From: Calditrichota bacterium | Lineage (GTDB): Bacteria > Electryoneota > AABM5-125-24 > Hatepunaeales > Hatepunaeaceae | DNA length: 35,165 bases | Direction: 5' to 3' | NCBI GenBank assembly: GCA_016867835.1 | Contig: VGIQ01000016.1 | Location: 1 to 35,165 of the forward strand | Part shown: positions 1 to 35,165 of the stretch, piece after piece | Layout of the letters: the number at the start of each line of letters is the position of its first letter | Position numbering within the stretch: position 1 is the first letter of the stretch | Program-made: the position numbers and the translations under genes | Notes under the pieces: model-generated | Told to the model about the DNA's origin: nothing | The model's input: only the letters and a program-made list of their open reading frames with translations | Database searches by the model: none

Positions 1-358
1 CATCCCGGCCGGCTTTGCTCTGCTCGCCAGCGATCGGAACCTCCGCTCGCTCGAAGCCCAGCGCAAACAGGCTGAAGCGAAGTCACTGCGCGAAATGAAG
101 AGCCATCGCGCGGTCGCCGAGCGGATTCGGCGCGAGGAAGTCGTCGCCACGGTTCAGACCGGCGAGGAAGACCGGATGTTCGGTGCCGTAACCGCGGCCG
201 ACATTGCGGAACTACTCGCCGCCAAAGGGATCGAGATTGACCGCCGTATCATCGACCTCGAGGAGCCGATCAAGGCCCTCGGCGTCTATACCGTGCCGGT
301 CAAACTTCATGCCGGCGTCGAAGCCCACGTTCGGGTCCGGGTCATCAAGGCTGAGTGA
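1..358 (+). CDS. rplI: 50S ribosomal protein L9, 3' part
   Basis: The reading frame is open from base 2, so the 5' end lies outside the window and about 118 residues are visible. L9 is a two-domain protein of the large ribosomal subunit that binds 23S rRNA. The visible part starts in the N-terminal rRNA-binding domain (IPAGFALLAS, matching the family's 'IPKGLA' region). It continues through the long connecting helix (SLEAQRKQAEAKSLREMK) into the C-terminal domain with the typical FGAVTAADIAELL, GIEIDRR and LEEPIKALGVYTVPVKLH segments. The end is intact at TGA 356-358. The stop overlaps the GTG start proposed for mutY by four bases (GTGA). A short internal methionine at 95 is not the real start. 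Confidence 0.95.
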   Translation, partial: IPAGFALLASDRNLRSLEAQRKQAEAKSLREMKSHRAVAERIRREEVVATVQTGEEDRMFGAVTAADIAELLAAKGIEIDRRIIDLEEPIKALGVYTVPVKLHAGVEAHVRVRVIKAE

Positions 359-1488
359 ACCGGGCAATGAGCCTAAAACTAAGCCGTTCCGTGGATCAGA
401 CAAGTGAAGGGGGAGCCGCCACCGGCTTCCCCTTCGCTTTAGAGGGCATTTCACAGGAGGCGGACTGGTTCGCCCGGCAATTAACCGATTGGTATAATCC
501 TACCCGGCGCGACCTGCCCTGGCGCGAAACGACAGATCCCTACGCCGTACTCGTCGCCGAGATAATGCTGCAGCAGACGGTCTGGTCGGTGGTGGTAGAG
601 TATTATCGCCGGTGGGTGGCTCGCTTCCCAACACTGGAGTCGCTTCATCAGGCAGACGAGAGTGAATTGCTACGTTATTGGGAAGGACTCGGCTACTACC
701 GACGAGCCAGAAGCCTGAAGGTCTTGGCAGCGGTCGTCATGGACCAATGCGGCGGTAAGATTCCAGATGATGTAGAGGAACTGAAGCAACTGCCCGGGGT
801 GGGAGACTACACCGCAGCTGCGGTGATGGCACTGGCGTTCGACCGCCCGGAACCAGCCATCGACGCCAATATTCGCAGGATACTGGAGCGGTATCTTGGC
901 TTGAGCAACTGGTCAAATCCATCTGCAGCCGACGCCGGAGGATTCCTGACAAAGGCACTATCAAAAACATCACCCCGCCTATTGACGTTGGCTCTGATGG
1001 AGTTAGGTCAAACGGTCTGCCTTCCGAGGTCGCCGCGCTGTGCCCAATGTCCACTCCAGAAAGAATGCAAGGCAGCCGTTAGTAAACAGTTCGATGATGC
1101 TCAAATGCGGATCCGGCGTCCTGTGCATCGTCGAGATTCTCGGGTATTACTCATTGTGAGAGGCAGTTTAATCCTGCTTCATTCACCTGGGGATGACAGA
1201 TTTCCGGGGTTATGGCTGCTGCCGTTGGTGGAAGGGGATTCAGGACTCGATCCCAACTCGATCGGGTTAGAAAGGATGGCTTCTTCTCGCCTTAAGCCGG
1301 TGAGTCACCATTACACCGTCAATGTGGTGAGGCTGCTTCCGGAAGTTTGGCAAGCCGACATGACATTTGAACCGCCGATGGGAATGGTTTGGAATTCCTT
1401 CAGTGAGATGGAACGCCTTCTCATGCCCTCGGCGCATCGCAGTATCGTTCGGCAGTTGCTGTCAGTTCAGAGTGATGTACTGAGGTAA
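355..1488 (+). CDS. mutY: A/G-specific adenine glycosylase MutY
   Basis: MutY removes adenine mispaired with 8-oxoguanine in base excision repair. The 377-residue product has the full family layout. The catalytic Glu is in AEIMLQQT (about E69). The helix-hairpin-helix is LPGVGDYTA (about 146-154), with the catalytic Asp in AIDANIRRIL (about D170). A C-x6-C-x2-C-x5-C iron-sulfur loop lies at about C222, C229, C232 and C238. The C-terminal NUDIX-like domain (from about 258, FPGLWLLPLVEG and the HHYT segment) recognises 8-oxoguanine. The start is taken as GTG 355 because it overlaps the rplI stop as GTGA. ATG 367 in the same frame is an alternative and loses only four residues. Pairing with rplI is by position only; no functional link is evident. 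Confidence 0.93.
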   Translation: MNRAMSLKLSRSVDQTSEGGAATGFPFALEGISQEADWFARQLTDWYNPTRRDLPWRETTDPYAVLVAEIMLQQTVWSVVVEYYRRWVARFPTLESLHQADESELLRYWEGLGYYRRARSLKVLAAVVMDQCGGKIPDDVEELKQLPGVGDYTAAAVMALAFDRPEPAIDANIRRILERYLGLSNWSNPSAADAGGFLTKALSKTSPRLLTLALMELGQTVCLPRSPRCAQCPLQKECKAAVSKQFDDAQMRIRRPVHRRDSRVLLIVRGSLILLHSPGDDRFPGLWLLPLVEGDSGLDPNSIGLERMASSRLKPVSHHYTVNVVRLLPEVWQADMTFEPPMGMVWNSFSEMERLLMPSAHRSIVRQLLSVQSDVLR

Positions 1489-1516
1489 TCAGCCGGATTC
1501 TCGTATATTGTGATAT

Positions 1517-2074
1517 ATGAAGATCTACACCCGGACCGGTGATGCGGGGACAACGGCACTTTATAGAGGCGGACGAGTCTCCAAGTCATCCAAACGCATC
1601 GAAGCGTGCGGGACGGTCGATGAACTCAACTCCTCTATCGGGTTAGCACGCACCGGCGGCCTGCCGAATGCCGTCAATGCAATCCTCAAGAAAGTGCAGA
1701 ACGACCTCTTCGTCATTGGAGCCGATCTGGCTACTCCGTCAAGTGCCGTCAAGCCTGGCGACCAGGTGGCACGACTCGATAACGGTGCTGAACGATTTCT
1801 TGAGGAAGCCATCGATCGCCTTGAAAAGAACCTTGAACCGATTAGGGCGTTCATACTTCCGGGGGGATCGCCTGGTGCCGCGGCTTTGCACCTTGCGCGC
1901 TCCATCTGTCGGCGCGCCGAGCGCGCCGTGGTTAGCCTTACTCGAGGCAGAAGTGTGGAGGTGAACCCGGCCATACTGATTTACCTCAACCGGCTTTCAG
2001 ACTTTCTCTTTGTTGCGGCACGGTTCGTAAACCTGAAGTCCGGAGTTGAGGATGTTTTCTGGACCCCTCGATAA
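1517..2074 (+). CDS. Cob(I)alamin adenosyltransferase, PduO type
   Basis: The enzyme transfers the adenosyl group of ATP to cob(I)alamin to make adenosylcobalamin. The 185 residues are the usual length for a single-domain PduO/MMAB protein. Family motifs are visible. The N-terminal nucleotide-binding TRTGDAGTT is followed by GGRVSKSS and GTVDELNSSIGLAR. FILPGGSPGAAALHLARSICRRAER carries the conserved Arg/Glu residues, and VNPAILIYLNRLSDFLFVAARF forms the last helix. The ATG at 1517 gives the family start MKIYTRTGD; no clear Shine-Dalgarno sequence is seen. No cobalamin riboswitch or other B12 gene is visible nearby, so the cell may salvage cobalamin, or the rest of the pathway may be elsewhere. 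Confidence 0.92.
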   Translation: MKIYTRTGDAGTTALYRGGRVSKSSKRIEACGTVDELNSSIGLARTGGLPNAVNAILKKVQNDLFVIGADLATPSSAVKPGDQVARLDNGAERFLEEAIDRLEKNLEPIRAFILPGGSPGAAALHLARSICRRAERAVVSLTRGRSVEVNPAILIYLNRLSDFLFVAARFVNLKSGVEDVFWTPR

Positions 2075-2083
2075 TCGTGCGCA

Positions 2084-2887
2084 ATGAGTGAACAGATAGA
2101 TAAGGACGCGATGTGGCGCGAGTGCGTTCTCACCGGCGAAGCCGGCAATCATGGCAAAATGCGCCACTTCTTCCGGCATATTCCAGCCTCGCCGCGCTGT
2201 CAGATCTGCAATGCGCCTTTTGAGGGTCTTGGCGGACGACTGGTGAAGACCTTCATGAAGATTCGCCGTTCGGAGCGCAATCCGAAATTCTGCGCGCTCT
2301 GCTTCACGCCGGAAGACGGGGATGTCGGTGCGGAGATCGAGATGTCGCTCCTCTTTGCCGACGTTCGAGGATCGACGCAGATTGCCGAGCGGAGCAGTCC
2401 AGTCGATTTCAGCAGATTGATGAACCGCTTCTATAACGTCGCCAACAAGGTGTTGGTAGAATACGATGCATTCATCGACAAGATGATGGGCGACGAGGTG
2501 ATCGGACTCTTCATTCCCGGTTGGGCAGGGCCGGGACATTCCGAAAAGGCCATCCACGCGGCACGGCAATTGCTCGAAGCAACCGGAAATGTGGCCGGCC
2601 GGACGCCGCTGGTCCCGGTCGGAGTCGGCGTGCATACCGGCGTGGCTTACTTCGGATCGGTCGGTTCCATCGACACCTTTGCGGACATTACCGCACTCGG
2701 TGATGCCGTCAATGTTACCTCCCGGCTCGCTTCGGCAGCCGGCCCCGGTGAGTTGCTAATCAGTGACGCGGCGGCGAAGGCCGGGCGGCTCGATACCGCG
2801 CAATGCCAGTTGCGCGAACTGGAACTGAAGGGGCGAGCCGAGCCGGTGCGAGTGTACGCGCAATGCTTCAGCAGCAGCGGCAACTGA
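2084..2887 (+). CDS. Class III adenylate cyclase with N-terminal four-Cys module
   Basis: This predicted cytosolic enzyme would make cAMP from ATP. The catalytic domain runs from about residue 85 to 250 of 267. It has both metal-binding aspartates (D93 in FADVRGST, D137 in MMGDE), the substrate-selecting Lys133 (IDKMMGD) and Thr203 (DITALGD), and the transition-state Asn210/Arg214 (GDAVNVTSRL). By family rules a Lys/Thr pair indicates ATP rather than GTP. The N-terminal 80 residues contain two CxxC pairs (C39/C42 in PRCQICNAPF, C70/C73 in PKFCALCF). These look like a zinc or iron-sulfur site fused directly to the cyclase. No transmembrane segment, PAS or HAMP domain is present. The gene lies 9 bases after the adenosyltransferase and is probably co-transcribed. 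Confidence 0.88.
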   Translation: MSEQIDKDAMWRECVLTGEAGNHGKMRHFFRHIPASPRCQICNAPFEGLGGRLVKTFMKIRRSERNPKFCALCFTPEDGDVGAEIEMSLLFADVRGSTQIAERSSPVDFSRLMNRFYNVANKVLVEYDAFIDKMMGDEVIGLFIPGWAGPGHSEKAIHAARQLLEATGNVAGRTPLVPVGVGVHTGVAYFGSVGSIDTFADITALGDAVNVTSRLASAAGPGELLISDAAAKAGRLDTAQCQLRELELKGRAEPVRVYAQCFSSSGN

Positions 2888-2917
2888 CTTTCTCAATTTC
2901 AAGACTATAGGATCATA

Positions 2918-3424
2918 ATGAACAAGAAGGCGATCATCGGCATTCTAATAGCCATCGTTGCGGTCGGATTCGGCTGGACGATCTATCACAATCCGGCGCG
3001 CAAGGCACAGGTGATGCCGGTTCCCGGTCAATCAACCAGCAAAGCGAGCGCCGATGCGGTGATGGCTATTGCCGCCAAACTCCACTGTCCGGATAGTTGC
3101 TGTGTCGGCAAAGAGATCACCGTTGCCGAGAGCAAGTGCGCATCGTCAGCCGATATTCGAGAGTCTATCCGGATGATGCTTGACGCCGGGCTATCGCAGG
3201 ATGGCGTCGTAATGCACCTCGCGATGATGGGCGTTGAAGTGCCAGGCGGGTCGGTGGCGATGCCGCCGGGTCATCCCCCGATGGACGGCTCGGCTATGCC
3301 TGGTGAATCACACGAGCATCACGAGCACGACGGACACGATCACGGCAGCGAGCCGCCGGCCAAGAAGGAACTTCCAGAAGGTCACCCCAAGTTGCCCGAA
3401 GGCCATCCTTCGGTGGGGAATTAG
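2918..3424 (+). CDS. Membrane-anchored CcmH-like Cys motif protein with His-rich tail
   Basis: The 168-residue protein starts with an uncleaved-looking membrane segment (residues 5-22, AIIGILIAIVAVGFGWTI), which puts the rest outside the cytoplasm. A globular part follows with cysteines at about 57, 61, 62 and 74 (LHCPDSCCVGKE) and then DIRESIRMMLDAGLSQDGVVMHL. That order, a Cys pair followed by a helix ending in a 'G-x-S-x-D' turn, resembles the CcmH/NrfF family of cytochrome c maturation thiol proteins. The CxxxCC spacing differs from CcmH's CxxC. The C-terminus has a histidine cluster at about 132-142 (HEHHEHDGHDHG) and two EGHP repeats, suggesting metal binding. AGGA upstream of ATG 2918 supports the start. 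Function is unknown; metal handling or thiol redox outside the membrane is an inference. Confidence 0.75.
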   Translation: MNKKAIIGILIAIVAVGFGWTIYHNPARKAQVMPVPGQSTSKASADAVMAIAAKLHCPDSCCVGKEITVAESKCASSADIRESIRMMLDAGLSQDGVVMHLAMMGVEVPGGSVAMPPGHPPMDGSAMPGESHEHHEHDGHDHGSEPPAKKELPEGHPKLPEGHPSVGN

Positions 3425-3429
3425 GCGCT

Positions 3430-4173
3430 ATGCTGCTCACGGATAGAGTCGCACTCATCACCGGTGCCGGTCGAGGCATTGGTGCGGCCATAGCGCGCCG
3501 GTTTGCCGCCGAAGGCGCCGTCGCGATCTGCGCTGACATCAAGCCCGAGTGGGTGGGTGAGGTGGCGGAAGATATCCGGTCTGCTGGAGGCAGGTCGGAA
3601 GCATTGGCTTTCGATGTCGCCGATAAGGCTCAGGTCGATGCCGCGGTGGACGACATCGCAAAGCGCCACGACCGGCTCGACGTCTTGATTAACAATGCGG
3701 GCATCACGCGGGACAATCTCTCACTGCGGATGAGCGAGGAGGAGTGGGATTCGGTCATCCGGGTCAATCTGCGCGGGACCTGGATTCCTTCGCAAGCGGT
3801 GATCCGGCCGATGCGCAAACGACGTTGGGGGCGTATCGTCAACACCTCGTCGGTGGCGTCGCTCGGCAATCCAGGGCAGGTGAACTACTCCACCACCAAG
3901 GCCGGCGTGATAGGGCTGACCCGCACTCTGGCATTGGAACTGGCCAAATCGGGTATCAACGTCAACTGCGTTGCGCCGGGAGCCATAATGACCCCGATGT
4001 TCGAAGCGGTCGCTGAAGAGACCCGCGCCAAGTACATCGAACGCATCCCGCTCAACCGGTTCGGCGATCCCAATGACGTTGCAAATGCGCATCTCTTCTT
4101 CTGCAGTTCGCTGGCCGACTACATCACCGGGCAGGTGCTCTTCGTCGATGGCGGGATTAGCGTGGGGATGTAA
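3430..4173 (+). CDS. fabG: 3-oxoacyl-ACP reductase (FabG-like short-chain dehydrogenase)
   Basis: The 247-residue product is a classical short-chain dehydrogenase/reductase of the FabG type, which uses NADPH to reduce 3-oxoacyl-ACP in fatty acid elongation. The cofactor-binding TGAGRGIGAA lies at residues 11-20 and NNAG at 88-91. The catalytic tetrad is visible: Asn113 (RVNLRG), Ser at about 140 (NTSSVASLG), Tyr153 and Lys157 (NYSTTKAG). The C-terminal end (ITGQVLFVDGG) is typical. The gene begins 5 bases after the CcmH-like gene. It is isolated from other fab genes, so a different 3-oxoacyl or alcohol substrate is possible; the family is certain but the exact substrate is not. Confidence 0.88.
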   Translation: MLLTDRVALITGAGRGIGAAIARRFAAEGAVAICADIKPEWVGEVAEDIRSAGGRSEALAFDVADKAQVDAAVDDIAKRHDRLDVLINNAGITRDNLSLRMSEEEWDSVIRVNLRGTWIPSQAVIRPMRKRRWGRIVNTSSVASLGNPGQVNYSTTKAGVIGLTRTLALELAKSGINVNCVAPGAIMTPMFEAVAEETRAKYIERIPLNRFGDPNDVANAHLFFCSSLADYITGQVLFVDGGISVGM

Positions 4174-4192
4174 ACCAGGTTGGCCAACTGGA

Positions 4193-4210
4193 TTCCCGCC
4201 TATGCGGGAA
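4193..4210. repeat. Small perfect palindrome of the 'TTCCCGC-GCGGGAA' interspersed type
   Basis: A 7-bp perfect inverted repeat, TTCCCGC at 4193-4199 and GCGGGAA at 4204-4210, has a four-base loop. It is followed by CGACG, making a TGGATTCCCGCCTATGCGGG-like block. This motif is seen as a dispersed element in many unrelated bacterial genomes and often produces the spurious peptide WIPAYAG when translated; the same happens here. It lies between the fabG-like gene and the TolB-like gene and may act as a weak stem-loop at the end of the upstream transcript. No run of T follows it. Confidence 0.7.
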
Positions 4211-4263
4211 CGACGCTCCATTTCGCCGAATATTCCATACTTGTCATTAGTCAAATACAAGGT

Positions 4264-5352
4264 ATGATCGGATCTAAGAAACTTCCGGTGATAGCCGTCA
4301 GTCTGACTCTGATGGCATTATCAGCAAAGGCAATGCCTGCCGGTTCGCTGCTTTTCCAGGGCGAAAGCCGTCATTTGCGCAGCGTCCGGATGCTGACCAG
4401 CGGCGGCGAGAATGCCGAAGCCTACTTCAGCCCCGACGGCAAACAGATCGTCTGGCAGGGCCGGTGGCAGGAGAATTATCCGGCCGACCAGATTTGGACG
4501 ATGCCCGCTGAAGGCGGCACGCCGACGCTCGTTTCGACGGGCTTCGGCAAGACGACCTGCGCCTTTTTCATTCCCGGGACGAACCGGATCGTCTATGGCT
4601 CGACGCACGGCTTTTCGAAAGAGCCTCCGGCCGATCCGGATCGCGCGGCCGGTTATGTCTGGGGGCTTGATGAGTATGACATCTATACCGTCAACCTGGA
4701 CGGCACCGACCTCCGGCAGTTGACGAACGAGCCGGGCTACGATGCCGAGAGCGCCGTCTCGCCGGACGGAAAGCAGATCGTCTTCACGTCGGTGCGCAAC
4801 GGCGACCTCGACATCTACGCGATGGACACGGACGGGGGAAATGTCCGGCAATTGACGACGACGCTGGGCTATGACGGCGGGCCCTTCTTTACACCCGATG
4901 GGAAGTGGATCGTGTTCCGCAGCCACCTGCCCAAAACGGATGCCGAAATCGCGCGCTACAAGGACCTGCTCGCGCGCAAGATGGTGATGCCGCTGCGGTT
5001 TGAGATTCAGATCATGCGCCCGGACGGGAGCGAGCGGCGGGCCGTAACGAGCCTCGGAGCGGCGTCGTGGGCGCCCTATATGCACCCGGATGGCAAGCGG
5101 ATCATTTTCTGCTCGAATTGGGCCGACTCGACCTGGCGGCAGGAGGGACGAATGCCGAACTTTGACCTTTACCTTATCAACCTCGACGGAACAGGCCTCG
5201 AGCGCGTAACCTACGGGCCTGAGTTCGACGGGTTTCCGATGTTCTCGAACGATGGGAAGAAACTGATCTGGTGCTCGAACCGGTTCGGGCCGCATCCGCA
5301 CTCGACGAACATCTTCGTGTCGGAGTGGGGGGAGGAGCGGAAGAGTGATTAA
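4264..5352 (+). CDS. Secreted TolB-like beta-propeller protein
   Basis: The product is 362 residues when started at ATG 4264. That start gives a clean signal peptide (MIGSKKLPVIAVSLTLMALSAKA), whereas the longer frame from 4180 would run through the palindromic repeat. The mature part consists of repeated PD40/TolB-type blades: AYFSPDGKQIVWQG, AVSPDGKQIVFTSVRNGDLDIYAMD, FFTPDGKWIVFRS, MHPDGKRIIFCSNW and FSNDGKKLIWCSNRFG. These match the 'F/SPDGK-x-IxF' signature. TolB in the Tol-Pal system has an extra N-terminal domain that is absent here, so this is not TolB itself. Such stand-alone propellers are common in FCB genomes and are periplasmic or surface proteins of unknown ligand. It is the last gene of the plus-strand block. 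Confidence 0.82.
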   Translation: MIGSKKLPVIAVSLTLMALSAKAMPAGSLLFQGESRHLRSVRMLTSGGENAEAYFSPDGKQIVWQGRWQENYPADQIWTMPAEGGTPTLVSTGFGKTTCAFFIPGTNRIVYGSTHGFSKEPPADPDRAAGYVWGLDEYDIYTVNLDGTDLRQLTNEPGYDAESAVSPDGKQIVFTSVRNGDLDIYAMDTDGGNVRQLTTTLGYDGGPFFTPDGKWIVFRSHLPKTDAEIARYKDLLARKMVMPLRFEIQIMRPDGSERRAVTSLGAASWAPYMHPDGKRIIFCSNWADSTWRQEGRMPNFDLYLINLDGTGLERVTYGPEFDGFPMFSNDGKKLIWCSNRFGPHPHSTNIFVSEWGEERKSD

Positions 5353-5456
5353 TGCCCATGGCAATGGCAGGGGTGTGCAGCGGAAAAATCGTCACATCGT
5401 CACAAATCATGCGTATCTGATGGCAGGGAGCAGAGTTAAGGCGTGACGGAAGTGGT

Positions 5457-5489
5457 GATGCTGATGGTGATGCTGATGATGATGCTGAT
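5457..5489. repeat. GAT/GCT/GGT triplet repeat next to a stop codon
   Basis: Eleven triplets of the pattern GAT alternating with GCT, GGT or GAT fill 5457-5489 and run directly into the TAA stop of the 602-residue secreted protein on the minus strand. A perfect duplication of the octamer TCGTCACA lies upstream at 5389-5404. Together these occupy much of the short intergenic region between the two convergent genes. No terminator-like hairpin is visible here. Confidence 0.7.
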
Positions 5490-7297
5490 TATCTGGTCAT
5501 TACTACCCGCCGGGTCGTGACGCCTGTTGCGCCTTGCAGCGAGAGCAGATACTGCCCCGAAGGGAGGGCGCCGGAGTCGAGGCGGAACTGTTGGGGTCCG
5601 AAAGGCATATAACCCTCCTTTAAGAGCATCACCTCGCTGCCGCGGGAGTCATAGAGCCGCATCGTCCACCAGCCGGGATGGGGGAGGTTGTAGTAGATGG
5701 AGAGGTAGGAGTTGAAGGGGTTGGGAAAGGGGGAAAGGGTTAAGGCGTAGGGGCGAATTCCGATTCGCCCGTCGTCGTCGGGGACGGCGAGAGGAACGCC
5801 GCGACCGGATAGGGTGACCGTGAGCGAATCGGTGATCCCGCGCTCGGTACCGGTGTAAATTCGCAGTAACCCGGTGTAACGCTCTTCAGAGGGAGGGTGG
5901 AAGAAGACCTGCACCGTCGTCGAATCGCCCGGATAGATGCGCCATGAGGTGTCGGCAAGGTCGAAAGAGTATGCTTCCCCGCCCTCGATCATCTCCCCTC
6001 GATGCACCATCCCAAAGCGGGGGGCGATGTTGCGCAGTTGCAGTTCCCAGACGGCGGTCGAGTCGAGCGCCACGTCGCGGAAGTTGTATATTCTGGCAGA
6101 TGGCTCGAAGACCACCGGCTCGAACGCCAGCGGGTCAGGAGCGGTCTTGATTAGAGCGATGCAACTTCCATGAAGATCCCGGTCGAAATCAGTGTAATTA
6201 ATCGTTGCTCCCAAAGCATAGGAAAAATTGGGCAATTCGATGATTCGAGTAATTCCATAATCTCCACCTCGGTTCCCTCCGCACCTCATACTCCATTGCA
6301 CTTCACCATCACGATCTACTTTCAATAACCAACTATTTCGGTTGCCTCCTAAAGAGCCATTTGATCCCCCGAGTAGGAATCCCCGATCAATTGAGGCGTA
6401 AGATATAGTTCGCAATGCGGCTTCACCAAGTTCGTCGTAAGGGCGCGACCAGCGTCTATTGCCATTATAATCGACATTGAGAAGGTAGAAACGGGTGATC
6501 TCCCCCGGCCCAATCCTGCCCGAGAGACCGCCTGCTACATATCCCCCGGGAACTTCGACAACTTCAGTTAGCCCTTCGCTGACATCAGGTTCATATTCTC
6601 GCATCCAAAGTGAATCACCATCTGCAGATACCTTCAAGAGAAGCGCATTATACCCGCGATCAAAAGTCCCTCTTTGTGCGGCAATAACAATGTTTTCTTC
6701 CGAATCGATACATAATCCCCAGCCGTATTCGGATCTATCTGTGCCGTAAGAAGTTATCCAGATGATCTCGCCATTCTCGTTAATTTTGACCACCAGAACA
6801 TCACCGCCGTTCACTCGACGAGTGCCGGCAAGAATATACTCTTGATCTCCAAATTTCTTGATTCCCCAGAAATCTCGCGCATTCCAGTCACTGAAATTCA
6901 TCTCCCATACTATCTCACCTTCGTCATCAATGCGTAAGATGTGTGCAAAACCATTCCATTCACCAGCAAGCAGATATCCGCCATCACCATGCCCAACGGT
7001 TCCACAGTATGCAGACTGAATTCCCACTTCATTAAAGACTTTTGACATTATAGTATCGCCATTAAGATCAACAACGTAAATTGCATAATCAGAAGAAATA
7101 TCTCCACCACCATGACGATCACCAATCAATGCGTAGCACTGATTAGACTTCCAATCAGCGTCCCAGCAAAAATCGCTTCCCCTTCCACCCCATACGCGCT
7201 GCCAATCGACCTCGGGTTGTGCGAAGATGTCTGGTGTGTATAAGATGAGTATGAGGAGGGCGGGCAGAGCCCGCCCTCGACCTTTGGCGACTATCAC
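5489..7297 (-). CDS. Secreted propeller protein with ASH-like domain and T9SS sorting domain
   Basis: The 602-residue protein begins with a signal peptide (about residues 1-26, ending DIFA-QPEV). Residues about 30-380 consist of repeated blocks of the form 'G-x-D...LL-K-V/I-x-x-x-G-x-x-x-W' (ILRIDDEGEIVWEM, VVKINENGEIIWIT, LLKVSADGDSLWMR, LLKVDRDGEVQWSM). These suggest a six- to seven-bladed beta-propeller. Residues about 390-500 look like an ASPM/SPD-2/Hydin immunoglobulin-like domain (FRDVALDSTAVWELQLRN). The last 80 residues carry a type A T9SS sorting domain (LSPFPNPFNSYLSIYYNLP ... LPSGQYLLSLQG). The GTG start at 7297 overlaps the upstream stop as GTGA. The propeller-coding part is markedly AT-richer than the 3' part. 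Ligand and role are unknown. Confidence 0.82.
   Translation of the reverse strand: MIVAKGRGRALPALLILILYTPDIFAQPEVDWQRVWGGRGSDFCWDADWKSNQCYALIGDRHGGGDISSDYAIYVVDLNGDTIMSKVFNEVGIQSAYCGTVGHGDGGYLLAGEWNGFAHILRIDDEGEIVWEMNFSDWNARDFWGIKKFGDQEYILAGTRRVNGGDVLVVKINENGEIIWITSYGTDRSEYGWGLCIDSEENIVIAAQRGTFDRGYNALLLKVSADGDSLWMREYEPDVSEGLTEVVEVPGGYVAGGLSGRIGPGEITRFYLLNVDYNGNRRWSRPYDELGEAALRTISYASIDRGFLLGGSNGSLGGNRNSWLLKVDRDGEVQWSMRCGGNRGGDYGITRIIELPNFSYALGATINYTDFDRDLHGSCIALIKTAPDPLAFEPVVFEPSARIYNFRDVALDSTAVWELQLRNIAPRFGMVHRGEMIEGGEAYSFDLADTSWRIYPGDSTTVQVFFHPPSEERYTGLLRIYTGTERGITDSLTVTLSGRGVPLAVPDDDGRIGIRPYALTLSPFPNPFNSYLSIYYNLPHPGWWTMRLYDSRGSEVMLLKEGYMPFGPQQFRLDSGALPSGQYLLSLQGATGVTTRRVVMTR
7256..7278. repeat. 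10-bp GC-rich perfect palindrome inside a signal-peptide coding region
   Basis: GAGGGCGGGC at 7256-7265 and GCCCGCCCTC at 7269-7278 form a perfect 10-bp inverted repeat with a three-base loop. It lies in the first codons of the 602-residue secreted protein, where it encodes the GRGRALPAL part of the signal peptide, about 15 bases after the junction with the upstream gene. It resembles REP-type dispersed palindromes. In the mRNA it would form a very stable hairpin close to the start codon and could reduce translation or mark a transcript-processing point. Confidence 0.72.
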
Positions 7298-8784
7298 TTC
7301 AACAGCACCAATTTCTGCGTGAACTCATTCCCTTTAATGTTGAGTCGGCAGAAATAGACTCCAGCCGGATGATTGTCAGCGTTCCAAACGGCATCGTAAT
7401 ATCCGGGCATCTTTCTGCCGCTCTCCATCACTTTAACTTCACGCCCTATCAGATCGTGAATAGTCAGGCGAATATCGGACTCTTCCTTGAGACTGAATCC
7501 GATGCGAACCTGTGAATTGAAGGGGTTGGGAAAGGGGGACAGCGCGAATTGCATGGTGAGGAGAGGTTCGGCGGTAACGCCTAAGTCAATATCGACCTGA
7601 CGATAGCAAATCAATGTTCGCTGCGTCAAGACGATCCACTCCGTCTCACCATCCCGGTCATCATCCACTTCAAGGATTTGTAATGGCGTAACCGGGAATT
7701 GGTAAGGAGAAGATACAAATTCACTCGTAAGAGGGAATAAGTAGGTGATTGATCTATCGCGATCGATCAAGAGATACATAAGTTCATATCCAAATCCTAC
7801 CTCATAGAGGCGGGGCAGCATCATCAGCGGGTTTCTCAAGCCATTAGGCAATTCAAACCTGTGAGGATTGCCAAGTGCTGGTAACGAGTATCTTATCAAT
7901 TCGCGGGGGCCATAATTACGTAATATCCACAACCAATGATCATCATGTCGATCCTTTGCTGTGGTCATTAGGCTGAACAGGGATCCATCCTGATACCATC
8001 CGTAAGCATTTTCATCCAAGTCAACATGTGAATTCAAACGCAGATTGTGGTCGATAACGGCCAGGCGTATTCGGACATATTGGGGCGCTCGAATATTTTC
8101 ATGCCGTTCGAATATCAAGAACTGACCTATCAAGAACGATCGATTTTCTTCAAGTTGGTTCCATATAAGACCACCAATTGTGCTCCCGAGTATAATGGTG
8201 TCAATCCCGGCACCATTGTCCAATCTGATTGAACAAATCCCCCCACTTTGATATACATTGGCATCACCTCGAAAATCAGTATAGTAACGGGAGGTATGAT
8301 AGTAAACAAGAACGGTGGCGAGGTTTTCCAGGTTCATCCGAGTTAGTGGCACAATTGAAGTAAGATAATTATGCCAGGAATCCCATTCATCTCCTCCACC
8401 TCTATTGCTTAATATTTCGGTACGACCTAAGTATTGAAAATTTTCCGGTGAATACCGTCTAATGAATTTGTATCCAGCTCCCTCTCGCCATGCACCATTC
8501 TGCCATTTGATTACAAATCCCTGATTCTCGGATTGACTTCCCACCCAAGAATCGAAGCGGACCGAATCGCTGTCCAGAATGATCTCCCCGTTCGAGACCA
8601 TCACAGCGCTGCTATCCAACTGAACAAGATACTTATTGCCATCCTCGCCAACTCGCTGGGAGAGGATGGCGTTCGCCGGGCGATCGAACTCCACCCGCCA
8701 GACCTCCTCGAGCGGGAGCGGCTCCCGGGCGAACAGGAGCCGCGAAAAAAGAAGCAGAATGGTCAGTCTTGCAATTGACGTCAT
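7294..8784 (-). CDS. Secreted protein with T9SS sorting domain
   Basis: The start is placed at ATG 8784. It is preceded by AAGGAGT at a good distance (8791-8797) and gives a signal peptide MTSIARLTILLLFSRLLFA. The longer frame to 8832 lacks these. The mature part (about 475 residues) has no domain I recognise. It contains scattered beta-strand segments and Asp-rich stretches such as LEVDDDRDGETEWIVLTQ, which resemble the FG-GAP/VCBS type of surface protein. The C-terminus is a T9SS type A sorting domain (FALSPFPNPFNSQVRIGFSL, then HDLIGREVKVM and NHPAGVYFCRL). The stop overlaps the GTG of the following gene, so the two are probably coupled. As in that gene, a central stretch of about 7610-8555 is clearly AT-richer than the flanks. 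Confidence 0.8.
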   Translation of the reverse strand: MTSIARLTILLLFSRLLFAREPLPLEEVWRVEFDRPANAILSQRVGEDGNKYLVQLDSSAVMVSNGEIILDSDSVRFDSWVGSQSENQGFVIKWQNGAWREGAGYKFIRRYSPENFQYLGRTEILSNRGGGDEWDSWHNYLTSIVPLTRMNLENLATVLVYYHTSRYYTDFRGDANVYQSGGICSIRLDNGAGIDTIILGSTIGGLIWNQLEENRSFLIGQFLIFERHENIRAPQYVRIRLAVIDHNLRLNSHVDLDENAYGWYQDGSLFSLMTTAKDRHDDHWLWILRNYGPRELIRYSLPALGNPHRFELPNGLRNPLMMLPRLYEVGFGYELMYLLIDRDRSITYLFPLTSEFVSSPYQFPVTPLQILEVDDDRDGETEWIVLTQRTLICYRQVDIDLGVTAEPLLTMQFALSPFPNPFNSQVRIGFSLKEESDIRLTIHDLIGREVKVMESGRKMPGYYDAVWNADNHPAGVYFCRLNIKGNEFTQKLVLLK

Positions 8785-8853
8785 TTCAAAACTCCTTAAT
8801 GCAGGATAGATCCATTTGGATCCCGAACTCACAGGATCCAGTGATACCTGAAC

Positions 8854-10689
8854 CTACGGCACATAGACTCCCTTCGCCCACTGCACCCGTCCCGCCGCAT
8901 CCATCCTGAGCAGATAGACCCCCGCTCCCAACCCGTCCGGCTGCCAAGCGAGCGAATGCCGGCCCCCGGCAAACCGGACCGGCCGACCGGCTTCGACACT
9001 CCTCCCGGCAAGGTCGAACACCTCAAGGCGCACTTCAGACGGAATCGGCAGGTCGAAGATCACCATTGTCGTCCGGTTGAAGGGATTCGGGTGGAGCGAG
9101 ACGATCCGGAACTCCGCCGGAAGCGGATCCGGTTCGCCCGGAGCCGACGTCTCGAAGAGTCTTCCCTGCACGGCAAAGATCGTATTGTTGAAGACCTCGC
9201 CGTCGGTGACGAACCCGCAGATGTAGAGCGTGTCGAGGAACTCGATCTCACCCCGCCGGATCGCTTCGGCCATGCTGAGGTCGATCCAGTTGTCGCCGCG
9301 CCGCGCTTCGCGGGAGAAGCCGAGAAAGTGATAGTCGTCGAACCGGTCGATGTTACCCGCCAGACCGGTGGTATCGGTCGTCCAGTAGAAGTAGGCGGTG
9401 AAAAGCGAGTCGGTCTCGAGCGAGTCGTCGATGGCGTAGTGGACTTCGAGGCGATGCAGGTAGTCGATCTCGATCGCGCCTTCGTAAGGCCGGATCAGTT
9501 CGACCTGCGGCGCTGGATTCCAATAGACGTCGATGGTGTCGAGGACGACGTTGTTGTCCTCACTCGACTCTTCGATGTCCCCGCTGCTGTCGAGCACCCA
9601 CCGGACAATGTGCTGTCCGCGCGGGGCTATCCACGGCTCAGAGACGACCGACCGGATGAGGGTGTCGCTCGCGGCAAGTTCAAGGCCCTCGATACGTTGG
9701 AAGAGTTCCCCGTCAATGAGGCATTCGACGGCGAAAGGTGGAGCAAAGCCGTTGCCGCGCAGGGTGAAATCGGCCCGGTGAAGGATGCTCTCGCCGGCCC
9801 GGACGCGCCCCTTGTGCGACCAGATGACGGAGTCTTCGGCTACCGGATGCCCGCGCCAGGTCTCAAGGGCGTTCAGGTCGAAGAGCCCGTCGTCCCAGGC
9901 GGTGACGACGTCGTCGATAAAGGCGCCTTTGCCGGTGACGCCCTGATAGTTCGACTGCCAGACGAAGCAGATAAAGATTCCATTCTGTCCCACGACGCTG
10001 ACCGAATCGGTATAGCGTCCGGTCTGAGCATTGAAGCCGCGCAAATTGGAAAGCGAGAAAGAATTTCGCAGCCAGTCGTTGTTGCGGGTGGGATAGGTCG
10101 ATAGACGTTGGTTGCCCTGCTGATCTTCGACCACCCCCAAGAGCAGCCTTCGGCGAAATTCAGCCCCATCCAGGGTAGGCTCGTCGATACTATCGGCAAT
10201 GCAGATTGTAAGCGAATCAGAACTGCCGAAGGTGACATCGACCAAATAGCAATAACTGACCATCGCATCGCGGGCGCGCCGGAGGTCATAGGGCCCCCAC
10301 CAGGCCCAGGCATTCTGGTTGTTCATATAGTCGTCGTCGGCGGGCCACCTCGGATTATTGGGATCGTTCTGATTGGTATAGGCGCACCAAATCGCCTGGC
10401 GGATGTCGTTGCGGCGGACGAGGGTGTTGTAGATGAGATTCTGCAGCCCCCAGGAGTAGTCTGTAGTGCGGCCTTCAGATCGATAGTATGCTCCGCGGGG
10501 ATTGTAATGCCAGCGGGGGCTGGCGGCTTGTGGCGGCGTTGCCCATGGCCAGCGTAGAATGGCAATTGCCTGGTCTTTGTCGAAATCTTCGTCCAGGGCG
10601 ATATTCCAGAGCGCTGCCGACGGCTGCGCGGTCAGAACTATGAGAAGTGTGGATAGAAGGAGTGTGGAGCAGCGAATCTGCCGGTTCAT
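8854..10689 (-). CDS. Secreted CARDB-like protein with T9SS sorting domain, paralogue 2
   Basis: The 611-residue protein has a signal peptide (MNRQIRCSTLLLSTLLIVLTAQPSAA). A roughly 250-residue N-terminal domain, unrecognised by me, is shared with the adjacent 651-residue protein: DEDFDKDQ, LRWPWATPPQ, RWHYNPR, WGLQN, IWCAYTN, NNPRWPADDDYM and NQNAWAWWGP. A CARDB-like adhesion domain follows at about 285-395 (LRGNGFAPPFAVECLIDGE ... SSGDIEESSEDNNVV), then a further beta-rich domain. The protein ends in a T9SS sorting domain (VSLHPNPFNRTTMVIFDLP ... GLGAGVYLLRMDAAG). ATG 10689 has GAGGTT upstream. The many Trp and Tyr residues of the N-terminal domain suggest a jelly-roll carbohydrate-binding or adhesive fold; that is inference. 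Confidence 0.8.
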   Translation of the reverse strand: MNRQIRCSTLLLSTLLIVLTAQPSAALWNIALDEDFDKDQAIAILRWPWATPPQAASPRWHYNPRGAYYRSEGRTTDYSWGLQNLIYNTLVRRNDIRQAIWCAYTNQNDPNNPRWPADDDYMNNQNAWAWWGPYDLRRARDAMVSYCYLVDVTFGSSDSLTICIADSIDEPTLDGAEFRRRLLLGVVEDQQGNQRLSTYPTRNNDWLRNSFSLSNLRGFNAQTGRYTDSVSVVGQNGIFICFVWQSNYQGVTGKGAFIDDVVTAWDDGLFDLNALETWRGHPVAEDSVIWSHKGRVRAGESILHRADFTLRGNGFAPPFAVECLIDGELFQRIEGLELAASDTLIRSVVSEPWIAPRGQHIVRWVLDSSGDIEESSEDNNVVLDTIDVYWNPAPQVELIRPYEGAIEIDYLHRLEVHYAIDDSLETDSLFTAYFYWTTDTTGLAGNIDRFDDYHFLGFSREARRGDNWIDLSMAEAIRRGEIEFLDTLYICGFVTDGEVFNNTIFAVQGRLFETSAPGEPDPLPAEFRIVSLHPNPFNRTTMVIFDLPIPSEVRLEVFDLAGRSVEAGRPVRFAGGRHSLAWQPDGLGAGVYLLRMDAAGRVQWAKGVYVP

Positions 10690-10759
10690 AGTAACCTCGC
10701 TTTGAAGTGTCGCATGCTTTCGTCTCCCGTTGCGGGAGGCCTGAGTCGAGTAAGAGCGT

Positions 10760-10793
10760 GAAGGGGGCGCAAGGCAGTTCCCGCGCCCCCTTC
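10760..10793 (-). terminator. Stem-loop after the 651-residue secreted protein gene
   Basis: GAAGGGGGCGC at 10760-10770 and GCGCCCCCTTC at 10783-10793 pair perfectly over 11 bp with a 12-base loop. The stem starts 14 bases past the minus-strand stop at 10807. A second 6-bp hairpin (10724-10738) lies further on. There is no T-run after either stem, so this may be a processing or stabilising hairpin that sets different levels of the two paralogues, rather than a full terminator. Confidence 0.5.
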
Positions 10794-10806
10794 GATAGGT
10801 GATGAC

Positions 10807-12762
10807 TTACGGCGCGAAGACCGCTTTTTGGAGGAAGGTCTTTCCGCCGGCTTCCATCTTGATCAGATAGAGCCCGGCGCCGACGTTCGTCGGACGCCAG
10901 ACGACGGTCTGCTGCCCGGCCGGACGCTGGCCCTCGACGAGCGTCTCGACGAAACGTCCGGTCAGGTCGTAGATCGCGATTCTAACCGAGCCGGCAGCCG
11001 GAAGGACATAGTCGATCGTCAGCGCCCGGTTGAACGGATTCGGGAAGGCGCGGGTCAGCGCATAGTCGCGCGGCAGATCGACCAGCGGCGGCGCGGATTG
11101 CGGTCCGCGAATCACTACCCGGCCTATTGCGAAGGACTGGGTCAGGTTGCCCGGATAGCCGTCGGTCGCGAAGCCGCAGATGTAGTAAACCCCGCCTTCC
11201 ACGACTCGCTCCGCGTTCCAGTCGCGCCGGACATTCCAGAGCATTGAACTTTCGCCGACTACCCCCCGGAAGGTGTGGTTGATGTAGTTATAGTCATACA
11301 TCAACTCCGGGTTCGCAGCCAGGCCGGAGGTGTCGTCGGTGAAGTAGAGATAGACCGTGAAGGTGGTGTCGGTCTCGTTCGAGTCCTGAACGACATAGTG
11401 GATCCGCCAGGTCGAATCGGCGAAGACTTCGGTCATATCCCGGAACGGACTGTTGATGTCGAGTTCCGGTGCCGGATTCCATTCGACATTAAAGGAGAGG
11501 AAACCGGTATTATTGTCTTCGCGGGTTTCCCGCACCACACCGCCGTCGTTAAGCGGAGTGTCGAGTTCCCAAGTGATGGTATGAGCGCCCGGGGTTACAG
11601 TCCAGATCGTATCGGCGATCGAGGTGTAGGTCGTATCTCCGGCAAAGATGCCGCGACGGACTTCGGAATAGACATACTCGTCGTCGATCTTCAAGCGGAT
11701 AGTGAACTCGGGCACTTCGCCGTCGCCTACCACCGTCCAGTCGCTCCGGAACCTCAACTGGTCTCCGGTGCGCGGCGTATAGTCGTTGTTCCAACGAGTC
11801 GAGTCCTCGTTGATCGGGATGCCGATGTAGGACATGCTCGAGCGAATATCGAAGAGGCCGTCATCCCACACGACCATTACGTCGTCGATGAAGGCTCCCT
11901 TGTCTCCGATGACGCGCTCGTTCGACTGCCATACGAAGCAGAGCCAGACGCGACGTTCGCCGGCCAGGATGGTGTCGCGGTCGTTCACGACTGCCGGGCG
12001 GCGGCACCAATTGACGACGGTATCGAGTTCGCGCCCCCGATTGTCGAGTTTACGCAAGTCATTCAGGAAGAACTGCCGTCGCTGCCAATCCAGCGGCCGG
12101 GTCTTGAAAGTGGTCAGCAGCCAATGTTCATCGCCGGCTGAATCGATCCACATAAACCGCCCGTATGCCGGGAGCGTTCGCATCGCGGTCGTGTCGGGGC
12201 GCGGCGGGTTGGTGTTGGGGACTTTGCCGATCGTCAGATAATTGTCGTTGTTGACCATGCAGACGACGAGCGAATCCCGCACCCCGGGGTCGATATCATT
12301 GTAATACCAGAAGATGACCGCCGCGTTCTTGGCTTGGCGTAGGTCGATCGGCCCCCACCAGGCCCAGGCGTTCTGGTTGTCCATATAGTCGTCGTCTTCC
12401 GGCCAGCGCGGATTGTTGATCGAGTCGCGGTTGGTATAGGCGCACCAGATCGAAGCCGGAAATCGGGCGTGCCGCCGGACGAGGACGTTGTAGGCCCAGT
12501 TCTGCAGACCCCAGGTGTAGTTCTCGTAATAGACCCCGATCTCGGCACGATACCAGTTGGGACGCGGGTTATAATGCCAGCGAATCGTCGGGTTCTGGGG
12601 GGGAGTGCCCCACGGCCAGCGGAGCGTCGCCACAGTTTGATCCTTGTCGAAGTCCTCGTCAACCAGCACCTGCCAGATGCTCAGCGCCGGCGAGGCCGCG
12701 AGGAGGATCATCACCACTGCAGCAATGAGCACTGCAGGAAAAAGTTTGCGAACCTTGCGCAT
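10807..12762 (-). CDS. Secreted CARDB-like protein with T9SS sorting domain, paralogue 1
   Basis: The 651-residue product has a signal peptide (MRKVRKLFPAVLIAAVVMILLAASPALS). The N-terminal domain is the same as in its downstream paralogue (DEDFDKDQTVATLRWPWGTPPQ, WGLQNWAYNVLVRRH, NNPRWPEDDDYMDNQNAWAW). A CARDB-like domain follows at about 330-430 (VVGDGEVPEFTIRLKIDDE ... VRETREDNNTGFLSF), then a beta-rich domain (TFTVYLYFTDDTSGLAAN). A T9SS sorting domain closes the protein (RAFPNPFNRALTIDYVLP ... NVGAGLYLIKMEAGGK). AAGGAGG sits four bases before ATG 12762. It is the first gene after a good promoter at 12889-12918. It is about 40 residues longer than its paralogue, with extra sequence around residues 175-230. 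Confidence 0.82.
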   Translation of the reverse strand: MRKVRKLFPAVLIAAVVMILLAASPALSIWQVLVDEDFDKDQTVATLRWPWGTPPQNPTIRWHYNPRPNWYRAEIGVYYENYTWGLQNWAYNVLVRRHARFPASIWCAYTNRDSINNPRWPEDDDYMDNQNAWAWWGPIDLRQAKNAAVIFWYYNDIDPGVRDSLVVCMVNNDNYLTIGKVPNTNPPRPDTTAMRTLPAYGRFMWIDSAGDEHWLLTTFKTRPLDWQRRQFFLNDLRKLDNRGRELDTVVNWCRRPAVVNDRDTILAGERRVWLCFVWQSNERVIGDKGAFIDDVMVVWDDGLFDIRSSMSYIGIPINEDSTRWNNDYTPRTGDQLRFRSDWTVVGDGEVPEFTIRLKIDDEYVYSEVRRGIFAGDTTYTSIADTIWTVTPGAHTITWELDTPLNDGGVVRETREDNNTGFLSFNVEWNPAPELDINSPFRDMTEVFADSTWRIHYVVQDSNETDTTFTVYLYFTDDTSGLAANPELMYDYNYINHTFRGVVGESSMLWNVRRDWNAERVVEGGVYYICGFATDGYPGNLTQSFAIGRVVIRGPQSAPPLVDLPRDYALTRAFPNPFNRALTIDYVLPAAGSVRIAIYDLTGRFVETLVEGQRPAGQQTVVWRPTNVGAGLYLIKMEAGGKTFLQKAVFAP

Positions 12763-12888
12763 GTAGCCTCCTTGAAAACGTGTGAACTGCGCGTCAATCT
12801 ACCCGGTCTGGGATAGTCATTTGAACCCTTTTCCGAACGCCTTGCGCCCGGGAGGTCAGGCCGGGAATCATCCATCTTACCGATTCAA

Positions 12889-12918
12889 AATATAGAGACC
12901 TACAACAAGCAAAGTCAA
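12889..12918 (-). promoter_or_regulatory. Sigma70-like promoter for the secreted-protein genes
   Basis: On the minus strand TTGACT (12913-12918) and TATATT (12889-12894) are separated by 18 bases, matching five of six bases of each sigma70 consensus box. Transcription would start near 12882, leaving a leader of about 120 bases before ATG 12762. It lies in the gap of about 206 bases after hpnD, in which no other gene is visible. No intrinsic terminator for the hpnD transcript is apparent in that gap. Confidence 0.6.
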
Positions 12919-12968
12919 GCCCTCACACTCCATCTTTGGCAATTTTCTTCGTCGCCGCACAAGTGAGG

Positions 12969-13871
12969 CTATGATACTGCAGCCGTGGAAGTCAATGACC
13001 TGATAATCGCTACTTTCTCCCCCCGGGTCAATCTTATCCGACGGTCGTAGCGCCCCGTGGATTCGATCCGGCCCAAGAGCGCCTCGTAAATGGCGCCCAT
13101 GGCGCGAGCGGTGGTGAGCGGGCCGCGGATGTCGGGGGTAAGCGCCTCGCGAGCCTGTCGATAGAAACGTCGTGCAAAGGCAGCCTCTTCAGCTACCAAA
13201 CTATGCAGTGCAGCCCGATAGTCTAATTGAAGGAAGTTGGATGGAGTCAGTCCATGTCGTGCGAGCGTCTCTATGGGAATGTAAACGCGCCCCCGTGCCT
13301 GATCTTCACCGATGTCGCGCAGGATGTTGGTCAACTGCATTGCTTTGCCGAGATCGACCGCAAACCCGCGAGCGGCTTCTGTCACGACGCCAAAGATGTG
13401 CAGGCAGAGCAACCCCACCGTTGAAGCAACCCGGTAGCAGTATAACTCCTGTTCATGACGTGTCGGGAAAGGGCGGAAGTCGAGATCGCTTGCAAGGCCC
13501 TCGAGCAAATCGTCGAAGTGCTTGCGTTCAAAGGAGAAACGTCGGACGGCTACAGCCAGGGCAAGCGACGTATCGTCACAGTATTGACCGGTATAGACGG
13601 TGTCCAGCCGGTTACGGAGTTGGGAGATAAGTGCACTGTCCTGCACAGCCTCAGCGGAGCCATCGGCAAAGTCCGCTGCATCGTCGCCGGCCCGACAAAA
13701 GGCGTAGAGGGCTTCTATGCCGCGCCGCTGAACCGGGGGAAGGATGAGAAAAGCAAGATAGAAGTTGCCGGCGGCTCGACGGGCGATGCGGGAGCAGGTT
13801 CGCCAGGCCCGGTTCAGGTCGGATCGCGATGCTGCTTCCAACGGCAGGTATGGTGCCAAAGTTCCGTTCAT
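12969..13871 (-). CDS. hpnD: Presqualene diphosphate synthase HpnD
   Basis: This 300-residue protein belongs to the squalene/phytoene synthase family and condenses two farnesyl diphosphates. Both Asp-rich Mg-diphosphate sites are present: FCRAGDDAADF (about residues 57-67) and QLTNILRDIGEDQARGRVYIP (about 178-198). Family assignment to HpnD rather than phytoene synthase rests mainly on the neighbour: hpnC lies directly upstream and overlaps by ATGA (13868-13871). The HpnC/HpnD/HpnE trio makes squalene for hopanoids. HpnE, the FAD-dependent third enzyme, is not in the window. It appears to be the last gene of the long minus-strand operon. Phytoene synthase remains a weaker alternative. Confidence 0.82.
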   Translation of the reverse strand: MNGTLAPYLPLEAASRSDLNRAWRTCSRIARRAAGNFYLAFLILPPVQRRGIEALYAFCRAGDDAADFADGSAEAVQDSALISQLRNRLDTVYTGQYCDDTSLALAVAVRRFSFERKHFDDLLEGLASDLDFRPFPTRHEQELYCYRVASTVGLLCLHIFGVVTEAARGFAVDLGKAMQLTNILRDIGEDQARGRVYIPIETLARHGLTPSNFLQLDYRAALHSLVAEEAAFARRFYRQAREALTPDIRGPLTTARAMGAIYEALLGRIESTGRYDRRIRLTRGEKVAIIRSLTSTAAVS

Positions 13872-14755
13872 CTATTAAGAGCCGCGCGAATGAAAACTCT
13901 CAGTTTCGCCGGTCGGCCTACCCGGGCGCGATGATTGAGAACATCATAGTCGATGCTTTGAATAGCCCTTAGAGCAGCCATGCCGCCGCCCCAGTAGAGC
14001 CGCAACTGGCGTCCAAGTGGCCGGTTAACCAGATCGAGCAGGGCCTGGCCTTCTTCGAACATCGCCTCCGTTCGTTCAACGAGGTTGGCCATCATCTGCT
14101 TGAAGAGGGGGCCAGTCTCACGACGTTGGATCGCGTCTTCACTTACACCGAACCGGGCCATTTCAGACAGTGGAATGTAGATCCGGCCCCGCCTAAAGTC
14201 CCCCGCGACGTCCTGCCAGTGGTTAGCCAGTTGCAGTGCCGTGCAAATTTTGTCTGAGTATGCAAAAAACGGCTCATTAGATTCGCCGCCAAGCAGTAGA
14301 ACAAGCCGCCCGACCGGATTTGCCGAGAGGCGGCAGTAATCGAGAAGGTCTTCCCAGGATACGTATCGCAGACAGGTGAGGTCGCGACGAAACGCCTGTA
14401 AGAGGTCGCGAAACGGCTCCAGCGGCAGTTTATGCCGCCTTATCGTTTCGCCCAGTGCGGCAAAAAGCGGATCGTCTGAATTTCCTTCTGCCGCATGTTC
14501 AAGACGCAATTCCCACTCATCAAGCAGCGCTGAAGGACTTCCGTCGGCTGGCTCGTCGGCGATGTCGTCGGCCAGGCGGCTGAAGGCGTAGAGGTTGTAG
14601 ATATCCTTCCGGATTCGGCGGGGAAGGAAAAGTGATGCGACGCGAAAATTCTCGTAGTGATTTCGCGCCAGTTTCCTGCTCGCTTGATAGCCGACAGCCG
14701 CCTTTTGAATATCGCTACCAGCGGCTACCGAAGTTGCGAGCGCTGTCGGCTTCAG
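13868..14755 (-). CDS. hpnC: HpnC, squalene-pathway prenyl synthase (CTG start proposed)
   Basis: The frame begins well upstream of the first conventional start (TTG 14509). The peptide upstream of that TTG contains the diagnostic HpnC segment HYENFRVASLFLPRR and then IYNLYAFSRLADDIADE, the first Asp-rich site, so it must be translated. The second site is NHWQDVAGDFRRGRIYIP. No ATG or GTG exists between the in-frame stop at 14786-14788 and this segment. CTG 14753-14755 overlaps the stop of the preceding small gene as CTGA and has GGGGAG two bases upstream, so it is the preferred start (295 residues). ATT 14708-14710 is the alternative. In known systems HpnC hydrolyses or rearranges presqualene diphosphate on the way to squalene. 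It is coupled to hpnD by ATGA. Confidence 0.82.
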   Translation of the reverse strand: MKPTALATSVAAGSDIQKAAVGYQASRKLARNHYENFRVASLFLPRRIRKDIYNLYAFSRLADDIADEPADGSPSALLDEWELRLEHAAEGNSDDPLFAALGETIRRHKLPLEPFRDLLQAFRRDLTCLRYVSWEDLLDYCRLSANPVGRLVLLLGGESNEPFFAYSDKICTALQLANHWQDVAGDFRRGRIYIPLSEMARFGVSEDAIQRRETGPLFKQMMANLVERTEAMFEEGQALLDLVNRPLGRQLRLYWGGGMAALRAIQSIDYDVLNHRARVGRPAKLRVFIRAALNR

Positions 14756-14967
14756 AACTCCCCGCCTTCGGGATATTCGTTGTAATTATCGTAAAGACCA
14801 GCGCTTACGGTAATCGTCTCGATTTCCTGAGCGCCGACCTTATTGGCTTGACGACAGGCTTGAATGAAGCAATCCCAGTGATAGAGTCCCTTCATCCCGG
14901 CCTGCCGGCTAAAGTAGCGCTTTTCGCCCTGGCGAATTTCCTTGTGGCAATAGATGCAGGTCGTCAT
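14752..14967 (-). CDS. 71-residue Cys-rich (zinc-site) protein
   Basis: The small protein has CIYCHKEI at its N-terminus (C4 and C7) and a second set of likely ligands in LYHWDCFIQAC (about H29, C32). This C-x2-C ... H-x2-C pattern is the PARP/LIM-like zinc-binding signature. The C-terminal half is acidic and lacks motifs. GGGAGGAG directly upstream of ATG 14967 is a very strong ribosome site. Its stop overlaps the proposed CTG start of hpnC. It lies between the phosphohexomutase and the squalene genes. I do not recognise a named family; a regulator or chaperone-like partner is possible. Confidence 0.72.
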   Translation of the reverse strand: MTTCIYCHKEIRQGEKRYFSRQAGMKGLYHWDCFIQACRQANKVGAQEIETITVSAGLYDNYNEYPEGGEF

Positions 14968-15036
14968 TTCTCCTCCCGGTGTTGAACTCCCGTTCGTGAT
15001 GTGGTTTCTAAATGGAGCATTAGCAAATAGTGTGCC

Positions 15037-16407
15037 CTAAAGTGCAGACTTGATCGACTTGAGCCGATCCTCGACTTCGGCTCTGATGGCAGTTAACTTA
15101 TCCGGCGAATCGGCTTCGAATCGAAGAACAAGCACCGGCTGGGTGTTTGAAGCGCGCAACAATCCCCAGCCGCCTTCGGTGATGAGCCTCATCCCATCGA
15201 CATCGACGATCTTGTACCGATCCCGAAACGAGTCGCGGACCTGCTCGACAACGGCGAATTTAAGGTCGTCGGGGCAGTCCACTCGGATTTCGGGGGTGTT
15301 GTAGGTCTGCGGCCAGTCATCGAGCAGCCGGCTGACCGGCCGATTCGAGCGAGCGACGATCTCCAGCAACCGCCCGGAAACATAGACCGCATCGTCGAAG
15401 CCATAGTAGCGATGTTTGAAGAAGATATGTCCTGACATTTCCCCTGCCAGTTCGGCGCCGGTGTCGTGCATCTTACTCTTGATAAGTGAGTGGCCGACCT
15501 TCCACATCAGCGGGTTGCCGCCATGCCGGGCAACGTCGTCGAAGAAGAGTTGTGAGCACTTCACTTCACCGATAACCGTCGCGCCAGGTCGCTCGAGCAG
15601 TAGATCGCGCGCCAGGACGGCGAGAATCTGATCTCCCCATAGCGGTCTCCCGGTTTCGTCGATGACCCCGATCCGGTCGGCGTCTCCATCGTAAGCGATG
15701 CCAAGTTCGTAGCGACCTTCCAGTACGACTTTTCTCAAGTCGGCAAGGTTCGTCTCAACGGTCGGATCCGGGTGATGATGCGGGAACCGGCCATCGACTT
15801 CGCTGTAGATGACATGAGCTTCGACTCCGAGCCGTTTAAGTAGTTCCGGCGCTGTAAGCCCCCCCACACCGCTGCCGCAATCTACCGCCACCCGAACCGG
15901 CCGGGCGACCTTTAGACGCGCGGCAAGATCGTCAAGGTACTCGGGAATAAGGTCATAGCGTTCAACGGTCCCGCTGCCTCGCTCGAACTCTCGCGACGCG
16001 ATAATATCGCGGACCTTGAGAATCTCAATCCCGTAAATTGCTTCGCGTCCAAGCGATATCTTGAAGCCGTTGTATTCCGGCGGGTTATGGCTGCCGGTGA
16101 TCATTATCGCACCGCCGGCTTCGAGGCGATGCGTCGAGTAATATGAGAGCGGCGTCGGGATCATACCCAGGTCAACGACCGCGAGCCCGGTCGAGAGCAA
16201 GCCGTCCGTCAGGTAGTCGCGGATATCGGGCGACGAGAGGCGCCCGTCACGCCCCAGCGATATTCGCCGGGCTCCTCCACGGATTAGATAGGTGCCGATG
16301 CCGCGTCCGAGATCGCGCACCACATCCGGCGTCAAGTCAACGCCGAAAACGCCGCGGATGTCGTATTCCCGGAAAATGTGAGGGTTGATAGTGCCTGGCT
16401 TAGTCAA
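15037..16407 (-). CDS. Phosphomannomutase/phosphoglucomutase
   Basis: The 456-residue enzyme interconverts hexose 1- and 6-phosphates. Four family sites are visible in order: the phosphoserine loop TGSHNPPEYNGFK (about 104-116), the metal site YDGDADR (about 240-246), the sugar-binding GEMSGHIFF (about 325-333), and the phosphate-binding RASNTQPVLVLRFEA near the C-terminus. The length matches bacterial AlgC/ManB-type bifunctional enzymes rather than GlmM. The start is TTG 16407 with AAAGGA seven bases upstream. It follows bshA in the same direction with a gap of 57 bases, so it may supply sugar phosphates for the bacillithiol glycosyl unit or for the envelope. The exact sugar cannot be read from the sequence. 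Confidence 0.9.
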   Translation of the reverse strand: MTKPGTINPHIFREYDIRGVFGVDLTPDVVRDLGRGIGTYLIRGGARRISLGRDGRLSSPDIRDYLTDGLLSTGLAVVDLGMIPTPLSYYSTHRLEAGGAIMITGSHNPPEYNGFKISLGREAIYGIEILKVRDIIASREFERGSGTVERYDLIPEYLDDLAARLKVARPVRVAVDCGSGVGGLTAPELLKRLGVEAHVIYSEVDGRFPHHHPDPTVETNLADLRKVVLEGRYELGIAYDGDADRIGVIDETGRPLWGDQILAVLARDLLLERPGATVIGEVKCSQLFFDDVARHGGNPLMWKVGHSLIKSKMHDTGAELAGEMSGHIFFKHRYYGFDDAVYVSGRLLEIVARSNRPVSRLLDDWPQTYNTPEIRVDCPDDLKFAVVEQVRDSFRDRYKIVDVDGMRLITEGGWGLLRASNTQPVLVLRFEADSPDKLTAIRAEVEDRLKSIKSAL

Positions 16408-16464
16408 TGAACTGTCCTTTAGACCTTCTGCCCGATTATACGCGCAGGGGTTGGTTTTTGTTGG

Positions 16465-17583
16465 TCAGATTCCCAGCACCTGGCGGTATAGCGCCTCATA
16501 TCGGTCGAGGATGGTGTCGCGATCAAACCGCTCGAATGCTGCGCGGCGGGCTTGATGTCCCATCCCCCGGCGACGCTCTTCATTGAACAGCAAATCTAAC
16601 GCCGCTTTACTCATCGCCTCGGTGTCACCAACTTCAGTGAGGACGCCGGTCAGGCCATCGTCGATCACTTCCGGAAGACCTCCGGCACGACAACCGATGA
16701 CCGGGACCCCACAAGCCATTGCCTCGAGTGCGGCGAGGCCGAAACTCTCGGCGTCGCTCGGCAAGAGCATCAGGTCGGTTGCTGCAACGACCCGTTCGAC
16801 CTGTGCGATGTTGCCCAGAAGGTGGAGATCGTCAACGGATCCAGACTCGCGTATGCGTTGTACGGCTGCAGGCAATTCAGGGCCGTTACCTATCAAAATC
16901 AACTTGACGGGTATTTGTTCCCGGACCTTCAGGAAGACCGTAACAACGTCTTCGATTCGCTTGACCGGTCGAAAGTTCGATACATGAACCAGGAGACGTT
17001 CACCGCCCGGAGCAAAGCGCCGGCGAACCGGATCCGGTGAAAGATGCTCATAGTCTCTCGGATCGACAAAGTTCGCTATGACGGCGATCTCTCTATCGCA
17101 GTCAAAAGTTCGACAGACTTCCATTCTTAAGAATTCCGACACCGCGGTTACGCCGTCCGAGTGCGCGATGGCATACTTGACCACCGGCATAAAAGCCGGG
17201 CTGCGACCGACCAACGTGATGTCGGTGCCGTGCAAAGTGTTGACCACCTTGAGGCGGCCTCCGGTGATCGCTTTGGCAAGCAGCGCTGACGCCGCGTGCG
17301 GGATCGCGTAGTGGGCATGGATCAATTGCAATCCTGACTCGCCTGCGACCTCGGCCATCATCGAGGCGAGTGCTTGAGAATGGGGAGGATATTCAAAGAG
17401 CGGGTAGTCCGGGATCGAAACCTGATGGTAGTGAATCCCCGGCTGAGTCAAATTAAGCCGACCCGGGACGGCATAGGTGATAAAGTGCACCTCGTGCCCC
17501 CGTTCAGCCAGCCCCATTCCCAATTCCGATGCAACAACGCCGCTGCCGCCAAAAGTCGGCCAGCACGATATGCCGATTCTCAT
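16465..17583 (-). CDS. bshA: BshA, N-acetyl-glucosaminyl L-malate synthase
   Basis: BshA is a GT4-type glycosyltransferase that joins GlcNAc from UDP-GlcNAc to L-malate, the first step of bacillithiol synthesis. The 372 residues start at ATG 17583 (MRIGISCWPTFGGSG), which overlaps the bshB1 stop as ATGA. The frame extends nine codons further to a GTG, but that is less likely. The N-terminal glycine loop (PTFGGSGVVASELG), LHGTDITLVG and the EX7E motif (ESFGLAALEAMACG) are present, as are VHVSNFRPVKR and LIGNGPE of the donor-binding domain. Its place directly after bshB1 and bshC makes the assignment firm. Confidence 0.93.
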   Translation of the reverse strand: MRIGISCWPTFGGSGVVASELGMGLAERGHEVHFITYAVPGRLNLTQPGIHYHQVSIPDYPLFEYPPHSQALASMMAEVAGESGLQLIHAHYAIPHAASALLAKAITGGRLKVVNTLHGTDITLVGRSPAFMPVVKYAIAHSDGVTAVSEFLRMEVCRTFDCDREIAVIANFVDPRDYEHLSPDPVRRRFAPGGERLLVHVSNFRPVKRIEDVVTVFLKVREQIPVKLILIGNGPELPAAVQRIRESGSVDDLHLLGNIAQVERVVAATDLMLLPSDAESFGLAALEAMACGVPVIGCRAGGLPEVIDDGLTGVLTEVGDTEAMSKAALDLLFNEERRRGMGHQARRAAFERFDRDTILDRYEALYRQVLGI

Positions 17584-18326
17584 CCGAGGTCGCCCTGCCG
17601 AAGCGTCCACTCGATTGGATTTTCTATGCGAATCGCTTCGCGCACATGGAACGCTTCACCGTAGCGGACACCAATCATATCACCATAATGGCGGGCTCGT
17701 GTCTCTACCCGGTCCATAAACTCGGGACGGCTGATGAAGGTGTCGGGGGCTTCCCCAGATGCGGTGAAGAACTGCGAACGATATGCGCAGACCGCCGCCA
17801 TCTTTTGCGCATGGTGCCGACTTACATCGACGATGAGCGAAACCGGGCCCTCGATATGCGCGAAGTAATGAAAGACCCGTCGCGGACGATGGGGTTCAAG
17901 CCCGGGCGAAAACTTGATCACACCAGCCCAAAAGACCGCCTCCCGCGTCAGCCTGCTAACGGCAGAATGGTCGGGATGCCGATCCGTTTCATAGTGGACA
18001 ATGAGCAGCGTCGGTCTGGTAGCGCGCAGTAATTGGACCAGATGTTCCAGATTACCGGCATCGGGATAAATGGCGCTCTCCCGTGCTCCGAGATTCCACC
18101 TTTCAGCCTTGAGGATCTCCGCTGCCAGTGCGGCTTCGGCGGCTCGCGTTGCAATATCCCCTCGAGTCGATAGAGCAGCATCGGTAATGTCGAGAATTCC
18201 GGTTCGATAGCCCTTTTCGGCGAGGAGTGCGAGAGTTCCGCCGCAACCCAATTCTACATCGTCAGCGTGGGCGCCTATAGCCAGAGCGTCGAGGCCCGGC
18301 AATGCGCTATAATCCAAGGTGCTCAA
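17580..18326 (-). CDS. bshB1: BshB1, bacillithiol pathway deacetylase
   Basis: BshB removes the acetyl group of GlcNAc-malate, a LmbE-type zinc-dependent step. Zinc-site motifs are GAHADDVELGCGG (near residue 18) and YETDRHPDHSAV (about 110-121). The family-typical TRGD (about 53-56) and the C-terminal IGVRYGEAFHVRE are also visible. AHADD, rather than the general AHPDD, is also what I recall from Bacillus BshB. The gene has no ATG: TTG 18326 is used here, while TTG 18302 would give the family-typical short N-terminus MPGLDALAIGAH. Neither has a clear Shine-Dalgarno site. The stop overlaps the ATG of bshA, and bshC lies 57 bases upstream. Confidence 0.9.
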   Translation of the reverse strand: MSTLDYSALPGLDALAIGAHADDVELGCGGTLALLAEKGYRTGILDITDAALSTRGDIATRAAEAALAAEILKAERWNLGARESAIYPDAGNLEHLVQLLRATRPTLLIVHYETDRHPDHSAVSRLTREAVFWAGVIKFSPGLEPHRPRRVFHYFAHIEGPVSLIVDVSRHHAQKMAAVCAYRSQFFTASGEAPDTFISRPEFMDRVETRARHYGDMIGVRYGEAFHVREAIRIENPIEWTLRQGDLG

Positions 18327-18383
18327 GTGTCAGATGCAATGAGTAGAGAAACGAAGATCGGCTGGCAGCAATAAAACTCGATA

Positions 18384-20009
18384 TTAGTCACCCAGTTCGA
18401 TGACGTAATGACGGGGTGCAAGCAGGTTGACCTTTTCAGAAAGCGCTGATATGAATTGATCTCCATAGTGGGCAATATAGTAGAGTGGGCTGTCATGCCG
18501 CTCCTGCAACACCTCATCGGGCAGGAGATGTTCGATGACAAAGTCGGCGTGACGCAAGCGGGTTAGATCCCGGGATTCGATGCGGGTAAGCGCCAGCGAT
18601 TTCAACTTCCCCCACTGGTAAGTCATCTTGCGCCCGGCCTGGTCGAGTTCGGTGGCAATAGCAACCTCTGCTTCCTCGGCGGCTTGTTCGATACGTTTTA
18701 GCCAGCCCTCAAGGTGCGCCATGCCACTATCGAAGAGCGAGGCAAGCGCCTCGCCGCTGCCACGCCGCCGCAACAGCATCTCACGCCCTCCCATTGCATC
18801 GGCGACGGTCCAGTTGTGTTTGTCGAGGTAGCGCCGCACCGGTCGCTCGACAAGCGTGAAACCAGATCGCGCCGCTACTAAGGGCCGCCCGATCTCCAAC
18901 AACTCATAAGCCAGACCAATCTGCGCCTGATATGAGATTTCGGCCGGGCCGCCTACATAGATCCATGTCGGAAGCAGGTAATCCTGCAGCAACGGTCTTA
19001 GCAATGCCGAAGGCGAAAACCGGTGCGGTTCTCGGGCCGCAAGTTTCTTCAGGTCGTCAGAGGTAATGGGCTCACCCTCGGGACCGGCGCGCCAAACACC
19101 CGATTCCCCCTGTAAACGACGCCGCACTCCGTCGTCGCCATGATGCATGACCGGCAGGGCGTCGTCGCGGAGATAGACCTGAAGCGGCAGGTGAAGCAAT
19201 GCCAGGGACCGCGACGAAGCGGCAAAGGATTGGTTCAGTTTCTCCGGACGAGCCAGTGCCTTTTGCCAAAAGGGGATGGAGCGTTCGATCAGTGCAGGGT
19301 GGCGCGGATCGACGAGCACAAGTCCTCGAGCCCCAAAGAGTTCGTTCATCATACGTCGAAAGGCGTCCGCAATGAACTCTCCCGGCTGGTAGGCTGACCG
19401 GATCAGTTCGACGACCCGGTCTCTGTGCGGAGCATTCTCTATCCAAACATCAACTTCGGCGATGGCAGCGTCGATCTCCGGCATCAAGCGGTGCAAACTG
19501 ATCGATCTACCGGCAACAACATCGCGCGGTGCGTAAAGCGCTCGACGGGGTGTTCCACTCAGCGGCGGAAAGGCGATGCGGTTGACCTCGCCGAAGTCGG
19601 AATCGGCAGTTTCCATCCAAAAAAGCGGCACGACCGGACCATCCGTCTCCTCTGACAGTTGCCGCGCCAACCGGATGGCTGAGAGTGCCTTATAGGTAGT
19701 ATATAGCGGTCCACCGAACAAGCCTGCCTGCTGCCCGGTAACGATGGCCAGCGTCCCGGGCTGGTCCAAGCGGACCAGGTTGGCTTCGATGGCGGGAGAC
19801 AAATCCATCCCGCCGTAGCCCTGACGAAGTGCTTCGCCCAGTCCGTCCGGAATTGAGTGCTTTAGACGCCGATCGCGTGCAATACGGCGTGCTGCTGCAC
19901 TGCGGTAGTCGCCGCCCAGAAGGTCTATCACACTATCATTCTGCGCGGCGAATTCCAGCATCACCTGGGGGACGTTGGGCAGGTTGGCCCAGTTCAATTG
20001 TTCAGACAC
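18384..20009 (-). CDS. bshC: BshC, putative cysteine ligase of bacillithiol synthesis
   Basis: BshC performs the last step, adding cysteine to glucosaminyl-malate. The 541 residues equal the family's usual length. Recognisable are the Rossmann loop VTGQQAGLFGGPLYTTYKALSA (about 90-110), VPLFWMETADSDFGEVNRIAF (about 127-147; the family usually has EDHDF), and YVGGPAEISYQAQIG in the second half. A helical stretch at about 410-455 fits the family's coiled coil. The start GTG 20009 overlaps the 3' end of the methyltransferase gene by eight bases (stop at 20002-20004). It is the first of the three bsh genes, suggesting a single transcript bshC-bshB1-bshA. Confidence 0.93.
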   Translation of the reverse strand: MSEQLNWANLPNVPQVMLEFAAQNDSVIDLLGGDYRSAAARRIARDRRLKHSIPDGLGEALRQGYGGMDLSPAIEANLVRLDQPGTLAIVTGQQAGLFGGPLYTTYKALSAIRLARQLSEETDGPVVPLFWMETADSDFGEVNRIAFPPLSGTPRRALYAPRDVVAGRSISLHRLMPEIDAAIAEVDVWIENAPHRDRVVELIRSAYQPGEFIADAFRRMMNELFGARGLVLVDPRHPALIERSIPFWQKALARPEKLNQSFAASSRSLALLHLPLQVYLRDDALPVMHHGDDGVRRRLQGESGVWRAGPEGEPITSDDLKKLAAREPHRFSPSALLRPLLQDYLLPTWIYVGGPAEISYQAQIGLAYELLEIGRPLVAARSGFTLVERPVRRYLDKHNWTVADAMGGREMLLRRRGSGEALASLFDSGMAHLEGWLKRIEQAAEEAEVAIATELDQAGRKMTYQWGKLKSLALTRIESRDLTRLRHADFVIEHLLPDEVLQERHDSPLYYIAHYGDQFISALSEKVNLLAPRHYVIELGD

Positions 20010-20877
20010 GTCTTCGGCCTATGTAGATCATTCGAGGCGATGCAGCGGAGAGTGGATTCCCATCGTAGTCGCCTCGAAGAGGGCCGTATGGTTCCCATCC
20101 CGCCTTTTGGGTTAGTTCGATAACTTCCAACTTGCTAAAAAGTCGTACTGACTCCATTGACCTGCGCACCTCGACTCCTGTTCCTCGAACCCCAACACTT
20201 GCCATTCGATCCGCGAGACGCATATCCTTTCGGGTTATCCGTATGCGCTTCTCAACCCGGAGTCCTTCATTTACTTCAATCAACCGGTAGTGCTCTTCGA
20301 TCTCGATGTCGGGTATTTGATCGTTCGCAAATTTGCCCGCTTCATCCCTTTCGCACTTGATCATTCTTTTACGCATCGGAGCATCGCGGACGCAGCGGCG
20401 AACGTCGTCGGGATTGGGTAGATCGAGGAGCAAGATACCATTTGGCTGGACGACAGCGGCAACGTCCCGCAAAACCTCCAAATGCTCCCGGTCGCTTGCG
20501 AAATAGCCGAAACTTGTAAACAGGCTAACCGCCAAACCAATTCGGGGTGGTGAGCCGAACGGCAACTGCCGCAAATCGCATCGCGCAAAATAGATGCTCT
20601 CAAACTGGCCGCAGTTCTGTTGCGCCTTACTCAGCATCGTGTCCGAGCGATCGAGGCCGATCACCCGATAGCCTTTGCCGGCAAGCGCGCGGAGGTATCT
20701 TCCTGCACCGCATCCAAGGTCCAGGCACCAACTGCCTTGCGGCAAGTCGTCAAAGAATGGCCAGGACAATACGAATCGGTCCGCTTCGGCTTGGTCGCGG
20801 TGGGCATAGACGAGGTCGTAATCATCTCCCGACCAGTCACGGAACCATTCTCTATGTGCAGTGGAACGAGTGATCAA
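20002..20877 (-). CDS. SAM-dependent methyltransferase linked to bsh genes
   Basis: The 291-residue protein is a class I methyltransferase. SAM-binding motif I is CLDLGCGAGRYLRAL (about 51-65), followed by GLDRSDTML (about 74-82), the acidic loop CDLRQLPF and the post-motif strand GILLLDLPNP. The N-terminal EWFRDWSGDDYDLVYAHRD matches the family that methylates small molecules rather than DNA or rRNA. It overlaps bshC by eight bases, so the two are probably coupled. N-methyl-bacillithiol is known from green sulfur bacteria, made by a SAM methyltransferase (NmbA). Equating this protein with NmbA is inference from position and fold. The start is TTG 20877, inside an octamer repeat, with no Shine-Dalgarno. 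Confidence 0.8.
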   Translation of the reverse strand: MITRSTAHREWFRDWSGDDYDLVYAHRDQAEADRFVLSWPFFDDLPQGSWCLDLGCGAGRYLRALAGKGYRVIGLDRSDTMLSKAQQNCGQFESIYFARCDLRQLPFGSPPRIGLAVSLFTSFGYFASDREHLEVLRDVAAVVQPNGILLLDLPNPDDVRRCVRDAPMRKRMIKCERDEAGKFANDQIPDIEIEEHYRLIEVNEGLRVEKRIRITRKDMRLADRMASVGVRGTGVEVRRSMESVRLFSKLEVIELTQKAGWEPYGPLRGDYDGNPLSAASPRMIYIGRRRV

Positions 20878-20916
20878 GTGAGCAAGTTCAAGTGATCAAG
20901 TGTTCAAGTGATCAAG
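20874..20916. repeat. Octamer repeat array TCAAGTG(A/T), left copy
   Basis: Four full copies of the octamer TCAAGTGA or TCAAGTGT lie at 20874-20881, 20888-20895, 20896-20903 and 20904-20911, with a partial copy at 20912-20916. A six-base variant (GCAAGT) lies between the first and second copies. The array spans the proposed TTG start of the methyltransferase. A related array in the opposite orientation lies at 21120-21160 by the response-regulator start; GTGAGCAAGTT (20878-20888) and AACTTGCTCAC (21120-21130) are exact inverted copies. Confidence 0.72.
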
Positions 20917-20974
20917 ATTAAAGTTCGAGGATGTGGCAGAATGACCATCTCTGAACATTTCACCAACCGCTTTT

Positions 20975-21003
20975 AGTATAAGGGCTATATAATGGTGTTG
21001 CAA
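20975..21003 (-). promoter_or_regulatory. Possible promoter of the methyltransferase-bsh-hpn operon
   Basis: On the minus strand TTGCAA (20998-21003) and TATACT (20975-20980) are 17 bases apart, giving four and five matches of six to the sigma70 boxes. Transcription would start near 20968, about 90 bases before TTG 20877. A TATAAT lies on the plus strand at 20988-20993 in the same stretch but has no matching -35 box. The 240 bases between the divergent genes hold no other gene that I can see. Confidence 0.45.
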
Positions 21004-21119
21004 TAAACCCCGCGTGCCGGTTTGAGACGGCCGCAAGTTCTCACTGAGTAATCACCCTGCTCGTCTTCATAAGCACCAAACATAGACTATATTGCTTTAG
21101 GTGCGAGCGGGAAGCTCTC

Positions 21120-21160
21120 TAACTTGCTCACTTTCTTACTTTCTTACTTGAACACTTCTC
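21120..21160. repeat. Octamer repeat array, right inverted copy
   Basis: Eight-base periodic units (AACTTGCT, CACTTTCT, TACTTTCT, TACTTGAA, CACTTCTC) run from 21121 to 21160. They include exact inverted matches to pieces of the left array at 20874-20916. The proposed TTG start of the response regulator lies inside a TTGAACACTT unit. A weaker TATATT (21088-21093) just upstream could be its -10 box. Confidence 0.65.
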
Positions 21161-21843
21161 TTCATATTCTTGCCGTCGATGACGACGAAGACATCCTCGA
21201 GGTGATCCGTTATCATCTGACGCGCGAGGGATGGCGGGTTACCTTGCTTGCAGACGGAGGATCAGTCGTCCCTACCAGTTCGGGTACCGATCGTCCCGAC
21301 CTAATTCTGCTCGATCTGATGCTGCCCGGACTCTCAGGGCTTGAAGTAGCCCGGCGGTTGAAGGGTTCGCCTGACCTCGCGAAGATCCCGATCATGATGA
21401 TCACGGCTCGCGGCGAGGAATCGGACATCGTTGCCGGTCTGGAATTGGGCGCCGATGACTATATAGTCAAGCCTTTCAGCCCGCGGGTGCTGGTTGCCCG
21501 GATTAAAGCTGTGCTTCGTCGCAGGCAGCAATCTCCGGTCGGCGATACCGGTGAGCAACTTCAATATGATAATCTGCAGATTCTAACAGCGCAGTATCGA
21601 GCCCTTGTCGATGGTGAGGATGTCGCTCTGACCACAACCGAGTTCAAACTGCTCGGGTTTCTTGCCCGTCGGCCGGGATGGGTCTTCACGCGTAACCAGA
21701 TTGTCGATGCCGTGCGCGGTGAGGATCACTTCGTCACCGACCGATCGGTTGATGTCCATATCGTCTCACTCCGTCGGAAGTTGGGCCAGTATGGCCGACT
21801 GGTCGAAACAGTGCGTGGCGTTGGCTATCGCTGGAAAGGATAA
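21148..21843 (+). CDS. OmpR/PhoB-type response regulator
   Basis: The 231-residue protein has a receiver domain with the acidic pocket AVDDDED (about 9-15), phosphorylation site D56 (LILLDLMLPGLSG), Thr86 (MMITARG) and K108 (YIVKPF). A winged-helix DNA-binding domain follows at about 130-231 (LTTTEFKLLGFLARRPGWVFTR ... VDVHIVSLRRKLG ... VRGVGYRWKG). This is the OmpR/PhoB class, which binds promoter repeats as a dimer. The start TTG 21148 gives the family N-terminus MNTSLHILAVDDD; TTG 21124 is a longer alternative. No ATG start exists. The kinase follows after four bases. No pst, phoU or other phosphate gene is seen, so a phosphate signal cannot be assumed. Confidence 0.9.
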   Translation: MNTSLHILAVDDDEDILEVIRYHLTREGWRVTLLADGGSVVPTSSGTDRPDLILLDLMLPGLSGLEVARRLKGSPDLAKIPIMMITARGEESDIVAGLELGADDYIVKPFSPRVLVARIKAVLRRRQQSPVGDTGEQLQYDNLQILTAQYRALVDGEDVALTTTEFKLLGFLARRPGWVFTRNQIVDAVRGEDHFVTDRSVDVHIVSLRRKLGQYGRLVETVRGVGYRWKG

Positions 21844-21847
21844 TAGT

Positions 21848-23629
21848 GTGAAACGACGCCGCCCCCTGGCACTAATTCTTCTGACGCCGCTCCTGGTAGT
21901 GATGGTTGTCGTCATCATATTCCTCACCTGGATCGCCACCCGGACGACGCATCGCCTCTACGAAGATCAAATCCAGTTCGATCTGACCGGTATCGCCAAC
22001 CTGACCGGGCGCATTCTCAGTATGACTCCCGACAGCAGCGACTCACTCCAGACCCTTGCTCGAAGGCTCGCTACCGAAACGGGAACGCGTGTCACCTTCA
22101 TCGCGCTCGATGGTGAGGTCCTGGGCGACAGCCACGAAGAATCCTCCGTGATGGAGAATCATCTCTTCCGCCCGGAGGTGGCTCAGGCGTTAGCCTCCGG
22201 CAGCGGCCAAATCATCCGGCTCAGCCCGACGCTAAAGGTTCCGATGATCTATCTCGCGCAACAGGCCTATGCGGCAAGCGATACGGCAACCGGCAGCGTT
22301 CCCATTCTGCTGCGAATAGCAATGCCGGTCAAGCGGATCGATGAAGCCTTGAATCGTGCTCGCCCGGCCTTCTTCATCTCGCTGACGGTTGTATTGCTGC
22401 TTATGGCGTCGATCTATTTCGCGCTGACAAGGCGAGTGTTGAAGCCGCTAAAGGAAATGGAGACTACCGCATTGGCACTGGCGCGAGGAGACTACAACCA
22501 ACGAACAAGGCCATCCGAAGTTGCCGAGTTGGCTTCAGTCTCCGAAGCGCTTAATCGAATCGCAGTCGAATCCGCCGCCCGCATTGAGCAGATTGTAAGT
22601 CAGAAACACCAATTAGAGACGGTGCTCGGTTCAATGGTCGAGGGCGTCATTGCGGTCGATGCCGATGACCGTATCATCAGTCTAAACCAGTCGGCAGGAA
22701 GATTATTCGGGCTTAGCAGCACTGCAGCATTCGGGCAAAACCTGACCGGCCTCCTGCGCTACCCGGTCTTGCAGCAACTTAGGGAGCAGGTCGCGCGCAG
22801 CGGGATCACCATGCAGGAGGAGTTCACCGTTGAGCCTGACAATCGAATAGTGCAGGTGCGCTGCTCGCCTCTGGGCAAGGCAATCCCGCCGGGAGGTGGG
22901 ATGCTGCTGGTCTTCGACGACATTACTCAAATCCGGCACCTTGAGACAGTGCGTCGAGATTTCGTAGGAAACGTCTCACACGAACTGCGGACGCCGCTCA
23001 CATCGCTCAAGGGGGCTCTTGAAGCATTGTCTCAGGGAGACTTTCCCGTCTCGGCAGACCGTATGAAGTTCCAGGTGATGGCCGAGCGGCAGGTCGATAG
23101 GATGAACGCGATTATCGAAGATCTTCTTACACTGGCAAGGATCGAGCAAGATCAGGCAAGCGGCCATCTTAGATTGGAACTCTGCCGGATTCGAGATGTC
23201 ATAGACGATGCAATTAGTAACTGCCTGCGTAAAGCCGAGGCGCGTAGTATCACACTACAGGCTGAAGGACCCGTGGATCTGATGGCGATGGCTAATCCCT
23301 CACTGCTCGAACAAGCCTTGGTCAATCTGATTGACAACGCACTCAAACACAGCATCCCGACAGGATTGGTGAGGGTTAGCGCAGCCCGCGTCCAGGACGG
23401 TGTCGAGATTTCGGTTCAGGACCAGGGAATAGGTATCGAAGAGCAGTATCTGTCGCGACTTTTCGAGCGCTTTTATAGGGTCGATCGCGACCGAAGCCGC
23501 AAGATGGGGGGGACGGGGTTGGGCCTGGCTATCGTCAAGCATATCGTTCAGGCGCACGGCGGGCGGATCGAGGTCGAAAGCAAGGTCGGGCAGGGAAGCG
23601 TATTCAGGATCAGGCTTCTTGAGGATTGA
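21848..23629 (+). CDS. PhoR-like membrane histidine kinase
   Basis: The start GTG 21848 is preceded by AAAGGA with seven bases between, four bases after the regulator stop; the frame is open further upstream but only inside the regulator gene. The 593-residue protein has TM1 at about 9-30, an extracytoplasmic sensor of about 145 residues, and TM2 at about 176-196. A HAMP segment (RRVLKPLKEMETTALALARGDY) and a PAS domain (about 254-360, GVIAVDADDRIISLNQSA) follow. The HisKA site has His378 (FVGNVSHELRTPL), and the ATP-binding domain has N497 (NLIDNALKHS), DQGIGIEE, FERFYRVD and GTGLGLAIVKH. This is the PhoR architecture and it pairs with the preceding regulator. Confidence 0.92.
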   Translation: MKRRRPLALILLTPLLVVMVVVIIFLTWIATRTTHRLYEDQIQFDLTGIANLTGRILSMTPDSSDSLQTLARRLATETGTRVTFIALDGEVLGDSHEESSVMENHLFRPEVAQALASGSGQIIRLSPTLKVPMIYLAQQAYAASDTATGSVPILLRIAMPVKRIDEALNRARPAFFISLTVVLLLMASIYFALTRRVLKPLKEMETTALALARGDYNQRTRPSEVAELASVSEALNRIAVESAARIEQIVSQKHQLETVLGSMVEGVIAVDADDRIISLNQSAGRLFGLSSTAAFGQNLTGLLRYPVLQQLREQVARSGITMQEEFTVEPDNRIVQVRCSPLGKAIPPGGGMLLVFDDITQIRHLETVRRDFVGNVSHELRTPLTSLKGALEALSQGDFPVSADRMKFQVMAERQVDRMNAIIEDLLTLARIEQDQASGHLRLELCRIRDVIDDAISNCLRKAEARSITLQAEGPVDLMAMANPSLLEQALVNLIDNALKHSIPTGLVRVSAARVQDGVEISVQDQGIGIEEQYLSRLFERFYRVDRDRSRKMGGTGLGLAIVKHIVQAHGGRIEVESKVGQGSVFRIRLLED

Positions 23630-23706
23630 TGACGCAGATAGTAAGTTTGGGGTGCCTGTCACCTATTGGGGGAACAATCCGGCGATTCTTTCGTATCAAC
23701 TTGTGA
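23629..23706 (+). CDS. Possible 25-residue peptide coupled to the kinase stop
   Basis: ATG 23629 overlaps the kinase TGA as TGATG. A GAGG sits four to five bases upstream, inside the end of the kinase gene, and the frame runs 25 codons to TGA 23704. The predicted peptide has a basic C-terminus (GGTIRRFFRINL). The GGTGCCTGTCACC palindrome at 23651-23663 is inside it and resembles dispersed elements, so the frame may be accidental. Confidence 0.25.
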   Translation: MTQIVSLGCLSPIGGTIRRFFRINL

Positions 23707-23714
23707 GGGGGGAC

Positions 23715-23850
23715 ACAGACGTCTGTCAATGTGGAGGGTATCATATGAATCATCAACCGTCCGACACGATACCTTCACCCCGAACCGAATGAGGTGTCGC
23801 CGTCGGACGACCGAAGGACAGGGACGTCATTCCGCCCGACGGCCCTGTCC
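23715..23850 (+). other. Structured intergenic region with a 15-codon ORF and competing stems
   Basis: This is the main part of a 380-base gap without an annotated gene (23630-24009). ACAGACGTCTGT (23715-23726) is a perfect palindrome. GGAGGG (23733-23738) lies six bases before an ATG that opens a 15-codon frame, 23745-23792 (MNHQPSDTIPSPRTE). After it come CCGTCGG (23800-23806), GGACAGGG (23816-23823), CCGACGG (23836-23842) and CCCTGTCC (23843-23850). The first pairs with the third and the second with the fourth, so the two stems interlock. They may be alternative folds, or a pseudoknot. A strong terminator follows at 23863. A small RNA or leader-type regulator is possible, but there is no plus-strand gene downstream. 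Confidence 0.4.
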
Positions 23851-23862
23851 CTCACCTTAGAT

Positions 23863-23899
23863 CGCTCCCGGTGTCGCGGCACCGGGAGCGGCGTTTTTT
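23863..23899 (+). terminator. Strong intrinsic terminator after the kinase region
   Basis: CGCTCCCGGTG (23863-23873) and CACCGGGAGCG (23880-23890) pair perfectly over 11 bp around a six-base loop. Three bases later a run of six T (23894-23899) follows. This is the clearest Rho-independent terminator in the window and would end the response-regulator/kinase transcript on the plus strand, some 230 bases after the kinase stop. Confidence 0.88.
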
Positions 23900-23911
23900 G
23901 AATGCAGTGTG

Positions 23912-24011
23912 GAATACTGAATACTGAATGCGGAATTCGGAGTGTGGAATCTGGAGTGCCGTCACTCACTTCACTTGGAATGACTCCCACATTCTTAATT
24001 CTTAATTCTTC
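23912..24011. repeat. Heptamer repeat arrays in inverted orientation (GAATNNN and ATTCTTA)
   Basis: At 23912-23953 six heptamers follow each other: GAATACT, GAATACT, GAATGCG, GAATTCG, GAGTGTG and GAATCTG. At 23991-24011 three heptamers ATTCTTA, ATTCTTA and ATTCTTC run up to the stop codon of the tricorn-like gene. Since ATTC is the complement of GAAT, the two arrays have opposite orientations. They resemble the short tandemly repeated heptamer (STRR) elements known from cyanobacteria in layout, though not in sequence. Confidence 0.68.
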
Positions 24012-27000
24012 ACTTCCTATACCCCCGGTCTTTCGGGAATTCGGGCATATCGGGAACCGTCATCGGCTCCTTCTCGATCTTGTCGAGGAGATACTTTATG
24101 GTGTAGTCGAGTGACGGGTCTTTGCCCTGCATTGTCGAAGCCGGGTCATCGACGACCTCGATATCGGGATCGGTGCCCCAGCCTTCGATGAGCCATTTCC
24201 GGTCGCTGACGCCCCAGCCTGTGAACTCAGGTTGGGTTACCATTCCGCGATCTACCAACGGCTTGTCGCCCCGGATGCCGACCCAACCGCCCCAGGTGCG
24301 GGTTCCGATTACCGGTCCTAACTTCAGACGCTTGAAGCCTTCGGTGAAGGTTTCGCCGTCGGATCCGGTCTCGCCGTTTGAAACGGCGGCCAAATGACCG
24401 TAGAAGGCGGTCGATGGGCTGCGATAACGGAGACCGTGCCGGGCCATCCCGGCGCTGACGAGGTTGCGGTCCAGGTGCGCCAGGATCATTTCGGCAACAA
24501 ATCCGCCTCCATTGTAGCGGACGTCCATGATGAGCGCCTGTTTGGTGTGTTGCGGCTGATATCCGGCGGTGAACTGCGATAGACCTGCTCCGCCCATATT
24601 GGTCAGATGGATGTAGCCGATCTTCCCGCCCGACTTCTCCTCCACATAGCGTTTGCGTCCGTCAACCCAGTCATTGTAGCGGAGCGCGGCTTCACTCGCG
24701 AGCGGCTTGACAACAACATTGCGCGCTGCATCGAGGGAGGGTGTGCTGTTCAGCGATATTTGGGTGATGCGGTCGGCAGTGCCAAGCAGGAGTTCGAAGT
24801 AATCAGGCACGGAATTGGTCGAGCGGCCGTTGATGGCAACGATGTACTCTCCGGCTTTGGCGTCGATGCCGGGCGCGGCAAGCGGGCTGGTTGCGTTAGG
24901 CTCCCACGGACGTCCGGTGATCACCTGGTCGATCCGGATAAAGCCTGTGGCGTCCCGCGAGGCATCGATCCCCAGCAAGCCGGACGGGCGATGTTTGGCG
25001 CCTTTGACATCTCCGCCCCAGACATAGGTGTGCGAACAGTTCAACTCGGCGAAGAGTTCCCCAATCAGATCGTTCAACTCACCGCGGGTCGAAATGCGTG
25101 CGGCAAGCGGGCGGTACTTGGCGCGGATCGCCTTCCAGTCCACTCCGTGCATATTGGGATCCCAGAAGAAGTCGCGCTGCAAGCGCCAGGCTTCGTCGAA
25201 TATCTGCTGCCATTCAGCGCGGACATCGAGGCGCATTTCCCAGCCGCCTAATTCGACCTTTTTCGAATCCTCCTTGTCGCCTCGGCCACCTCGACCGCCT
25301 CCTCCGCCATCGCTACCCTCTTCATCGACACCCATCAAGGTGAATTCGCCCTTTTGGCGATAGACCAGTTTCTTGCCACCTATGGCGAGATCGTAACTGT
25401 CGATTCCTTCGACCGCAACCTTGTCCTTCTTCTTCTTCAAGTCGAAGCGGTGCAGGTCGTATCGCCCGAGTCGATCGTCATCGAAAAGGCCGCTGCCGAG
25501 CATCCCTTGCCGCTCCCATGCCAGGTAGAAGACCTTCTCCTCTGTGGCCTCCAAGGCGCCATAGTTGCCTGCAGGTATCGGGAAGACTGCGACGCGCGAG
25601 GCGAGGCCGTCGAAGTCGATCTCGACCTTGACCGAGTCTTTCTTGTCTTTATCCTTCTCCTTGTCCTTGCCCTTTCCCTTTCCAGAGTCTTTACTTTCCT
25701 TTCGACCACCCCAGCCTTCGTCGTCGTCGCTCCGCGGATCGACTTCCGGCGCAAAGGGCGACGGCGTCCCCTTCTTCAAGCAGTAGGCATAGATCTTCGT
25801 CCGGCGGTCGAGGATGTAGGTCATTTCCATTCCGTCGAGTACCGGGTTGGCTTCACGGTCCGAGAGGAGGAAGAGGTACTTGCCATCCGTTGACCAGGCC
25901 GGCGAATGGCTGCTGACGAAGTCGTCGGTGACGGGCGTAGATTTACCGGTTACAGAGTCCCAGATCTGGATGATGGAGTTGTAGTTTCTCTCCGCGCGGG
26001 CATAGGCTACGAACCGGCTATCGGGCGACCAGCGATACTGGGAAATCTCCCAAGTGCTCTTGTCGATGACCGAGGTCTTGCCGTCGGGGATGGACATCAC
26101 GATCAATTCACACTCTTCGTTGCCAAAGAGGACCTTTTTGCCATCGGGCGACCAAACCGGCGGGAAATGCCAGCCCCGGCTGTCGGTGCCGAGCACTTTA
26201 GAGGTTCCTCCTTCGGCGGGGTAGAGGTGGAGCACTTCCTCACCGGAGGCGTCGGTCCACGCAGCGATCGACTTGCCGTCGGGAGACCAGCGGGGGTACT
26301 TCTCGCGCGACCCGGCGCTATAGGTCAACTGCCGGATGAGGCCTTCGCCCTTGGCCGGGGCGGTGACGATCTCGCCGCGCGCCGATAGAATGATCCTCTT
26401 CGCGTCGGGTCCGAGGTCGTAGTCGGTGATGAAGTCGCCCGGCTGGAAATACTTGACGCGAGCCTGCAAGCGGTCGGTCGGCAAGGCTATCGGTATAGCT
26501 CGATCCTCGTTCTTTGCGAGGTCATAGAGACGCAGGTCCATCCCTAATTGATAGACGATCCGGTCGCCGCCCATCGAAGGGAACCGGGCGTCGAACTCCT
26601 TGTGAAAGGTGTGCTGCTTCGGTGCGTTGCCATCGGGATTCATCGAATGGATGTTAGCCCGGCCGTCGCGGTTGGAGAGGAAGTAGATCCGGCCGCCCTT
26701 ATGCCACATCGGGAAGCCGTAGTCGCCCTTCCAGTCCTTGAATGCTGCACCCTTGCCGGTAACGTCGGTGAACTCGGGCACGCCCAGATCGCCGACCCAA
26801 ATGGTCATTGCCATGCCGCCTTGATAGCGCTTCCAGCGGTGATTTTCAAGAGTGAGGGGGTTGAAGGCGATGCGCTTGCCGCCCGGTTCGAAGGTGACTA
26901 GCGCAGCCTTGTCAAGCCCGATCGAAGCCGCTATCCCGCCCTCGGGAGCGACGCGATAAACGCGAAAGCCGCGATAGGGAATCTCGCGCGTCGAACGAAA

Positions 27001-27396
27001 GAGGATGTTGCCGGACAGATCCCAGCCGATGGATTGATCGGTATGGGGGTGATAGGTGAGCCGTCGCGGTTCGCCGCCGCTGGAGGGAATCAGAAAGACG
27101 TCGTCCTGACCATCTTCCTGGCCGGTGAAAGCAACCCATTTGCCGTCGGGGGAGAACTTCGCATACTTCTCTTCGCCTTCGTGGGTCGTGAGCCGTAAGG
27201 CGGTTCCACCGGTTACGGGGACCTTCCAGAGATCGCCTTCCGAGGTGAAGACGACCCAGTCTCCCGAGATTGCCGGAAAACGGAAAAACCCGGGCTGATC
27301 GGGTTCCGTGGCGGCGTTTGCGTTACCTGGAAGATGCCCTGTCGATGCTATGATGAGCAAGACAAGGCTGACGATGTGTCCGAGCGATCGCAACAT
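24010..27396 (-). CDS. Tricorn-type serine protease, secreted
   Basis: The 1128-residue protein is close to the family length (tricorn of Thermoplasma is 1071). A signal peptide (about 1-28) is followed by PD40/TolB-like propeller blades to about residue 540 (KFSPDGKWVAFTG, RWSPDGKSIAAWT, WSPDGKKVLFGNE). Two low-complexity insertions come next, one very Lys/Asp-rich (about 570-595) and one Gly-rich (about 700-715). A PDZ domain lies at about 810-900 and an S41 core follows. The catalytic tetrad is present: Ser788-His789 (ELNCSHTYVWGGD), nucleophile Ser1012 (ETGSDGETF) and Glu1071 (LIEGWGTDPD). Tricorn proteases finish peptide breakdown; this one should work outside the cytoplasm. GGAG precedes ATG 27396. 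Confidence 0.9.
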   Translation of the reverse strand: MLRSLGHIVSLVLLIIASTGHLPGNANAATEPDQPGFFRFPAISGDWVVFTSEGDLWKVPVTGGTALRLTTHEGEEKYAKFSPDGKWVAFTGQEDGQDDVFLIPSSGGEPRRLTYHPHTDQSIGWDLSGNILFRSTREIPYRGFRVYRVAPEGGIAASIGLDKAALVTFEPGGKRIAFNPLTLENHRWKRYQGGMAMTIWVGDLGVPEFTDVTGKGAAFKDWKGDYGFPMWHKGGRIYFLSNRDGRANIHSMNPDGNAPKQHTFHKEFDARFPSMGGDRIVYQLGMDLRLYDLAKNEDRAIPIALPTDRLQARVKYFQPGDFITDYDLGPDAKRIILSARGEIVTAPAKGEGLIRQLTYSAGSREKYPRWSPDGKSIAAWTDASGEEVLHLYPAEGGTSKVLGTDSRGWHFPPVWSPDGKKVLFGNEECELIVMSIPDGKTSVIDKSTWEISQYRWSPDSRFVAYARAERNYNSIIQIWDSVTGKSTPVTDDFVSSHSPAWSTDGKYLFLLSDREANPVLDGMEMTYILDRRTKIYAYCLKKGTPSPFAPEVDPRSDDDEGWGGRKESKDSGKGKGKDKEKDKDKKDSVKVEIDFDGLASRVAVFPIPAGNYGALEATEEKVFYLAWERQGMLGSGLFDDDRLGRYDLHRFDLKKKKDKVAVEGIDSYDLAIGGKKLVYRQKGEFTLMGVDEEGSDGGGGGRGGRGDKEDSKKVELGGWEMRLDVRAEWQQIFDEAWRLQRDFFWDPNMHGVDWKAIRAKYRPLAARISTRGELNDLIGELFAELNCSHTYVWGGDVKGAKHRPSGLLGIDASRDATGFIRIDQVITGRPWEPNATSPLAAPGIDAKAGEYIVAINGRSTNSVPDYFELLLGTADRITQISLNSTPSLDAARNVVVKPLASEAALRYNDWVDGRKRYVEEKSGGKIGYIHLTNMGGAGLSQFTAGYQPQHTKQALIMDVRYNGGGFVAEMILAHLDRNLVSAGMARHGLRYRSPSTAFYGHLAAVSNGETGSDGETFTEGFKRLKLGPVIGTRTWGGWVGIRGDKPLVDRGMVTQPEFTGWGVSDRKWLIEGWGTDPDIEVVDDPASTMQGKDPSLDYTIKYLLDKIEKEPMTVPDMPEFPKDRGYRK

Positions 27397-27474
27397 GGCG
27401 GCACTCCGAAAGACGAATTGAAGGGATGACTGCCGACGACCGTCAGCAGCCTCTCGGCACCTGTAACTTGTTAT

Positions 27475-27499
27475 CTTAGGCCTTTACTAAGTGCCTAAG
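27475..27499. repeat. Inverted repeat downstream of rpmE
   Basis: CTTAGGC (27475-27481) and GCCTAAG (27493-27499) are a perfect seven-base inverted repeat with an 11-base loop. An overlapping six-base pair (AAGTGC at 27489-27494 with GCACTT at 27508-27513) competes with it. They start about 20 bases after the rpmE stop on the minus strand. No T-run follows, so termination here is uncertain. The rest of the gap to the tricorn start at 27396 holds only that gene's ribosome site. Confidence 0.45.
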
Positions 27500-27518
27500 C
27501 GATAGAGCACTTGCGCTA

Positions 27519-27728
27519 CTACCCCTGCCGTTCGATCTTATACTTGCGATAGTACTTATCGACACGGCCAGCGGTATCGACCAGTTTCTGCTTACCAGTG
27601 AAGAAGGGGTGGCAGTTGGAGCAGATTTCGATTTTGACGTCTCCGACTGCCGTCCGGGTCTGAAAGGTGTTCCCGCAAGCACAAGTCACGGTGGCCAGAT
27701 TGTAAGCGGGATGGATGTCGGGTTTCAC
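27519..27728 (-). CDS. rpmE: 50S ribosomal protein L31, zinc-binding form
   Basis: The 69-residue protein (MKPDIHPAYNLATVTCACGNTF...) is a component of the large subunit that helps bridge the two subunits. Four cysteines in CxC (TCACGNTF, about 16 and 18) and CxxC (EICSNCHPFFTG, about 37 and 40) mark the C+ type that holds zinc, unlike the Cys-free paralogue that some bacteria use under zinc shortage. The start is GTG 27728 with AGGA eight bases upstream; the frame is open further to 27815 but the added sequence is not conserved in character. A promoter lies at 27771-27799. The gene is monocistronic in appearance. Confidence 0.95.
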   Translation of the reverse strand: MKPDIHPAYNLATVTCACGNTFQTRTAVGDVKIEICSNCHPFFTGKQKLVDTAGRVDKYYRKYKIERQG

Positions 27729-27770
27729 GAGATTCGTCCTGTATGGGTTGCTATAGGTTATGAACGAAGC

Positions 27771-27799
27771 AATATAGGGCACTCTCCGACCGGGGGCAA
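27771..27799 (-). promoter_or_regulatory. Promoter of rpmE
   Basis: On the minus strand TTGCCC (27794-27799) and TATATT (27771-27776) are 17 bases apart. Transcription would begin near 27764, giving a leader of about 36 bases. The TATATT -10 box is the same as in the promoter at 12889. A second TTGCCC lies a few bases upstream as part of a direct duplication of CTTGCCCCC. Confidence 0.55.
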
Positions 27800-27932
27800 G
27801 CACCACGGGGGGCAAGTTTAGATGATATCAAGATTCAATGGGTGCGACCCGCTTGCGACATGGCTGTCCGCCCGCTAAATTGATTCGATTAAGTCATGAT
27901 CCTCTGGGTCGATTAACCTGACTCCGCAAGTC

Positions 27933-27938
27933 TATAAT
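27933..27938 (+). promoter_or_regulatory. Likely -10 box of the pyr operon
   Basis: A perfect TATAAT lies 25 bases before the pyrR start, so transcription would begin near 27945 with a leader of only about 19 bases. The -35 region (CGATTA at 17 bases) is weak. The short leader leaves no room for the PyrR-controlled attenuator found in Bacillus, so any PyrR control here would need another site. Confidence 0.5.
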
Positions 27939-27963
27939 TCCTCTATTTCCTCCAAGACCCACT

Positions 27964-28518
27964 TTGCCGGAACGAATTAAAGCCTGTCTCATCGACGCCG
28001 CCGGATTGGAGAGGACGCTGGCCCGGCTGGCAGCCGAGATCATCGAACGAAACCGCGGTGCCGCACGTATTGCTCTGGTCGGCATACGAACCCGGGGCGC
28101 ACCGCTCGCCTACCGCCTGGCCCGCCTCATCGGCATTATCGAAGGCACCGGCGACCTGCCGGTCGGTATCCTCGACATCACCCTCTATCGCGACGACTTT
28201 CTCATTTCGAACCGAACCCCTATGGTGCGCGCGACAGACATCCCGTTCGACATCCAGGACCAGGCGGTGGTGCTGGTGGACGATGTTCTCTTCACCGGTC
28301 GGACCGCGCGGGCGGCAATCGACGCCATCCTGGACTATGGCCGCCCCGACCGGATACAACTCGCCGTCCTGATCGACCGTGGTGGACGCGAGATGCCGAT
28401 CCAGGGCGACTTCGTGGGCAAGAAGGTCGTAACTTCGCCCGGTGAAGAAGTGCGCGTTCACTTGACGGAAGTCGATGACATCGATGAAGTCGTCATTGTC
28501 GAGACTGAGCATGCCTGA
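27964..28518 (+). CDS. pyrR: PyrR-type bifunctional regulator / uracil phosphoribosyltransferase
   Basis: The 184-residue protein has the PyrR layout. [18 protein letters not shown] lies in the first third, followed by [10 protein letters not shown] and the PRPP-binding loop [20 protein letters not shown] (about 101-120). [20 protein letters not shown] is the family's C-terminal signature. In Gram-positive bacteria PyrR binds pyr mRNA in response to UMP and also has weak uracil phosphoribosyltransferase activity. Its place as the first gene before pyrB and pyrC fits a regulatory role. The start is TTG 27964; no ATG exists in the frame and no good ribosome site is visible. It overlaps pyrB by eight bases. 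Confidence 0.92.
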
Positions 28519-29470
28519 TTCAGCCCCTCGTGACTCGCGCGAATTGCGGCATATGCTCGGACTCGATGGTCTGGCACCCGCAATTATGACTGAGATACTC
28601 GATACCGCGGGAACATTCCTTGAAGTCCTCGACCGCCCCATCCCCAAGGTTCCGTCGCTGCGCGGAGTAACCGTCGCCAACCTCTTCTTTGAAAACTCGA
28701 CCCGTACCCGTCTCTCATTTGAACTGGCCGAAAAGCGACTCTCGGCGGACACAGTCAGCTTTTCAGCAGCAGGCTCTTCGGTATCCAAGGGCGAAACGCT
28801 GCTCGACACAGTGCGCAACATCGAAGCAATGAAGGTCGATGCTGTAGTGATACGACATGGCGCATCCGGAGTGCCGCATTTCCTTTCGCAACGCATCGAC
28901 GCTGCGGTTATAAATGCCGGCGACGGCACCCATGAGCACCCCACCCAAGGACTGCTCGATATTTTCACCTTGCGTAAGGAATGCGGACGGATAGAGGGAT
29001 TGAAAGTCTTGATATTGGGCGACATCGCCCATAGTCGCGTAGCCCGCTCGAACATCTTCGGACTGACTGCCCTCGGCGCCGAGGTGAAAGTCTGCGGTCC
29101 GGCAACGCTCATCCCCCGCAACGTGGAGTCGCTTGGTGTTGAAGTCGCATCAGATCTCGATGAAGGACTGAAGTGGTGCGATGCAGTTAACGTCCTGCGA
29201 CTGCAACTGGAGCGAATGAACCAGGGGTTGATCCCGTCGCTTAGGGACTATCAGCGTCAATTCGGCCTTACCCGGGAGCACCTTGAGCGCGCCGATCGGG
29301 AGATTGTCGTGCTTCATCCGGGGCCGATGAATCGGGGCGTTGAAATAGACTCGGACGTCGCCGACGGTCCCTTTTCGGTGATCCTCGAGCAGGTTACTCA
29401 TGGCGTCGCGGTTCGCATGGCGGTGCTCTTCATGATCCTTGGACATGAACGCGAAGAAGGAAGGGGTTAG
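28511..29470 (+). CDS. pyrB: Aspartate carbamoyltransferase catalytic subunit
   Basis: This enzyme joins carbamoyl phosphate and aspartate in pyrimidine synthesis. The 319 residues include the carbamoyl-phosphate loop [19 protein letters not shown] (about 47-65), the SKGETLLDT segment, [12 protein letters not shown] (about 129-140) and the C-terminal [14 protein letters not shown] 28511 is chosen because it gives a family-sized N-terminus and overlaps the pyrR end; ATG 28475 would add 12 residues inside pyrR. No pyrI regulatory subunit is seen, consistent with the trimer-only or PyrC-associated type. Confidence 0.95.
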
Positions 29471-29473
29471 TCG

Positions 29474-30775
29474 GTGAGCAGCATAAAGGTCGGATTGGGA
29501 GAGGCAGATCGGATCGTTGTCCGCGGAGCACGCGTTTTCGACCCTCAAGTCGGACTTGACCGGGTGACAGACATCCTTATCGAAGATGGTGTCATTAGTT
29601 CCATTGGCGACTTGAGTCCGTCTCAACAGGCGCAGGTTATCTCGGGCAAAGGCTGGCTTGTCGTGCCCGGACTTTACGATATGCACGTCCACTTGCGCGA
29701 GCCGGGTCAGGAGCACAAGGAGACCGTTCGCACCGGATGCGCAGCCGCCATGGCTGGTGGATTCACCGGTGTCGCCTGCATGCCAAACACCGATCCGCCC
29801 ATAGACTCGCCGGGTGTCGTCCGGTTTATTCGTGAGCAAGCAACCGGACTGCCAGTCGAAGTTTATCCTGTCGGGTGTGTTACCAAGGGCCGGGCCGGTA
29901 AAACCCTCGCCGACATGGCCGAACTTGCAGTTGAAGGCGTTACTGCTTTCAGCGACGACGGTGCGCCGGTAGCGACCGCCGGACTGATGCGCCGGGCCCT
30001 CGAGTATGCTGCAAAGAGCGGCGCAGTCATCGTTGAACATGCCGAAGAGCCGAGTCTCACCTCAGGAGGCGTCATGCACGAAAGCGCCGCATCGACCCGT
30101 TTCGGCCTTCCCGGGTGGCCCGCCGTCGGCGAGGAAATCTGCATTGCACGCGACATTGCTCTCGCAGAATATACCGGCGGACGCTTGCATATCGCCCACG
30201 TCTCAACGGCAGGTTCGGTAGCGCTCATACGGGAGGCGAAACGACGCGGCATCGCTGTAACCGCCGAGGTGACCCCGCACCATCTGACCCTCACTTGCGA
30301 ACTCCTCTCGACGTACGATTCCGATTACAAGGTCAATCCGCCGCTGCGGGAGTCCCGCGACTCTGAAGCCTTGCTTGAGGGCCTGCTCGACGGAACCATC
30401 GACGCCATTGCGACCGATCATGCTCCCCACGCCCGTGATGAAAAGGAAGTTGAGTTGATCAGCGCTCCCTTTGGGATGCTCGGTCTTGAGACCGCCCTCG
30501 GCGTGATCTTGACGAAGTTTGTCCAGACTAATAGACTGCCCCTCGAGCGGTTGATCGATGCGATGACCGTTCAACCCCGTCGTATAATGGGGCTTCCTCC
30601 GGTGCGGATCGAACCAGGTGCCCGAGCCAACCTGACCCTCATTGCTCCGAATGAAGATTGGGTGGTCGATCGCAGCCAACAGAGTTCGAAGTCGATCAAC
30701 ACCCCTTTCCATGGCTGGGAACTAAGAGGTCGAGCGAAAGGGGTCATCCTGGGTCAACAGTACTATCTTGCATGA
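29474..30775 (+). CDS. pyrC: Dihydroorotase
   Basis: Dihydroorotase closes carbamoyl aspartate to dihydroorotate. The 433-residue amidohydrolase carries metal-site motifs DMHVHLREPGQEHKET (about 60-75), IVEHAEE, HIAHVSTAGS, TAEVTPHHL, and the catalytic IATDHAPHARDEKE (about 312-325). This is the type I long form. It starts at GTG 29474, three bases after pyrB, so the two are co-translated. Known type I enzymes in some bacteria form a complex with PyrB, which the gene order would allow. Active-site residues look complete, so it is not the inactive PyrC-prime paralogue. Confidence 0.94.
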   Translation: MSSIKVGLGEADRIVVRGARVFDPQVGLDRVTDILIEDGVISSIGDLSPSQQAQVISGKGWLVVPGLYDMHVHLREPGQEHKETVRTGCAAAMAGGFTGVACMPNTDPPIDSPGVVRFIREQATGLPVEVYPVGCVTKGRAGKTLADMAELAVEGVTAFSDDGAPVATAGLMRRALEYAAKSGAVIVEHAEEPSLTSGGVMHESAASTRFGLPGWPAVGEEICIARDIALAEYTGGRLHIAHVSTAGSVALIREAKRRGIAVTAEVTPHHLTLTCELLSTYDSDYKVNPPLRESRDSEALLEGLLDGTIDAIATDHAPHARDEKEVELISAPFGMLGLETALGVILTKFVQTNRLPLERLIDAMTVQPRRIMGLPPVRIEPGARANLTLIAPNEDWVVDRSQQSSKSINTPFHGWELRGRAKGVILGQQYYLA

Positions 30776-30815
30776 CCTTACATAGCGTCATCGAAGTCTT
30801 GACTACCGCTTCAAT

Positions 30816-31634
30816 GTGATCATTCTCCTGACCAATGACGACGGCGTCTATGCTCCCGGCCTCCAGGCGCTGAAGGAGGCACTCGAAGGCTTGGGCGATC
30901 TCTGGGTCGTGGCTCCCGCCGGCGAACAGAGCGGCGTCAGTCACGGCTTTTCGCTCTCCGGACCGTTACGGGTCGAGGAAGTCATCTGGAATGGACACCG
31001 GTTTGGACTCGCGGTGAACGGAACCCCGGTCGATGCAGTGAAATTGGCGATTCGGGCGCTGTTGCCTGAGCCGCCTGGACTAGTCGTCAGCGGGATAAAC
31101 CGGGGCGAGAATTCGGGTGTCGATCTGCTCTACAGCGGAACGGTAGCCGGTGCGATGGAAGGCGCATTACTGGGTTTTCCCGCGGTCGCAATCTCCCAGT
31201 CGCTCAGAATCCCGGGACCTCACGGCGAGTCGCGTCCGATTCCACCCTCGGGAAGAGAAGCCTGGAGCCGTCGCAAAGTCGATTACACCGCCGCGGCTCA
31301 CTATGCGCGAATCGTCTGTGAAGCGGTAATTAAACGTGATTTGCCTGCCGGAAGGCTCCTCAACGTCAACGTCCCCCTGTTGCATATGAACGATATCAAG
31401 GGTTTGCGAGTAACCCCTCAAGCGGACTCATATTACGAAGAGAGCCTCGAGCGGCGCCACGATCCACGCGGCGTCGGTTACTACTGGAGTAGTTGGAAGA
31501 AGGCGGAGCGGGATCACGGCAACGATTCGGATGTAAGTTACTTAAAAGATGGGTATGTGACGATTACTCCGGTGGCGCCAAAATTAACCGACGAGGCGCT
31601 GCTTGCACCGGTTGCCGAGTGGTTCAAGTCATAG
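30816..31634 (+). CDS. surE: 5'/3'-nucleotidase SurE
   Basis: SurE is a metal-dependent survival nucleotidase acting on nucleoside monophosphates. The 272 residues begin with the family motif ILLTNDDGVYAPG (D8/D9 metal ligands). VVAPAGEQSGVSHG, VNGTPVDAVKLA and SGINRGENSGVDLLYSGTVAGAMEGA follow, all conserved. A C-terminal extension and a Pro/Gly-rich insertion (about 130-145) are somewhat longer than in the E. coli enzyme (253 aa). The start is GTG 30816; the overlapping ATG at 30814 is out of frame and stops at once. It lies 40 bases after pyrC and 9 bases before guaA, within a nucleotide-metabolism run. Confidence 0.94.
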   Translation: MIILLTNDDGVYAPGLQALKEALEGLGDLWVVAPAGEQSGVSHGFSLSGPLRVEEVIWNGHRFGLAVNGTPVDAVKLAIRALLPEPPGLVVSGINRGENSGVDLLYSGTVAGAMEGALLGFPAVAISQSLRIPGPHGESRPIPPSGREAWSRRKVDYTAAAHYARIVCEAVIKRDLPAGRLLNVNVPLLHMNDIKGLRVTPQADSYYEESLERRHDPRGVGYYWSSWKKAERDHGNDSDVSYLKDGYVTITPVAPKLTDEALLAPVAEWFKS

Positions 31635-31643
31635 GGATACATA

Positions 31644-33188
31644 TTGACTTTTTCGCGTGAGACCATACTAATTCTCGACTACGGCGCGCAATATACCCAG
31701 TTGATAGCGCGCCGGTGCCGGGAGGAGGGCGTTTTCAGTTGGATAGAGTCGTGGGACTTTCCGCTGGACCAGATTCGTGCAATGGCTCCTGTTGGGATTA
31801 TCCTATCGGGCGGGCCGAACAGCGTTTACGACAAGGGTGCGCCGGTGCGCTGGCGCGATCTGGCCGGGCTCGAGATTCCGGTCTTGGGCATTTGTTATGG
31901 CTTGCAGGTGATGATGAAGGAGGAAGGCGGGTCGGTTGAGGCGGCAGTGCGTCGTGAATATGGTCGGGCGGTCGTTGATGTCGTCGCACCAGGGCGGCTT
32001 TTGGAAGGCCTTTCGCCGAAAGAGCCGGTTTGGATGAGCCATGGCGATCACGCGACACAACTGCCTGAGGGATGGTTCGTTACCGCCCGGAGCGACGCGG
32101 GGGTCATCGCCGGGATAGAACATCGGAAGAAGCCTCTCTTTGGGGTGCAGTTTCATCCCGAGGTTAGCCATACACCCTCAGGTGACCGCATTATTCGCAA
32201 CTTCCTGCGCAATATCTGCGGCGCCCGAGCCAGTTGGACCATGGCTTCCTATCTGCGCGAAGCCGAAGATTCTGCGGGGGCGTTTCTCGAGTCTGCCAAG
32301 GGACTTTGTGCGCTCTCGGGAGGAGTCGATTCGACGGTGGTGGCAACTCTGGCCGCTCGAGTGGCGCCCGATCGGGTGGAGTGCGTCTTCGTTGATACCG
32401 GACTATTGCGCAAGAATGAAGCCGCCCAGGTTGAGGCGCTCTTTAGACCTCGCTTTGGCAATCACTTGCATATCATCACTGCCGGGCGCGACTTCCTTGC
32501 CGATCTGAAAGGGGTCCTCGATCCTGAGGTGAAACGGCGCCTCATTGGACACCGTTTCGTAGAAGTCTTTAAGCGAGAGGCCTCGCGGTTCGGAGGAGTG
32601 CGTTACCTGCTGCAAGGGACGATTTATCCCGACGTAATCGAATCGGCGTCCGCCAAGGGTCCGGCCGTTGTCATCAAGACTCATCATAATGTAGGCGGCT
32701 TGCCCGAGGAGTTGGGCTTCGATCTAATCGAACCGCTGCGCTATCTTTTCAAGGACGAAGTGCGGCAGTTGGGCCGGGAAATGGGGCTGCCGGAAGCGAT
32801 CCTGATGCGGCATCCCTTCCCCGGACCGGGACTGGCAGTAAGAATCCTCGGCGAAGTTACCGGCGAGGCCGTATCCCTCTTGCAGGAAGCAGACGCTATC
32901 TTCATAGAAGAGTTGCGCGAGGAGGACCTCTACGACCGCGTCTCGCAAGCCTTTGCCGTGCTCCTGACCGACCGGACTGTTGGTGTGATGGGAGACAGCC
33001 GCACCTATGAACGGATTCTCGCCTTGAGATCGGTCAACACCCGCGACTTTATGACGGCAGACTTCTCGCCTCTACCATTCGACTTCCTCGCCCGGGTAGC
33101 GTCGCGCATTGCAAATCAAGTGCGCGGCGTGAACCGGGTCGTTTACGATATCACCTCCAAACCCCCTGCCACAGTCGAATGGCAATGA
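31644..33188 (+). CDS. guaA: GMP synthase (glutamine-hydrolysing)
   Basis: GuaA makes GMP from XMP, ATP and glutamine. The 514 residues match the family length. The class I amidotransferase domain has the catalytic Cys in LGICYGLQVM (about 83-86) and the His/Glu pair in VQFHPEVSHT (about 170-176). The ATP-pyrophosphatase loop is ALSGGVDSTVVATLAA (about 223-235). The C-terminal dimerisation domain (RHPFPGPGLAVRILGE ... [18 protein letters not shown]) is complete. The start is TTG 31644 with AGGGA six bases upstream. Its stop overlaps the start of the next gene as ATGA. Confidence 0.96.
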   Translation: MTFSRETILILDYGAQYTQLIARRCREEGVFSWIESWDFPLDQIRAMAPVGIILSGGPNSVYDKGAPVRWRDLAGLEIPVLGICYGLQVMMKEEGGSVEAAVRREYGRAVVDVVAPGRLLEGLSPKEPVWMSHGDHATQLPEGWFVTARSDAGVIAGIEHRKKPLFGVQFHPEVSHTPSGDRIIRNFLRNICGARASWTMASYLREAEDSAGAFLESAKGLCALSGGVDSTVVATLAARVAPDRVECVFVDTGLLRKNEAAQVEALFRPRFGNHLHIITAGRDFLADLKGVLDPEVKRRLIGHRFVEVFKREASRFGGVRYLLQGTIYPDVIESASAKGPAVVIKTHHNVGGLPEELGFDLIEPLRYLFKDEVRQLGREMGLPEAILMRHPFPGPGLAVRILGEVTGEAVSLLQEADAIFIEELREEDLYDRVSQAFAVLLTDRTVGVMGDSRTYERILALRSVNTRDFMTADFSPLPFDFLARVASRIANQVRGVNRVVYDITSKPPATVEWQ

Positions 33189-34993
33189 AGACTACTTCGA
33201 CCCACCTCCGGTGGTCTGTCCGGTTTGCGTTCACGCTATTAGCGCTATTGCCTCTTACACTTGCATCGGAGCGAGTCGATCCTGCCGAAGAAGCCTATCA
33301 GACGATCCGCCAGGCTTTCGAGCGACGCGAGGACGAGCGTCTGCTGGCAGAAATCGACTCCTTTAGAACTGCTCACCCCGGTTCAAACCGCCTCTCGTCA
33401 ATAGCGCTGCTGGCGGCACAGGCATCGCTCCAAACGCGCGACCTGGATCGTGCGCGCGCCGAATGCCGCAGACTAACTCTACAATTCCCTGAATCGGGCT
33501 ATCTCGACGACGCCCGGCTTATAGAAGCCGAAGTCGAACTGCTTGCCGGTCGATTTGATGACGCCGAGCGGCTACTGGGTTGGGTTATCGGATTTGCGGC
33601 AGATAGAACCCTGGCGGAGAAGGCACGGACCCGGCTCGGTGAGTTAAATGCGTGGCGTGAAGCCGAAACCTTACGCTCAGGCAAATCGTCACCACCTCCC
33701 CGGGATACACTTCGCGTCGGACTTATACTCCCCTTGTCGGGGAATGATGCCGAAGTCTCGGCCGGTTTCCTGCGTGGTTTCCTTTGGCGTCATAATACCG
33801 GCAGCAGCGTTGAACCGTTTGTCTGGGACAGCGAAGGCGATCCGGTCCGGGCGGTGCGTCTTATGCAGCGAACATCGCGGGAAGGTCGGGTAGGGCTGTT
33901 TGTGGGGGGGAGTGCCGGTGACGAGACGACGGCACTGGCTGTAGCCGCGGAGCAGGCTGGAATTCCCTTTCTGGCTGCCTTGTCGCCTGACGAGGGGATG
34001 GCTGCCATCGGGCCGAACGTCTTTCAGGGACGGATCGACTACGGTGCTATCGGACACCGGCTCGGCTGGCATGCCGCCGAATCCGAAGGCCACCGGACTT
34101 TCGCTATAATCGCACCGATTACGCGCCCGGGGCGGACAACGGCAAGTGCCTTCCGCGAAACGGTATCCAATGCCGGCGGACGAGTAGTCGCATCGGAGAC
34201 TTACTATCCCGGAGCCATCGACTTTTCGCATCAACTGAACCGCATCCGTCAGGCCGGCCTAAGGCTCGCTTTCAACGACTCACTGCAAGCCATTTACGAT
34301 GAAAACGGCATAATCTACTGGGACGGCCTACCCTTGGTACCGGCACGAGAGCAGTTGATCGAGCAAGATGATGACGTTGAAGGAAGTGGCGCAATGACAC
34401 CGCGCAGGTTGAGACTCAGCCCGGCCTTCTGCGATTCGCTTTGGAAACTTGCCGATCAAAAGGCTCTGAGATGGATGGAATCGACCGGGCGTGAAATCGA
34501 TTCGCTCGCAATACCGGTTACGAGTATCGATGCGATCCTGATGATCGTCGAGCCAACCAGCATTGAAATCCTCGCGGCTCAATACGCCCGTCAGAACATC
34601 CTGGCACAACTTTATGGAGACGAGAATTGGGCCGACCGGGAGAAATTGATGCGGGTTCAACGTTATGTGGATGGCCTGATTTACGCCGAGCCGTTTCCTG
34701 CCGCCGGTGGCGAGAAATACGAGAGTTTCACAGTTCAAATGACAGATGCCGGTCGCAGCGGACGTCTCAACAGACATCATTTGGCTGGGGAGCGAGCCGC
34801 TCGGGTAGCGAGGGAATCACTTGAAGGAGCGCGTTCACCAGCCGACGTGCGGCGCGCTTTGGGTTTAATGCGGGACGTTCAAACCTATTCAGGACCGGTC
34901 GGTCTGTTACGGGACGAACGAGTGAACAAGCACCTGGGCCTGATCCGTCTCTACCGGGGGCAAATCGAGCCGCTGGTATGGGAGTCGCGATGA
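33185..34993 (+). CDS. TPR plus periplasmic-binding-fold protein, LpoA/LivJ-like
   Basis: The 602-residue protein has a signal peptide (about 1-28, [12 protein letters not shown]). A helical part at about 30-165 contains TPR-like repeats ([44 protein letters not shown]). From about residue 175 a periplasmic-binding-protein fold of type 1 follows ([74 protein letters not shown]). TPR plus this fold is the layout of LpoA, the activator of penicillin-binding protein 1A, and of receptor-like ABC binding proteins. No transporter genes follow; uppP, an envelope gene, does. ATG 33185 overlaps the guaA stop as ATGA; ATG 33179 is a near alternative. Confidence 0.75.
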
Positions 34994-35012
34994 CGCCTGG
35001 CAGAGTGCCGGT

Positions 35013-35165
35013 TTGACGATCATCGATGGGGCGGTAATGGGGGTGGTGCAAGGTTTGACCGAGTTCCTTCCGGTCTCATCGAGCGGTCATCTGGCGCTTT
35101 CAAGACATTTGCTTGGAGTCGGTCTGGCCGAAGATGTAGGCTTCGAAGTTTCCGTTCATGCCGGT
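35013..35165 (+). CDS. uppP: Undecaprenyl-diphosphatase UppP, 5' part
   Basis: The frame from TTG 35013 encodes [25 protein letters not shown] and then FEVSVHAG, the signature of UppP/BacA. UppP is the membrane phosphatase that recycles the lipid carrier for cell-wall synthesis. The catalytic motif region with QGLTEFLP and SSSGH is intact; 51 residues are visible and the gene leaves the window. The TTG overlaps the stop of an eight-codon frame that itself begins at ATG 34990 over the previous gene's stop, so ribosomes may pass along a chain of ATGA and TTGA overlaps. Confidence 0.9.

Follow-up and report, generated by a model that had tools for sequence, protein, structure and literature searches.

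A probable N-methyl-bacillithiol operon and a conserved nmbA-bshC gene order in the Electryoneota

Gene organisation of the locus

The window, that is the whole stretch of 35,165 nucleotides analysed here, belongs to a draft genome of 2.9 Mb, of which it makes up contig C16; its minus strand carries a run of four genes (Table 1). As proposed in the initial annotation, all four open reading frames lie between positions 16465 and 20877, with a SAM-dependent methyltransferase gene (nmbA) at the head, followed by bshC, bshB1 and bshA. Inspection of the sequence also bears out the proposed overlap between the methyltransferase gene and bshC, which is exactly 8 bases long (GTGTCTGA). bshC and bshB1 are separated by 57 bases. 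The mechanically called bshA reading frame starts at 17610, and the TIGR03999 match starts at residue 10 of this longer frame; because the family match begins there, the ATG at 17583 is probably the true start, so that bshA and the stop codon of bshB1 would share the four bases ATGA. A phosphoglucomutase-type gene located 57 bases 3' of bshA is possibly co-transcribed with the operon, and no specific role in the thiol pathway is claimed for it. Upstream of nmbA, a response regulator and a histidine kinase (the latter judged by eye) form a pair that is oriented in the opposite direction.

Table 1. Features of the candidate N-methyl-bacillithiol locus in the window
Feature	Position	Strand	Product and start	Evidence
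nmbA, SAM-dependent bacillithiol N-methyltransferase (predicted)	20002..20877	-	291 aa, TTG start	phmmer, profile, tree, family positions
bshC, cysteine-adding enzyme of bacillithiol synthesis	18384..20009	-	541 aa, GTG start	TIGR03998, PF10079, PF24850
bshB1, GlcNAc-malate deacetylase	17580..18326	-	248 aa, TTG start (inferred)	TIGR04001
bshA, N-acetyl-glucosaminyl-L-malate synthase	16465..17583	-	likely ATG start at 17583	TIGR03999
phosphoglucomutase/phosphomannomutase gene	15037..16407	-		PgmG-like NF046027 533.7 bits, below cut-off 600
8-base tandem repeat, TGATCACT-like, 6.2 copies, holds nmbA TTG start	20869..20916	.		Tandem Repeats Finder, sequence

The start of nmbA is uncertain because the TTG codon sits inside the tandem repeat. 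It is the only common in-frame start codon 5' of the conserved methyltransferase domain, and the frame closes six codons further upstream. Elsewhere in the genome, four further contigs hold stretches resembling TGATCACT, and the reversed control pattern gave none.

The three bacillithiol enzymes are assigned with ample scores. Each passed the equivalog cut-off of its NCBI family: BshC with 366.8 bits against 265.8 (TIGR03998), BshB1 with 242.8 bits against 182.5 (TIGR04001) and BshA with 492 bits against 273.7 (TIGR03999). The bshC product also matches PF10079 and PF24850. The genes bshA, bshB1 and bshC, whose co-occurrence serves as a criterion for NmbA, all lie directly downstream of nmbA.

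Identity of the methyltransferase

NmbA was identified by gene deletion in Chlorobaculum tepidum (PMC6282198), and its biochemistry and structure were described in 2025; both the C. tepidum enzyme (CtNmbA) and that of Paenibacillus polymyxa were shown to methylate bacillithiol (PMC12719100). Orthologs have been predicted in 1765 species, including members of the Gemmatimonadota, Balneolota and Rhodothermota, and the occurrence of NmbA beyond the green sulfur bacteria is therefore not new (PMC12719100).

The 291-residue protein encoded in the window is a class I SAM enzyme (Methyltransf_25, 2.9e-15). In a phmmer search against solved structures the best match is CtNmbA (CT1040, PDB 9RI2) with 2.2e-27, which is separated by 16 orders of magnitude from the next solved methyltransferase (2.4e-11). 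An NmbA-family profile was derived from 22 related sequences, of which 19 are encoded next to bshC; it matches CtNmbA with 256.8 bits over almost its full length and the next structure with 104. The window enzyme and CtNmbA have in common the N-terminal signature W....F/S...Y...Y.HR, the SAM motifs, of which residues D53, C56-G57, G59 and D76 align between the two, and an aromatic pair. This pair, Y125-F126 in the window enzyme, corresponds in the alignment to the tyrosine and phenylalanine of CtNmbA (Y134 and F135) that have been assigned to the SAM site (PMC12719100). In total 33 of the 36 positions conserved among 102 NmbA-type proteins are kept, including W11, Y20, Y24, H26, R27, Y125, F126, G269 and the invariant K210, E242 and R282.

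Pairwise identity between the window enzyme and CtNmbA is 34% over 239 aligned residues, and it is also 34% between the window enzyme and a Paenibacillus ottowii protein; CtNmbA and the P. ottowii protein are 36% identical. The P. ottowii protein is taken here to be a close stand-in for the characterised P. polymyxa NmbA. In the NmbA tree the window enzyme groups with proteins of its own family in a clade of six members (SH-aLRT 100) inside the NmbA-type set. The deep branches of this tree are weakly supported and paralogs from the same genome sit on very long branches; the position of the outgroup is unstable and for this reason monophyly of NmbA is not claimed from it.

Comparison of folds was rejected as a discriminator. 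The AlphaFold model of the window enzyme has a mean pLDDT of 87, and in a Foldseek search 9ri2 ranks third, with many natural-product methyltransferases matching about equally. A comparison with the four-strand cap topology of CtNmbA is subject to the report that AlphaFold mispredicts and misplaces the NmbA cap (PMC12719100). The family assignment therefore rests on sequence. Generic NCBIfam methyltransferase names such as DVU1556, CpaM and daptide were rejected as well, all of them being far below their cut-offs.

Taken together, the profile, the tree and the conserved adjacency described below strongly support the methyltransferase as an ortholog of NmbA. The profile comparison groups the protein with NmbA and not with an unrelated family.

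The three departures from the family consensus are F16 to S, L77 to R and the replacement of the cap arginine (R189 in CtNmbA) by Y197. The sister protein from locus L059 also has a tyrosine at the cap-arginine position, in an alignment in which L059 stood as its duplicate L013. Compared with CtNmbA, the window enzyme thus differs in these three conserved residues and in the presence of extra residues that the alignment places in the cap region, and its branch is among the two longest of its own clade. Relatives of the same family that do not have the cap insert possess the same operon.

Conservation of the nmbA-bshC gene order

A survey of 39 genomes of the phylum detected NmbA-grade proteins in 24 of them, with scores of 278-331 bits, all others scoring at most 184. 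In 22 of these 24 genomes, the one containing the window included, nmbA immediately precedes bshC, the two genes share a strand, and their ends usually overlap, overlaps of 4 or 8 bases being common. Its recurrence in so many genomes, with the orientation retained and an overlap in most cases, shows that the adjacency is not a matter of chance. The two exceptions are G037, where nmbA and bshC are on separate contigs with ample flank around nmbA, and G031, where the contig ends soon after nmbA and adjacency cannot be judged. The linkage of the methyltransferase gene to bshC seen in the window is thus conserved among its relatives.

Beyond the phylum survey, bshC lies directly downstream of nmbA in 19 of 80 loci, which belong to Gemmatimonadota, Calditrichota, Zixibacteria, one Acidobacteriota genome, kin of the window and some other bacteria. 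The P. polymyxa NmbA is of the same family as the window enzyme, whereas the Bacillota nmbA loci recovered here have no detectable bshC in their flanks (up to 5 kb on each side). The full order nmbA-bshC-bshB-bshA is found in loci L059, L060, L061, L094, L104 and L149, and hence is shared by relatives within the window's own family, by a second family of the phylum, by one Acidobacteriota genome (L104) and by one genome of another phylum (L149). The overlapping nmbA-bshC pair is kept across several phyla and bshA and bshB are often located elsewhere.

A close counterpart is Candidatus Hatepunaea meridiana (L061), which NCBI taxonomy places in Candidatus Electryoneota within the FCB group. By genome kinship it belongs to the same family as the window; it has the same four-gene order and the same 8-base nmbA-bshC overlap, and differs from the window in sequence divergence only, with about 41% identity in NmbA. 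In C. tepidum, by contrast, the locus numbers are scattered (CT1040, CT1419 and CT1558; PMC6282198), whereas the window genes are packed into a single cluster with overlaps. The words "operon", "gene cluster" and "synteny" are absent from the main text of the 2025 study (PMC12719100), and a search of the open-licence literature by title and abstract found no published mention of the nmbA-bshC arrangement, so that this gene order may have gone unremarked.

Several variants of the arrangement were encountered. Two genomes of a different family within the phylum carry a divergent NmbA-like gene that overlaps bshC or lies next to it (L147:4416-6525 in G009; L148:914-1636 in G014). The BshC encoded there is very divergent and falls below the family cut-off, and bshA and bshB1 are located elsewhere and have normal scores; the two neighbouring genes may have diverged in concert, toward a modified thiol. 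In the draft genome G002 (L145:513-4523) bshC is present and no NmbA-grade protein, BshA or BshB1 was detected, an absence that is uncertain in a draft. The next gene after bshC here is a phosphoglucomutase gene resembling that of the window, and the reading frame 5' of bshC resembles a membrane methyltransferase (both judged by eye). A 674-residue protein encoded on contig C25 of the window's own genome (L151:2365-4389, minus strand) combines an NmbA-like methyltransferase domain with an ATP-grasp domain of the D-Ala-D-Ala-ligase type, and eight further genomes of the phylum have similarly long frames of about 650-690 aa that contain this methyltransferase domain.

Inheritance of the gene pair

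Distances in the NmbA and BshC trees are correlated (Mantel r 0.60, 0 of 5000 permutations), a correlation that cannot be read as coupling beyond shared descent because related taxa share their history anyway. The same lineage clades appear in both trees and the window has an identical sister in each, in agreement with vertical inheritance of the two genes together. It had been suggested that the whole pathway moves as one unit, a notion that the trees do not bear out as they demonstrate no transfer event. The central part of the same suggestion, in which the methyltransferase is taken as NmbA and the cluster as the source of N-methyl-bacillithiol, has strong support from the profile, the tree and the conservation of the gene pair. 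The Acidobacteriota locus L104 was considered as a case of horizontal transfer of the entire operon; its NmbA groups with proteins of Planctomycetota and Bacillota and its BshC forms a long branch, and these observations allow no conclusion.

Bacillithiol redox partners

The genome that contains the window encodes one bacilliredoxin-family protein (PF06491, 172 bits), with the motif VCGC (CGC) in L152. Among 14 control genomes PF06491 was found only in that of B. subtilis. No bacillithiol disulfide reductase of the YpdA type scored over the cut-off in the window's own genome, and the best candidate was rejected for this role on account of its score (134.6 bits against 339.9) and its fusion to ferredoxin domains. 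This protein is encoded on contig C22 (L153:2340-3704) as a fusion of a pyridine nucleotide oxidoreductase with ferredoxin, and adjoins a multihaem cytochrome-like protein (by eye).

Proposed pathway and alternatives

The favoured reading, to which we assign a probability of roughly 0.88, is that the four genes form one N-methyl-bacillithiol operon whose first product is an NmbA ortholog, the thiol being used via bacilliredoxin. The window thus most likely encodes the synthesis of N-methyl-bacillithiol. It is proposed that BshA would join GlcNAc to L-malate, BshB1 would remove the acetyl group and BshC would add cysteine to give bacillithiol, the cysteine amine of which would then be methylated by the NmbA ortholog with SAM. 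The resulting N-methyl-bacillithiol, a small molecule with a protective role, would serve as a redox buffer and be used through the bacilliredoxin encoded elsewhere in the genome. The sequences directly show the genes with their family membership, overlaps and conserved order, and the presence of a bacilliredoxin; we infer co-transcription, translational coupling, the catalytic activity of the enzyme in this organism and the formation of the thiol.

An NmbA homolog with a drifted cap might instead act on a variant substrate, be it another thiol, an intermediate of the pathway or bacillithiol at another atom. The three changed conserved residues, the extra cap residues and the long branch of the window enzyme all point in this direction, as does the report that the substrate site of NmbA is formed by the cap (PMC12719100). 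However, the remaining family positions are kept, among them the aromatic pair near SAM and the three invariant residues, the methyltransferase is still coupled to a normal BshC, and the same operon is carried by relatives without the insert, which makes such a change of substrate unlikely. It is very unlikely that the methyltransferase is poorly expressed or not expressed at all owing to a start altered by the repeat, leaving the cell with mostly plain bacillithiol. The sole upstream start codon within the repeat and the early closure of the frame would agree with this scenario, but the reading frame is intact across the conserved domain, the key residues are preserved and bshB1 also has an inferred TTG start. 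That an unrelated small-molecule methyltransferase adjoins bshC by accident is barely credible and largely refuted by the profile scores, the tree and the adjacency within the phylum: its NCBIfam matches are weak and spread over many methyltransferase families and its fold is a common one among natural-product enzymes, yet no other solved methyltransferase comes near NmbA in the sequence comparison, the position next to bshC is retained in different families and phyla, and the silence of NCBIfam says little since its matches include no NmbA model even for so close a match.

Under the favoured N-methyl-bacillithiol reading, the enzymes are already known, and what is added here is one more member with good support, together with a gene order that is conserved, and not a new system. 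The predicted pathway, characterised only recently, is extended on strong evidence to an uncultured family in the Electryoneota line. In this phylum the gene that precedes bshC and overlaps it is usually nmbA, an arrangement that is also frequent in Gemmatimonadota and Calditrichota. The nmbA-bshC order offers a simple way to predict N-methyl-bacillithiol from genomes, and it gives reason to ask whether BshC and NmbA act together. A rather doubtful proposal is that the two proteins constitute a working unit, through shared translation and perhaps a hand-over complex, so that the pool would be methylated as it is made; the altered cap may then tune the hand-over in this lineage.

Other features of the window

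The frame of an HpnC-type squalene synthase (13868-14700, minus strand) stays open 5' of the TTG listed as its start, and this extension supplies the N-terminal part of the domain that is otherwise missing. No ATG, GTG or TTG lies ahead of that part, pointing to an unusual start or a sequence error. A Tricorn-type protease of 1128 aa, comprising PD40 repeats and Tricorn C1, PDZ and S41 domains, is encoded at 24010-27396 (minus strand).
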